Positions 1-49,339 of a DNA stretch of 49,339 nt are shown here, in pieces (position 1 is the stretch's first letter; the number at the start of each line of letters is the position of its first letter). Origin of the DNA: Clostridia bacterium (GTDB lineage Bacteria > Bacillota > Clostridia > Oscillospirales > CAG-272); assembly GCA_017533565.1 (NCBI GenBank), contig JAFXHU010000013.1, forward strand, positions 1-49,339, given 5' to 3'. The position numbers and the translations under genes are program-made. Below the pieces are notes generated by a model. That model ran no database searches. It was not told the origin of the DNA and was given only the letters and a program-made list of their open reading frames with translations.

Positions 1-106
1 CCCAATCGGCGTAGGGTGTGTCACCCACAGAGGTAGCGATTACGTCCTCCGTATTTAAGGAAACAACCTCAATTTCGGGGGCTTCGTAGCTATTGAATTT
101 TTTCAT
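1..106 (-). CDS. Small peptide gene, 3' end outside window
   Basis: The first 35 codons of a short gene are visible, reading MKKFNSYEAPEIEVV then SLNTEDVIATS and GDTPYADW, and the gene runs off the window edge. A GGAGGTGAAT ribosome binding site lies just before the ATG. It starts 18 bases after the stop of the giant secreted protein and on the same strand, so the two probably share a transcript. No signal peptide is visible. Short proteins with a YxxPEIEVV start and an EDVI(A/T)TS centre recur, as I recall them, in gut Clostridia without assigned function. A peptide or precursor role is possible but unproven. Confidence 0.75.
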   Translation of the reverse strand, partial: MKKFNSYEAPEIEVVSLNTEDVIATSVGDTPYADW

Positions 107-124
107 ATCTATTCACCTCCAAAA

Positions 125-3100
125 TTATTTGTATGCAACCGCGTAGGATGCATAAGTGTAGAACGCGTCAAGAAGCGTCATTGCACGGTAAGCCTCTGCC
201 TCTTTGATAAGAGAGCCTGCCTTGGAGTTGGTGAAGGAAGCGCTATCGGCGAGGGTCTTCATTGCTGCGTAGTATGCGGCAAAGTTGTACTCTCCGCTTA
301 CGCCGCCAACCTCTACGGTAATGGTGTCAAGCATATCGTATGCACGAAGCTCTACGATAACCTTTCCGCCCACTACGGTGTAGTTAACGTTATTTCCGTT
401 AACGGTGATTACAAGGTCGGAGATATCAGCGCCGTTTGCAACCGTGAATGCCCAAGCGGGAGCCGCATTGAGGTCAAGAGATGCACCCGTGAGGTATGCG
501 CTTACGTTTGCCATAGTGTTGACAGCCTTCGAGGTATCAACCGCAATTGCAGCTGCATCCGCATAGCCGTTTGCAGCGTCGTAGCCCTGGGTATATGCGC
601 CCATATGCTTGCCTGCTGCAGCAACGTAGTTGAGGATAGCCTTTATAAGGTTCTGTGCATTTGCGTCCTCGGAGTACTGTGCCATTACAAGATTAGCATA
701 GTCAACAAGGTCGATGGACTTTGTGATAGTGGTCTCGCCAACGGTTGCAACGAGAGTGTAATCACCGGTTGCAAGGTGAGGAGCCATTTCGTAGCCGAAG
801 TAGTAGCACTCCGTGCCGTTAATCTCAACGAGAACGGCGTCAGCCACGGAGTAAACAACACCCGCAACGTTAAATGCGGTGAGATTTACGTAGGTGGGAA
901 CGTAAACGTTAAGCTTGAGGTTAGCGCCGAGAGAAAGGTTAGCCTTCATTGCGATGTCAACGGTAACGTTGTCGCCGACGTTGTAGGTGTTACCTGCCTC
1001 TACCATAGGAACGTTAGCCTTGCTGTAATTTGCGTTTACGGGATAGCTGCCGTCAGCCCATCTTTCAACGGTGCCGTTAGCCCAAATTACGGTAGCGTAA
1101 TTGTTGGTGTAGAGATAAGGAGCAACGGGGTTACCGCTGTTAACCTCTACGATACCTGCACCGAGGTTAGAAAGCTTAACCGCGGAGAGAACGTTATTTC
1201 CGATAGTAACGTTACCGAGAGAGTTTGCGCCGAATACGTTCTTTGCGTTGAGTTGAGTATTATCGATATTGATATTTACGTTTTGAGTCGTGGATTTGAT
1301 AAACGGTGCGGAGTAATCGGTATATACGGTACAGCCGGTAACGTTGATCTCGTGAACGAGAGTATCAGCGCCCTTGCCGATTGCCTCTGCCTTCTTTTCC
1401 TCGGTAACACCGCCCCACTCGGAGAAGTCCTTCACCTGGATAAAGGGTTGGGTTATACCTTCGTTAGCGTGAACGAAGCGGATGTCGGTGTTTACAAGGT
1501 TAAGGGTTGCCTTATTATAGGTGTAACCCAAATTGTAATACTCGCAAAGCTTGATGCCGAAGCCCGACTGTGCCTCGAATACGTTGATAGAGCAGTCCTT
1601 GATGGTGAGCGTACCGCCGCGAATTTCGGAAAGATTAGCAACGGCGTAAATATTACAGTTAATAAGCTCGAACGAGTTACAGAAGCCGTAATCGAGATAG
1701 AAAGCAGACTTCGTATTGCTTCTTACGTTATCAACGATATTACCGCCAATAATCTTTACGTTGGTGTTATTGTTAGCCGTCATAGCATGCTCGCTGGGGT
1801 TGCCCGTACCGATGGAAAGGGTGTGACCGTTAAGATAAATATGCTTGTAGCCGTTCGGTGCATTAACGGTGGGTGCGCCGCTGAATACCATATCGGAATT
1901 AAGAATGATATCAAACGAGCGTCCGTCACCCGCATTCCATCCAAGGAAGGCTACGAGATCATTTTCACCGTTTCTTATCTGACCGTTTTCAAGGATAAGG
2001 TAATCATCCGTGAACTCGGTAGCGGAGGTTATTTCAAAGGTTTTTTCGCCATCAACCTTACCGTCGGGTTTGTTAGCCCAGGTGAGGTGATAATAGAGTG
2101 TACCGTCGTCAGCCGCGATTGCACCTCTTTCGCTGTAGGAATCGATATAAGAGTGCTTTTCGTTAAGGTACTCTGCAATATCGGTGCCGTAATTAACGTT
2201 ATCTCTTATAATCTCGTTGCCGTTAAGAGTTACGACAATGTCGGCGGTTCTGTTTTCAACGATTACGGAGTAGGTTCCGTTACCGTTGTCAACAACGTTG
2301 TATCCGAGCGCGCCCGAGATAAAGTTTGCAAGTCCGTTAGTAGTAACGGTTGCGGTGGAGGAAGCATATACGTAGCCCGCAACGGGTCTGTCGATGATAA
2401 CGTTATGGTTCTTTCCGTTTGCAAGAGCTTCGGTAAGCTCGGTTGCGCCGTAGTACTCGGTGCCGTCAACGGTTGCGATAGCGGGAAGCTTTTCACCGCC
2501 GATGCCGTTTACGTGATATGTCCAATCGGTAAGAGAGCCTGCAGCAAGTGCAGTGTCAAGACCGTTTGTCTCGGAAACGGATTTGTAAACGCGGCATGCG
2601 ATGTTGTCAACGAGAATGGACTCGTCGGTGGAGATAACCGCAGCAACGTCAAGGTTAAGACGGTAGCCCTTTACGTTAAGGTACTCGTACTTACCTGGCT
2701 CTTTATTAGCTTTACCTACCTCTGCGGTAAGGGTGCCGTTAACGAAGAGATACTGCTTGTTAGCAGCCATATCTCCAACAACGGTAAGGTGGAGCCATTC
2801 GCCGCCCGTAACGTCGTTATCGCCGAGCTTGTCGCCGATGTTAAATCCTTCGGGGAACGGGAAGGTGCTACCCTCGCTTGCATTGTTACGCGCGGAAGGA
2901 GCGAAGTTCAACTCCTTAATAATCTCTGCATCTGCGGCGATATCAAGGTCATAGACGTAGTATCCCTCTCCATCCTTTAATACGCAATCGGCGGTTGTGT
3001 TGCCGGGGGCAGCGATAATTTCGGTGGTGAGGTAGATGTTTGCGCCCGTTACACCGTCGGTGGTGGGAACAAGCTTAAGATAGGTGTTGCCCGTTTCAAC

Positions 3101-6100
3101 GTCGGTAACCTGGTACATTGCCATTTTACCGTCTCCGTTGTTAATGTATTGTACGCCTGTTCTTCCGGAGAAGAGGTTGCCCGGAACGGAGGCATCGATA
3201 ATGAAGTTACCGTTGCTTGCGGTGCTTTCGGTAGCCGAAGGCTTCCAAGGAGCGTCGTAGGTTTTAACGGTACCGTTTGTGGTAACGGTTACGTTTTCAC
3301 CTGCAACAAGGTTAACGGAGAGGCCGTTGGTTTCGATAACAGCGTCACAGTTAACGGTGATAGCAGTAGCCTCGTCACGAAGGATTTCAACGTTCTTTAC
3401 CTTTCTGCCGTTAAGGGCAGCGGCAAGCTGTGCCGCGGTAGCAACGTACTCGCCGTCAACGGTTGCAAGAGGTGCAAGAACTGCACAAGCAACCTTGCCA
3501 TAGATGTTTTCGGACCAGCCCGAAAGGCTCTGTGCGGTGATTGCAGCCGCAGCAGCGGAGGGATCCTTTGCTGCTCTTACAACTATGTTATCAACGGCAA
3601 TGTTGTCAACGTTGGAGGAGAAAAGACGGAACTGCTCAAACTTGAAGGTCTTTCCTTCATTAGAGCCGTTGGTGTAACCGGTCGCGCCACTGCCGCCATA
3701 TACGCCGTTCTGTACGGTAGCGATAAGCGTGCCATTCATAAAGACGTAAGCGTAGTTGTTGTCAAAGTCGAGGACGGTGGTGAAGTGGTGGAATACACCT
3801 CTTTCAGCCGAAGCAATCGCCGACTTGAAGCTTGCGGACTGGTTTACGTTGGTAGCAAATCTACCGCCGCTATCACGGCAAACGGCATACCAGCCGAAGT
3901 TTGTGGTTACCGTTTCGTCGTGGAATGCAACGTCCATATCAAGGACGTAGTATTGGTTAACGCTGCCCTTTTGAATTGCAACGCCACCGCTTTGTTTGGG
4001 AGAAACGGTGAGATAGAAGTTGGAGCCTGAGGCGCCGGGCTTCAAATCAAGATAGGAGTTTCCGTCAATAGTATTGGTGGAAAGGTAGGTATATGCACCC
4101 TGCAAGGGTCCGCCCTTGTCAGCCGCGGTGTCGTCAAGAGAGTTAGGGTAGGACATATAGAAGTAGTTGAACACGTTATCCGCATGCTCGCCCTTTATAG
4201 CCTTGTAAATTTCGGTGTTTTTGCTTTGGTCACCGTGTTGACCGAGATTTTCGGTAACAAGGCTCTGCTGATACGGAGCATCGTAGGTGTAAACGGTGCC
4301 GTCGTTGGTAACGGTTACGTTTGTACCTGCGGTAGGTACGGTGTAGCCGTTAGTTTCGATAACAGCGTCACAGTTTACGGTGATTGTGCCGTTATAGGGA
4401 CGGACAATCTCTACCTTCTTTGCATTATTGCCGACAAGCTTTGCGGAGAGCTCGGCGGGGTTGTTCACTATCTCGCCGTCAACGATGGCGAAGGTGGGAT
4501 ATTCAGCCTTTGCAGAGGTGATTGCGCCGCTCCAAGCGGAGAGGTTACCACCCGAGATAACGGTTGCGAGGGCGGAATCCTGGAGAACTCTAACCGCAAT
4601 GTTATCCATATTATAGGTCTGGTTGTTATCCTGTCCAAAGCGAACTCCGTAGAAGGTAGCTACGGTACCTGCAGTTTTGTACGTTGCGGAGGTGCCGTTC
4701 AATACACCGTTTTGCACGGATTTTTGAAGTGCTCCGTCAACGAAGACGTAGGACGTATCGTTCGCGTTATCGCCGATTACGGTTATACGATGGAACTCGT
4801 CGGTCGGGATAGAGTTCAACACGTCGTGAAGAGGAGTTATACCGTATGCAAAAGCACTTCCGTACTTATACATAATAGACATATTAAGCGAACCGAGCTC
4901 GCCATTTCTTGCAAAATCGAACTCGAATACGGTGTAATAGGGCGCGTTCGCATCGTAAGTATATTGATTAGTACTGCTAACGACGTTGATATTCAGATAC
5001 GAGTCCATACTTTCCGCAACGTAATTCGGGTTACCCTTTACAACGAGGTACGTGTTACCGTCAACGGTGTTGGTAGCGATGTGTGCGGTGTTGTAGCCGT
5101 TAGCCCAAGTATAATCTGCACCGAAATTGCTCAAGCCGATGGAGTCAATTTTGTTACCCGCGATATTGGTATCCACTATTGCGTTTTTAACGTTGGTGGC
5201 GCTACCGAAATCGGTTTCGGATATCGACGGCTTGAACGGAGCGTCGTAGGTTACAACGGTGCCGTTTACGGTAGAGGAAACGTTCGTACCAGCGGTGGGT
5301 GCGGTGTAGCCGTGAGTTTCAACGGTAGCATCGCAGTTAACGGTGATGGTGCCACGGTAGGGACGAAGAAGCTCTACGTTCTTTGCCACGTAACCGACAA
5401 GCTTTGCGGAAAGCTCTGCAGGAGAGTTAACGGTTTCACCGTCAACCTTTGCAAGTGCGGGAACGGAAGGAAGAACGTAATTTTCATCGTAAATGCCCGA
5501 GCCAACAAGCGAGGTAGCGCCGATGTTGCTGTCAAGCCAAGCGCTCTCAAGATTGAAGGTATAGGTTACGTTATCAATCGCAAAGTTCTGGTTGGCGGTG
5601 AGGTTTTTCATCGTGTTAACGTTAAGACGAATACCCTGGAAATAACCGCCGTTTGCGGGAGATGCTGCATTATCGATGTTATACATACCGCCGGCTACTG
5701 TCTTTGTGAGAGTGCCGTTTACGTAAACGTAAAGGGTGTTGGTATCAACGTCACCGACAAGGGTAACGTGTGCCCATTCGCCAACGGGAAGCGCCCAATC
5801 CTTTATATACGTGGAGGCTCCCGCTTTGTTACTGCCGCCGGAATTACGGGAGGTGATACAAACATAGACGTCCTGCATAATCTCGGACTCTGTATAGGTA
5901 TCAAACTCGGTAATGATATAGGTGCCCGCGGCATAATAGGTGTTTTGGGTAATCCAGTTGACGTGGGAGTGTGCCGTTCTGTTCACGTCAAACTCCGAGC
6001 CGGGACGGATATCCAAATACTCATTACCGGTTGCAACGTCGGTAACTATGTACGGAACAACGCCATTGTCGTAGAAGGAATGGTCGCTGAACACCGCAGG

Positions 6101-6361
6101 AGTTCCGGTAGTAATAATACCGGAAGGCGACAGCGAATTCGTGGTGCTGTCCGCGGTTGCGTTTTTGATCGCAGTAGCGTCGGTGCTACTGTTCGTTGCG
6201 CTCACTCTGTTGAGTATATCCTTTTCGATAACGGTCGGAGTGAACTTTTCACCCTCGCCTGCCGCAGAAGCAACGACGGGAGAGCCCGGAATCACAACGA
6301 ACACTCCGAGAAGGAGAGCAACCACGAGAACGAGCGAAACGATTTTGTTTTGCTTTCTCAT
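125..6361 (-). CDS. Giant secreted protein with four LamG-like repeats and a beta-helix-like region
   Basis: This 2078-residue protein begins with a signal peptide (basic MRKQNK, long hydrophobic core, cleavage probably after ASA near residue 34). Four tandem units follow. Each holds a LamG/concanavalin-like domain with phrases such as HVTLVGDVDTNTLYVYVNG and a final DNI strand, then a linker of the type VDGE.V..PAELSAKLVG, RP..GTITVNCDA and a TYDAP end. After about residue 1350 comes a stretch rich in short Asn/Thr/Gly turns that resembles a right-handed beta helix. The last 400 residues match the end of the lyase at 6936-12920. No LPXTG motif, SLH domain or catalytic domain is visible. A surface role in glycan binding or adhesion is inferred. 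The promoter and structured leader are upstream at 6362-6607. Confidence 0.85.
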   Translation of the reverse strand: MRKQNKIVSLVLVVALLLGVFVVIPGSPVVASAAGEGEKFTPTVIEKDILNRVSATNSSTDATAIKNATADSTTNSLSPSGIITTGTPAVFSDHSFYDNGVVPYIVTDVATGNEYLDIRPGSEFDVNRTAHSHVNWITQNTYYAAGTYIITEFDTYTESEIMQDVYVCITSRNSGGSNKAGASTYIKDWALPVGEWAHVTLVGDVDTNTLYVYVNGTLTKTVAGGMYNIDNAASPANGGYFQGIRLNVNTMKNLTANQNFAIDNVTYTFNLESAWLDSNIGATSLVGSGIYDENYVLPSVPALAKVDGETVNSPAELSAKLVGYVAKNVELLRPYRGTITVNCDATVETHGYTAPTAGTNVSSTVNGTVVTYDAPFKPSISETDFGSATNVKNAIVDTNIAGNKIDSIGLSNFGADYTWANGYNTAHIATNTVDGNTYLVVKGNPNYVAESMDSYLNINVVSSTNQYTYDANAPYYTVFEFDFARNGELGSLNMSIMYKYGSAFAYGITPLHDVLNSIPTDEFHRITVIGDNANDTSYVFVDGALQKSVQNGVLNGTSATYKTAGTVATFYGVRFGQDNNQTYNMDNIAVRVLQDSALATVISGGNLSAWSGAITSAKAEYPTFAIVDGEIVNNPAELSAKLVGNNAKKVEIVRPYNGTITVNCDAVIETNGYTVPTAGTNVTVTNDGTVYTYDAPYQQSLVTENLGQHGDQSKNTEIYKAIKGEHADNVFNYFYMSYPNSLDDTAADKGGPLQGAYTYLSTNTIDGNSYLDLKPGASGSNFYLTVSPKQSGGVAIQKGSVNQYYVLDMDVAFHDETVTTNFGWYAVCRDSGGRFATNVNQSASFKSAIASAERGVFHHFTTVLDFDNNYAYVFMNGTLIATVQNGVYGGSGATGYTNGSNEGKTFKFEQFRLFSSNVDNIAVDNIVVRAAKDPSAAAAAITAQSLSGWSENIYGKVACAVLAPLATVDGEYVATAAQLAAALNGRKVKNVEILRDEATAITVNCDAVIETNGLSVNLVAGENVTVTTNGTVKTYDAPWKPSATESTASNGNFIIDASVPGNLFSGRTGVQYINNGDGKMAMYQVTDVETGNTYLKLVPTTDGVTGANIYLTTEIIAAPGNTTADCVLKDGEGYYVYDLDIAADAEIIKELNFAPSARNNASEGSTFPFPEGFNIGDKLGDNDVTGGEWLHLTVVGDMAANKQYLFVNGTLTAEVGKANKEPGKYEYLNVKGYRLNLDVAAVISTDESILVDNIACRVYKSVSETNGLDTALAAGSLTDWTYHVNGIGGEKLPAIATVDGTEYYGATELTEALANGKNHNVIIDRPVAGYVYASSTATVTTNGLANFISGALGYNVVDNGNGTYSVIVENRTADIVVTLNGNEIIRDNVNYGTDIAEYLNEKHSYIDSYSERGAIAADDGTLYYHLTWANKPDGKVDGEKTFEITSATEFTDDYLILENGQIRNGENDLVAFLGWNAGDGRSFDIILNSDMVFSGAPTVNAPNGYKHIYLNGHTLSIGTGNPSEHAMTANNNTNVKIIGGNIVDNVRSNTKSAFYLDYGFCNSFELINCNIYAVANLSEIRGGTLTIKDCSINVFEAQSGFGIKLCEYYNLGYTYNKATLNLVNTDIRFVHANEGITQPFIQVKDFSEWGGVTEEKKAEAIGKGADTLVHEINVTGCTVYTDYSAPFIKSTTQNVNINIDNTQLNAKNVFGANSLGNVTIGNNVLSAVKLSNLGAGIVEVNSGNPVAPYLYTNNYATVIWANGTVERWADGSYPVNANYSKANVPMVEAGNTYNVGDNVTVDIAMKANLSLGANLKLNVYVPTYVNLTAFNVAGVVYSVADAVLVEINGTECYYFGYEMAPHLATGDYTLVATVGETTITKSIDLVDYANLVMAQYSEDANAQNLIKAILNYVAAAGKHMGAYTQGYDAANGYADAAAIAVDTSKAVNTMANVSAYLTGASLDLNAAPAWAFTVANGADISDLVITVNGNNVNYTVVGGKVIVELRAYDMLDTITVEVGGVSGEYNFAAYYAAMKTLADSASFTNSKAGSLIKEAEAYRAMTLLDAFYTYASYAVAYK

Positions 6362-6419
6362 TTTTGTTTTTTCCTTTCAAGAAATTTATTTGAGAAATTT
6401 GCCATTTTCATAGTTTAAC

Positions 6420-6565
6420 ACAGCCATAAGCCGTAATGGGGTCGAAGCAAGCCCCCTGCCCCGTTCCGCATACGGGTGGGAGAGTTCAACTCACAGCGGC
6501 ATTTTTGCCTTTGAGAGCTGACCTTCCGCTTGGTCCGACTCTCTCACGGCTGACGGCATAGTTAT
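6420..6565 (-). ncRNA. Structured 5' leader of the giant secreted protein, class unknown
   Basis: Read on the minus strand, a 6-bp helix (AGCCGT with ACGGCT) closes a junction that can hold five hairpins: GAGAG/CTCTC continuing into GACC/GGTC, GGCA/TGCC, GAGT/ACTC, CCCGT/ACGGG and GGGG/CCCC. It lies between a strong promoter and the start codon about 60 bases further on. I do not recognise it as a known riboswitch. It could be a regulatory leader, an mRNA-stabilising element or a separate small RNA. Confidence 0.55.
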
Positions 6566-6578
6566 CCTATGATATATT

Positions 6579-6607
6579 ATTATATAATATAATCAAGGGC
6601 TTTTCAA
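6579..6607 (-). promoter_or_regulatory. SigA-type promoter for the giant secreted protein
   Basis: TTGAAA and TATAAT are separated by 17 bases on the minus strand. Transcription would start near 6572 and run through the structured leader into the gene at 6361. Confidence 0.8.
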
Positions 6608-6692
6608 TGCGCGTTATATACAAATATTTATTTTGTTTTATATACATTCTTCACGAACTTTTCAAATTTAGGCATTTTTAACATTTTTTCGG

Positions 6693-6721
6693 TTGACATC
6701 TACCCTCCCTTTTGATAATAT
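6693..6721 (+). promoter_or_regulatory. Promoter for the polysaccharide lyase gene
   Basis: TTGACA, a 17-base spacer and TAATAT, which leads into an AT-rich ATTATACT stretch. The predicted leader is about 210 bases long before the ATG at 6936. Confidence 0.65.
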
Positions 6722-6868
6722 TATACTGTGTATTTCTGCGCGGGCGTAGGGCGGAAAACGTGTATATAGGGAAACAGCATAAACCGCATCCATAGAGTTG
6801 CTCGCAACTCTCGACACCATTCTCGGGGGAGAAGGCTAAACGCTACAAGGCTTTGTGCGGACGGTAAG

Positions 6869-6892
6869 CCTTCCCCAAAGGGGAAGGTTTTT
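6869..6892 (+). terminator. Terminator-like hairpin inside the lyase 5' leader
   Basis: A perfect 8-bp stem CCTTCCCC/GGGGAAGG with an AAA loop is followed by TTTTT, 44 bases before the start codon. It could act as an attenuator. A second hairpin, GAGTTG/CAACTC, lies earlier in the leader near 6798-6813. Confidence 0.5.
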
Positions 6893-6935
6893 GGGAAGGT
6901 TTTGATTGATAATTATTTTTTTAAAGGAGATAGAT

Positions 6936-9900
6936 ATGAACAGTAGGACAAACAGGAGATTTCTCTCCTTGATTACCGTGATTTGCCTTTTGGCGGGGAT
7001 GGTACTTCCCTGCTTTGCGGCGAGTAGCGGAAATGCAACAAGCGGTGACGTCATCGTGTTGTTGAACAACGATTTCGAGGACAATACTTCCATCGAAAAC
7101 GGTGGAGAAATTGTAAATTACTCGGGAATTAACAAGGTGTCGGGAAGCGACAACTCATACGTTAATCTCCCGACAGTGGGATCGGATGACGAGTACTTCT
7201 CTTACGTAATCGGCAACTACCTCCCCGAATCGGGAAGCGTGGTTATACAGTTCGATTTTATGTCAACCGCTTCGATAAGCAGCGGTAATCTTCTTGCCGT
7301 ATATCCGAACTCTGCCACCAACGGTACCACTTACGGTGAGCAAAGCCTTTTAATGGGTAATTCGGGCACAAGAAGGCTTAAAGTACCGAAAACAACCACG
7401 AGCTGTGGCAGTACAACACAAAGCTCCGAGAACTTGTCGTATAGCAGCGGAACGTGGTACACGGTAGCGTTCGTATATACCTTTGAAAGCAAATCCGCGG
7501 GAACGGTTACATCCTACTTTGGAACGAAGGGCGGAACGCTTGAGCAAAAGGCGGAGTCCAGCATCACTTACAAAAACACTCCCGAGGACGTGCGTCCCAA
7601 CGGTATCCGTATCAGGAGAGTCGCCGCGGCTTGGAATATGGATAACATCAAGATATACACAAGCAACACGACGGACGCGGCTACCGCGCTTAACGTCACG
7701 ATTGCAGACAGTGACCGCGGCGCTCTTTACAATTACGCCGCAGCACCCGACATTGACGTGTCGAAATATCTCGGAAATGCGTTTTTCAAGGTCAACGTTG
7801 AAAACGCACTCAATTCCAACAACCAAAGGGTGACGGGTATAGCTGCACCGTTTATATACAACGGCGGTATATACATTCCCGCTTCCTCCCTTACGACCGT
7901 GATAGGAAGCGCACCCGCGGGAGGCACGCAGAGCGTTAACGGAATTTCCGCGGTAGAGCTTAACGATATAGGTACGGCGTACAGCGGATATCACGCCGAG
8001 TACAACTCCATGGGTCTTATCGTGGTTACAAGCAGCTCTGACACGGTGTTTGTCGAAGGGGCGGATTTGACTCTCATTCCCGTAATGCAGAGATTCCTTT
8101 TCGATAACGTAACGAGCGACGTTACAAACGCAAATTCCTTCTCGGTTAATAATATGACCGCAAGCGATCACCCGTATCTTTATGCCGACAGCGCGACCTT
8201 CGACGCTCTTCACGAGATTTACCTTTCGGGCGGAGAGAGCGATCCGACGCTTTATTCCTACATCAAAAACAGGGTCGATAACGGTTACAGCATTTACAGC
8301 AGATACAACCTCGCAAAGAGTAACGATTACACCGGCTTTAATACCACCGTCGGTATCGTAGCGGGACAGCAATCGAGCCTTGACCAAATACCTTTTACTT
8401 CAAACGAAATGGGCGGTTACGACGTCGGCGGACGTCTCGGTCAGGCGGCAAACAACAACGAAAACATTCTTGCTCTTGCATTTGCTTACCAAATGACGAG
8501 AGATGAAAACCTCGCAAGGCTTGCATACGATTACGCAATTACAATGGGTAAGTGGGAGCATTGGGGTCCCGGTCACTTCCTTAACGTTGCCGACGCAATG
8601 TCCCCCTATGCGGTTGCTTACGACTGGCTTTACGATGCTTGGACCGAGCTTGGCTTTGACGTCGAGGCAATAGAGCTTATACTCTTTACCCACGGACTTG
8701 TTCCCGCATTCCTTTCCATTAACACGAGCGACTACTCAAAGCTTCCGTGGGGAAGCCCTCCCGTTACGGGCGGTTGGAATTTCTATAACCGCGAAAACAA
8801 CTGGAACGCGGTATGCTCCGCAGGTACTACGGTGGCGGCTCTCGCCCTTGTTAACAGCACGACCGCTACCTCGGGCGTGCAAATTGACATCGCAGTCAAC
8901 GGCACGTACTCGGCGGATGTTCCGTTTACGAATTATCCCACGGGCAATACCTCGGTTCACAACGGATACAGCACTTATCAGGATTATGCGGAGTTCATTA
9001 TTAACCAGGGACTTTACAACCTTCCGAGATACGGACTTCAGCAATACATAACCGACGGCTCTTACATCGAGTCAAACGGCTATTGGTCGTACGGTACAAA
9101 CAATATTTACGAAATGGTTGCGGCACTCGTTTCCTGTACCGATGGAGGCGACTGGGGCTTGCTTGACGCTTGGGGTATGGACAGAACCGTTTACTACGCC
9201 ATTAACACTATGTCGAGCGACGGTAATTCCTTCAACTATCACGACTCCAACACCGTTTCCGCACAGGATACATCCTGGTTTATGTTCCTTGGAAGCGAAT
9301 ACGGTATGGGCGATACCACGCTCGCGGGTATCAGAAAGAATTTTAACGCAAATCTTTCGCAAAGCCCGTCCTACTACGACTGTATATACTATATGTCCGA
9401 CGAGGAAATCGGAGATTGGGATTTCCCCGACCTCCAGTATTATATGGAGGGTATCGACGGATACGTGGTGCGCGACTCCTGGGATAAAAACGAGGGAACG
9501 CTTTACGCGGGTATGATCGGTAACACCAACAATCTCGGACACGGACAGATTGACTCCGGCTCCTTCGTTTATTACAACAAGGGCACAAGATGGTTTTGTG
9601 ACATTGGCACGGAGGAATACAACGCCGCAGGATTTTGGGGCTCTACAACAAGATACGCCTACTACTCGATGGGCGGTGAGGGTAACAACAACCTTATTAT
9701 AACGAGCGAGCAATCGCTGCTTAAATACGGTCAGACACAAAGCGGCTTTGGAGAGCTGTGCGAGCATGGCAACAACGAATACGGCGCGTATGCAGTTATC
9801 GACAACACCTCCGTTTACGGCGGATTGGCGAACGATGCAAAGCGCGGATTGCTCCTTACCAACAGCAGAAAAACCACGGTAATTCAGGACGAGGCAAGCT

Positions 9901-12900
9901 TTAACAAGGCGGTTGACCTCGCTTGGATCGGTCATATTCAATCGGGAGTGCAAACCGTTCTTTCGGTTGACGGAACCATCGCGTATATGTACGACGGAAA
10001 AACCGTTATGCGCGTCAAGCTTATTGACAACAACAATAGCGGCCTTACCTTCCGAATCGGAAACGCGGCAGACGAGGAGGACAGACTTCTTAATGTAACT
10101 CTTGGTAACAATTACTCTGTATCCAACGGTGGTGAGCCGCAAAAGGACTACTCCTCCTACGAAAGACTTATTATCGAGGCAAAGGGTGTAACGAGCTTTA
10201 ACGTTGCAATCGTTATAGAGGAGCTTATCCCCGGCGAAACAAACGCCTCCACGTTTGGCTACAGATGGACCGACATTTCCGACTGGGTTCCCGAAAAGGA
10301 GCAAAGCAGCCAAGCTTCTCCGAGCGAGTCGAAGGTGGCAACCGTAACCCTCACGCCCAAGCCCACCGACGGCGAGGATGAGGTTAAGCCCGATACTCCC
10401 ATCGTTGACATTTTCGGTGTGTTCGACGCACCCGCCGCAGCTCTCGTAATGTCGGTTGTCAACGAAAGCAATGCCGTAACCGAGTCAACAACGATGATTG
10501 CAGGCTCCTTTGACGAGCTTGAAGATATTATTGCCGTTTACGGAATGGACAATATTATTACAATAGTTCTCCACGAATCCAACGAATCGTCAATTTCCAT
10601 TGAAGCACCCTGCACCGTAGATTTGAACGGAAATAAGCTTCTCGCTACATCTCCGTACTACGTTTGTACGGTTGGCGATGATTCGCTTGAATTCCATTCG
10701 GGAAGCATTACGGTAAAATGGCATCTTTCCAACGGAAGCACGGTTAATCAGCTTTATTACAACACAACGAGCGCAGTTTACAGCGGTACAATCGCCGACG
10801 GTACTACAATAACCGAGGAAAACAACGGCGACGGAACGTACAGCTACTATACTACGGGTAACGCTTGGGCGCTTTCGCCTTCTACCTCGGGTAATTACGC
10901 AAAGCAGGCAAGCGCGGAGGATATGATTGTAACAAGCGAAAATACCGATTTCTATCAAACGAGAAAGAAGTATGGCGGTGTTATGGTTACGGTCAACGGT
11001 TCAACCATTACGGGCTACCAAACCGTTGACGAAAAAACCTTCTACAGCATTTTGAATACAAGGTGCGATAGAATTTCGGTTACGAACAATTTCGATATAA
11101 CCTCAACTTCTACCGATGGTAGCATTTCTCAGGCGGGTAACATTTACTTTAACGGATATTACATCACCTACTACTCCACCGTAACGTCCGACCACTTCTT
11201 ACAAACGAGCAACTCCGCAGGCAACAAAATTGAATTCTTCGGTCCCGGCGGCGTTGATAACAGGGCACTGGCGTCAAACGCATGGTTCAAGAACGGTGTT
11301 GGCGAAACCAATTTCTACAACGTTGATTTTATTTCAACCTACACCCTTATCGACTACCGTGCGGGCAAGGGCGGTCTTTACAACTGCAACATTACGATAA
11401 ACGCAAGATGCTCCGCTGTTTCCATACACAACAGAAATAACATCAATAAAGACGAAAGCACATACCCCGACCTTACGGTAAGTGGATGCGTATTCAATTT
11501 ACCGTACATAGTCGGAGGCACGAACGTATTCACTCTTATAAACAACTCGAGAATTGAGCTTTGTGACGGTACGACCGTAAACGTCGCGAGCGGCGGAACT
11601 CTCATTAGACATCAAGCAATGACCATGAGCGACGCCACCGACTTTGATTGGGATAACTGCGATGCTGCAATGCAGGCAAGGCTCGGAGAGGTTTATCACA
11701 ACTGTGAAAAGCTTGCAGATTCCAGCAGCGCAAACCCCGATTCCAACAAGCAGGAATCCGACAAGGCAAGGCTTTTAACAAGAACTTATTACGTTGAGGG
11801 GGCAGCTTTTAAAACGGATCCGTCAAGCGACTCCACTATAAGAATTCTCGATGGAAACTTCGTTGCAAGGCAAAATAACATTGCGCTTCCCTACGTTCTC
11901 GTAAGTGACAATTACGCCAACGTAACATGGAGCTACAACGGAGCTTCGATTAAGGAAAATTGGCTTGCGGGTGAAACTCCATCAATTAGCGATGCGGCAA
12001 ATAAATTCGGTATTGAAGACGATAAAATGCTCATATTCAATACCTCCGCAGTTTCTAACGGCGAAACGCCCACTTACACCGGCGTGTTGCTCGACAAATT
12101 CGGTCTTAAGGTCAATATGTCGCTCCAGGAGGACTTTAACCTCAACTTCTTCGTTGAGAAAAAAGGAGAAATGACCTTCGTGATTGACGGCGTAGCGGTT
12201 ACACCCGATACAAGCTCTATGCCCGGCTATTACAAGGTAGCAAAGACGGGCATCAATCCCGCAAATGCAGGAAAAGCCGTGAAGCTTGAGGTAACGTATA
12301 ACGGAAATACGCTTACAAAATGGATTTCGCCTATCGACTACGCAAACAATATTCTTTCGGGCGAAAATTTCAACGAGACCGAAAAGAAGTTAATGGCAAA
12401 CGTAGTTAAGTATATCGATGCAGCGTACGTGATCAAAGGATACAACACGGGAGAAACAATTTCCGAATACACCGCAATTTCTTCAATTTACAACACGTAT
12501 AAAAAATACGCTACCGTTGCGGTAGTAGATAGGCAGGCGGTCGATCTGTCGGGCATTACCGACGCTCTTGGCGGCGCACAGCTCAATCTTGAAAGCGCAC
12601 CGAAATTCCGCTTTAACCTCAAGGAGGACTATAACGGAGAGGTAAGCTTCACCTACACCGCGAGCGACGGCTCGAGAAAAACGGCAACCTACGCGGTTGT
12701 TAACGGTCTTTGCGGCGGAAAGAGTTATATCGAAATCGGATTTAAGGCATACTTTATGACCGAGGATATCGAGATAACCACCGCAAAGGGCACCGCAACA
12801 TACAATCTCGCTAACTACTACTATTACGAGATTAACGAAAGCGGAACGCTTGCAAACCTTATCAATGCGCTTTACGCTTATTGCGAAACCGCAAGAATTT

Positions 12901-12920
12901 ACCGCGATTCTGCAAATTAA
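6936..12920 (+). CDS. Giant secreted heparinase II/III-type polysaccharide lyase
   Basis: The start at 6936 is set by AAAGGAGA upstream and a signal peptide (RRFLSLITVICLLAGMVLP, then CFAAS). The 1994-residue product has a LamG-like domain (about 25-255), a copper-amine-oxidase-N-like stalk (about 270-390), and a heparinase II/III-type region (about 430-1100). That region shows NNWNAVCSAG near 621, DGSYIE then YWSYG near 708, and GHGQIDSGSF then WFCDIG near 867, the usual lyase landmarks with a catalytic His. A beta-rich region and the C-terminal module shared with the left giant protein follow. It probably cleaves an acidic polysaccharide outside the cell by beta-elimination; the substrate is unknown. 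No anchor motif is visible. Confidence 0.85.
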   Translation: MNSRTNRRFLSLITVICLLAGMVLPCFAASSGNATSGDVIVLLNNDFEDNTSIENGGEIVNYSGINKVSGSDNSYVNLPTVGSDDEYFSYVIGNYLPESGSVVIQFDFMSTASISSGNLLAVYPNSATNGTTYGEQSLLMGNSGTRRLKVPKTTTSCGSTTQSSENLSYSSGTWYTVAFVYTFESKSAGTVTSYFGTKGGTLEQKAESSITYKNTPEDVRPNGIRIRRVAAAWNMDNIKIYTSNTTDAATALNVTIADSDRGALYNYAAAPDIDVSKYLGNAFFKVNVENALNSNNQRVTGIAAPFIYNGGIYIPASSLTTVIGSAPAGGTQSVNGISAVELNDIGTAYSGYHAEYNSMGLIVVTSSSDTVFVEGADLTLIPVMQRFLFDNVTSDVTNANSFSVNNMTASDHPYLYADSATFDALHEIYLSGGESDPTLYSYIKNRVDNGYSIYSRYNLAKSNDYTGFNTTVGIVAGQQSSLDQIPFTSNEMGGYDVGGRLGQAANNNENILALAFAYQMTRDENLARLAYDYAITMGKWEHWGPGHFLNVADAMSPYAVAYDWLYDAWTELGFDVEAIELILFTHGLVPAFLSINTSDYSKLPWGSPPVTGGWNFYNRENNWNAVCSAGTTVAALALVNSTTATSGVQIDIAVNGTYSADVPFTNYPTGNTSVHNGYSTYQDYAEFIINQGLYNLPRYGLQQYITDGSYIESNGYWSYGTNNIYEMVAALVSCTDGGDWGLLDAWGMDRTVYYAINTMSSDGNSFNYHDSNTVSAQDTSWFMFLGSEYGMGDTTLAGIRKNFNANLSQSPSYYDCIYYMSDEEIGDWDFPDLQYYMEGIDGYVVRDSWDKNEGTLYAGMIGNTNNLGHGQIDSGSFVYYNKGTRWFCDIGTEEYNAAGFWGSTTRYAYYSMGGEGNNNLIITSEQSLLKYGQTQSGFGELCEHGNNEYGAYAVIDNTSVYGGLANDAKRGLLLTNSRKTTVIQDEASFNKAVDLAWIGHIQSGVQTVLSVDGTIAYMYDGKTVMRVKLIDNNNSGLTFRIGNAADEEDRLLNVTLGNNYSVSNGGEPQKDYSSYERLIIEAKGVTSFNVAIVIEELIPGETNASTFGYRWTDISDWVPEKEQSSQASPSESKVATVTLTPKPTDGEDEVKPDTPIVDIFGVFDAPAAALVMSVVNESNAVTESTTMIAGSFDELEDIIAVYGMDNIITIVLHESNESSISIEAPCTVDLNGNKLLATSPYYVCTVGDDSLEFHSGSITVKWHLSNGSTVNQLYYNTTSAVYSGTIADGTTITEENNGDGTYSYYTTGNAWALSPSTSGNYAKQASAEDMIVTSENTDFYQTRKKYGGVMVTVNGSTITGYQTVDEKTFYSILNTRCDRISVTNNFDITSTSTDGSISQAGNIYFNGYYITYYSTVTSDHFLQTSNSAGNKIEFFGPGGVDNRALASNAWFKNGVGETNFYNVDFISTYTLIDYRAGKGGLYNCNITINARCSAVSIHNRNNINKDESTYPDLTVSGCVFNLPYIVGGTNVFTLINNSRIELCDGTTVNVASGGTLIRHQAMTMSDATDFDWDNCDAAMQARLGEVYHNCEKLADSSSANPDSNKQESDKARLLTRTYYVEGAAFKTDPSSDSTIRILDGNFVARQNNIALPYVLVSDNYANVTWSYNGASIKENWLAGETPSISDAANKFGIEDDKMLIFNTSAVSNGETPTYTGVLLDKFGLKVNMSLQEDFNLNFFVEKKGEMTFVIDGVAVTPDTSSMPGYYKVAKTGINPANAGKAVKLEVTYNGNTLTKWISPIDYANNILSGENFNETEKKLMANVVKYIDAAYVIKGYNTGETISEYTAISSIYNTYKKYATVAVVDRQAVDLSGITDALGGAQLNLESAPKFRFNLKEDYNGEVSFTYTASDGSRKTATYAVVNGLCGGKSYIEIGFKAYFMTEDIEITTAKGTATYNLANYYYYEINESGTLANLINALYAYCETARIYRDSAN

Positions 12921-12942
12921 CAGATTTTAGGTAAAAAAAACG

Positions 12943-12975
12943 GCTCCCCGTGGGTTTTCCACGGGGAGCTTTCAA
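12943..12975. terminator. Bidirectional terminator between the lyase and lgt-like genes
   Basis: An 11-bp stem GCTCCCCGTGG/CCACGGGGAGC with a GTTTT loop has an A-run before it and a T-rich run after it, so it can stop the lyase transcript and the converging minus-strand gene. Confidence 0.85.
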
Positions 12976-12976
12976 T

Positions 12977-13726
12977 TTATTTTTTGCGGTGTGAGGTAGT
13001 TGGACGTAAGCTTTTTTTCTCCTTTTTTTCCTCATCCAGCATTTTCAGATACAACCACACTATGCCGGCGAACATTAATACTATTGCCCATATTTGCAAT
13101 ACCGTGAGGTTGAGAAGGGTTTTTTCGCCCCTTCTGAAAAAGTCCCAAAAGAATCGCGAAAAGCCATGTACAAGGAGAAGCACGGGATAAATTTTCCCGC
13201 CACCGTCCCATTTTTTCGCGATAAGAAAGAAAACAACCAAAAGGAAAAAGAAAAGGTGAGTTAAGCCGTCATATACGTTAGTCGGAAAAACGTAGCATTT
13301 CATAAACGGATTCCACATACCGCTTTCCGTAATTTTTCCGCAACAGCAGCCGGTAAAGCTGCAGGCGAAATGTATTAATCCCTGCGAAAACAAATATAAC
13401 GTAGCAACAAAATCAAGTCCTCGCGAAAAATCAATTTTCAAAAGCCGAAAAACCAATATATAGATAGGAACGACAAACAAATAAATACGCGTTAAAGCGA
13501 GTCCAGCCATCTCACCGACTATGACCCCCTCGAGCCATCTCAAAAGAGGAGTCACGGTAAGGCGCATTGTGTATTCACATCCAACGATAAGAAGTGCGTG
13601 CCACCATTTTATTTTCATTTTCTTGGCAAGGAAAAGTCCAAATAAAACCTCAAGAAGAATTATAAGGTAACCGTATATGGAAGCAACCGTGCTTAACATA
13701 CCCGATTCATCAAGCGCTCGTATCAT
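12977..13726 (-). CDS. Lgt-like membrane protein (prolipoprotein diacylglyceryl transferase family)
   Basis: A 249-residue membrane protein with about seven hydrophobic segments. The central FTGCCCGK corresponds to the AGCCYG signature of Firmicutes Lgt proteins, FPTNVYDG to the HPTQLYE-type motif, and FSRFFWDFFR to the RFLIEFFR-type motif, so the fold is probably Lgt. The motifs are divergent and it may be a paralogue rather than the housekeeping enzyme. Lgt attaches diacylglycerol to the lipobox Cys of lipoproteins. AAAGGATG precedes the start. The gene overlaps the stop of the upstream XRE regulator's frame by only a few bases of spacing, so the two form an operon. The tail is Lys-rich. 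Confidence 0.65.
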   Translation of the reverse strand: MIRALDESGMLSTVASIYGYLIILLEVLFGLFLAKKMKIKWWHALLIVGCEYTMRLTVTPLLRWLEGVIVGEMAGLALTRIYLFVVPIYILVFRLLKIDFSRGLDFVATLYLFSQGLIHFACSFTGCCCGKITESGMWNPFMKCYVFPTNVYDGLTHLFFFLLVVFFLIAKKWDGGGKIYPVLLLVHGFSRFFWDFFRRGEKTLLNLTVLQIWAIVLMFAGIVWLYLKMLDEEKKEKKSLRPTTSHRKK

Positions 13727-13728
13727 TT

Positions 13729-13980
13729 TTACATCCTTTCATCTACGCCGAGGAGCCACATAGGACTCACAGACAGGCATTCGGCAATTTTTAAAAGCTC
13801 GTAATCGGCAACGAAGCGTGTGCCGATTTCAATTCGCGAGAGGCTGTCCCTTTCGATGGTGATGCCCATAACCTGCAGCCTTGCGGCAAGGTCGGTTTGC
13901 GATATGCGGCGCTTTTGCCGCGCTTCCCTTACCCTATCTCCGCAGAGGTTTTTCCTCCCGTTATAATCGTAAATTTTCAT
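13729..13980 (-). CDS. XRE-family HTH regulator
   Basis: An 83-residue protein that is almost entirely a helix-turn-helix domain: RVREARQKRRISQTDLA, then DSLSRIEIG and a closing SPMWLLG typical of Cro/CI-type regulators. It binds DNA in the cytoplasm. It is the first gene of a two-gene unit with the Lgt-like gene and may regulate that unit. AAAGGTGAAG lies just upstream of the start. Upstream, TGTGTTAAAG recurs in both orientations around 13990-14060, a possible operator for autoregulation. Confidence 0.8.
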   Translation of the reverse strand: MKIYDYNGRKNLCGDRVREARQKRRISQTDLAARLQVMGITIERDSLSRIEIGTRFVADYELLKIAECLSVSPMWLLGVDERM

Positions 13981-14143
13981 TTCGCTTCACCTTTGTGTTA
14001 AAGTTAAGATTATATCCTAACTTTAACACAGTTTTTTGCTTTTTATGTGTTAAAGATGCGAAAGTGTTGAAGTAAAAGAAAAAGGCGGTGCTTCATACTC
14101 CCTAAAAATTTTCAAGATAAATAAAATAAATGCACCGCACCCC

Positions 14144-14172
14144 TTGACAAAGCGGGGGCTTTGTGCTATAAT
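14144..14172 (+). promoter_or_regulatory. Consensus promoter for the CNNM-family gene and its leader
   Basis: TTGACA, 17 bases, TATAAT: a perfect SigA-type promoter. Transcription would begin near 14179, giving a leader of about 210 bases before the transporter start. Confidence 0.9.
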
Positions 14173-14224
14173 ATACCTCGTATATCGTCGCAAGAACGTA
14201 CGGCGAAATTTTCGGGAGGATGAT

Positions 14225-14275
14225 ATGGACGACGCGGACGCGGACACTTGTCAGCACGCTTTCATATTCATATAG
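14225..14275 (+). CDS. Acidic leader peptide upstream of the CNNM-family gene
   Basis: A 16-codon reading frame encodes MDDADADTCQHAFIFI and has its own strong ribosome binding site, GGGAGGA, 4 bases before the ATG. Four of the first seven residues are Asp. Its stop lies a few bases before a terminator hairpin at 14278-14318, which in turn lies ahead of a gene of the CNNM/CorC family. The order promoter, RBS, short peptide, terminator, gene is that of transcription attenuation. Acidic leader peptides upstream of Mg2+ transporters are known from mgtL of Salmonella. The similarity here is one of design, not sequence, and function is inferred. Confidence 0.6.
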   Translation: MDDADADTCQHAFIFI

Positions 14276-14277
14276 GG

Positions 14278-14318
14278 TAGGCATAGGCATACGCTTCGGG
14301 TATGGCTACGCCTTTTTT
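14278..14318 (+). terminator. Attenuator-type terminator in the CNNM leader
   Basis: GGCATAGGCATAC pairs with GTATGGCTACGCC (11 pairs, two mismatches) around a CTTCGG-type loop and is followed by seven T residues. It lies between the leader peptide and the transporter gene. A smaller TTCCC/GGGAA hairpin at 14341-14354 follows. Confidence 0.7.
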
Positions 14319-14389
14319 TGCTGTTTTTCCTTCCGAGCTATTCCCTTTCGGGAAAATAATCAAAATTGAGAGGTTTTTAACACTTTATT

Positions 14390-15688
14390 ATGGACGGACA
14401 CTTATGGATGCTGGTAATTATTATACTTTGCATTATCCTGTCTGCTTGGTTTTCGGCAACCGAAACCGCATTTAACACCTTTAACAGAATAAGAATGAAG
14501 GGCTTTGCCGAAAAGGGTAACAAAAAAGCAAAGCGCGCGCTTAAGCTGGCGGACGATTACGACACGCTTATTTCCACCATTCTCGTCGGTAACAACATCG
14601 TCAACATTGCTTCGGCTACGCTTGCTACCCTGTTTTTCGTGGCAATTGCCAAAAACGAAGGCTCTTTGCTTTCGGAGGATTTCGCGCCCACCCTTTCCAC
14701 CATCGTTATGACGGTGGCGGTGCTTACCTTTGGCGAGATTATTCCAAAGACGCTCGCAAAGCAATTCCCCGAAAAGTTTTCAATGTTCTCCGCACCGTTT
14801 ATTTACGCTCTGCTTATCGTTCTTACACCGATAACCTTCATTTTCGGTCAGCTTCAAAAGCTCCTTTTTAAGATTTTCAAGAAGGACGAGGACACGGGTA
14901 TGACCGAGGAGGAGCTTATCTCGATTATCGAGGAGGCAGAGGAGGACGGTAATATCGACGAGGAGGAGTCCACTCTTATAAAGAGTGCAATCGAGTTCAA
15001 CGACCTTGAGGTTGGGGATATTTTCACCCCGCGTATCGATATAACGGCGGTTGAGTCCGACGTGTCGAAGGATGAGCTTGAGAGAATATTCTCCGAGTCG
15101 GGCTACTCCCGTATTCCGATTTACGAGGACGACCTCGACAACATTACGGGTATCATTTATTACAAGGACTTTTTCACCACGGTTTACAAGCGCACCGCTC
15201 CGATCTCGGATATTGTTAAGCCCGTTATTTACGTCACGAAGTCAATGAAGATTAACGACCTTTTGAAGGAGCTTCAGGAAAAGCAGCTTCACCTTGCGGT
15301 TGTTACCGACGAATACGGCTCCACGGCGGGTATCGTTACTCTCGAGGATATTCTCGAGGAAATAGTCGGCGAAATCTGGGACGAGCATGACGAAATAATT
15401 GAGGAAATCAAGGAAATCGGCGAAAAGGAATACATAGTTTCGGGTATGGCTAACATAGAGAAGCTCTTTGACGAGCTTGACCTTGAGGAGCCGGAGGAGG
15501 AAATCGAGTCGACTACCGTTAACGGATGGGCGATGGATATCCTCGGAAGAATTCCCGAGGAGGGCGACAGCTTTGAGGCTCTCGGTCTTACCGTAAAGGT
15601 TCTTAAGATGGACGGACGCCGTATTGAGGACCTCCACATCCTCGACAGCCGCGAAAGCGAAAGCGAAGAGGAAGAAAACGACGATTAA
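14390..15688 (+). CDS. CNNM/CorC (HlyC) family membrane protein with CBS domains
   Basis: A 432-residue protein of the UPF0053/CNNM family. An N-terminal DUF21 membrane domain (about 1-190) has four hydrophobic segments and the family motifs LVGNNIVN and GEIIPKTLA. Two CBS domains lie at about 205-325 and a CorC_HlyC domain at about 345-425. Characterised relatives such as MpfA in Staphylococcus and human CNNM proteins move Mg2+ or affect its efflux; older names are haemolysin C-like or CorC. It acts in the cell membrane with a cytosolic nucleotide-binding CBS pair. The start lacks a well-spaced ribosome binding site (GAGAGG is 15 bases away). Expression is probably controlled by the leader peptide and terminator upstream. 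Confidence 0.9.
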   Translation: MDGHLWMLVIIILCIILSAWFSATETAFNTFNRIRMKGFAEKGNKKAKRALKLADDYDTLISTILVGNNIVNIASATLATLFFVAIAKNEGSLLSEDFAPTLSTIVMTVAVLTFGEIIPKTLAKQFPEKFSMFSAPFIYALLIVLTPITFIFGQLQKLLFKIFKKDEDTGMTEEELISIIEEAEEDGNIDEEESTLIKSAIEFNDLEVGDIFTPRIDITAVESDVSKDELERIFSESGYSRIPIYEDDLDNITGIIYYKDFFTTVYKRTAPISDIVKPVIYVTKSMKINDLLKELQEKQLHLAVVTDEYGSTAGIVTLEDILEEIVGEIWDEHDEIIEEIKEIGEKEYIVSGMANIEKLFDELDLEEPEEEIESTTVNGWAMDILGRIPEEGDSFEALGLTVKVLKMDGRRIEDLHILDSRESESEEEENDD

Positions 15689-15690
15689 AA

Positions 15691-15722
15691 AAATCTCGGC
15701 TCAAACGAGCCGAGATTTTTTA
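15691..15722. terminator. Bidirectional terminator after the CNNM-family gene
   Basis: A 12-bp perfect stem AAATCTCGGCTC/GAGCCGAGATTT with an AAAC loop and T-runs on both strands. It overlaps the last codons of the converging flippase gene. Confidence 0.9.
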
Positions 15723-17239
15723 TCCCTACAATGTAAATAATTATTTGCTTTATTAACTTTGCGAAAAAGCGACAAAATCAGAGAAAACGTAACACGGGTT
15801 GCCACATACGCGCAAATTGTAAAGATTATCCGCAGTATTAGCCAAAGGGGTGTGGTTTGCTCCGCACTCATTAAAAAGGCGTTACGGGAAAGCACCGCGC
15901 AAGCCGTCATAGCCAAGGCGGGGAGAAATACCGAACGAGCAAAATCTATGCGAAAGGCAATTCGCGTGCGAAGCCGTATTGCCGAAAGAAGGAAGTTAAA
16001 TACCTCCATAACGATAATTACGACGGCATAACCGCTTATGCCCATAATCGGGATAAGTGTGAGGACGAGGACTATCGAAAGGATTGCGTCGAGGATATTT
16101 ACCCACATAGAATAGATATGCTCGCCGATGCCCTTTAAGATAGCGTCGGCAACGTGGTCGATGTACATTATCGGCACAACCGGGGCGAGCATTGCGATAT
16201 AACGCCCCGCTTCGCTTGAGGCATATACGGTATATCCGAATTCGCGCGAGAAAAGAAGGATTAGCACCGAGGACAAAACTGCATAGGTGAGCGTGGTATT
16301 TAACGCACGGGTGGCTATGCTTGCCATTTTTTCGCGGTTTCCCCTTCCCTTTTCCTCGGCAAATTCCGGCACTAAAAGTCCCGAAAAGGAGGTTAGCGGC
16401 GTCATAGGATAAAGTATAAACGGCAGAGCCATTCCGTGCAGGTAACCGTAGGAGGAAAGCGCCTCGGCTTTGCTTTCTCCGTGCCGCAAAAGGCTTTTCG
16501 GTATTAAATTATGCTCGAGTGTTAAAAGCGCGGAGCGAAGATATGCCGAAATTCCAAGCGGAAGCGCCATTTTTGCAACGGGTGCAAGCTGTGCCTTTGA
16601 TTTTTTTCTTGCCGCGGCTCTTTCAAGCAAAAAGGTTGGTGCAGAAATCAAAAGAGATAATATTTCCGATGCACTCACGCCGACGGCAAGCATTGAAATC
16701 GGACTTCCGCCCGACCTTGTCAAAAGCAGGACGGTTATGACTATTCTCAAAAGCTGTCCCGTTACCTGCGTTATTGCGTTGATTGTAACCCGCCTGTTTG
16801 CTATAAAATATCCCGATATTACCGCGGAAAAGGCGGACGGAAGCAGGGACAGGGACAATAGACGAAGCGCGGCTACCGAAAAGCCGTCGCCTATAATACG
16901 GTTTCCGATTATATCCGAAAGCAAAAGCAAGGCGAGGCTTGCGACGCTTCCGAAAATGAAGGCGTAGGAAAACGCCCCCTTTATTATTCCGCCGATTTCC
17001 TCCTCTCTGCCCTCCCCCGTCGCCGCCGCGACAAGGCGTGTTACCGTAAGGCTTATACCCGAGGTTGCAAAGGTCAGGGCAAAGGAATACACCATCATAA
17101 CGAGGGTGTTAAGCCCTACGCCCTCCGCACCGAGGGTGCGGGCAATATACGCGCCGAAAAGCAGCTGTGTGCCGCGCATAGCAAGCCCCACAGCCGTCAA
17201 AAGTATGCCGTTGTATAAAAATTTCGTTTTTCGTTTCAT
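15701..17239 (-). CDS. SpoVB-like polysaccharide/lipid flippase (MOP superfamily)
   Basis: A 512-residue membrane protein with about 14 hydrophobic segments. The start MKRKTKFLYNGILLTAVGL and the GAYIARTLGAEGVGL motif are typical of the SpoVB/MurJ branch of the MOP exporter superfamily. Members flip lipid-linked sugar precursors across the membrane. SpoVB proteins serve spore cortex formation and relatives serve cell wall synthesis. It stands alone between two terminators, with a leader of about 300 bases. The ribosome binding site is weak (GGTGG, 5 bases from ATG). An 18-bp palindrome found four times in the window lies in its last codons at 15732-15749. Confidence 0.85.
   Translation of the reverse strand: MKRKTKFLYNGILLTAVGLAMRGTQLLFGAYIARTLGAEGVGLNTLVMMVYSFALTFATSGISLTVTRLVAAATGEGREEEIGGIIKGAFSYAFIFGSVASLALLLLSDIIGNRIIGDGFSVAALRLLSLSLLPSAFSAVISGYFIANRRVTINAITQVTGQLLRIVITVLLLTRSGGSPISMLAVGVSASEILSLLISAPTFLLERAAARKKSKAQLAPVAKMALPLGISAYLRSALLTLEHNLIPKSLLRHGESKAEALSSYGYLHGMALPFILYPMTPLTSFSGLLVPEFAEEKGRGNREKMASIATRALNTTLTYAVLSSVLILLFSREFGYTVYASSEAGRYIAMLAPVVPIMYIDHVADAILKGIGEHIYSMWVNILDAILSIVLVLTLIPIMGISGYAVVIIVMEVFNFLLSAIRLRTRIAFRIDFARSVFLPALAMTACAVLSRNAFLMSAEQTTPLWLILRIIFTICAYVATRVTFSLILSLFRKVNKANNYLHCRDKKSRLV
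15732..15749. repeat. 18-bp palindrome, copy 1
   Basis: TGTAAATAATTATTTGCT, a 16/18 match to the consensus TGTAAATAATTATTTACA. In the last codons of the flippase gene. Confidence 0.65.
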
Positions 17240-17563
17240 ATTTCCACCGCCAAGGCTCGTGCGAAAGCCCTTTAATTGAATTGCTTGTGCGAAAGCCTTT
17301 TAATAGAATATATGAAGAAATCCGTTCTAAATTCACCGTTTGGAAAATTAGCGAAAACAAAAGCGTGCGGTATGAAAGCCTACCGCTTTATATATGAATA
17401 CTTTTCGCTGACCTGGTTTATTTCGGCAAGATACTACGGGCATCAGTGCTTCGTTTACGTATTAAAAAGCAGCTATTAGAGCTTCGTTTATATAGGAAAG
17501 CTCCAGTTGTCTATCGGTGCTTTTATAGGCAAGCTCCCGCAATGTTCGTCAAAGAAGCAAAAA
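17240..17563 (-). other. Long leader upstream of the flippase gene
   Basis: About 320 bases without a convincing gene. It holds a 27-bp direct repeat (17255-17281 and 17283-17309), a GCGGTA/TACCGC hairpin near 17370-17390 and a possible weak promoter (TTGACG at 17547-17552 with TATAAA 19 bases on). I do not recognise an RNA family in it. Confidence 0.4.
17255..17309. repeat. Tandem 27-bp repeat, two copies
   Basis: Two copies of a unit containing GTGCGAAAGCC and TTTAAT, with 24 of 27 positions identical and one base between them. It lies in the flippase leader just before the start codon. Confidence 0.8.
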
Positions 17564-17587
17564 AACGCCACCCAAGCGGGTGGCGTT
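17564..17587 (-). terminator. Terminator of the rpsB-tsf operon
   Basis: A 10-bp stem AACGCCACCC/GGGTGGCGTT with a 4-base loop is followed on the minus strand by a T-run, 16 bases after the tsf stop codon. Confidence 0.9.
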
Positions 17588-17602
17588 AATTGATATTCGG
17601 TA

Positions 17603-18523
17603 TTAGCCGTTAACCATCTTTGCAATCTCTGCCGCAAAGTCTTCCTCTCTCTTTTCAAGACCCTCGCCCTTGTCAAAGCGAACGAAGCCGACAACCGAGA
17701 TAGAGCCGCCAAGCTCCTTTGCAACCGACTGAACGTACTTGCCAACGGTCATAGAGTCATCCTTTACGTAGAGCTGCTCAAGCAGGCAGTTGTTCTCGTA
17801 ATACTTACCGAGCTTGCCCTCGACGATCTTCTCAAGCACCTGCTGGGGCTTGTTAGCCATCTTGGGATCCTGCTGCATCTGAGCGATGAGGATGTTCTTC
17901 TCCTCCTCAAGAACGTTTGCGGGAACGGACTCCTTGTTAAGGTAAAGAACGGGCATTGCCGCAACCTGGAGCGCTACGTTCTTTGCGCACTCTGCAAATG
18001 CGGGGTTAGCTGCAACGTCGGTAACGAAGGAAACGATAACGCCGGTGTTACCAAGACCGTGAATGTAGGTGGAAACAACGCCTTCAACGATTACGAAGCG
18101 ACGGATAGAGAGCTTTTCGCCGATCTTGTAGGTATGCTCGGTAAGCTCGTCTGCAATAGTTCCCTCACAGCCGGACGCCTTGCAAGCAAGGAGCGCCTCA
18201 ACGTTCTGGGGCTTGTTCTCAATGATAGTCTTGAGAATGGTCTTTACAAACTCCTGGAATACAGCGTTCTTTGCAACGAAGTCGGTTTCGGAGTTAACCT
18301 CTACCATAGCGGTTACGTTGTCGATGGTCATAATATCGACAAGACCATCTGCTGCAATTCTGTCAGCCTTCTTTGCGGTAGCAGCCATACCCTTCTCGCG
18401 AAGAATCTTTACAGCCGCGTCAAAGTCGCCGTTTGCATCCTTAAGAGCGTTTTTACAATCCATCATACCGCAGCCGGTAAGCTTTCTAAGCTCGGCAACG
18501 GCCTTTGCACTGATTTCTGCCAT
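17603..18523 (-). CDS. tsf: Translation elongation factor Ts
   Basis: A 306-residue EF-Ts, the exchange factor that releases GDP from EF-Tu during translation. The N-terminal UBA-like part carries LRKLTGCGMMDCKNAL, followed by KKADRIAADGLV and the core motif VNSETDFVAKN, all characteristic. The length is normal. AAGGAGAA precedes the start. It follows rpsB by 19 bases in the usual bacterial order rpsB-tsf and shares its promoter and terminator. Confidence 0.97.
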   Translation of the reverse strand: MAEISAKAVAELRKLTGCGMMDCKNALKDANGDFDAAVKILREKGMAATAKKADRIAADGLVDIMTIDNVTAMVEVNSETDFVAKNAVFQEFVKTILKTIIENKPQNVEALLACKASGCEGTIADELTEHTYKIGEKLSIRRFVIVEGVVSTYIHGLGNTGVIVSFVTDVAANPAFAECAKNVALQVAAMPVLYLNKESVPANVLEEEKNILIAQMQQDPKMANKPQQVLEKIVEGKLGKYYENNCLLEQLYVKDDSMTVGKYVQSVAKELGGSISVVGFVRFDKGEGLEKREEDFAAEIAKMVNG

Positions 18524-18542
18524 TTTCGTGTTCTCCTTTTAA

Positions 18543-19280
18543 TTATTCTGCGTCTTCTGCAACTTCGGCGGGGGTTTCTTCTACAACCTCTGCCTCCTCG
18601 CCGCCGTGAGCAGCGATAACAGCATCTGCAAGCGCACCTGCAATAAGCTTGATAGCGCGGATAGCGTCGTCATTACCGGGGATAATGTAATCGGCATCAT
18701 CGGGGTCACAGTTGGTGTCAACGATTGCTACAACGGGAATGCCAAGCTTCTTTGCCTCAAGAACTGCATTTCTCTCCTTGCGGGTGTCAACGATGAATAC
18801 GCAGGAGGGAAGACGGTCCATTTCCTTGATACCGCCATAGGACTTCTGAAGGTCGTCGATCTCCTTGAGCTTCTTTGCTACTTCCTTCTTGGGAAGGAGG
18901 TCGAAAGTACCGTCAGCCTGCATCTTTTCAAGGTCCTTAAGACGCTTGATAGACTTGCGAATGGTCTGGAAGTTGGTAAGCATACCGCCGGGCCAACGTA
19001 CGTTGGTGTAGTACATACCGCATCTCTGTGCCTCTTCCTTTACGGTTTCGGCAGCCTGCTTCTTCGTACCTACGAAGAGGATAGTTCCGCCGTTTTGAGC
19101 AAGCTCTGCAACGTAGTTGTAAGCCTCCTCGAACTTCTTAACGGTCTTCTGAAGGTCAACGATGTGAATACCGTTTCTCTGGGTGAAGATGTACTCCGCC
19201 ATCTTCGGGTTCCACTTCTTGGTAGGGTGACCGAAGTGAACACCTGCTTCAAGCAACTGCTTGATTGTGATTTCGAACAT
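18543..19280 (-). CDS. rpsB: Ribosomal protein S2
   Basis: The 245-residue small-subunit protein S2. The start at 19280 ([18 protein letters not shown]) is chosen because AAGGAGGAA precedes it and homologues begin there, although the frame stays open upstream. Motifs [30 protein letters not shown] and [13 protein letters not shown] are standard. An acidic Glu/Ala-rich tail ends the protein. It heads the rpsB-tsf operon behind a consensus promoter and a hairpin leader. Confidence 0.97.
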
Positions 19281-19317
19281 TTTAATGTTCCTCCTTTTGG
19301 TTTTTTCCGCCATAGCG

Positions 19318-19367
19318 ACATAGCCCTGCGACTCAATGAGCACCGGCAAGACTCCACCTCGCTATGT
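19318..19367 (-). promoter_or_regulatory. rpsB leader hairpin
   Basis: ACATAGC pairs with GCTATGT to enclose about 36 bases within the rpsB 5' leader. Its position fits the known Firmicutes S2 leader, through which S2 may repress its own synthesis. The class assignment is from position and outline only. Confidence 0.5.
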
Positions 19368-19400
19368 GAGAATTTATTTATGCGTTTTCACGCGTGTAAT

Positions 19401-19429
19401 ATAATAACATACACGGCGCGCACTGTCAA
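19401..19429 (-). promoter_or_regulatory. Promoter of rpsB-tsf
   Basis: TTGACA, 17 bases and TATTAT on the minus strand, placing the transcript start near 19394. Confidence 0.85.
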
Positions 19430-19472
19430 GAGAAAGTTGCGTTTGAGGCAAATGTTTACAATTTGTTAACAA

Positions 19473-20366
19473 TTATACATATTTTGGCAGTGTCAGAAGT
19501 GCGGGTCCGACACGCTTTAGTGCGGCGGGGACGTCTGACTCGGGCAAGGGATTTTTTCCGCGCCCGATTTCAAGGGTAAAGGATGGGATTGAAAGCGCAT
19601 AGCCCGTATAGTCGCAAAGCCCGCCGTAAAGGGCGGTATCGGTGGGCAGTCCAACGGAATATCCGCAAATTCTTCCGAGTGCCCTCGCCGCGCGGCAGGC
19701 ATCGGTTGGGGCGTAGAATATTTCCTCCCCCTGCGTATGAAGGCTTACGACGGCGCGCGGCTTTAAAATTCGGACGAGATTTGCGGCAAGTCGGCTTTCA
19801 GGCTCGCTTTCGGGATATTCTCCCGAATAAAGAGAGACACCCGCACGAATGCCGCGAGCCGCCTCCACCGCCTTATACTCGGCAAAGCCGTACTCGTAGT
19901 TGTGGTTAAGGTCAACGCCGCGGGCATTTGCCTGCCAAGACGAAAAATCCCCGTCCGCCATTTTAGCAACGCGGGGAAAAATCGGCGAGAGCTTATCTCC
20001 CGAAAAGCGTATTTCAACCCCGTCGGGGTTAAGACACGGAACGACGTAGTAGGTGTAAAGCGAGGTATAAAGCTCTGGAACCTCCCCGTCGTATAAATCA
20101 AGGCGCTCGCCTCCGTTTAATGTGTAAACAAAAGTGTACAATATATTCGCGGTAATGCTTTCAAGTGCGTGATGAGTGCCGAAAAATACGACACGCCCCC
20201 TACCCTTTCCGAATTTATACATATCTATCGGTCGGCGGCGTATGCTGTATCCGAGGGTGATATGCTCCACCCCGTGAAGCGAGGCAACCGCGCTATGCAT
20301 CAGAGCGCGATTATGCCCGTCTGCGGGAAGAAGAAACGGAGTGCCTTCAAATATTCGTTTTAACAT
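19473..20366 (-). CDS. M14-family zinc carboxypeptidase
   Basis: A 297-residue peptidase of family M14. Zinc ligands are visible as H66-A-L-E69 and the His of SLHTQGEE near residue 210. NPDG, NARGVDLNHNY (substrate-binding Arg and Asn) and FTLEIG (the general-base Glu) complete the active site. Relatives cut the gamma-D-Glu to diamino acid bond of cell-wall peptides or trim C-terminal residues. No signal peptide is visible, so it probably acts in the cytosol, perhaps in muropeptide recycling. GAGGAATT precedes the start. It is a single gene, transcribed away from a membrane protein gene. Confidence 0.88.
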   Translation of the reverse strand: MLKRIFEGTPFLLPADGHNRALMHSAVASLHGVEHITLGYSIRRRPIDMYKFGKGRGRVVFFGTHHALESITANILYTFVYTLNGGERLDLYDGEVPELYTSLYTYYVVPCLNPDGVEIRFSGDKLSPIFPRVAKMADGDFSSWQANARGVDLNHNYEYGFAEYKAVEAARGIRAGVSLYSGEYPESEPESRLAANLVRILKPRAVVSLHTQGEEIFYAPTDACRAARALGRICGYSVGLPTDTALYGGLCDYTGYALSIPSFTLEIGRGKNPLPESDVPAALKRVGPALLTLPKYV

Positions 20367-20381
20367 AATTCCTCATTTGTC

Positions 20382-20410
20382 TTGATTTATGGATTAAGAT
20401 GTGCTAAAAT
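20382..20410 (+). promoter_or_regulatory. Promoter for the six-helix membrane protein gene
   Basis: TTGATT, 17 bases, TAAAAT. Confidence 0.65.
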
Positions 20411-20485
20411 ACAGGTAGCACTAACTATTATATGACAGCGGGGAGGGTTGCTCCCGCGCCGTTAGGACACAAAACGGAGAGGCTT

Positions 20486-21202
20486 ATGTTTTTTTCAAAA
20501 AAGCGGCTCGGGCTTATGCTTTCGCTCGCTTGCCTGTTTATTTCGGTAATTCAGTATATACCGTATCATATTTTTTTGCTCGGAGGGTCGGTAGCGGCGG
20601 AGATTTCCTATCTTTTGATTTCGGGCGCGGTGGAGCTTTTGCTTCCCGTGATTTTCTCGGTCGTGCTGCTCTTTCTTTCCTGTGAAAGAAAAACTGGCAG
20701 ACTGCTTTTGAACTGTCTTACCCTTTCCCTTCCGCGAATAGGCTTTTACGCACCGTATTTTTATATGGAGCTTTACGAGCTTGGCTTTGAGCTTGTTGAC
20801 GCGATTTTGCTTTCGCTTTTAATTGCAGTTGCCTTTTCCCTGCTTTTCGGGTCTTTCGTCCTTTTGCTTTATGCGGCTATGCGTTATTCCTATCGCAAAA
20901 TTGCCGACGGCTATAAAAAGAAGGTCGCACCTTCGCTTTTAGCTATGCTTTCGGGCGGTGGCGCATTCGACTTCTCGCAGCCGAGGGCAAAAATTATCGC
21001 ACCGTCGGCAATTATATCCTTTATCGCAAGCCTTCCGATGCTTAAAACGGTGGAGTTTTTCATAAATTACGGAGGCTCGTTCGTTTTTGCCGAGATACTC
21101 TCTATAGTACTTGAGATTATATACCTTCTTCTGCTTTTCGTCGCTTCTCATTTTATCGCGGTAAGCTTTGCGGGCGCTCTTGCAAGAGGTGGCGAAAGGT
21201 AA
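20486..21202 (+). CDS. Membrane protein of unknown function
   Basis: A 238-residue protein with about six hydrophobic segments. I do not recognise a family. The start at 20486 (MFFSKKRLG) is preferred over an upstream in-frame ATG because GGAGAGG lies 6 bases before it and positive charges then precede the first helix. It has its own promoter and is followed by a strong terminator. A perfect copy of a recurring 18-bp palindrome overlaps its stop codon. Confidence 0.75.
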   Translation: MFFSKKRLGLMLSLACLFISVIQYIPYHIFLLGGSVAAEISYLLISGAVELLLPVIFSVVLLFLSCERKTGRLLLNCLTLSLPRIGFYAPYFYMELYELGFELVDAILLSLLIAVAFSLLFGSFVLLLYAAMRYSYRKIADGYKKKVAPSLLAMLSGGGAFDFSQPRAKIIAPSAIISFIASLPMLKTVEFFINYGGSFVFAEILSIVLEIIYLLLLFVASHFIAVSFAGALARGGER

Positions 21203-21215
21203 ATAATTATTTACA
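21198..21215. repeat. 18-bp palindrome, copy 2
   Basis: GGTAAATAATTATTTACA, perfect over the inner 16 bases; overlaps the stop codon of the membrane protein gene. Confidence 0.7.
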
Positions 21216-21228
21216 TTTACAAGAGTTA

Positions 21229-21262
21229 AAAGGCGGGGTCGCGATACGACTCCGCCTTTGTT
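21229..21262. terminator. Bidirectional terminator
   Basis: A 12-bp stem AAAGGCGGGGTC/GACTCCGCCTTT with one G-T pair and T-rich flanks, between the membrane protein gene and converging mnmM. Confidence 0.85.
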
Positions 21263-21305
21263 TTGTTCAGTTTTTTTAACACGGGGTGCCCGTTTTGGGA
21301 TTTTA

Positions 21306-21890
21306 TCAAATTTCGCCGTAGATTGCGCGCGGACTTTTTTCAACGAGAAAAAAGTACGGTGAGGTGGGCGAATTAAGGATTTTAAACTCCGAGGGGCAAA
21401 CCCGATACCTTGACAGTCCCGAAAAATACTCGCGCAGCATTTCGCCCTCGAGCGCGCCCTCCTCGTGTCCCGGATATATCGCAACGATAAGGACTCCGTC
21501 GGGGCATAAAAGCTCAAGCGCCGCCCGCACCGCGGGAAGCGTGGTTTCGCGCATCGTAGTTACTGCCTTTTTTCCGCTTCGCGGGAGGTAGCCGAGGTTG
21601 AACATTCCCGCCTTTATCGGCTCGTTGACAAACTCCTTTACCCTATGGTGAGAGGCGCAAATCAGGGTGTAGTTATTCGGTGCGCCGTTTTCCTCGAGAT
21701 GCTTGCGGGTAGAGTCGAGTGCCTCCTCCTGTATATCGAAGGCGTAAACCCTTCCCGCTTCACCCACCGCGCGGGACAAAAAGAGAGTATCGTTTCCGTT
21801 GCCCATCGTAAAGTCAACCGCAACGTCCCCCTCGCGAAGGTGTCGCATAATGAAATATTTGTGAAGCTCGGTAAGCTCAACTGCCGCCAT
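21306..21890 (-). CDS. mnmM: MnmM-type tRNA methyltransferase (YtqB family)
   Basis: A 194-residue SAM-dependent methyltransferase. VDFTMGNGNDTLFLS is the SAM-binding glycine loop, VYAFDIQ the acidic ribose-binding strand and MFNLGYLPRSGKK the catalytic-loop signature of the rRNA_methylase/YtqB family. In Bacillus subtilis this enzyme converts nm5s2U to mnm5s2U at the wobble position of tRNA. The start at 21890 (MAAVELTEL) lies inside the end of the rqcH frame, so the genes are translationally coupled; AAGGAGC lies upstream. An upstream in-frame extension was rejected as rqcH shadow. Confidence 0.87.
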   Translation of the reverse strand: MAAVELTELHKYFIMRHLREGDVAVDFTMGNGNDTLFLSRAVGEAGRVYAFDIQEEALDSTRKHLEENGAPNNYTLICASHHRVKEFVNEPIKAGMFNLGYLPRSGKKAVTTMRETTLPAVRAALELLCPDGVLIVAIYPGHEEGALEGEMLREYFSGLSRYRVCPSEFKILNSPTSPYFFLVEKSPRAIYGEI

Positions 21891-23631
21891 TTTCGGTAAG
21901 CTCCTTTGGATTGATTTTTCGCACGTATGCCGTGTAATTCGTTTTGTAGGTGACAAAGCCCGGCTTTGACCCCTGCGGCTTTTTGATATTTTTGACACGG
22001 GTGTAATCTACCGCAACGAGGTCGGAGCTTGCCTTCGAGTAATACGCCGCAACCGACGCAGCCTCCGTGTAATCGCGGTCGGTCGGCTCCTCCCCATCCG
22101 TAACGAGAATAACGTGAGAGCCGGGGATATCCTTTACGTGAAACCAGATATCGTCCTTTTGTGCGATTTTAAAGGTCAAGTGGTCGTTTTGGATATTGTT
22201 TCGTCAGACGAGCAGTGTCCTTCCGTCGGTGGTGGTAAAGCGCATAGGTCTTGCCTTTATCTGCTTTGGCGGCTTGTAGCCGCGCATACGCGATGCGTAG
22301 CCCGCACGGTAAAGCTCGTCGCGGATTTCGGCGAGGTCCTCCTCGGTTTCCGCGCGGGAGAGAAAGTCGCGCACGCCCTCAAGATAAGCAAGCTCCGCCT
22401 CCCAGATTTTTATCTGCTCGGTAAGGATTTCCTTTGCCTTTTTCGCTTTGTTGTAAAGCTTGTACATTTTTTGCGCGTTTTGCGCGGGGGTGAGCCTTTC
22501 GTCAAGCTCCACCGTAATCTCGGGACACTCCTCGTCATAATAGTCAATCGCGACGAAGGAGGTCATTCCCTTTTTAAGGCGGTAAAGGTTTGCGGTTATA
22601 AGGTCGCCGCGCTTTTTATATTCCTCGCCCCTTTCGCTTTGGCGCAGGTCCTCGCGCTGTATTGCGAGCTTTCGCTCGGTGCGGGAGATGGCGTTTGAGA
22701 TAAGCACGACGAGGTCGTGGGCGCGCTGGTGAATTCGCTCCACTCTGTCCTTTTCGGCAAAATACATATCTAAGAGCGCGGACACCGTCGGAAAATGACG
22801 GTAAATCACTCCGTCGCCAAGATAGGTAATATCCATATAGGAGTAGTCGATGGGCTTGCCCTCCGAATTTATCGCGACGGTGGGGTTGTAATTTTCGTTT
22901 ACAAGCAGTGTTTGCCACTCGTAAAAAACCGAATAAAGACGCTCGGTGTCGGCAAGCGCAAGCGGAAGGTCGATTCTGCCCGTGGCACGGTAGCAAAGCT
23001 CGTGCGCGATTTGCGTTGCGATGCCTCCGTAGGTTGAGGTTATGAATTTTTCAACGGTGCGCTCGCGGTCAAAGCGGGAAAGCGCGGCGAAAAACTCCTC
23101 GCGATTGATAAAGAGGGGCGAAAGCTTTTCGGGTGCGGCGGGTATTTGATATTTGAGTCCGGGCAGCACCTGTCTTACCGTAGAGGCGGCAAAATCGATA
23201 ATTTTCATAGCGGTGAGGATTTTATCCTCCGCATCGAGAACAATGAAATTTGCGTACTTTCCCATAATTTCGCAAACGATATATCGCGTAGTCGGAAAGC
23301 CCATATCGTCAAGACAGGAAAGCGTAAGCCGCGCAATTCTATCAAAATCAAGCTGCTCTACCGCGGTAATTCGCGCTCCGACGAAATATTTGCGAAGAAG
23401 CATACAAAGCATAGGCGCTTTAAGGGGATTTTCCTTTGCAATATCCGAAAGCTGCAGACGCGGAGCGTTAGGCCCGACGTTAAACACGAGGCGGCGAGTG
23501 CTTCGCCCCGAATGAATGACAAGGTCGATTTCATCGTTTTGCGGCTGTAAAACCTTGTCCACCCTGGCGTCGGGAAATTCCGTGCGAAGCTCCGACAGGG
23601 AGGCACGCATCATACAAGCGTCAAACGCCAT
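21877..23631 (-). pseudogene. rqcH: RqcH/NFACT ribosome quality control factor with an in-frame TGA
   Basis: RqcH binds 50S-peptidyl-tRNA complexes and directs Ala-tail addition to stalled peptides. The first part (475 codons) has the NFACT-N domain with the tRNA-contacting D97-R98 pair in LDFDRIA, then the coiled-coil middle. A TGA at 22204-22206 interrupts it just after GRTLLV. The frame continues without shift as RNNIQNDHLTFKIAQ into the C-terminal NFACT-R domain (DIWFHVKDIPGSHVI). In homologues a Gly stands where the TGA is, so a single GGA to TGA change explains it. Total length, 584 codons, is normal. Either a real nonsense mutation or a consensus error; reinitiation at the TTG at 22177-22179 is also conceivable. 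AAAGGAGTAGC precedes the start. Confidence 0.85.
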
Positions 23632-23708
23632 AAGCTACTCCTTTCATTGACTGCTCCCGCGGCAGGGGGTGTGCATTCACGGTATGCCGCAAGAATATTT
23701 TTCGTTTA

Positions 23709-23737
23709 ATTTTAACACAGCTTGGGCGAATAGTCAA
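23709..23737 (-). promoter_or_regulatory. Promoter of rqcH
   Basis: TTGACT, 17 bases, TAAAAT on the minus strand, about 75 bases upstream of the rqcH start. Confidence 0.75.
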
Positions 23738-23754
23738 TAGACCACCCGCCCGTA

Positions 23755-24369
23755 TTATATTTTATTTGCTATATTTTTCTTAAGAAGCGACGCCGAAGTA
23801 AGCACGGTATATTCCCCGTCCCTAAAGGTTATGCCAAATTCTACGCCTCCGACCTCAACGGTGCAAGTGCCGCCATTGCAATTTTCGCATTCCGCCACGG
23901 CGGAATATAAAGCAGAGGCTACGTCACCGCTATGCGAGAGCTTGCCCTCCGCAGCTCGATTGCATTTAAATTTATCGGTAAATGTTGTAAATAATTGTTT
24001 ACATTTATCGAGCCTAATTCCCGTGAAGCCCCGAGGCGTGTCAAATATTTCAAGGCTTTCAAGCTCTCCGTCTATTTCAACGCTTAACTCGCAAAGCGGG
24101 TAACCGAGACAGTCGCGAAAGAAAAAGCCAAGCAGCATATAGAGCTGCCATTTGGGGTAGCGCGCCCTTCCCACCGTTTTAAAAACGGCATCGGCGCGCG
24201 AGGTTGAATCGGGGATAAGCACCAACCCGTCGGAATTTATCAAATCGGTGATTTTACCGTCCGCGGGGAGAAGAAATACCGAATGGCGTTTTTTCAAAAA
24301 CGATATGATATATTCGGTCATAATATGCCAAAAATTAAAAAATTGAACTGCAATGCAATTCACTATCAT
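23755..24369 (-). CDS. Hypothetical protein, about 190-204 residues
   Basis: I do not recognise a family. Two starts are possible: 24369 (MIVNCIAV) or 24321 (MTEYIISFLKKR, 188 residues). Neither has a clear ribosome binding site and each start codon lies in one arm of an 11-bp inverted repeat. The protein has mixed alpha and beta character, no signal peptide and several Cys residues in a CENCNGGTC cluster near residue 163. It follows cca on the same strand but behind a terminator. A copy of the recurring 18-bp palindrome lies inside the coding region at 23986-24003. Confidence 0.6.
   Translation of the reverse strand: MIVNCIAVQFFNFWHIMTEYIISFLKKRHSVFLLPADGKITDLINSDGLVLIPDSTSRADAVFKTVGRARYPKWQLYMLLGFFFRDCLGYPLCELSVEIDGELESLEIFDTPRGFTGIRLDKCKQLFTTFTDKFKCNRAAEGKLSHSGDVASALYSAVAECENCNGGTCTVEVGGVEFGITFRDGEYTVLTSASLLKKNIANKI
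23986..24003. repeat. 18-bp palindrome, copy 3
   Basis: TGTAAATAATTGTTTACA, one mismatch; inside the hypothetical gene at 23755-24369. Confidence 0.65.
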
Positions 24370-24377
24370 ATTATGAC
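24317..24377. repeat. 11-bp inverted repeat spanning both candidate starts
   Basis: GTCATAATATG (24317-24327) and CATATTATGAC (24367-24377) are perfect reverse complements 39 bases apart. Between them AATTG/CAATT forms a smaller inner pair. It may be an operator or an mRNA hairpin covering the start region. Confidence 0.75.
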
Positions 24378-24396
24378 GGACGCGCGGTTTTGTGAA

Positions 24397-24428
24397 AATG
24401 CAGGATAGTATTTTACCTACCCTGCATT
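24397..24428 (-). terminator. Terminator overlapping the cca stop codon
   Basis: AATGCAGG pairs with CCTGCATT, extended by TAG/CTA across one mismatch, with the cca TAG stop inside the stem, and TTTTC follows on the minus strand. Confidence 0.6.
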
Positions 24429-25619
24429 GATTATTTTTTTGGCGTAGCAGATAAGAGAGTCGCGAGTGTTTTCACACCTTTCCTCTATAACCGCGACGGC
24501 GAGTGTGTCAAGAAGGCTTCCTATTTCGCGCCCGCTTAATCCAAGGGGCATAATATCCGCGCCACCAACCGAAAGGTCGGCAAGAGAGTGGATATTTGCA
24601 CCGTTTAAGGCGGATTTTGCGTTAGCGTATTCCTCCGCGTTTATTTTGCCGACGGTATATGCAAGCTCGACTGCCGTTGCGACGGAGTCCAAGCTATACC
24701 GATATACAAAGAGCCGAAGCTCCGAACGAGAGCGTAGGTTGCACCCGTCGATAATTTCAAGGGCGGATATGCCGTTTTTTCTGCGCCTGTTATCCGCGCG
24801 AAGGGCGGTCATTGCACTGTTAAAGCTTGACACGGGGTCGGGGCAAGAGAGGTAAAACAGCGAAAGCTCCCGCACGGTTGGCGTTGCGAGATTGAACAGT
24901 CGCGGCTCGGGCAGGCGAAGCTTTGAAAGCTCCCCGACAACGGTAGAAATAACGTCGGAATAGGAGGATAGGACGGCGTGCGCGCCACTGCCAAGGAGCA
25001 GCTTTGTCCATTCAAGGAAAATACGCTCGCGTGAAACGTTGGCAAGAAGGGGTGCGCATTTCCTTACCGCAAGGGCGGTGTGCGCCTCCACCGAAAAGCC
25101 GAGTGCGGAGGCAAAGCGAATTGCGCGAAGGATACGCAGGGCATCCTCCCCAAACATTACCTCGGGGTTGCCGACGGCGCGGATAACTCGGTCCTTGATA
25201 TCGGATATTCCGCCGAAAAGGTCGGTATAGCCGTCGCGGGGATTGTATGCAATTGCATTTACGGTAAAATCGCGGCGGGCGAGGTCCTCCGAAAGGCTTG
25301 CCGTAAAGCTTACGCTTTCGGGGTGGCGGTTGTCAAGGTAGCTTCCGTCGGTGCGGTAGGTTGTAAGCTCGTAGGGTGTGCCGTCGATGAGGACGGTAAC
25401 CGTGCCGTGCTTTATTCCCGTTTCAATAACTCGCAAATCCGAAAAAATGCGACAGACCTCCTCGGGAAGTGCGGAGGTCGTAATATCGATATCCGACACG
25501 GGAATACCGAGGATATGATTGCGCACAGCTCCGCCAACGATATTCGCCTCGTAGCCCGAGCTATACAGTCTTTCGATTATCAGGCTTGCTCCGCGGTCAA
25601 GCGGCATTTTATCAAGCAT
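24417..25619 (-). CDS. cca: CCA-adding tRNA nucleotidyltransferase
   Basis: A 400-residue class II nucleotidyltransferase that builds or repairs the 3' CCA of tRNAs. VGGAVRNHILG and the catalytic acidic pair in SDIDITTS lie near residues 24-45. RRDFTVNAIAYNP (about 110) and DALRILRAIRFASALGF (about 155) are the other head and neck motifs. The C-terminal body is less conserved, and I see no HD phosphohydrolase motif. The gene is transcribed from a promoter fused back to back with that of the esterase gene. Confidence 0.93.
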   Translation of the reverse strand: MLDKMPLDRGASLIIERLYSSGYEANIVGGAVRNHILGIPVSDIDITTSALPEEVCRIFSDLRVIETGIKHGTVTVLIDGTPYELTTYRTDGSYLDNRHPESVSFTASLSEDLARRDFTVNAIAYNPRDGYTDLFGGISDIKDRVIRAVGNPEVMFGEDALRILRAIRFASALGFSVEAHTALAVRKCAPLLANVSRERIFLEWTKLLLGSGAHAVLSSYSDVISTVVGELSKLRLPEPRLFNLATPTVRELSLFYLSCPDPVSSFNSAMTALRADNRRRKNGISALEIIDGCNLRSRSELRLFVYRYSLDSVATAVELAYTVGKINAEEYANAKSALNGANIHSLADLSVGGADIMPLGLSGREIGSLLDTLAVAVIEERCENTRDSLICYAKKIINAG

Positions 25620-25658
25620 TTGGCATTCCCCCTTTCGTATCGGTAACGGCTTTACTAT

Positions 25659-25687
25659 ATTTTAACACGCGCGGATTTATTTGTCAA
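25659..25687 (-). promoter_or_regulatory. Promoter of cca
   Basis: TTGACA, 17 bases, TAAAAT on the minus strand. Its -35 box lies in the left arm of a 9-bp inverted repeat whose right arm holds the opposing promoter's -35 box. Confidence 0.8.
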
Positions 25688-25693
25688 AGGGTA

Positions 25694-25722
25694 TTGACAA
25701 ATTATACCGAAAAATATACAAT
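25694..25722 (+). promoter_or_regulatory. Promoter of the CE15-like esterase gene
   Basis: TTGACA, 17 bases, TACAAT. It is divergent from the cca promoter with only six bases between the two -35 boxes. Confidence 0.8.
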
Positions 25723-25753
25723 TGATATACAGTCAAGCAAAGGAGCTGCTTCA

Positions 25754-26839
25754 ATGGACGCATACGCTTTATTAAATGAAAGAAGGCTTCCGCCTCTTTT
25801 AAAATTCAAGGACGGCGGCGAGGTAAAAACCGCGGAGGATTTTGAAAAAAGGCGGGTTGAAATCAAAAAAATCCTTGAGGACAGGGAATACGGAAAAATT
25901 CCGCCGAGGCCCGACCATATGAGAGTGGAGGTTGACCCCTCCCCCGTTTCCTTTGCCGCGGGGCGCGCGACGCTCCGTAAGCTTCGGCTTGTGTTTGAAA
26001 TGGGCGGCGAGGAATTCAGCTTTCCCGCGGTATCGGTTATTCCAAACGGCGGCGAAAGGCATCCCGCATTCGTGCATTTAAATTTTTACCCCGAAATACC
26101 GAACAAATATCAGCCTACCGAGCATATAATCAACCGCGGTTACGCAATTTTTTCAATATGCTATAACGACGTATCAAGCGATAATAACGATTTCACAACG
26201 GGTATTGCACCGAATTTGTGTAAGTCGCGCAGGAGAAGCAACGCAACATCCAAAATCGCGATATGGGCGTGGGCGGCGATGCGAATGATGGATTATATAG
26301 AGTCGCTTGACGAGATAGACAAGGAAAACGTTGCGGTTATCGGTCACTCGAGGCTTGGAAAAACCGCGCTCGTTACGGGTGGCTTTGACGAGAGGTTTAA
26401 ATACGTTATATCGAACGATTCGGGAATGTCGGGTGCGGCAATTACCCGCGGAAAAATCGGTGAGGATGCAGAAACGATTACCCGAGTTTTCCCGTTTTGG
26501 TTTTGTCCGTAGTACATCGAGCATGCAAGCGAGGCGGAGGGCTTTGATTTCGACCAGCATTTTTTGAATGCGCTTACCGTGCCGCGACACCTTATGATAG
26601 GAAGTGCGGAGCTTGACGAATGGGCGGACCCAACGAGCGAGTTTTTGGGTGCGCTTGCCGTAAACGAGGCTTATGCGCTTTACGGAATGCGGGGTCTTGT
26701 ACATAACGGCACCGTCCCTTCTGCGGAGTCCGCGCTCAATGACGGCGAGTGCCACTATCACGTAAGACGGGATGCGCATTACCTTTCCTACCGCGATTGG
26801 GATTCCTATATGGATTATATCGACAAGTACGTAAAATAA
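25754..26839 (+). pseudogene. CE15-like glucuronoyl/acetyl esterase with an in-frame TAG
   Basis: An alpha/beta hydrolase that resembles CE15 glucuronoyl esterases, which cut ester links between lignin and glucuronoxylan. GHSRLGKTAL holds the nucleophile Ser near residue 195, NDSGMSGAA follows, SAELDEWADP near 285 holds the acid, and a His in RRDAHYL near 342 completes the triad. A TAG at 26510-26512 falls after FPFWFCP and the same frame continues as YIEHASEAEGFDFDQ; homologues are uninterrupted here and a GAG to TAG change is the simplest cause. Start at 25754 is set by AAAGGAGCTGC. No signal peptide is visible. It may be truly inactive or a consensus error. Confidence 0.82.
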
Positions 26840-26857
26840 GCAATTTTTGGGTCAAGA

Positions 26858-26892
26858 AACACGGCGGGGATTTCTTCTTCCGCCGTGTTTTT
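26858..26892 (+). terminator. Terminator after the esterase gene
   Basis: AACACGGCGG pairs with CCGCCGTGTT and a run of T follows. Confidence 0.88.
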
Positions 26893-26964
26893 TCCTTTGC
26901 AGATATGCCGAAAAAGGCGCGAAAACGTGTGGCAAAAATATAAAAAATATTTTTCAAAAAACAC

Positions 26965-26993
26965 TTGACAAACAAAATTCTTTCTGCTATAAT
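26965..26993 (+). promoter_or_regulatory. Promoter of the tRNA-Thr/tRNA-Tyr unit
   Basis: TTGACA, 17 bases, TATAAT, 21 bases before the first tRNA. Confidence 0.92.
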
Positions 26994-27013
26994 ATCACTT
27001 GTTCGGAGTGCTT

Positions 27014-27088
27014 GCTGGTGTGGCTCAATGGCAGAGCAGCTGATTTGTAATCAGCAGGTTGATGGTTCGACTCCGTTCACCAGCTCCA
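27014..27088 (+). tRNA. tRNA-Thr (TGT)
   Basis: 75 bases including an encoded CCA. The acceptor stem is GCTGGTG/CACCAGC. The anticodon stem GCTGA/TCAGC encloses TTTGTAA with anticodon TGT. The T loop is TTCGACT. Confidence 0.95.
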
Positions 27089-27095
27089 ATTATAT

Positions 27096-27180
27096 GGGGG
27101 AATTCCCGAGCGGCCAAAGGGGGCAGACTGTAAATCTGTTGTCACTGACTTCGCTGGTCCGAATCCAGCTTCCCCCACCA
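27096..27180 (+). tRNA. tRNA-Tyr (GTA), unusual T loop
   Basis: 85 bases with a long variable arm, acceptor stem GGGGGAA/TTCCCCC and an encoded CCA. The anticodon loop TGTAAAT carries GTA. The T arm is GCTGG-TCCGAAT-CCAGC, so position 55, almost always T, is C here. Confidence 0.9.
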
Positions 27181-27221
27181 TATAATGAAAAAACGACCCT
27201 CGCGGTCGTTTTTTCATTATA
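27181..27221. terminator. Terminator of the tRNA pair
   Basis: A long palindrome: TATAATGAAAAAACGACC pairs with its complement across a CTCGC-centred loop, with T-runs on both strands. Confidence 0.88.
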
Positions 27222-27467
27222 TTGCGCGGAAGACTCCAATTTCGTAACAGGCGCGGTTACGCGCGCTGGTTCGCATTTGCCAACCGAAGGTCGGCAAGCT
27301 TGTTTGCCAGACGAAGGGTGTGCAAATATTCTCGCATAGCGAGAATACCCGGCTTCCTTTACATTGCCTTTCACTTTGTCATTTTTTTAGCTGAGCTTCA
27401 GCGCACTTGCTTGCGCGACCCTCGCGGTCGTTTTTTCATTATATTGCGCGGAAGACTCCAATTTCGG
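27193..27467. repeat. 51-bp direct duplication that includes the terminator hairpin
   Basis: 27193-27243 and 27417-27467 are identical over about 51 bases, beginning CGACCCTCGCGGTCG and ending ACTCCAATTTCG. The second copy gives the radical SAM gene a terminator-like hairpin just upstream. The 173 bases between hold an ATTCTCG/CGAGAAT hairpin and no gene I can support. Confidence 0.88.
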
Positions 27468-27520
27468 GACGGCACTTTGACTTTTTATTTTTCATTTACA
27501 TATTTTAGAAAGGAGCAGCA

Positions 27521-28357
27521 ATGAAATTTTCACGGGTTTACGTTGAAATAACGAATGCTTGTAATTTATCCTGCTCCTTTTGTCACGGCACGAAAAGAGC
27601 AAAGCGGTTAACCTCAAAAGAGGAATTCGCGGTAATTCTTCGCGAGCTTTCGGGGTTGACGGATTACATATATTTGCACGTTATGGGAGAGCCGCTTTCG
27701 CATCCGTATATCGGGGAGCTTATCAAAATGGCAAACGAGCGCGGCTTTAAGGTTGCAATTACCACAAACGGCACGTTACTCCCCACCCGTGCAGCAATTT
27801 TGCTTGACAGTAAGCCGTATAAGGTAAATATTTCTTTACATTCGTTTGAGAAGGACGACTCGGTAAATATGGAAAAATACCTTGATGCCTGCTTTGATTT
27901 TGCAGACAAGGCGTCGGACGGGGGAGTTTTAACCGTGCTTCGTCTTTGGAACAGGGGATATGACGGAGGGCGCAACCTTGACGTGCTTTCGCTTTTAAGA
28001 CGGCGTTTTCCGAACGACGAGTGGGCAGAGGGGGCAAGAGGCTTTCGCCTTCGTCACAGGCTTCACCTTGAATGGGGGGAGAGATTTGAGTGGCCCGACC
28101 TTTCGGGCGAGGATTTGGGGGAGGACGTTTTTTGTCACGGAATGGGCGACCATTTTGGGATACTTTCGGACGGGACGGTTATTCCCTGCTGCCTTGATGC
28201 GGAGGGGGCGGTAAGGCTCGGTAATATTTTCGAAGAGCCGATTAGCGACATTCTCGCCTCCGAAAGAGCAGTCGCAATCCGCGAGGGCTTTCGGTGCAAG
28301 CGGGCGGTTGAGGAGCTTTGCAGGCGGTGTCCGTATGCAAGAAGGTTTAAAATATGA
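27521..28357 (+). CDS. Radical SAM protein with a SPASM-like C-terminus
   Basis: A 278-residue radical SAM protein. C14-x3-C18-x2-C21 (CNLSCSFC) binds the SAM-linked 4Fe-4S cluster, MGEPLSHP lies near residue 58, and a second Cys set (FCHGMG, IPCCLD, FRCKRAVEELCRRCPY) marks a SPASM-like auxiliary cluster domain. Such enzymes modify peptides, mature other enzymes or act on small molecules. The substrate cannot be told here. No peptide precursor or partner lies next to it. AGAAAGGAGCAGC precedes the start. Confidence 0.88.
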   Translation: MKFSRVYVEITNACNLSCSFCHGTKRAKRLTSKEEFAVILRELSGLTDYIYLHVMGEPLSHPYIGELIKMANERGFKVAITTNGTLLPTRAAILLDSKPYKVNISLHSFEKDDSVNMEKYLDACFDFADKASDGGVLTVLRLWNRGYDGGRNLDVLSLLRRRFPNDEWAEGARGFRLRHRLHLEWGERFEWPDLSGEDLGEDVFCHGMGDHFGILSDGTVIPCCLDAEGAVRLGNIFEEPISDILASERAVAIREGFRCKRAVEELCRRCPYARRFKI

Positions 28358-28365
28358 ATTCGTTA

Positions 28366-28398
28366 AAAAATGCGGAGAATCAGCTCTCCGCATTTTTA
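28366..28398. terminator. Bidirectional terminator
   Basis: A 13-bp stem AAAAATGCGGAGA/TCTCCGCATTTTT with an ATCAGC loop, between the radical SAM gene and the converging transporter gene, whose stop codon it overlaps. Confidence 0.9.
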
Positions 28399-29267
28399 TT
28401 TTTGCTTTGTTTTTTATTTGCGTTGATTTTTTTGTCGCCGTAAAGCTCCGACAGTATTGCCGAGGCGATGATAATTATCGCTCCGACAAGGACGGTGGGG
28501 GTAAAGCTTTTTTCGATGATAAAGGAGAGGATAACCGCGACAGTTGGGTCAAGATAGCTTACAATTGCGACGGTTTGCCCCTTTAGACCCTTTACTGCGG
28601 TAAAATAAAGAAGATACGCCAAGCCCGTATGTACAGCGCCGAGGAGAACGAGGAGAAGTCCGTCGGTAAGGGTGAAGCGGTAGGAGAATACGTTTTCGGT
28701 TAAAAGCACGTAGGGCAAAATCGACAAGGAGGCAAAGCCAAGCTGCATTATTGTAGTATCAAGCGAGGAAATGTCACGGATAAAGCGTTTGTTAATCAAG
28801 ACAACGAGGGCGTAAAGGAGTGCCGCGCCGAGGGCAAGAAGGCTTCCCGAACCCGTTCCGCTGATAAGCACCATTCCGAAAACGGCAGTAAGAGCGAGGA
28901 GGGCGCGAAGGAGCGTGATTTTTTCGCCGAGAAAGATTGCGGCGAGAATAATCACAAACACGGGCGAAAGATAATAAATCAGGGTCGATGCGGCAACCGA
29001 CGCATATTTATAGGATTCAAAAAGCAAAATCCAGTTAAAGCCAATAAACGCGCCCGATACAAGCAGGGGCAAAAGATTACGTTTTATGTCGACGAGCGAG
29101 GGTCTTTTTCCCGTGACAAGTGCCGCGACAAAAAGGAAAAGCGCACCGACGGAGCCGCGCACAAGGGCAACAAAGGGTCGTGAAGCGGGAATATTTACGA
29201 CAAAAATGCCGATTGTGCCGAAAATTATCATTGACAGGCATAGAGAAATATACGATTTTCTTTTCAT
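28380..29267 (-). CDS. EamA/DMT-family transporter
   Basis: A 295-residue membrane protein with ten hydrophobic segments in two EamA halves. SRPFVALVRGS in the first half and SYLDPTVAVILSFI in the second are typical of drug/metabolite transporters, many of which export amino acids or other metabolites. Substrate unknown. GGAGGGGTGAT precedes the start. The C-terminus is Lys/Asn-rich. It is a single gene. Confidence 0.88.
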   Translation of the reverse strand: MKRKSYISLCLSMIIFGTIGIFVVNIPASRPFVALVRGSVGALFLFVAALVTGKRPSLVDIKRNLLPLLVSGAFIGFNWILLFESYKYASVAASTLIYYLSPVFVIILAAIFLGEKITLLRALLALTAVFGMVLISGTGSGSLLALGAALLYALVVLINKRFIRDISSLDTTIMQLGFASLSILPYVLLTENVFSYRFTLTDGLLLVLLGAVHTGLAYLLYFTAVKGLKGQTVAIVSYLDPTVAVILSFIIEKSFTPTVLVGAIIIIASAILSELYGDKKINANKKQSKNKNAES

Positions 29268-29532
29268 TTTTTTATCACCCCTCCTTTTTTTGTTTTTGCT
29301 TTAAAAAATACAATTTTCAGCGGATTTATTGGGGTTTTACCGTTGTATTGTTATATTTTTGTCGGAAAATTGCGAGAAAACCTTTTTTGAAGTTTTCCGT
29401 TAAAGAGTTATATTTTTACCTTCCGTTAAGGTGAAAAATATTTGTTTTGTTGTATTTTTTGTCAATTTTGGTTTTATAGACGAAATTTAAGACGATTTAC
29501 TGTAATTTTACATCAAATAGAACAATGTGTCA
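29268..29532. other. AT-rich spacer without a gene
   Basis: About 265 bases of AT-rich sequence between the transporter start and the mannosidase operator. I see no open frame with a ribosome binding site and no clear hairpin. Confidence 0.6.
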
Positions 29533-29564
29533 ACAGTATTATTGACTTTTGTTGATAATACTGT
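29533..29564. promoter_or_regulatory. Operator-like inverted repeat in the mannosidase promoter
   Basis: ACAGTATTAT (29533-29542) and ATAATACTGT (29555-29564) are perfect reverse complements with 12 bases between. The repeat overlaps the -35 box and fills the spacer, as expected of a repressor site. Confidence 0.75.
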
Positions 29565-29570
29565 TAAAAT
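29542..29570 (+). promoter_or_regulatory. Promoter of the GH38 gene
   Basis: TTGACT, 17 bases, TAAAAT, ending 26 bases before the ATG. Confidence 0.8.
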
Positions 29571-29596
29571 AAAGGTACAAAAACAAGGAGCGAGCC

Positions 29597-31998
29597 ATGA
29601 AAAGACTTCATTTAATTTGTAACGCGCATATTGACCCGATTTGGCAATGGACGTGGGACGAGGGCATTTCCGCCACCATCTCCACCTTTAAGTCGGCGGC
29701 GGATTTGTGCGACGAGTTCGATTATATTTTTTGCCACGGCGAGTCGTTGCTTTACGAGGCTATTGAGAAGCACGCACCCGAGCTTTTTGAGAGAATCCGC
29801 GCACACGTTAAGTCGGGCAAGTGGGTAATCACAGGCGGCTGGTATTTACAGCCCGACTGTCTTATGCCATCGGGTGAGACCTTTGTAAGGCATATTGCGG
29901 TGGGCAAAAAATATTTTATGGAAAGATTCGGTGTAGAGCCGACGGTAACCACGAATTTCGATAGCTTTGGTCATTCGATAGGTCTTGTGCAAATTCTTGC
30001 AAAGAACGGCTATTCGGGATATATGGCGTGCCGTCCCTATCCGACGCAATTTGAATATCCCTCTCGCTTTTTCGTATGGCGAGGTCCTGACGGGTCGGAG
30101 ATTACCTTTACGGAGTCCTCCTCCTACAATTCACGTCTCGGTCACGTGACAGACAAGATTGATATGGAGCTTTTCGGAGGAGGAATGAGTATGCTCGGCT
30201 CTCCGAGTGCGGCGGACACAAGGCTCGATGACGTGGACTACATTCTTTGGGGTGTTGGAAATCACGGCGGAGGTCCGTCCAGAAAGGACCTTTGCGATAT
30301 TGAGGAATTGAATATAGAGGGCGTTGAGATTGTTCACAGCACGCCCGAGGCACTTTTTGCAGACGGTATCAAGGTTGGCGGCGAGGTAGAGGTTTCGCTT
30401 GTAACCTGTATGCCCGGCTGCTATTCCTCCATGGCGAGGGTGAAGCAGGCATTCCGCAGATGCGAGAGCTTGTTTTATTCAACCGAGAGAATGCTGGCAA
30501 TTGCTTCACAGTCGGGAATGAAGGTGGATTATACCGCGTTTCGCGAGGCGGAAAAGCGGCTTTTGCTTTCTACGTTCCACGATATTCTCCCCGGCAGCTG
30601 TGTAGAGGATGCAGAGCGTGAGGCCCTGACAATTATCTCGGCGGCAGAAAAGACGGCAAGAGATTACAGGTCGCAGGCACTTCTTTACCTTTCAATGTGC
30701 GAGAAGGTCGCGGGCGAGGGCGAATTCCCCGTGTTTGCATTCAATTATCAGCCGTATGAGCTTCGGGCTACCTGCAAGGTTGAGTTTATGCTTGCCGACC
30801 AGAACTGGGCGAGGTTACGCATTATCATCCCGTGGTGTTTGATGCAGTGGGAAGAAAAATTCCCGCACAGCTTATCAAGGAGAATTCCACGCTGAACCTT
30901 GATTGGAGAAAAAAGATTGTTTTCGATGCGACGCTTGCACCGCTTGGAATGACGCGCTTTACCGTAAAGGTTGAGGGTGTGCCCGCGAGTGTAAGGGCGG
31001 CGGTGGACTCCGACGTGGCTGTCGCGATAAAGGGTGCAAGGCTTCTCGAGTCGCCCGTCGAGCTTGAAATGTATGACGACACGGCAGACCCGTGGGGTAT
31101 GTCGCAAGAGGAGCTTTCGGGAATGGGTAAAAACCCCGTGGCTTTCCGCCTTATGAGTGGTGAGGAGGTTGACAGGTTTACCGCGGCAGAGGGGGCTTCT
31201 CCCGTCAGAATTATAGAGGACGGAGAGGTTTTCACGGCGGTGGAGGCACTTTACACCCATAACAATACCAATGCGGCGGTTGAATACAAAATGTATAAGA
31301 GCCATCCGTACACCGACCTTAAGCTTTCGGTAGAGTTTGCCGAGAAAAACAAGCTTTTGCGTGTAAAAATCCCCGTACCCAAGAGGATGCGCGGCGGAGA
31401 TATTGTCGGTGACGGTCCGTACGTTTGGGAGAAAAAGCCGACCGTCGGGGAAATCACGTTCCAGAAATGGGTCGGTGTTATGAAGGGCGACCGAGCCTTT
31501 GCTGTCATTAACGACGGCGTTTACGCGGGCAAATTTGACGGGGAGTTTATCTACCTTACGCTTCTTCGTGGGGCGGGATATTGCTTTCACCCGATAAACG
31601 ACAGACAGCTTTACCCGACGGACAGATATTTGCCGCGTATAGAGTGCGGAAGATATACCTTTAACCTTCGGATTTTTATGGGCGACGTTTGCGAGGTGAC
31701 GCAGGCAGCGGAGGAGTTTGCCTCGCATCCGTATGCGGTTAATATTTTCCCGATCGGTACGGGTAAAAAGGATAGCGTCACCGTCAGAGTGGCGGGCGAC
31801 GTTGTTTGCCCGATTATCAAGGAGGGAGAGTGCGAGGAGCTGTTATTCCGACTTTACAACCCGAAAAACAAGCCGAGCGAATTCACCGTACAGGTCGGCA
31901 AACACACAATCCACGACACGGTAGCCCAAAGAGCGATTGTCACCGTCGGATTTTCGGACGGTAAATTCACCGTTTACAGGGATAAAACGCCGGTGTGA
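29597..31998 (+). pseudogene. GH38 alpha-mannosidase, frameshifted
   Basis: GH38 enzymes release alpha-linked mannose from N-glycans and related sugars. The N-terminal half reads H11-I-D13 (zinc ligands), TTNFDSFGHS with the nucleophile Asp, and HDILPGSCV with another zinc His. The frame breaks near 30808-30811: after ADQNW the original frame ends at 30895 with unrelated residues, while the +1 frame continues sensibly as EVTHYHPVVFDAVGRKIP then LDWRKKIVF to 31998. One missing base accounts for it. The reconstructed product is about 800 residues, a plausible length. AAGGAG precedes the start. No signal peptide. The break may be real or a consensus error. Confidence 0.87.
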
Positions 31999-32004
31999 TA
32001 TGTC

Positions 32005-32040
32005 AAAGGACAGAGCTTTCAAGCATCTCTGTCCTTTTTT
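32005..32040 (+). terminator. Terminator after the GH38 gene
   Basis: AAAGGACAGAG pairs with CTCTGTCCTTT and a T-run follows. Confidence 0.9.
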
Positions 32041-32047
32041 ATATTCA

Positions 32048-32226
32048 TTATATCAAATCCGCTATATTGATTACATCCTTTTTCTTTCTTTTGGCTATTT
32101 GAAGTGTTTTGTAAGCACCGCCATAAGTGTACTTTACGTAAGCTATAACCAAATTTGCTTTTTTACCTTTTCTTTCACCTCGGCGCTTGCAGTAATACAA
32201 GAATGACCAGCAAAGCTGATTATCAT
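32048..32226 (-). pseudogene. Remnant of a SLOG-like (DUF1273/YpsA-type) gene
   Basis: On the minus strand a start with GAGGCGG upstream gives MIISFAGHSCITASAEV then KKQIWL and a stop. Directly after, in another frame, LVIAYVKYTYGGAYKTLQ runs to a stop at 32048. These match, from memory of the family, the beginning (SFAGHS or SFCGHS) and end (FVIAYVTHTWGGAYQT) of a SLOG-like protein of about 150 residues common in gut Firmicutes. The middle (roughly 80-90 codons) is missing, so this is an internally deleted relic. It still has a consensus promoter between two palindromic operators. Confidence 0.65.
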
Positions 32227-32240
32227 AAGCCGCCTCTTTT

Positions 32241-32254
32241 TGTGGAACTCCACG
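32241..32254. promoter_or_regulatory. Palindromic operator O1
   Basis: TGTGGAACTCCACG, one of three GTGGAAnTCCAC-type sites. It lies just downstream of the minus-strand -10 box. Confidence 0.75.
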
Positions 32255-32267
32255 ATTTTATAATTGT

Positions 32268-32296
32268 ATTATACACTTTGGCGAAATCTTTGTCAA
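32268..32296 (-). promoter_or_regulatory. Divergent promoter toward the SLOG-like relic
   Basis: TTGACA, 17 bases, TATAAT on the minus strand, flanked by operators O1 and O2. Confidence 0.85.
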
Positions 32297-32299
32297 TAT

Positions 32300-32313
32300 C
32301 GTGGAACTCCACG
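32300..32313. promoter_or_regulatory. Palindromic operator O2
   Basis: CGTGGAACTCCACG, adjoining the minus-strand -35 box and near the expected -35 position of the plus-strand promoter, whose -10 is TATAAT at 32336-32341. Confidence 0.75.
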
Positions 32314-32342
32314 AGATAAAAATCATTATTTCACCTATAATT

Positions 32343-32360
32343 ATTGTGGAATTCCACAAT
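32343..32360. promoter_or_regulatory. Palindromic operator O3
   Basis: ATTGTGGAATTCCACAAT, a perfect 18-bp palindrome at the expected transcript start of the HTH gene. Confidence 0.8.
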
Positions 32361-32376
32361 TAAAGTAGGTGTGATT

Positions 32377-32613
32377 ATGAAACTAAACGATGCGATTGTA
32401 AGGCGTATAGAGGAAATTTGTAAGGAACGCGGCAGCAATATATGCGATATTTCCCTTAACGGTGGGATGTCGCCATCCGCAATTTACGATATTGTAAAAG
32501 GACGTACAAAATGCTCCAAGGTTATTACCGTAAAACGCTTTTGCGAGGGCGCGAAAATAACCTTGTCCGAATTTTTTGACAGAGATTATTTCAACGAAAC
32601 AGAGGAAGATTGA
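32377..32613 (+). CDS. Small XRE-type HTH repressor
   Basis: A 78-residue DNA-binding protein: IRRIEEICKERG-like first helix (VRRIEEICKERG), NICDISLNGGMSPSAIYDI as helix-turn-helix, then FCEGAKITLSEFFD. The start at 32377 follows AGGTG; a longer frame from 32344 would begin inside operator O3 and is rejected. Three matching palindromes upstream, one at its own transcript start and one at the start of a divergent promoter, suggest it represses itself and the divergent gene, of which only a relic remains. Confidence 0.85.
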   Translation: MKLNDAIVRRIEEICKERGSNICDISLNGGMSPSAIYDIVKGRTKCSKVITVKRFCEGAKITLSEFFDRDYFNETEED

Positions 32614-32632
32614 ATATTTTTAGCCTTGATAG

Positions 32633-32663
32633 AAAAAAGGAACTCGCGGGAGTTCCTTTTTTT
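32633..32663. terminator. Bidirectional terminator
   Basis: AAAAAAGGAACTC pairs with GAGTTCCTTTTTT around a short GCGG loop. It serves the HTH gene and the converging araC-type gene. Confidence 0.9.
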
Positions 32664-32668
32664 GTGCT

Positions 32669-33436
32669 TTATTCTCCGTATTTGGACGGGGGGAGTCCGT
32701 AGTAGGCTTTAAAGGCTTTTGAAAAGTTGAACGGGTCGGGGTAGCCGACCATTGCTGCGGCTTCGGTAACCGAAAATCCCTCCTCAAGCAGGCGCGCGGC
32801 GTTTTGCATTCGCACACGTGTTATATATTCCTTTAACCCCATACCGTATCTTTCCTTGAACACTTTATAAAGGTAGCTTCGGTCAAAGCCAAAGGTGCGG
32901 GCAAGCTCCCCGACCGAAAGCTCCCGCATATAGTTATACCTTACGTATCGGTGGATGCGGCGGAGGCGGTCGGAGGGGCTGTCCACCCTGCCCTCCCCGA
33001 AAAGATAGTATATAAGCTCGTACACCGCGGCCACATACGGCTCGGCGGCGGTTACCTCGTCAAGGACAAGCTCTCTTACCCGTTCGCCGAGGCGAGGCGG
33101 GAGAGTCGCGGTAGAGGGTGCGGTCGCAAACGCTTCGGCGCGGTCGCCGATAAAGCCAATCCATGCGTATTCCCACGGGTCGTTTTCGTCGGCGGAATAG
33201 ACGGTGACCTCCCCCTCCTTTATTATAAATGCCTGCCCCGCGGTGACGGTATGGGTGCCGCGCCTGTCAGTGAAGCTTCCCTTTCCCGAAAGGCAAAAAT
33301 GCACGAGCACGTATTCGCGCACAGCGGGCCCGAATTTATGCTTTGACTCACATTTTTCACAGCCCGCGAGAATTGGCACTACCTCCGTCCCGCGACGGTC
33401 GATAAAGGTAATATGCTTTATGGTATAATTATTCAT
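32669..33436 (-). CDS. AraC-family regulator
   Basis: A 255-residue regulator with an N-terminal cupin-like sensor (VLVHFCLSGKGSFTDRRG, GQAFIIKEGEV) and a C-terminal AraC double helix-turn-helix (about 165-255; ELARTFGFDRSYLYKVFKE, then AAMVGYPDPFNFSKAFK and YYGLPPSKY). It is transcribed away from the GH4 glycosidase gene and probably controls it in response to a sugar. GGAGC precedes the start. A -10 ATTTTA box on the minus strand at 33489-33494 overlaps one of two direct repeats. Confidence 0.9.
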   Translation of the reverse strand: MNNYTIKHITFIDRRGTEVVPILAGCEKCESKHKFGPAVREYVLVHFCLSGKGSFTDRRGTHTVTAGQAFIIKEGEVTVYSADENDPWEYAWIGFIGDRAEAFATAPSTATLPPRLGERVRELVLDEVTAAEPYVAAVYELIYYLFGEGRVDSPSDRLRRIHRYVRYNYMRELSVGELARTFGFDRSYLYKVFKERYGMGLKEYITRVRMQNAARLLEEGFSVTEAAAMVGYPDPFNFSKAFKAYYGLPPSKYGE

Positions 33437-33483
33437 ACAAGCTCCGCACGAAAACTGTTATTCAAGGGGGACAACCCCGCTTG

Positions 33484-33536
33484 TCAACATTTTAACATAT
33501 ATATGCCACAAAAATCAATAGAAAATCAACATTTTA
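33484..33536. promoter_or_regulatory. Direct repeats between araC-type and GH4 genes
   Basis: TCAACATTTTA occurs at 33484-33494 and 33526-33536, 42 bp apart, about four helical turns. The second copy sits between a weak -35 and a TAAAAT -10 (33542-33547) for GH4. This spacing and orientation fit an AraC-type activator. Confidence 0.55.
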
Positions 33537-33583
33537 TATAGTAAAATATATTTGACGGTAAATCATACCGAAAGGAGATTTTT

Positions 33584-34903
33584 ATGAAAATTACGTTTAT
33601 GGGTGCGGGAAGCACCGTATTTGCAAAGAACGTGCTTGGTGACACGCTTCTCACTCCTGCGCTTACGGAGGAGCTTGAAATCGCGCTTTACGACATTGAC
33701 GGAGCGAGGCTTTCGGAGTCGAAGCTGGTTATCGACCTTCTCAACAAGAAGTATAACGGTGGCAAAGCGAAGATTTACACCTACCTCGGTGTAGAAAACC
33801 GCAAGGAGGCGCTTCGCGGTGCAAAATTCGTTATTAACGCGATACAGGTCGGACTTTACGACCCGTGCACGATTATCGATTTTGAGATACCGAAGAAATA
33901 CGGACTTCGTCAGACGATTGCCGACACTCTCGGTATCGGAGGTATCTTCCGCGGACTTCGTACAATTCACGTTATGAAGGGCTTTGCGGAGGATATGGCG
34001 GAGGTTTGCCCCGACGCATATTTCCTCAACTACACGAATCCAATGGCAATCCTTTCGGGATATATGCAAAGATACACGCCGATAAAGACGGTGGGACTTT
34101 GCCACTCGGTGCAGGTTTGCACGCAAACGCTTTTCGGCGGTCTTGGACTCGACCGTTCGATAATCGGAAGCGAGAAAATCGCGGGTATTAACCATATGGC
34201 GTGGCTTCTTGACGTAAGGGATAAGGAGGGCAACGACCTTTATCCGCTTATCAGAAGGCTGGCAAAGGAAAAGAATGCAAGCGAAAAGCATCACGATATG
34301 GTGCGCTACGACTACATCGACAAGCTCGGCTATTATTGCACCGAGTCAAGCGAGCATAACGCGGAATACAACTGCTTTTACATAAAGGAGAAATACCCCG
34401 AGCTTATCGAGAGGTTTAACATTCCGCTTGACGAATATCCGAGAAGATGCGTAAACCAGATTGAAAAATGGGAAAAGCAGCGCGACGAGCTTATCAACGG
34501 TGGCGATATTATGCACGAGCGCTCGCGCGAATACGCTTCGCACATTATGGAGGCAATCGTCACGGATAAGCCGTACAGGATTGGCGGAAACGTGCTTAAC
34601 ACGGGACTTATCGACAACCTTCCCGCCGACGCTTGCGTAGAGGTGCCGTGTATGATAGACGGCGACGGTATTCACCCGACACACGTCGGAAGGCTTCCCG
34701 TACAGCTTGCGGCAATGAATATGACGAATATAAATCCCCAGCTGCTTACGATAGAGGCGGCAGTCACGGGCAAGCGTGAGCATATTTATCACGCGGCAAT
34801 GCTTGAGCCTCATACCGCGGCGGAGCTTTCGATAGACGAGATAATCAAGATGTGCGACGAGCTTTACGAGGCACACGAAAACGCGGGGTATCCGATACTT
34901 TAA
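33584..34903 (+). CDS. GH4 alpha-glucosidase/alpha-galactosidase
   Basis: A 439-residue NAD- and metal-dependent glycosidase of family GH4. FMGAGSTVFAKNV is the nucleotide-binding loop, LNYTNPMAI (about 150) and VGLCHSVQ (about 170) hold metal and catalytic residues, and GGNVLNTGLIDNLP lies near 335. The Cys-His-Ser form of the metal motif is the one seen in alpha-glucosidases and alpha-galactosidases such as AglA and MelA. GH4 enzymes act in the cytosol by oxidation, elimination and reduction at the sugar. AAAGGAGA precedes the start. Exact sugar specificity cannot be read. Probably activated by the divergent AraC regulator. Confidence 0.92.
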   Translation: MKITFMGAGSTVFAKNVLGDTLLTPALTEELEIALYDIDGARLSESKLVIDLLNKKYNGGKAKIYTYLGVENRKEALRGAKFVINAIQVGLYDPCTIIDFEIPKKYGLRQTIADTLGIGGIFRGLRTIHVMKGFAEDMAEVCPDAYFLNYTNPMAILSGYMQRYTPIKTVGLCHSVQVCTQTLFGGLGLDRSIIGSEKIAGINHMAWLLDVRDKEGNDLYPLIRRLAKEKNASEKHHDMVRYDYIDKLGYYCTESSEHNAEYNCFYIKEKYPELIERFNIPLDEYPRRCVNQIEKWEKQRDELINGGDIMHERSREYASHIMEAIVTDKPYRIGGNVLNTGLIDNLPADACVEVPCMIDGDGIHPTHVGRLPVQLAAMNMTNINPQLLTIEAAVTGKREHIYHAAMLEPHTAAELSIDEIIKMCDELYEAHENAGYPIL

Positions 34904-34927
34904 TTTTTATACAAAAAATTTTCAAAC

Positions 34928-34962
34928 AAAAAATGCCGGCTCGCTTAAGCTGGCATTTTTAT
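34928..34962. terminator. Bidirectional terminator
   Basis: AAAATGCCGGCT and AGCTGGCATTTT pair with a CGCTTA-type loop between GH4 and the converging XRE gene. Confidence 0.8.
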
Positions 34963-35165
34963 CTGTACGGCCTTCTTACGTCGGTCAAGCCGAGAATGTA
35001 ATCGACGGACGTTTTGTAAAGATGGGCGAGCCTTATAAGACATTCGATGGGTATTTGCCGATGCCCGCTTTCGTACTGTGAATAGGTATTCTGCTTCACG
35101 TGGAGGTAGGCGGCAACCTGACTTTGCGTAAGGTCGTTATCCTCTCTCAAATCCTTTATCCTCAT
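34959..35165 (-). CDS. XRE-family HTH regulator
   Basis: A 68-residue Cro/CI-type DNA-binding protein: IKDLREDNDLTQSQVAAYL, QNTYSQYESGHRQIP, LAHLYKTSVDYILGLTD. The ATG at 35165 is preferred (AGGGG upstream) to a GTG two codons earlier. Two TCTC-N5-G(A/T)GA sites in the spacer toward the divergent gene are likely operators, so it may repress itself and its neighbour. Confidence 0.88.
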   Translation of the reverse strand: MRIKDLREDNDLTQSQVAAYLHVKQNTYSQYESGHRQIPIECLIRLAHLYKTSVDYILGLTDVRRPYR

Positions 35166-35200
35166 AAGCACCCCTATGGCTTTTTTGTTATTATATATAA

Positions 35201-35240
35201 TCTCGTTTTGAGATATTGACTTTTATCTCATTTTGTGATA
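35201..35240. promoter_or_regulatory. Paired operators and promoter between XRE gene and hypothetical gene
   Basis: TCTCGTTTTGAGATA (35201-35215) and TCTCATTTTGTGATA (35226-35240) are related 15-bp sites 25 bp apart. The second lies in the spacer of the plus-strand promoter TTGACT (35216-35221), N17, TAAAAT (35239-35244). Confidence 0.75.
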
Positions 35241-35283
35241 AAATTATCAAAAAATGCCGACAAAAGCGAGCATAGAGGTGTAT

Positions 35284-35727
35284 ATGGGCTTGTGTGAATA
35301 CGAGGCAAAGGTTCGGGCGTTAAGCAACGACCCCTACGCCATAAGAGAATTCAGCAGCGGTGAGATTGCGGAGGCGGTCGTCGATATTTTCGCGGCAAGG
35401 GACAGCCTTTCCCCGTGGGAGTACGAATATATTCGTCATTTATACCGACATTATCTTGCGGATTTTCGGGTTATGCGACTCGATGCGAGCAGTCACAGGA
35501 GCGTTTATTTAAGCCTTCTTGCCTCGTTTGACATAATTGCGGAGCTTGAGCAATATTGCTTTTGCGAGGCGGCGAATTTGCGGTCGGTGGGTGCGGAGGT
35601 AAGACGGCACTACCGCGAAACGGCGCGCGAGCTTATAGACAGGGGGCGGCTTTTTTCGTCGGAATGGTGGGAGCTTTGCCGAAAATATTGCATTGAGCTT
35701 TGGTACAAAAACGGCTTTTTCCATTGA
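35284..35727 (+). CDS. Hypothetical protein, about 147 residues
   Basis: I do not recognise a family. The protein is mostly helical and charged with many Tyr and Arg, soluble and without a signal peptide, for example SPWEYEYIRHLYRHYLADF and ELEQYCFCEAANL. The start at 35284 (MGLCEYEAK) follows AGAGGTG; an upstream ATG at 35254 has no ribosome binding site and lies about 10 bases from the -10 box. Its promoter spacer contains an operator shared with the divergent XRE gene, which suggests that the small regulator controls it. Confidence 0.65.
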   Translation: MGLCEYEAKVRALSNDPYAIREFSSGEIAEAVVDIFAARDSLSPWEYEYIRHLYRHYLADFRVMRLDASSHRSVYLSLLASFDIIAELEQYCFCEAANLRSVGAEVRRHYRETARELIDRGRLFSSEWWELCRKYCIELWYKNGFFH

Positions 35728-35742
35728 TATTTAAGCGCAAAA

Positions 35743-35774
35743 AACGGAGGCGGGTGAAAATATCCGTCTCCGTT
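35743..35774 (-). terminator. Terminator after the MazG-like gene
   Basis: AACGGAG/CTCCGTT with an inner CGG/CCG, followed by a T-run on the minus strand. It may also stop the hypothetical gene on the plus strand. Confidence 0.75.
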
Positions 35775-35779
35775 ATGCT

Positions 35780-36115
35780 TTATATATCCCCCTCGGCGCG
35801 GTTTATGGCGCGCTCGCGCGAAAAGCCGTCGGGATAGCGTGCCGCAAGCTTTTCGACGTTTCGGGAAAAAATCTCCTCAAGCGGAATGCCGAGGGCGGTT
35901 GCCGCCTCCGCAAGATACCAGGCAACGTCGCCAAGCTCCTTTATAAGGTGGTCGCGGTCAAGCTCCTTTCCGTGAAAAAGATGCTTTTTCATTATCTCGA
36001 TTGCCTCGCCCGACTCTCCTGAAAGTCCCATAAGACTGTTTAAAAGCATATCCTTTTCGGATATATCCGAATTGATTGTTCGCATTGCGAGTCTTTGATA
36101 TTCGTTAATTTCCAT
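35780..36115 (-). CDS. MazG-like nucleotide pyrophosphohydrolase
   Basis: A 111-residue all-alpha NTP pyrophosphohydrolase of the MazG superfamily. The metal-binding signature is visible as GESGEAIEIMKKHLFHG and then ELGDVAWYLAEAA, with paired Glu/Asp residues in two helices. Such enzymes hydrolyse (d)NTPs to monophosphates and clean up damaged nucleotides. The start at 36115 (MEINEYQRLA) follows GGAGAGAAAT; the frame is open further upstream but without support. It has a single-domain length. Confidence 0.9.
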   Translation of the reverse strand: MEINEYQRLAMRTINSDISEKDMLLNSLMGLSGESGEAIEIMKKHLFHGKELDRDHLIKELGDVAWYLAEAATALGIPLEEIFSRNVEKLAARYPDGFSRERAINRAEGDI

Positions 36116-36257
36116 ATTTCTCTCCAAAGCTTTATTTTGGTTTAATATTACCATACACGCAATGAAATTGTCAAGAAATTGCGGGGTTTTTTCATTTTTA
36201 TATTGCAAAGTCTGTGCTCGGTGTGCTAAAATAAAGAAAAAACTTTTTGGAGGGATT

Positions 36258-37025
36258 ATGAAATTCGGCGCACAGCTTTTTTCGGTAAACAACAAGTGTC
36301 AATCGGCGGAGGATATTCGCATCACCTTTAAAAAAATGAAGGAAATCGGTTACGAGTCGGTACAGCTTTCGGGCTTCCCCTACGATACCGAGGCAACGAG
36401 GGCGGCGGCAGACGAGGTTGGAATACATATCGGTCTTACGCACACTCCGATTCCCGAAATAATCAACAACACCGACGAGGTTATCAGAAAGCATCTTGTG
36501 ACGGGGGCGGACACGGTTGGCGTCGGCTTTCCCGCGGGTTACATAGAGGACGGAATTATTAAGTACGAGGAGCTGGTGCGCGACTTTTCGCCCGCGGTTG
36601 CAAAAATTCAGGCGGCGGGGCTTAACTTTGCGTATCACAACCATCATTACGAATTTGTGGATTTCGGTGGCTTTAACGTGATGGATTACCTTTACGAAAA
36701 CACGAATTGGAATTTCATTCTCGATACGGGTTGGGTACACTATACGGGAACCGACGTGCTTGCAACCATAAGGAAGTACAAGGACAGACTTAAATACGTT
36801 CACCTTAAGGATTTCCGTGTGCCGAACGAGGGTCCCGAAAGCTCGTGGGGCATCGTATCGCTTTACGAGGGCGGTATAGATTGGGATTCTATTATTGCGG
36901 AGCTTATCAAGGTGGGCACGGAAATCGCATACGTCGAGCAGGATACCGCAAGCAAGATGCCCGACCCGTACGGCGAAATGGAAAAGAGCTTTTTACAGCT
37001 TAAGGCTCACGGTTGGGTTAAATAA
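36258..37025 (+). CDS. Sugar phosphate isomerase/epimerase-like TIM barrel
   Basis: A 255-residue protein of the xylose isomerase-like/AP endonuclease 2 TIM-barrel superfamily. FGAQLFSV begins the first strand, FAYHNHHYEF (about 125-134) and ILDTGWVH (about 157) carry likely metal-binding His and Asp, VHLKDF (about 182) follows and AYVEQDT near 224 holds the final Glu. These residues are typical of sugar or inositol epimerases and isomerases. GGAGGG precedes the start and TTGCAA-N18-TAAAAT lies upstream. It is a single gene, so no pathway is indicated. Confidence 0.87.
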   Translation: MKFGAQLFSVNNKCQSAEDIRITFKKMKEIGYESVQLSGFPYDTEATRAAADEVGIHIGLTHTPIPEIINNTDEVIRKHLVTGADTVGVGFPAGYIEDGIIKYEELVRDFSPAVAKIQAAGLNFAYHNHHYEFVDFGGFNVMDYLYENTNWNFILDTGWVHYTGTDVLATIRKYKDRLKYVHLKDFRVPNEGPESSWGIVSLYEGGIDWDSIIAELIKVGTEIAYVEQDTASKMPDPYGEMEKSFLQLKAHGWVK

Positions 37026-37035
37026 TTTTTACCAA

Positions 37036-37069
37036 GGCTTCCCCGCCAACAGACGGGGAGGCTTTTTTT
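37036..37069 (+). terminator. Terminator after the isomerase-like gene
   Basis: GGCTTCCCCG pairs with CGGGGAGGCT (with wobbles) and a T-run follows. Confidence 0.8.
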
Positions 37070-37207
37070 ATTTTACATTTTGCTTGGCAATCGGACGGTT
37101 TTTTCCGCGAGGGGCGTTTTTCCTTTCCCTTCCCCGCCGCGGTTTTAGGGAGGCGGCATTGAGGGCGAAGCACGGGCGAATTTTTTTGATTTTTTTGCAA
37201 AAAGGGG

Positions 37208-37236
37208 TTGACAAGTGTTGAAAAATCGGCTATAAT
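37208..37236 (+). promoter_or_regulatory. Promoter of lexA
   Basis: TTGACA, 17 bases, TATAAT. Confidence 0.92.
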
Positions 37237-37241
37237 CTAAA

Positions 37242-37257
37242 TGAGCCAAATGGCTCA
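37242..37257. promoter_or_regulatory. Candidate LexA operator
   Basis: TGAGCCAAATGGCTCA, a perfect 7-2-7 palindrome at the expected transcript start of lexA. It differs from the Bacillus CGAAC-N4-GTTCG box. Confidence 0.65.
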
Positions 37258-37276
37258 CAATAAAAAGGAGGGTGTT

Positions 37277-37891
37277 ATGAGAAGCAAAAATACCGAATTA
37301 TACGGCAAAATTACAGCTTTTGTCAACGAATATTTCGATAGATGCGGCCGTTCCCCCTCCACACGAGAGATTGAAGGCGGCACGGGAATTTCAAGGCCGA
37401 CGGTGCAAAGATACCTTCGCGAGATGGAGGAGCGCGGCGAGCTTGAATACGACGGACACCGCGGAATCGTCACCGATTATATGCGAGGAGCGGCGGGTGC
37501 AACCACCCCCGTGCTTATGGGAAATGCAATCCCTTGCGGTATGCTTAACGAGGTTTGCGATGCGGAGCTTGAAACGGTGAGAATGCCCGTTGCCCTTACG
37601 GGACAGGGGGAATTTTTCCTCCTTCGCGCGAGAGGTAACTCAATGATAAACGCGGGGATTGACGACGGCGACCTTGTGCTGATTAAGCGGTGCGAAAGAG
37701 TCAGACAGGGACGGATTGCCGCATTCCTTTACGACGGGGCGGAAACAACGCTTAAAAGATATAAGGAAAGGGACGAAGCGATATACCTCGTACCCGAAAA
37801 CGACGAAATGGAGCCGATTGTAATTCGCGGTCGCGACCGCGCAAGGCTCACCGTGCAGGGCGAGGCGGTTATGGTGCTTAAGGACCTTTGA
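37277..37891 (+). CDS. lexA: LexA repressor
   Basis: A 204-residue LexA: winged helix-turn-helix (RSPSTREIEGGTGISRPTVQ) and a C-terminal S24 peptidase domain with Ser in GNSMINAGI and Lys in ETTLKRYKE. It represses DNA damage genes and cleaves itself when RecA filaments form. The likely cleavage site is NAIPCGML, a Cys-Gly bond like that of UmuD instead of Ala-Gly. AAAGGAGGG precedes the start. A palindrome at its own transcript start suggests autoregulation. A 53-residue gene follows 16 bases later. Confidence 0.92.
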   Translation: MRSKNTELYGKITAFVNEYFDRCGRSPSTREIEGGTGISRPTVQRYLREMEERGELEYDGHRGIVTDYMRGAAGATTPVLMGNAIPCGMLNEVCDAELETVRMPVALTGQGEFFLLRARGNSMINAGIDDGDLVLIKRCERVRQGRIAAFLYDGAETTLKRYKERDEAIYLVPENDEMEPIVIRGRDRARLTVQGEAVMVLKDL

Positions 37892-37907
37892 TTTTAAGGA
37901 GATTACA

Positions 37908-38069
37908 ATGAGAAAGTATATAGTTACCTTTACGAGAGATTACGGAAAAACATACGAAAACAGAGTGGTTGAGAGTACGACGCATACAGCCGCGTACATA
38001 ATTGTTGACCTCACGCTCCCGCCCTTCGGTGCGATAATATCCGTCGTTAACGCGGAGCAGTGCGCGTAA
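37908..38069 (+). CDS. Small 53-residue protein downstream of lexA
   Basis: A short frame from MRKYIVTFTRDYGKTYENRV to AEQCA. It begins 16 bases after the lexA stop and has a good ribosome binding site, AAGGAGAT, 5 bases before ATG. The order suggests co-transcription with lexA and so a possible role in the damage response. I do not recognise a family. The middle (AAYIIVDLTLPPFGAIISVV) is hydrophobic but contains Asp and Pro, so it is not a clear membrane helix. Confidence 0.7.
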   Translation: MRKYIVTFTRDYGKTYENRVVESTTHTAAYIIVDLTLPPFGAIISVVNAEQCA

Positions 38070-38146
38070 TTTCACTTTATTCGGCACAGTAAACGGGTAG
38101 AGTGGCGGGATTAAATAAATTAACCCGCGATTGTGAAAAATAACGC

Positions 38147-38175
38147 TTGACAAGGCTATATATTTGTGCTATAAT
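38147..38175 (+). promoter_or_regulatory. Promoter of tRNA-Gln
   Basis: TTGACA, 17 bases, TATAAT. Confidence 0.9.
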
Positions 38176-38223
38176 CTCTATCGGATTTGTGTACGGACTC
38201 CGTCCGCGCCCAAAAAATCATAT

Positions 38224-38298
38224 AGGGGTATCGCCAAGCGGTAAGGCAAAGGACTTTGACTCCTTCACTCGTTGGTTCAAATCCAGCTACCCCTGCCA
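38224..38298 (+). tRNA. tRNA-Gln (TTG)
   Basis: 75 bases with encoded CCA. Acceptor stem AGGGGTA/TACCCCT, anticodon loop CTTTGAC with TTG, T loop TTCAAAT. Confidence 0.95.
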
Positions 38299-38335
38299 AA
38301 AAATCCGACAAGTCGAAACTTGTCGGATTTTTTAT
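38299..38335 (+). terminator. Terminator of tRNA-Gln
   Basis: AAAATCCGACAAG pairs with CTTGTCGGATTTT and a T-run follows. The hairpin array starts immediately after. Confidence 0.9.
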
Positions 38336-38561
38336 CCAAGCCGCAGGGCTTGGTATATCATCGCCGCACAGCGTGCGGTGCATATCATCAGCCCCCTTGG
38401 GGCTGTATCTCATCACGCTTTAGCGTGCATTTCCTGCGGCTTGATGATATACAACGGCATGCCGTTGGTGATATGCAAAACTCTGTTTTGATGATATACA
38501 AAGCGTTCCGCTTTGGTGATATGCAATGCTTCGCATTGATGATATGCAAGGCTTTCGCCTT
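38336..38561. repeat. Array of nine hairpins with inverting GATGATATRC linkers
   Basis: Nine short perfect stems (4-7 bp, each of different sequence) follow one another. Examples are CCAAGCC/GGCTTGG, CCGCAC/GTGCGG, CACGCT/AGCGTG, AAAGCG/CGCTTT and AATGC/GCATT. They are separated by a 10-12-base linker. In the left part the linker reads TATATCATC, GCATATCATC or GTATCTCATC. In the right part it reads GATGATATAC or GGTGATATGC, its reverse complement. AAGCCGCAGG (38338-38347) also pairs with CCTGCGGCTT (38433-38442). No gene is supported here. Confidence 0.85.
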
Positions 38562-38711
38562 GATTTTGGAGCTTTGCTTTATTCTTTTCGCGGTTTATGT
38601 ATTTCCCGCGATTTTCTTCCGTCAGCCTTTACTATATACGGGCGGGTTTTATGCGGTTTTTCATAGAGAATGACGAAAGAATTTTTTCTTAAAGTTTTTT
38701 TGAAAAAGGAC
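38562..38711. other. Spacer between hairpin array and rpmB promoter
   Basis: About 150 bases without a supported gene or structure; T-rich in its first part. Confidence 0.5.
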
Positions 38712-38740
38712 TTGCATTTTTAAAGGTGATATGATATAAT
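38712..38740 (+). promoter_or_regulatory. Promoter of rpmB
   Basis: TTGCAT, 17 bases, TATAAT. The leader of about 70 bases ends with TAGGAGGT. Confidence 0.8.
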
Positions 38741-38815
38741 AGCAAATGCCGATTTATGATTAATCAAAAAAACATATAAAATTCGGCCCAAGGGCTGATT
38801 TTAGGAGGTATTAAA

Positions 38816-39001
38816 ATGGCTAAGTGCAGTATCTGCGGCAAGGGCGTTACCTTTGGTCACAACGTTTCCCACTCTAACCGCAAGACCAACAGAACCTGGA
38901 AGCCCAATATCCGCAAGGTAAAGGCGGTTGTTGACGGTTCTCACCAGACTGTTGCAGTTTGCTCTCGTTGCCTTCGTTCGGGAAAGGTAGAGCGCGCATA
39001 A
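38816..39001 (+). CDS. rpmB: Ribosomal protein L28
   Basis: A 61-residue L28 of the large subunit. MAKCSICGKG and CSRCLRSGKV show the paired Cys motifs of the zinc-binding form. NVSHSNRKTNRTWKPNI is the family signature. TAGGAGGT lies 8 bases before the start. A single-gene unit with its own promoter and terminator. Confidence 0.97.
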   Translation: MAKCSICGKGVTFGHNVSHSNRKTNRTWKPNIRKVKAVVDGSHQTVAVCSRCLRSGKVERA

Positions 39002-39004
39002 TGC

Positions 39005-39037
39005 AAAACTCCGCTTGTGAAAGCGGAGTTTTTGTTT
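39005..39037 (+). terminator. Terminator of rpmB
   Basis: AAAACTCCGCTT pairs with AAGCGGAGTTTT and T-rich sequence follows. Confidence 0.9.
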
Positions 39038-39135
39038 TTGTTACGGGTTTCCAAGGATTGTTTTGGCGGGCGTTTATTCGCTCGGCTTAACGCCTCCCGT
39101 ATATTAGGGTATTAAGTATAAATCTTGAATATAAA

Positions 39136-39876
39136 ATGAAAAAAACGATTTGTTTAGTTGATTGCCGCATACCGAAGGAGGCAAAGAGGAGGCTTTCGCT
39201 CCTCGGTTTTGAGGTTATGCTACTTCCCCCGCATCCCGCGCTTTCGGAGGCGGTCGCCTCGCACACCGATATGCTTATTTGCAGGCTTGGTGACGAGGTA
39301 ATTTCGCTTGCGGAATATTGCGACGCGTCTCCGTATATTTTTACCGACCTTTTCGATTATATCGGCAAAAGCGGAAAGAAAATATATTTTACCGACGACA
39401 GGCTTTCGGGCGAATACCCGCGGGACTGTGCGCTTAACTGCCTTAAAATGGGGGAGTATTTGTTCGTAAAGGCTGACACCTGCTCCCGTCGCATAATCGA
39501 AAGGGCAAGAGAGCTTGGCTTGACGGTGGTAAGCGTAAGGCAGGGCTATCCCGCCTGCACGGTATTAAGGCTTGACGACAGAAGCGCGATTACGGCGGAC
39601 CGCGGTATGGCAGCCGCAATGAGTGATGTCGGAATTACCGTTTACGGTATTGAAAACGGAGGTATCGACCTACCTCCCCACGAATACGGCTTTATCGGAG
39701 GGGCGGCGGGCGTTTACAACGGATGTGTATATTTCGTCGGCAACCCCGATTTGCACCCAAGCGGAAAGAAAATTGCCGAGGCGTGCGAGGCTTGCGGTCT
39801 TGATACGGTATCACTTTGCGACGGGCGGCTCGTTGACGTCGGCGGTATCGCCTTTATTGAGTGTGACCTCGATTAA
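39136..39876 (+). CDS. DUF6873-type protein with a GME (guanidino-modifying enzyme) fold
   Basis: A 246-residue protein that I recognise by pattern as the DUF6873 GME-fold group, related in fold to arginine deiminase-type enzymes. GFIGGAAGVYNG, VYFVGNPDLHP and LVDVGGIAFIE are the repeated beta-alpha motifs. Function is not known and the catalytic Cys-His-Asp set of deiminases is not evident to me. No clear ribosome binding site precedes the ATG. Its last 66 bases overlap the end of the converging YtvI-like gene. Confidence 0.75.
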   Translation: MKKTICLVDCRIPKEAKRRLSLLGFEVMLLPPHPALSEAVASHTDMLICRLGDEVISLAEYCDASPYIFTDLFDYIGKSGKKIYFTDDRLSGEYPRDCALNCLKMGEYLFVKADTCSRRIIERARELGLTVVSVRQGYPACTVLRLDDRSAITADRGMAAAMSDVGITVYGIENGGIDLPPHEYGFIGGAAGVYNGCVYFVGNPDLHPSGKKIAEACEACGLDTVSLCDGRLVDVGGIAFIECDLD

Positions 39877-40860
39877 CACCGTAAAAATCGGAACGAGTAT
39901 CACACCGAATATTCCAAAAAGAGTATATCCGACGTAAAGCAAAAACAGGGTGATTATCGGGTGGACACCGAGGCTTTTGCCGAGGATTTTCGGCTCCGAA
40001 AGCTGGCGTATTACGGTTTGGACAACGTACAAAAGCACAAGACCGACACCAAGCCCGACGCCTCCCGTTGCGAAGGAATAAAGCGCCCAGGGTAAAAGCA
40101 CCGCGCCCGCACCGATAACGGGCAGTATGTCGAGAAGGGCTATAACTGCGGCGAGAATGAATGCCTCCGACCGACCGAGAAGCACGAGACCGACGAGCAT
40201 AATCCCGAAGGTCAAGAGCATAAGGCACAGATAGGAGCGAAGGTATTTTACGAGGGTGAGAAGAAAGCTTGCCTTGATTTTTGCACAAACCGCCGTAACG
40301 CGCGCGGGTAAAAATCCGCGGAAAAATCCCGAAATTTTATCAAGGTCGAGCGAAAGATACACCGACGAAATTACGGTTACGAGCAAAAACAGAAGCGCAC
40401 GGGGTATTCCGCCGACGAATACCGAAACGAAGCTTCCGAGAGATTCGGCAACCGAGGAAAGAAGCGCGAGGACGGCGTCGCCGACCCCCTCCCCTATTCT
40501 ACCGAGAATGCCGCCCACACCGTCGGTGATTTTCGAAATCATTTCCCCTATTTTATCAAGGCCGCCGTTTTGCAGAATATCGATAAGGCGCGCGGCAATT
40601 CCCCATACGGCAAGAGCCACGGCGGAAAGTGTTAGAAGCGTTGCAAGAAGCGTCAGCAAAAGCCGCAAAGCGCGCGGCGATATACCCGTTTTTTCGGACA
40701 GCCGTGCCGCAGGCTTATCAACCCAAAAGGCAATGACGGCGGCAATAAAAAAGGGCAAAACTGCAGCAAAGGCGTATTTAAACAAAAGGTAAATTCCCAA
40801 AAGCGCCCCGAAGATGATTACCGTTATATACGCCGTGCGGCGCAAACCGTTTATATTCAT
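39811..40860 (-). CDS. YtvI-like/AI-2E family membrane protein
   Basis: A 349-residue membrane protein of the AI-2E exporter superfamily. About seven hydrophobic segments, LLDILPVIGAGAVLLPWAL (about 265) and VQTVIRQLSEPKILGKSLG followed by HPIITLFLLYVG are the family motifs. Sporulation protein YtvI of Bacillus belongs to this group, but transport substrates are uncertain. Start at 40860 (MNINGLRRTAY) follows GGGGGAAAG; the open frame continues upstream without support. The C-terminal end overlaps the DUF6873 gene on the other strand by 66 bp. Confidence 0.85.
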   Translation of the reverse strand: MNINGLRRTAYITVIIFGALLGIYLLFKYAFAAVLPFFIAAVIAFWVDKPAARLSEKTGISPRALRLLLTLLATLLTLSAVALAVWGIAARLIDILQNGGLDKIGEMISKITDGVGGILGRIGEGVGDAVLALLSSVAESLGSFVSVFVGGIPRALLFLLVTVISSVYLSLDLDKISGFFRGFLPARVTAVCAKIKASFLLTLVKYLRSYLCLMLLTFGIMLVGLVLLGRSEAFILAAVIALLDILPVIGAGAVLLPWALYSFATGGVGLGVGLVLLYVVQTVIRQLSEPKILGKSLGVHPIITLFLLYVGYTLFGIFGVILVPIFTVLIEVTLNKGDTADVNEPPVAK

Positions 40861-40930
40861 ACTTTCCCCCATATACGTTTTAATTAAGTTTATCCAATAT
40901 TTAATCAATATATCACAAAGGAGAGAAAAA

Positions 40931-41404
40931 ATGGTAGTAATCGAAATGGAAAACGGCGGCGAAATCAAGCTTGAGCTTTATCCCGAGGCTGCGCCCATCA
41001 CCGTAAAAAACTTTGAGGGTCTTGTTAACGAGGGCTTTTACAACGGTCTTATTTTCCACAGAGTAATCAAGGGCTTTATGATTCAGGGCGGCGACCCGCA
41101 GGGGAACGGAATGGGCGGCGCGAAAAACAAAATCAAGGGCGAATTCCGTGCAAACGGCTGGGCAAATCCGATTAAGCACGAGCGCGGCGTAATCTCTATG
41201 GCAAGGGCATACGACCCCAACTCCGCATCCTCGCAATTCTTTATTATGCACAAGGATGCACCCCACCTCGACGGTCAGTATGCTGCATTCGGCAGAGTTG
41301 TATCGGGTATGGAGGTTGTTGACGAGATTGCCGAAATCCCCACCGACTACTCTGACAGACCGAAAATGGCAATGCGTATGAAGCGCGTTTATATTGAAGA
41401 ATAA
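40931..41404 (+). CDS. Cyclophilin-type peptidyl-prolyl isomerase
   Basis: A 157-residue cyclophilin that speeds cis-trans isomerisation of prolyl bonds during folding. FHRVIKGFMIQGGDPQGNG contains the catalytic Arg and the core motif, SMARAYDPNSASSQFFI the second and HLDGQYAAFGRVV the third. No signal peptide, so it acts in the cytosol. AAAGGAGAG precedes the ATG. A variant of the recurring 18-bp palindrome begins directly after its stop codon. Confidence 0.95.
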   Translation: MVVIEMENGGEIKLELYPEAAPITVKNFEGLVNEGFYNGLIFHRVIKGFMIQGGDPQGNGMGGAKNKIKGEFRANGWANPIKHERGVISMARAYDPNSASSQFFIMHKDAPHLDGQYAAFGRVVSGMEVVDEIAEIPTDYSDRPKMAMRMKRVYIEE

Positions 41405-41422
41405 TGTAAGTAATTATTTACA
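41405..41422. repeat. 18-bp palindrome, copy 4
   Basis: TGTAAGTAATTATTTACA, one mismatch; just after the cyclophilin stop codon and before its terminator. Confidence 0.7.
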
Positions 41423-41424
41423 AA

Positions 41425-41463
41425 AACACGGCTATGCAAAAAATTAGTGCATAGCCGTGTTAA
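41425..41463 (+). terminator. Terminator after the cyclophilin gene
   Basis: AACACGGCTATGC pairs with GCATAGCCGTGTT around an 11-base loop. Confidence 0.85.
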
Positions 41464-41480
41464 ATTTTACAAATTATGCA

Positions 41481-41514
41481 AAAACGGCGAGCCGATAAAG
41501 CGGCTCGCCGTTTT
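41481..41514. terminator. Terminator of the amino-sugar operon
   Basis: AAAACGGCGAGCCG pairs perfectly with CGGCTCGCCGTTTT around ATAAAG, 16 bases after the nagB stop. The A/T arms allow use on both strands. Confidence 0.9.
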
Positions 41515-41530
41515 CAGTCCCTGCTGTCGG

Positions 41531-42292
41531 TTATTTTTGAACAGCCTCGGGGTGCTTTTCCATAATTACGGAGAGTGCGTCCTCGTCGGCGCAGACGATA
41601 ACCTCGCCCTTAAAGAACTGGAGAATAGATGCGGGAACGCTCGGGGTTACGGGACCGAAGAGAGATTTTTCAAGGATGTCAGCCTTCCCCTTTCCCATAG
41701 CGAGAAGGAGAACCTTGTCGGCGTTCATAATCTGTCCGACGCCCATAGAGAGTGCCTGCGTGGGGACGTCCTCGCGCTTTGCAAAGAAGCGCGCGTTTGC
41801 ATCGATTGTAGAGTCGGTGAGGTCAACAAGACCCGTTCCCTTCGAAAAAGCAACGTCAGGCTCGTTAAAGCCGATGTGTCCGTTGTTACCGATGCCGAGA
41901 ACCTGTATATCAACTCCGCCCATAGACGCAACGACGGCGTCGTATCTTTCGCACTCCGCCTTCGGGTCGGCGGCAAGTCCGTTGGGGAGGTTGGTATTTT
42001 CCTCCTTTATATCAACGTGGTTAAAGAGGTTGTGGTGCATAAAGTAGGAGTAACTCTGGTCGTGGTCGGCGGAAAGTCCAACGTATTCGTCGAGGTTAAC
42101 GCTCTTTACGTCGGCAAAGGAGATTTCGCCGCTTTTATACCTTGCGATAAGCTCGGTGTACATACCGATGGGCGAGGAGCCGGTCGCAAGACCGAGAACT
42201 GCATTTTTCTTTTTCTGAAGAAGGGCGGTGATTACGTCAGCGCCGTTAATACCCGCATCGTAGGCGGTTTTTCCGTAGATAATCTTAATCAT
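41531..42292 (-). CDS. nagB: Glucosamine-6-phosphate deaminase
   Basis: A 253-residue NagB that turns glucosamine-6-phosphate into fructose-6-phosphate and ammonia. LGLATGSSPIGMY binds the phosphate, SVNLDEYVGLS holds the catalytic Asp, and GIGNNGHIGFNEP the His and Glu of the active site. It is the last gene of a three-gene minus-strand operon with a NahK-like kinase and a ROK kinase. AGGAGGAAG precedes the start. No nagA deacetylase is in view, so it is encoded elsewhere or the route starts from glucosamine-6-phosphate. Confidence 0.96.
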   Translation of the reverse strand: MIKIIYGKTAYDAGINGADVITALLQKKKNAVLGLATGSSPIGMYTELIARYKSGEISFADVKSVNLDEYVGLSADHDQSYSYFMHHNLFNHVDIKEENTNLPNGLAADPKAECERYDAVVASMGGVDIQVLGIGNNGHIGFNEPDVAFSKGTGLVDLTDSTIDANARFFAKREDVPTQALSMGVGQIMNADKVLLLAMGKGKADILEKSLFGPVTPSVPASILQFFKGEVIVCADEDALSVIMEKHPEAVQK

Positions 42293-42315
42293 TGTATCTT
42301 CCTCCTAAAATGAAA

Positions 42316-43419
42316 TCAAGAATATTTCTTTACTATTGCGCGCATCTCGTCAAGGTGCGCCTCCATATCGGAAACGAGCTTGAACTGGTTGCGTGCGCGG
42401 TCGAGGTTATGTCCCTCTCTGTGAACGCGGAAATAGGTATCGCCGTTGAGATAATCGGCAAGGAATCTCATTCCGCACTCGAAGGTCATCATAATTGCAC
42501 CGATGGGAAGCATTTCAAGCTCTCCCTCGGTAAGTCCGCCCTTCGCCCCCTCGATAAAGCCCTTTACGTAAAGCTCGTAGAGCGAGAGGTCGAAGTTTAC
42601 GAGCGAGAGGTCGCGCTCGTCCTCAAGAGCCGTGGTAGCTCCGAAGCGGATAGAGTCGCCGAAATCGTTTACCGAATAGCCCGGCATAATGGTGTCAAGG
42701 TCAACGACGCAAAGCGGAGCTCCCGTGTTTATATCGAAAAGAATGTTATTAAGCTTCGTATCGTTGTGGGTGACGCGAAGCGGGAGTCTTCCCTCGCTGT
42801 GCGCGTTTTCAAGGGTATGTGCAAAGTCAAAGCGGGCGCGGGCAAATTCAACCTCCGCCTCTACCTCCGAAAGCCTGCCCGCGGCGTTGTTCTCAACAGC
42901 CTCCATAAGCTGGCGGTATCTGTCGGGGGTATTATGGAAATTCACGATGGTTTCGTGAAGAGTCTGTGCGGGATAGTCGCGAAGCATATACTGGAAGTTG
43001 CCAAAGGCAACCGCGCTCTCGTAAAACTGCTCGGGGCGCTCAACCTTATCGTAAGAAAGCGAGTCGGTTACGTAAACGAGAAGACGCCAATACTCTCCCT
43101 CGCTGTCGATTGCGAAATATCCGCCGTCAACGGTAGGAATGACGTTGATAACCTCGCGCATCGGGTCGCCGCCCATCTTTTCGATTTTCTCTCTAATAAA
43201 GCGGGTTACGGCAACGTAATTCTCCATAAGCTTTTCGGGAGATTTGAATACGTTCTTGTTGATACGCTGAAGCACGTAGTCAACGGTGCTTCCGTCCTCT
43301 CTTTTCATATTTACAAGAAAGGTGTGATTTATATGACCGCTTCCGAAGGGAGCCGCGCCTACGTACTCGCCCTCCGCCATAAATTTTTTGATGATTTCCT
43401 TTACCTCTGCAATAGACAT
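42316..43419 (-). CDS. N-acetylhexosamine kinase-like protein (NahK/APH fold)
   Basis: A 367-residue kinase with the aminoglycoside phosphotransferase fold. GAAPFGSGHINHTF is the nucleotide loop, RVTHNDTKLNNILFD the catalytic loop with Asp, and VVDLDTIMPG the metal-binding segment. These motifs match NahK, which makes GlcNAc-1-phosphate or GalNAc-1-phosphate from sugars freed from human milk and mucin glycans in Bifidobacterium. It lies between a ROK kinase and nagB, which supports amino-sugar use. Exact substrate is inferred. Confidence 0.85.
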   Translation of the reverse strand: MSIAEVKEIIKKFMAEGEYVGAAPFGSGHINHTFLVNMKREDGSTVDYVLQRINKNVFKSPEKLMENYVAVTRFIREKIEKMGGDPMREVINVIPTVDGGYFAIDSEGEYWRLLVYVTDSLSYDKVERPEQFYESAVAFGNFQYMLRDYPAQTLHETIVNFHNTPDRYRQLMEAVENNAAGRLSEVEAEVEFARARFDFAHTLENAHSEGRLPLRVTHNDTKLNNILFDINTGAPLCVVDLDTIMPGYSVNDFGDSIRFGATTALEDERDLSLVNFDLSLYELYVKGFIEGAKGGLTEGELEMLPIGAIMMTFECGMRFLADYLNGDTYFRVHREGHNLDRARNQFKLVSDMEAHLDEMRAIVKKYS

Positions 43420-43422
43420 TTC

Positions 43423-44376
43423 TTAATCCTCCATCAGTCCGAGCAATGCTGCTCCAATAATTCCCGCATCGTTTTTAAATTTGGCAACGACAACCTTCGT
43501 TCTTTTATCCTTCGTGCCGAAGGAGATGTATTTGAGCTTTTCGCGTAGGGGTGCCATAAGCTCCTCCCCCTGTCCCGAGATGCCGCCGCCGATGCAGACC
43601 ACGGCAGGCTGGAACACGTTAATGATATTCGCAATTCCGATTGCAAGGTAGCCGATATAATCGTCAACCACCTGCCTTGCGGCTAGGTCCCCCGCCTTCG
43701 CAGCGGTAAAGGGGATGATGCCGTTCATTTTTCCGCCGTTTTCGGCAACGAGAGTGCGCATATAGCTGTCACGGTAGAGCTTTGCCATTCGCTTTGCCTC
43801 GCTTATAAGCGCGGTGGCGGAGCAATAAGCCTCAAGACAGCCGCGCTGTCCGCAGCCGCACCACCTTCCGTTAGCGTCGATAACCATATGTCCAAGCTCG
43901 GCGGCAGAGCCGTTAAAGCCCTCCCAAATTTTACCGTTAAGGACGATACCGCCGCCGACGCCCGTACCGAGCGTAATCGCGATAACCGAGCTTTCGCCCG
44001 CGCCGCAGCCCCATTTAGCCTCCGCATACGCCGCCGCGTTTGCATCGTTCGTAACGAAGGTCGGGCGTCCCGTAAGCTCCGTGAGGATTTTATCAAGCGG
44101 CTCGTCGTACCATTCGAGGTTTACGGCAATAACGACGGTTCCGTCCTTTATAATGGCGGGAACGCCGACGCCGACCCAGGCAACCTCCGAAATCGAAACG
44201 GAGGCAAGCCGACAGACCTCGCGGCAAAGCTCCGCAATATCCGCGGATATTTCAAGACAGGGGCGCGGAGCGTTGGTTTTTATGCTTTTTTTGGATACTA
44301 TGCTTTTTGTGTTAAGGTCAACAAGACCTGCGGCAATATTCGTTCCGCCGAGGTCAACACCTATACAGTAATTCAA
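43423..44376 (-). CDS. ROK-family sugar kinase
   Basis: A 317-residue ROK kinase that phosphorylates glucose or an amino sugar with ATP. GVDLGGTNIAAG is the phosphate-binding loop, VTNDANAAAYAEA holds the catalytic Asp, TLGTGVGGGIV the second nucleotide loop, and ELGHMVID with CGCGQRGCLEAYCS the zinc site. Glucokinases and GlcNAc or ManNAc kinases share these features, so the substrate cannot be fixed. It is the first gene of the operon and its stop is 3 bases before the start of the NahK-like gene. There is no N-terminal HTH, so it is an enzyme, not a repressor. Confidence 0.92.
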   Translation of the reverse strand: MNYCIGVDLGGTNIAAGLVDLNTKSIVSKKSIKTNAPRPCLEISADIAELCREVCRLASVSISEVAWVGVGVPAIIKDGTVVIAVNLEWYDEPLDKILTELTGRPTFVTNDANAAAYAEAKWGCGAGESSVIAITLGTGVGGGIVLNGKIWEGFNGSAAELGHMVIDANGRWCGCGQRGCLEAYCSATALISEAKRMAKLYRDSYMRTLVAENGGKMNGIIPFTAAKAGDLAARQVVDDYIGYLAIGIANIINVFQPAVVCIGGGISGQGEELMAPLREKLKYISFGTKDKRTKVVVAKFKNDAGIIGAALLGLMED

Positions 44377-44438
44377 GGCAAGCCTCCCATATTATTTAAG
44401 AGATTTAGACAATCCAAGCGATATTATATAATATGCTA

Positions 44439-44467
44439 TTGACTTTTGCAAGGTAAAATTGTATAAT
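44439..44467 (+). promoter_or_regulatory. Promoter of the PocR-AraC regulator
   Basis: TTGACT, 17 bases, TATAAT, in the 145-bp spacer between the divergent amino-sugar operon and regulator gene. Confidence 0.8.
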
Positions 44468-44521
44468 AATTTGTAGAATAGAACAATTTTTGAATTTATT
44501 TTACAAAACGGAGAATTCAAA

Positions 44522-45325
44522 ATGAAAAAGCAGGAAATAATCTCGGTTTTATCCGAGCTATACAAAATTACCGGCTTCCGAGTTTCGCTTCACGGGTCGG
44601 ATTACGGCGAAATTGCCGCGTTTCCAAAGGAAAAGGGTGAGTTTTGCGCCCTCGTCCATTCAATCCCCGGGGAAATAGACAAATGCGGTGCCTGTGACAG
44701 GGCGGCGTGCAAGCGCGCGCTTGGGATGAAGGACACGCATATTTACACCTGCCGCTACGGTCTTACGGAAGCGGTAAGCCCGCTTTACAATTTCGGCACG
44801 CTGACGGGATTTTTAATGATGGGACAGGTCCTTCGCGAGGGGCAAAGCGAGCATCCGCTTCCGCCCGCGGAGGGAGAGCTTTTGAATAGGCTTTCCGCGG
44901 CAAGGGATAGCATTCCAACGGTAAAGGGAGATATGATACGCTCCTACGTAAAGATTATGACGATATGCGCGCAGTATCTTACTCTTTCAAATGCGATACC
45001 GTCAAGCAAGCCGACCGTCACAGAAATGGCGAAGAAGTTCATTTACGACAACTATCGCACGAAGTTCGGAATCAAGGAAATTTGCCAGAGCGTCGGCTGC
45101 TCAAAATCTACGCTGATTACGGCGTTTAAGCGCGATCTCGGAATGACGGTAAACGATTATATAACCGAGGTAAGGCTCGGCGAGGCGGTGCGAATGCTGC
45201 TTGCGGGAGAGAGGACGATAGGAGAAATCGCGCTTTGCACGGGATTTTCCGACCAGTCCTATTTTTCCAAGGTTTTCTCGGCAAGATTTGGTATGACGCC
45301 GAGCGAATACAGGTCAAAAACTTAA
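44522..45325 (+). CDS. AraC-family regulator with PocR sensory domain
   Basis: A 267-residue regulator. The N-terminal part (about 1-150) is PocR-like, with the Cys-rich stretch KCGACDRAACKRAL followed by TCRYGLTEAVSPL and GFLMMGQV. The C-terminal AraC domain (about 165-267) has KEICQSVGCSKSTLITAFK and then FSDQSYFSKVFSARFGMTP followed by SEYRS. PocR domains sense small carbon compounds. Divergent to the ROK-NahK-NagB operon, which it may activate. Confidence 0.93.
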   Translation: MKKQEIISVLSELYKITGFRVSLHGSDYGEIAAFPKEKGEFCALVHSIPGEIDKCGACDRAACKRALGMKDTHIYTCRYGLTEAVSPLYNFGTLTGFLMMGQVLREGQSEHPLPPAEGELLNRLSAARDSIPTVKGDMIRSYVKIMTICAQYLTLSNAIPSSKPTVTEMAKKFIYDNYRTKFGIKEICQSVGCSKSTLITAFKRDLGMTVNDYITEVRLGEAVRMLLAGERTIGEIALCTGFSDQSYFSKVFSARFGMTPSEYRSKT

Positions 45326-45340
45326 CACGGGGGTACAGTA

Positions 45341-46408
45341 ATGAAGATTTTGCACACCGCCGACCTTCATCTCGGGGCGGCGTTGAATACTAAGCTTTCG
45401 CCCGAAAAAATCAGAGAAAGACGGGTCGAGCTTTTCACAACCTTTGAAAATATGGCGGCTCACGCGGATATACACGGGGCGCGGCTTTTCATAATTGCTG
45501 GCGACCTTTTCGACACGAGGCGGCTCACAGTGCGCGACGTCGAGAGAGTAATTCACGTCATTGCCTCGCACCCCGAAACCGACTTTCTTTATCTTCCCGG
45601 AAATCACGAGAAAAACACGCTTTTGGAAAGCGGACGGGAGCTTCCCGAAAATTTGAAAATATTCGGTAAGAATTGGACCTATTTTACATACGGTAATCTT
45701 ACGGTTGCGGGCAGAAGCGAGCTTTCCGCAGATATGTTCGGCACGCTTTCGGTAATTCCGTCGCAAAAAACGGTCGTCGTCCTTCACGGTGCGGTCGGCG
45801 ACAAATCCGACGGGGTCACGGTGGGGCTTCGCGATGCGCGGGAGCTTGGAATAGATTACATTGCACTCGGTCATTATCATTCCTACGGTGCGTACGAGGT
45901 TGACGAGGGATGCACGGCGGTATATTCGGGGACACCCGAGGGGCGCGGCTTCGACGAATGCGGGACGAAGGGCTACGTTATCGTAGATACCGACGGAGCG
46001 AGGACTTTGCACAGGTTTTATCCGATTGCAAAAAGGACGGTGCAGCTCGTTTCGGTGGATATTTCTTACCTTTCCACGCAGGGCGAAATACAGGACGCGG
46101 TTGAGGAGAGGCTTCGCGGTATTCCCTCCGCCGACATCGTGCGGGCGGTAATTACAGGAAGGCGCGCGCAGGACCTTTTCCCCGACGGAGAACGGATTGA
46201 GGCGAGATATAGGGACAGGTTTTACTACTTTGAAATCAAGGACGAGTCGCGCACGGAGATAAATCCCGAGGCGTACAAATACGACAAATCACTCAAGGGC
46301 GAGTTTATCCGTCTTTGCATATCCGACACGGAGCTTTCGGACGAGGACAGAGAGAAGATAATACGCGCAGGCGTTTCCGCCCTTTTGGGTGAGGATATTG
46401 AGATATAG
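45341..46408 (+). CDS. SbcD/YhaO-like DNA repair metallophosphoesterase
   Basis: A 355-residue calcineurin-type phosphoesterase. The metal motifs are in order: HTADLHLGA (7-15), IAGDLFDTRR (about 52), LPGNHEK (about 88), LHGAVGD (about 149) and LGHYHSYG (about 179). With its ATPase partner encoded 9 bases downstream it should form an SbcCD/Mre11-Rad50-like nuclease for DNA ends, as in the YhaO-YhaN pair. It begins 15 bases after the AraC gene, so it may be read through from that promoter. Confidence 0.92.
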   Translation: MKILHTADLHLGAALNTKLSPEKIRERRVELFTTFENMAAHADIHGARLFIIAGDLFDTRRLTVRDVERVIHVIASHPETDFLYLPGNHEKNTLLESGRELPENLKIFGKNWTYFTYGNLTVAGRSELSADMFGTLSVIPSQKTVVVLHGAVGDKSDGVTVGLRDARELGIDYIALGHYHSYGAYEVDEGCTAVYSGTPEGRGFDECGTKGYVIVDTDGARTLHRFYPIAKRTVQLVSVDISYLSTQGEIQDAVEERLRGIPSADIVRAVITGRRAQDLFPDGERIEARYRDRFYYFEIKDESRTEINPEAYKYDKSLKGEFIRLCISDTELSDEDREKIIRAGVSALLGEDIEI

Positions 46409-46417
46409 GAGGGCGAA

Positions 46418-48841
46418 ATGAGGCTGATTAGCTGTTATATTGCAAACTTTGGTTTACATCACGACCTTAAAATCGATTTTGCCCCCGGTATGAATTCATT
46501 TGCCTGGGATAACGGGGCGGGAAAAACCACGCTTTCGGTATTCATTAAGGCTATGCTCTACGGACTCGGTGACAACCGCACCAAAAAGGACGAAAACGAT
46601 AGGAAGAAATACGCACCCTGGCAGGGCGGCACCTACGGAGGCAGTATAACCTTCGAGGCGGGCGGTCGCAGCTTTATTGCAAGGCGCAGCTTTGGAAAGA
46701 CGGTTTCAGATGACACCTTCGAGCTTTTTGACGAAAAGACGGGGGGCGTGTCAAATTTTTATACCGAAAACCTCGGAAAAGAGCTGTTCGGCATAGACTG
46801 TGACGGATTTATGCGGACGGTTTTTTGGTCGGAAAAGAGCATTGCGAAGGACGACAGACTAAGCCCCTCCGTGGCATCAAGGCTTTCGGATATTATGGGG
46901 GCGGACGGCGACGTCGGTAGCTACGATGCCGCTTTAAAAAAGCTTGACGAGCGAAGAAAGATATATCAAAAGCGCGGAGGCGGCGAAATCGGCGAGCTTC
47001 AGGGCAAAATATCGGCTTTAAGAGCGGAGCTTGACGAGCTTGAGCTGTTGGCAAGGCAAAGAGAGAGCGTACGGTCCGACTTATCCAAAATCCGTGGGAA
47101 AATCAAGGCGCTTTCGGATGAAAGGGAGCGGCTTAACGATAGGCTCGTGGAGCTTGCAAAAATAAGCGCAAGGCGCAAATACAGGACGACATACCAAGCC
47201 TTCCTTGATGAAATACGCAAGGAGGAGGAGGAAATCGCGAAGCTTGACAAATTTTTCGCCGACGGCATTCCGTCCGACGAGGAAATACGGCAGATAAGAA
47301 GCGCGGAGGCAGAGGCAAATTCGATTAGTGCGGAGCTTTCGGTTGGGGCGGAGGCAAATGCGGAGCTTGATGCTCTTACAAAAACCTTTGCAACAGTTGG
47401 GCAGGTTGACATTGAAAATGCGGAGGCGGCTATCAGGGAGGTTGCCTGCCTTAACGACCAGCTGCAGCTGTTCAGATGCGGCACTGACGAGTATTCGGTT
47501 GAAATGCGGAAGCTTTTCCCCGCTAAAGTCCCCACCGCGGAGCAGATTGAGGAAAATATCCGACTTGTAAGCGAGGGCAAGGCGAAAGGACGTTCGCCAA
47601 TAACTATTATCGGGGCGTTGATTTTGCTTGCGGGCGTAGGTCTTGGGTTTATCCACCCTGCCCTTTTCGGAATTTGTGCGCTCGGTGCGATACTTTTAGC
47701 CTTCGGCATTATGCGCGGCGGAAAGGAGAGCGCAGGCACGGCGGAGGCGCGGAAATTTCTTTGCGAAATCGAGCCTGGCTTTGAGGGCGACGTGCTTATG
47801 GGACTTTACGAAAAGAAAAATGCAAGAGTAAGGTACGAAAGTCTTTACGCGATGCGCGAGCAAAGACTTTGCGAGTTGACCGAAAGGATTGATAGCGGAA
47901 GGCGTTTTATCGACAATTTCTTTACACGGGTAGGCACTGACGGCAGTTTTCCCGAGTTTGCGATAAAGGAAATAAAGGAAAAGCATTTCAGATATTCCAC
48001 TCTCCTTGCAAGCGAGGAGATGGGCGCGAGCGACAGATTTAAAAGGCGTAAGCGCGAGGGTGAGCTTCGCGTTAAGGTTGCCGAGTTTTGCGGAAGATAC
48101 CCGACAAGCTCAAGCGACCCGCTTTCCGAAATCGAAGAGAAGGCAAGGGAGAGAGCGACGAGGATATGGCGCTTGAATGAAAAAAATGCGGAGTGCGAAA
48201 AATTTAAGCTGGATTACGGAATTTCGGATAACGAGGAGCCATTCGACGAGGCGGAGGAATTTAACATTCGCGAGAGAATACGCGAGATTGATGCGGAGCT
48301 TTCCGAGTTGAAGAAGGATGAGGCTTCGGTTGCATCGCGTGACAGCGCCATAGTGGCACGGCTCGATACCGAGGAGGATATTCGCACGGAGCTTATGGCA
48401 AAGGAGGAACGGCTCGCCACCTGCAAGCGAAATCTTTTCGTTATTGAAAAGACGAAGGAGCTACTTGAAATCGCGCACGAAAATATGACTTTACGTTACA
48501 CGGGTGCCACCCAAAAGCGTTTTACGCACTATATGAGCATTATCGACGGCGAGGTGGGAGAGTATAGACTCGATACCGATTTCGGAATAACGAAAACCGA
48601 CGGCGGTATGCCAAGAGGAGAGGAGCAGTACTCCCGCGGAACGAAGGAGCTTTATTCGCTGGCAATGCGGCTTGCCCTTACCGATTCGCTTTACGAGGGG
48701 GAGCTTCCCTTCCTCGTTCTTGACGACCCGTTTATAGCATACGACGATGCGCGCGGCGAGCGAGCAAGAAAATTGCTTTCGGCAATCGCAAAGGAACGGC
48801 AGGTTTTGTATTTCACCTGCTCGCAAGCAAGAGGCATTTAA
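46418..48841 (+). CDS. SbcC/YhaN-like SMC-type ATPase with a membrane hairpin
   Basis: An 807-residue Rad50/SMC-like protein. The N-terminal P-loop is NGAGKTTLS (about 29-37). Two long coiled-coil arms follow (about 160-375 and 440-690). Between them lies a two-helix hydrophobic hairpin (about 389-430, ITIIGALILLAGVGLGFI and then ALFGICALGAILLAF), a feature of the YhaN group that would tether the complex to the membrane. The C-terminal ATP-binding half has a signature-like RGTKELYSLAMRLAL and Walker B FLVLDDPF. Overlap with neighbours is absent, but the 9-base gap to yhaO and a GGAGGG site show one operon. Confidence 0.92.
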   Translation: MRLISCYIANFGLHHDLKIDFAPGMNSFAWDNGAGKTTLSVFIKAMLYGLGDNRTKKDENDRKKYAPWQGGTYGGSITFEAGGRSFIARRSFGKTVSDDTFELFDEKTGGVSNFYTENLGKELFGIDCDGFMRTVFWSEKSIAKDDRLSPSVASRLSDIMGADGDVGSYDAALKKLDERRKIYQKRGGGEIGELQGKISALRAELDELELLARQRESVRSDLSKIRGKIKALSDERERLNDRLVELAKISARRKYRTTYQAFLDEIRKEEEEIAKLDKFFADGIPSDEEIRQIRSAEAEANSISAELSVGAEANAELDALTKTFATVGQVDIENAEAAIREVACLNDQLQLFRCGTDEYSVEMRKLFPAKVPTAEQIEENIRLVSEGKAKGRSPITIIGALILLAGVGLGFIHPALFGICALGAILLAFGIMRGGKESAGTAEARKFLCEIEPGFEGDVLMGLYEKKNARVRYESLYAMREQRLCELTERIDSGRRFIDNFFTRVGTDGSFPEFAIKEIKEKHFRYSTLLASEEMGASDRFKRRKREGELRVKVAEFCGRYPTSSSDPLSEIEEKARERATRIWRLNEKNAECEKFKLDYGISDNEEPFDEAEEFNIRERIREIDAELSELKKDEASVASRDSAIVARLDTEEDIRTELMAKEERLATCKRNLFVIEKTKELLEIAHENMTLRYTGATQKRFTHYMSIIDGEVGEYRLDTDFGITKTDGGMPRGEEQYSRGTKELYSLAMRLALTDSLYEGELPFLVLDDPFIAYDDARGERARKLLSAIAKERQVLYFTCSQARGI

Positions 48842-48846
48842 TTTTT

Positions 48847-48873
48847 AAACCACCCCATTTCGGGGTGGTTTTT
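48847..48873 (+). terminator. Terminator of the yhaO-yhaN-like operon
   Basis: AAACCACCCC pairs with GGGGTGGTTT and a T-run follows. Confidence 0.9.
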
Positions 48874-48995
48874 GTGCATAAAAGCGAAAGCTTTTCATAT
48901 AATTAAAATGGAAAGCAAAAAAAGAATGGGGTGTCACGCAAAGCAACGGCGCAATGACGTGGCGCAAAAACTTTTTACTTTTTTAGCAAAAGGGG

Positions 48996-49024
48996 TTGAC
49001 AAACGGTCGTTTCGGTGCTATAAT
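48996..49024 (+). promoter_or_regulatory. Promoter of the tRNA-Leu/tRNA-fMet unit
   Basis: TTGACA, 17 bases, TATAAT. The stretch 48874-48995 before it holds nothing I can support. Confidence 0.92.
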
Positions 49025-49057
49025 TATATGGCAACGCGGAAGAAAGCGGTCAATTAT

Positions 49058-49146
49058 GCCGGAATGGCGGAATAGGCAGACGCCCGGGACTTAAAATCCC
49101 GTGAGATTTTTTTCTCGTACCGGTTCGACCCCGGCTTCCGGCACCA
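49058..49146 (+). tRNA. tRNA-Leu (TAA)
   Basis: 89 bases with encoded CCA and a long variable arm (GAGA/TCTC). Acceptor stem GCCGGAA/TTCCGGC, anticodon loop CTTAAAA with TAA. The T stem ends in an A-C mismatch at the position 49-65 pair. Confidence 0.94.
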
Positions 49147-49152
49147 CAATAT

Positions 49153-49230
49153 CGCGGAGTGGAGCAGTCTGGCAGCTCGTCGGGCTCATAACCCGAAGGT
49201 CGTGAGGTTCAAATCCCACCTCCGCAACCA
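49153..49230 (+). tRNA. Initiator tRNA-Met (CAT), one extra base in the T arm
   Basis: It starts with C1 opposite A72 (CGCGGAG against CTCCGCA) and has the GGG/CCC anticodon stem pairs (CGGGCTCATAACCCG), both marks of bacterial initiator tRNA. It is 78 bases with CCA, not 77: the T arm reads GTGAGGTTCAAATCCCAC, where GTGGG would be expected, so there is one inserted A. Confidence 0.9.
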
Positions 49231-49262
49231 AAAAACGACAGGTTACGACCTGTCGTTTTTTT
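49231..49262 (+). terminator. Terminator of the tRNA-Leu/tRNA-fMet unit
   Basis: AAACGACAGG pairs with CCTGTCGTTT and a T-run follows. Confidence 0.9.
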
Positions 49263-49263
49263 A

Positions 49264-49339
49264 TCCAAGCCGCAGGCTTGGTATATCATCGCTGTTAGGC
49301 GCAAATAATAACCGAAGGTGTATATAATCAAGCATTAGC
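49264..49339. repeat. Start of a second hairpin array, cut by the window end
   Basis: Begins with ATCCAAGCCGCAGG as at 38334, with the same first hairpin CCAAGCC/GGCTTGG and the linker TATATCATCG, then further small hairpins (ACC/GGT) and a GTATATAATC linker. Again directly after a tRNA terminator. Confidence 0.8.

Follow-up and report, generated by a model that had tools for sequence, protein, structure and literature searches.

In E. coli the leader ORF pyrL of pyrBI enters an intrinsic terminator, and a ribosome that follows closely masks this terminator so that no antiterminator is needed. In Gram-positives, the M-box (ykoK) riboswitch acts on a terminator and so places transporter genes under the control of Mg2+. 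In the mgtL leader of mgtA (E. coli and Salmonella) the sensing step is the loss of the ribosome on an acidic peptide, the terminator is Rho-dependent, and the Mg2+ importer is turned on at low Mg2+ (PMC11282234). The mgtQ leader upstream of mgtB in Salmonella is a short acidic ORF whose control needs Asp2 and Glu5, and it governs the translation of mgtB by way of stem-loops 1:2/2:3/3:4 with no terminator read-out (PMC8092293). For E. coli and eukaryotic ribosomes, translation is reported to abort on chains with a D/E-rich N-terminus, an effect that Mg2+ suppresses; yeast ORFs with four D/E were also assayed, and of these only one aborted strongly (PMC9718836). The N-terminus of CorC (YbeX) itself has been reported to be destabilising (Chadani 2021, as cited in PMC12421838).

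The stretch of DNA that was analysed, referred to here as the window, is 49,339 nucleotides long and comes from a Clostridia bacterium (contig JAFXHU010000013.1 of assembly GCA_017533565.1). In it a CNNM/CorC-type transporter gene is preceded by a short acidic frame and a terminator, and the features of this locus are as follows.

14144..14172, + strand: sigma-70-type promoter TTGACA-17-TATAAT, 12 of 12 consensus matches (TTGACA 14144-14149, 17-nt spacer, TATAAT 14167-14172), with the TG of an extended -10
14185..14206, + strand: small 5' hairpin predicted by single-sequence folding, just after the inferred transcription start
14215..14219, + strand: leader Shine-Dalgarno (SD) sequence GGAGG, 5 nt from the ATG
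14225..14275, + strand: predicted leader ORF MDDADADTCQHAFIFI, 16 codons, stop TAG at 14273-14275
14228..14245, + strand: acidic stretch D D A D A D, encoded by codons 2-7
14279..14319, + strand: intrinsic terminator, hairpin 14280-14312 and U7 14313-14319, stem 3-4 nt past the leader stop
14368..14373, + strand: SD-like GAGAGG, 16 nt from the CNNM ATG and putatively assigned to this gene
14390..15688, + strand: gene of a CNNM/CorC-type transporter with 432 aa; Pfam domains CNNM (174.8 bits), CBS and CorC_HlyC

The original prediction had described a promoter, an SD, a 16-codon Asp-rich frame, an 11-pair hairpin with seven T and a CNNM gene at this locus, and this description of the layout is exact, as every element was found where it had been placed. 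The terminator hairpin has 11 pairs (GGC/GCC, TAG/CTA, CATAC/GTATG) with two 1x1 mismatches, and four Asp are present among the first seven residues of the leader peptide. With these four Asp the window peptide has a modest acidic stretch. In many relatives a hairpin was seen by eye at the position that corresponds to 14185..14206; this position is outside alignment A1, which runs from the SD to the U-run. The downstream protein belongs to the CNNM/CorB-C family, with the CNNM, CBS and CorC_HlyC domains all present, and the NCBIfam PaeA and CorC models matched it below cut-off, no NCBIfam cut-off being reached. The leader as a single RNA was not unusually stable (z -1.46). When the whole window was searched with Rfam, five tRNAs were the only families at gathering score, none of them in the leader, and a laxer scan gave only matches far below gathering scores. 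The M-box (RF00380) was detected in none of the 69 genomes of the genus, with filters that were stricter and that in a control recovered the M-box in 2 of 14 known genomes. A reading of the leader as a known RNA family or riboswitch was therefore rejected, and the locus differs from M-box control in that no match to this RNA aptamer was found in the leader or in the 69 genus genomes.

CNNM relatives were found in 65 of the 69 genus genomes, and every genus locus with a CNNM identity of at least 59% was taken into a core set of 31 loci from 31 genomes, the window included (L001-L030 and L139). All 31 have an acidic frame, 14-27 codons long, together with an SD-like motif and a terminator, so that acidic frames before terminators, which the original prediction expected upstream of related CNNM genes, are indeed there. 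The best promoter match across these loci ranged from 8 to 12 of 12 and was at least 10 in 30 of them, and residues 2-9 of the leader carry three, four and five Asp/Glu at 8, 17 and 6 loci, respectively. The original prediction would have had to be given up had the hairpin alone been kept and not the peptide frame; this is contradicted by the core set, where frame, acidity and stop position are kept at 31 of 31 loci. Gaps within the acidic stretch of A1, judged by eye, are of 3, 6 or 9 nt, whereas the ATG-to-stem distance (51-65 nt) is spread over the three mod-3 classes with 9, 12 and 10 loci, and therefore it is the frame that is kept and not the spacing. When the loci were passed through a strict filter, which asked for an SD-like motif, a length of 8-60 aa and either an acid-proline form or four or more Asp/Glu among residues 2-11, 23 of the 31 qualified; in 20 dinucleotide shuffles the mean was 0.1 and the maximum 1, and in the reverse complement none qualified. 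These leaders thus have two of the features of a leader-peptide attenuator, a predicted ORF with an SD that is kept as a frame and an intrinsic terminator between leader and gene, and they also have the D/E-rich or acid-proline N-terminal chain that is one of the defining features of intrinsic ribosome destabilisation (IRD) (PMC9718836; PMC11282234).

The position of the leader stop relative to the terminator is conserved as well. The stop ends -9 to +27 nt from the base of the terminator stem at all 31 genus loci, that is, the leader ORF reaches the terminator as it does in pyrBI, whereas in the other two frames read from the same start a stop fell within -12 to +28 nt at only 11 (+1) and 10 (+2) of the 31. 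If the edge of the ribosome is assumed to lie 12 nt past the first base of a stop codon in the A site, a ribosome at the leader stop would cover 3 nt or more of the stem at 27 of 31 loci and just 0-2 nt at the other four, and with the same assumed edges a ribosome with codon 9 in the P site would stay 12-26 nt short of the stem at all 31. In 63 model leaders (matches to covariance model R2, described below, at E<=1e-3 with a CNNM or ATPase target only) the frame passes through the T-run in 26, as frames +1 and +2 do in 14 and 1, and in all 63 its end lies at most 60 nt ahead of the T-run, which holds for frames +1 and +2 in 56 and 5. Of the 26 that pass through the T-run, 18 have an (A/V/C)FL(C/R/S) motif near the C-terminus. 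Among acidic CNNM leaders outside the core set the geometry was found in 30 of 32 (not in L085 and L093), with 24 and 1 for frames +1 and +2. In the acid-proline set it was found in 10 of 10, a count that leaves out the 5 of 15 loci without a detected terminator and includes L128, whose terminator is doubtful (-3.3 kcal/mol), but this proves nothing because frame +1 likewise gave 10 of 10 (frame +2, 5 of 10). The frame controls are weaker outside the genus than within it.

A probable explanation, to which we give a probability of about 60%, is that these leaders form a class of leader-peptide transcription attenuators for divalent-cation exporters in Clostridia that are ON at high Mg2+. From a strong promoter, a leader RNA would be made whose short frame opens in alternating Asp (elsewhere in MDEPP) and stops at, within or past an intrinsic terminator. 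A ribosome that clears the acidic stretch would reach the 5' arm of the terminator and block its folding, and the exporter gene would be transcribed. At low Mg2+, or perhaps with a low total cation pool, ribosomes would be poorly stabilised and would stall or dissociate on the acidic chain with a gap of 12-26 nt left to the stem; the terminator would then fold and the exporter would be OFF. Masking by the surviving ribosome is the simplest reading of the geometry. What is shared with pyrL/pyrBI is a leader ORF that reaches an intrinsic terminator and, as proposed here, masking without an antiterminator; what differs is the variable, which in pyrBI is the speed of the polymerase (UTP) and here would be the survival of the ribosome on the acidic chain.

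In B. subtilis it is common for a terminator to follow a stop codon within a few nt, and RNA polymerase outruns the ribosomes (PMC7858274); geometry alone therefore does not prove masking. Transcription and translation may be uncoupled in Firmicutes, and the geometry could in part be that of an ordinary mini-gene that carries a terminator of its own, in which the polymerase outruns the ribosome and there is constant read-through to the exporter gene, or in which the peptide acts in trans. From such a mini-gene, however, one would not expect a tight link to two exporter families, nor several very different acidic peptides upstream of one gene family, nor ORFs that run through the terminator as they do in 26 of the 63 model leaders, and we regard it as improbable.

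When RNAalifold was applied to A1, the terminator alone came out as consensus structure, with 9 pairs of which 5 had changed on both sides. The complementarity of the leader to the 5' arm of the terminator was below that of its own shuffles (mean z +0.73, SE 0.16, 31 loci), and for the 3' arm there was no excess over shuffles (z -0.21, SE 0.17). The one exception among the 31 was L006, in which the leader is strongly complementary to the 5' arm (z -3.0). An antiterminator is thus disfavoured, and no conserved competing antiterminator was detected at the genus loci by RNAalifold, single-sequence folds or the duplex-versus-shuffle test. A pairing of ACCGUA in the leader with UACGGU in the 3' arm, noted by eye at some loci, was rejected because the arm varies (UAUGGC/UACGGU) without a matching change in the leader. 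The ACC-GUA of the leader can also be read as Thr-Val codons.

These results bear on the analogy with mgtL, on which the original prediction had leaned. The Clostridia leaders share with mgtL a short acidic or proline-containing leader after the start and a Mg2+ transporter gene downstream, and the acidic N-terminus upholds that part of the analogy. In other respects the leaders differ from mgtL: an intrinsic terminator with a U-tract that touches or lies inside the ORF was found at the 31 genus loci and not Rho-dependent termination of the mgtL type, the competing stem-loops of mgtL have no counterpart in the consensus structure or as a mean excess of complementarity, and the downstream genes are of exporter type. 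An additional effect of Rho on these leaders may exist. With Mg2+ efflux as the role ascribed to CNNM/CorB-C proteins (PMC9276622), the polarity expected here is the reverse of that of mgtL. Were the polarity that of mgtL, the loss of ribosomes on the Asp stretch would let an antiterminator form and CNNM would be ON at low Mg2+; mgtL and mgtQ do act in that direction (PMC11282234; PMC8092293), and the ACCGUA/UACGGU pairing at some loci and the complementarity in L006 could serve it. This seems unlikely, as there is no consensus alternative structure, shuffles are on average more complementary to the 5' arm than the leader is, ORFs through the whole hairpin (26 of 63) leave little room for an antiterminator, and the target is described as an efflux protein.

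An exact DNA pattern matched in 9 of the 69 genus genomes, always at known CNNM leaders, and was rejected as too narrow, and therefore covariance models were used instead. Model R1, built from A1, gave 33 matches below 1e-6 in the 69 genus genomes, one per genome; 31 of these were the training loci and the other two were also CNNM loci, and the next genus match (L266, E 9e-6) was a terminator without an acidic leader. Over 295 genomes of the order R1 found leaders upstream of both CNNM genes and P2-type ATPases, and the 20 R1-match regions that were examined from the genus and these order genomes comprised eight CNNM loci, three ATPase loci, one leader before another gene (L277) and eight without such a leader. 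A second model, R2, was made from 27 leaders of CNNM and ATPase genes and covers the leader only; it was run on 686 listed genomes (295 of the order and 391 of the class, a few being in both) and matched at E<=1e-3 in a minority, 51 of the 295 and 34 of the 391. At E<=1e-6 all 42 distinct matches were examined and 39 lie directly upstream of a CNNM gene (30) or a P2-type ATPase gene (9), and when nine R2 training loci are taken away the count is 30 of 33. The remaining three are a decayed ATPase (L320, alignment from residue 398), a contig end (L344) and a locus with neither target (L332). At E<=1e-3 there were 88 distinct matches, and the 77 examined were 53 CNNM, 10 ATPase and 14 other; the targets are mixed at E 1e-4 to 1e-3, where all but three of the 13 other targets in a 57-locus subset fall. 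Some of the CNNM targets at E<=1e-3 are only 24-33% identical to the window CNNM, four of them confirmed by Pfam. With CNNM targets this distant and with ATPase targets as well, the leader tracks function rather than one gene lineage. The claim that an attenuator is ruled by translation of the acidic frame is thus well supported on comparative grounds, namely a frame kept at 31 of 31 loci and a gene association of 39 of 42.

A classic amino-acid attenuator that senses Asp-tRNA would also have clustered Asp codons and a leader followed by a terminator. In such an attenuator, however, the regulatory codons match the pathway of the product, and here the targets are CNNM and P2-type ATPase genes, that is, transporters; acid-proline variants often have one Asp and no competing stem is conserved, which makes this reading highly implausible.

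Outside the genus, 42 of 154 other CNNM loci passed the strict filter, compared to a mean of 2.05 and a maximum of 5 in 20 shuffles and 0 in the reverse complements; this set leaves out 11 duplicates of genus loci and two loci with short upstream sequence and is otherwise undereplicated. The 42 comprise 20 acidic and 22 acid-proline leaders, and 112 loci had no qualifying leader, a number to be read with the fact that the filter misses some leaders that are acidic by eye (L033, L144, L146, L147 and L149). Acid-proline leaders precede CNNM genes in other genera and families. Leaders that begin with MDEPP were found in genomes named Flavonifractor, Oscillibacter, Pseudoflavonifractor and similar, and also in some members of the window's own family (L035, L040, L041), and other forms upstream of CNNM are MDIPPLCH... 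and MDDVP[LI]PR.... Cultured carriers of a leader include Pseudoflavonifractor sp. MSJ-37 (MDEPPCTDASFDE, L116) and Pseudoflavonifractor sp. 524-17 (MDEPPLQ..., L128). In most acid-proline leaders that were inspected a hairpin and T-run lie at or over the frame end. The MDEPP and MDDVPLPR leaders come closest to MgtL, which has an EPDP motif (PMC11282234). The ATPase targets fit Ca2+-type models best, PMR1-type with 391.6 bits and SERCA-type with 354.5, scores that were obtained on a 528-residue part and are below the full-length cut-offs. The five closest ATPase relatives (68-78% identity) all have an acidic leader and a terminator, with MDDADSSDADR in three and MDDGDRSN and MDDSDCTD in the other two, and at about 44-49% identity one acidic ORF was found in 25 loci (L293), without the T-run pattern; these counts cover 30 loci and leave out other matches, including the ATPase of the window genome itself (48%). 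Going by these sequence comparisons, the putative acidic leader device is not special to the CNNM gene or to the window genus.

The composition of the leaders may point to constraints beyond acidity. Residues 2-10 over the 31 core loci contain 118 Asp and 4 Glu and no Lys/Arg, compared to 961 Asp and 1487 Glu in the CNNM genes of 30 core loci, and a Cys is present within residues 7-12 in 28 of 31. Codon usage in the leaders is biased relative to that of CNNM, with GAC 104:16 (Fisher p 8.7e-10), GGG for 16 of 39 Gly (4.9e-14), GCG for 31 of 53 Ala (4.1e-7) and TGT 39:4 (2.7e-6). The codon bias and the conserved Cys may reflect extra constraints at the level of the RNA, of the codons or of metal binding. 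The masking model explains neither of these two features, and it does not explain why Asp is preferred over Glu. One could suppose that the nascent peptide binds a metal directly through DxDxD(G), Cys and His/Asn, and that this and not ribosome stability sets stalling or release. The acidic chain would then be a receptor for Mg2+, Ca2+ or a transition metal at or in the exit tunnel, and its bound state would lead to masking of the terminator, which would make it a nascent-peptide metal sensor without RNA aptamer or protein regulator. The alternating Asp, the near absence of Glu, the Cys, the DGDSSG-like loops that were found in distant leaders and the fact that both target families handle divalent cations are consistent with this, but the MDEPP leaders are without such a ligand set and most ATPase leaders are without Cys. 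We hold direct metal binding to be doubtful, and a metal-bound chain that leads to masking equally so.

Returning to the attenuator that is ON at high Mg2+, Mg2+ is a plausible signal by analogy; it is inferred, as are the loss of ribosomes on the leader peptides of Clostridia, the read-out by masking and the polarity. The expression of corC is raised in high Mg2+ in Salmonella (PMC12421838), and this, together with the efflux role of CNNM/CorB-C, fits a device that is ON at high Mg2+. CorC/YbeX resembles the leaders in that a destabilising N-terminus is tied to a CorC-family protein whose gene is expressed more in high Mg2+, and it differs in that the destabilising stretch is inside the coding gene whereas here there is a separate leader upstream. 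The leader-linked CNNM proteins are putative Mg2+ exporters by family knowledge. PaeA, a CNNM relative, is a polyamine exporter (from an abstract and the NCBIfam name), and the signal might for this reason be the ribosome-stabilising cation pool at large.

The original prediction knew of no such device for CNNM proteins in Clostridia, and this agrees with searches of the open full texts in PMC, a body that leaves out preprints and most subscription papers, in which no description of an acidic leader before a CNNM or P2-type ATPase gene in Clostridia was found. Two surveys, on noncoding RNAs and uORFs in bacteria (PMC6429828, PMC11109978), likewise do not describe it in the passages that were covered. 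What is new relative to mgtL and mgtQ is the intrinsic terminator, the exporter-type targets and, probably, the reversed polarity. If the attenuator reading is true, the fragility of ribosomes on acidic peptides as a gauge of Mg2+ or cations recurs in Clostridia, beyond the enteric mgt loci, and it would here be wired to CNNM and Ca2+-type P-ATPase genes with a sign that is probably opposite and a read-out that is simpler. It would make testable both the generality of ribosome destabilisation as a regulatory input and the working of ribosome-dependent attenuation in Firmicutes, in which transcription is believed to run ahead of translation. It would also provide a mechanism for the control of CNNM in a genus in which no M-box was detected, and the leader would allow the gut bacteria that regulate cation export by acidic-peptide attenuation to be predicted.

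The codons of the window leader (14228-14275) and of the 31 leaders of the same-genus CNNM loci showed a preference for GAC, GGG, GCG and TGT compared to the usage in CNNM genes, and because of this difference in codon choice the leader may be under a constraint other than that on its amino acid sequence. Of these 31 leaders (L001-L030 and L139), 28 have a Cys residue after the acidic stretch, and Cys, His or Asn is found at the same place in a number of distant leaders, both acidic and acid-proline. The RNA features that flank the leader and the neighbouring genes in the window are the following.

14185-14206, small hairpin, GUAUAACGC...GCG-like, directly after the inferred transcription start
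14313-14331, sequence past the terminator U-run, with GC after the U-run
14368-14390, long spacing from the SD to the start of the CNNM gene
12977-13980, minus strand, adjoining genes for an HTH protein and an LGT-like protein
6906-12920, frame of 2004 residues, read from the translation

The small 5' hairpin just after the transcription start was seen again, by eye, in many relatives. At the genus loci GC comes after the U-run of the terminator, in many cases with a second U-run behind it, and in the distant leaders that were compared G[CT] stands after the U-run. The SD-to-start distance, judged by eye, is unusually long at about 14-20 nt in the CNNM gene, its relatives and the MDEPP leaders. 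The HTH/LGT-like pair is oriented divergently from the CNNM unit, and its LGT-like member matches the prolipoprotein diacylglyceryl transferase family with 51.8 bits in its C-terminal part. The product of the 2004-residue frame looks secreted when its translation is inspected by eye.

The MDEPP leaders (L101-L132), which are of the acid-proline kind, precede CNNM genes in Flavonifractor/Oscillibacter/Pseudoflavonifractor-type genomes, and in most of those inspected a hairpin resembling a terminator is located at the end of the frame or overlaps it. The MEEPPLC leaders of two further loci (L031 and L032) are without a clear terminator, and CCTCC inside the frame is a potential pairing partner of the AAGGAG of the CNNM gene; these two leaders could possibly be a translational version of the device. 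Leaders of the same class as that of the window also precede P2-type (Ca2+-like) ATPase genes (L276, L283, L284, L286-L290 and L316-L321), including one locus, L320, at which an intact-looking leader stands before a decayed ATPase. At L277/L332, where an acidic leader, MDDTDSDAAPFCHQ..., is accompanied by a terminator, neither a CNNM nor an ATPase gene was found behind the leader; the gene of an AI-2E family transporter is located roughly 0.5 kb downstream.

Finally, the CNNM proteins of L148-L198 themselves frequently start, by eye, with MDPSS, MDGDS or MGDGS. The CNNM gene itself may perhaps encode a destabilising N-terminus of the kind that is reported for CorC (YbeX) in PMC12421838.
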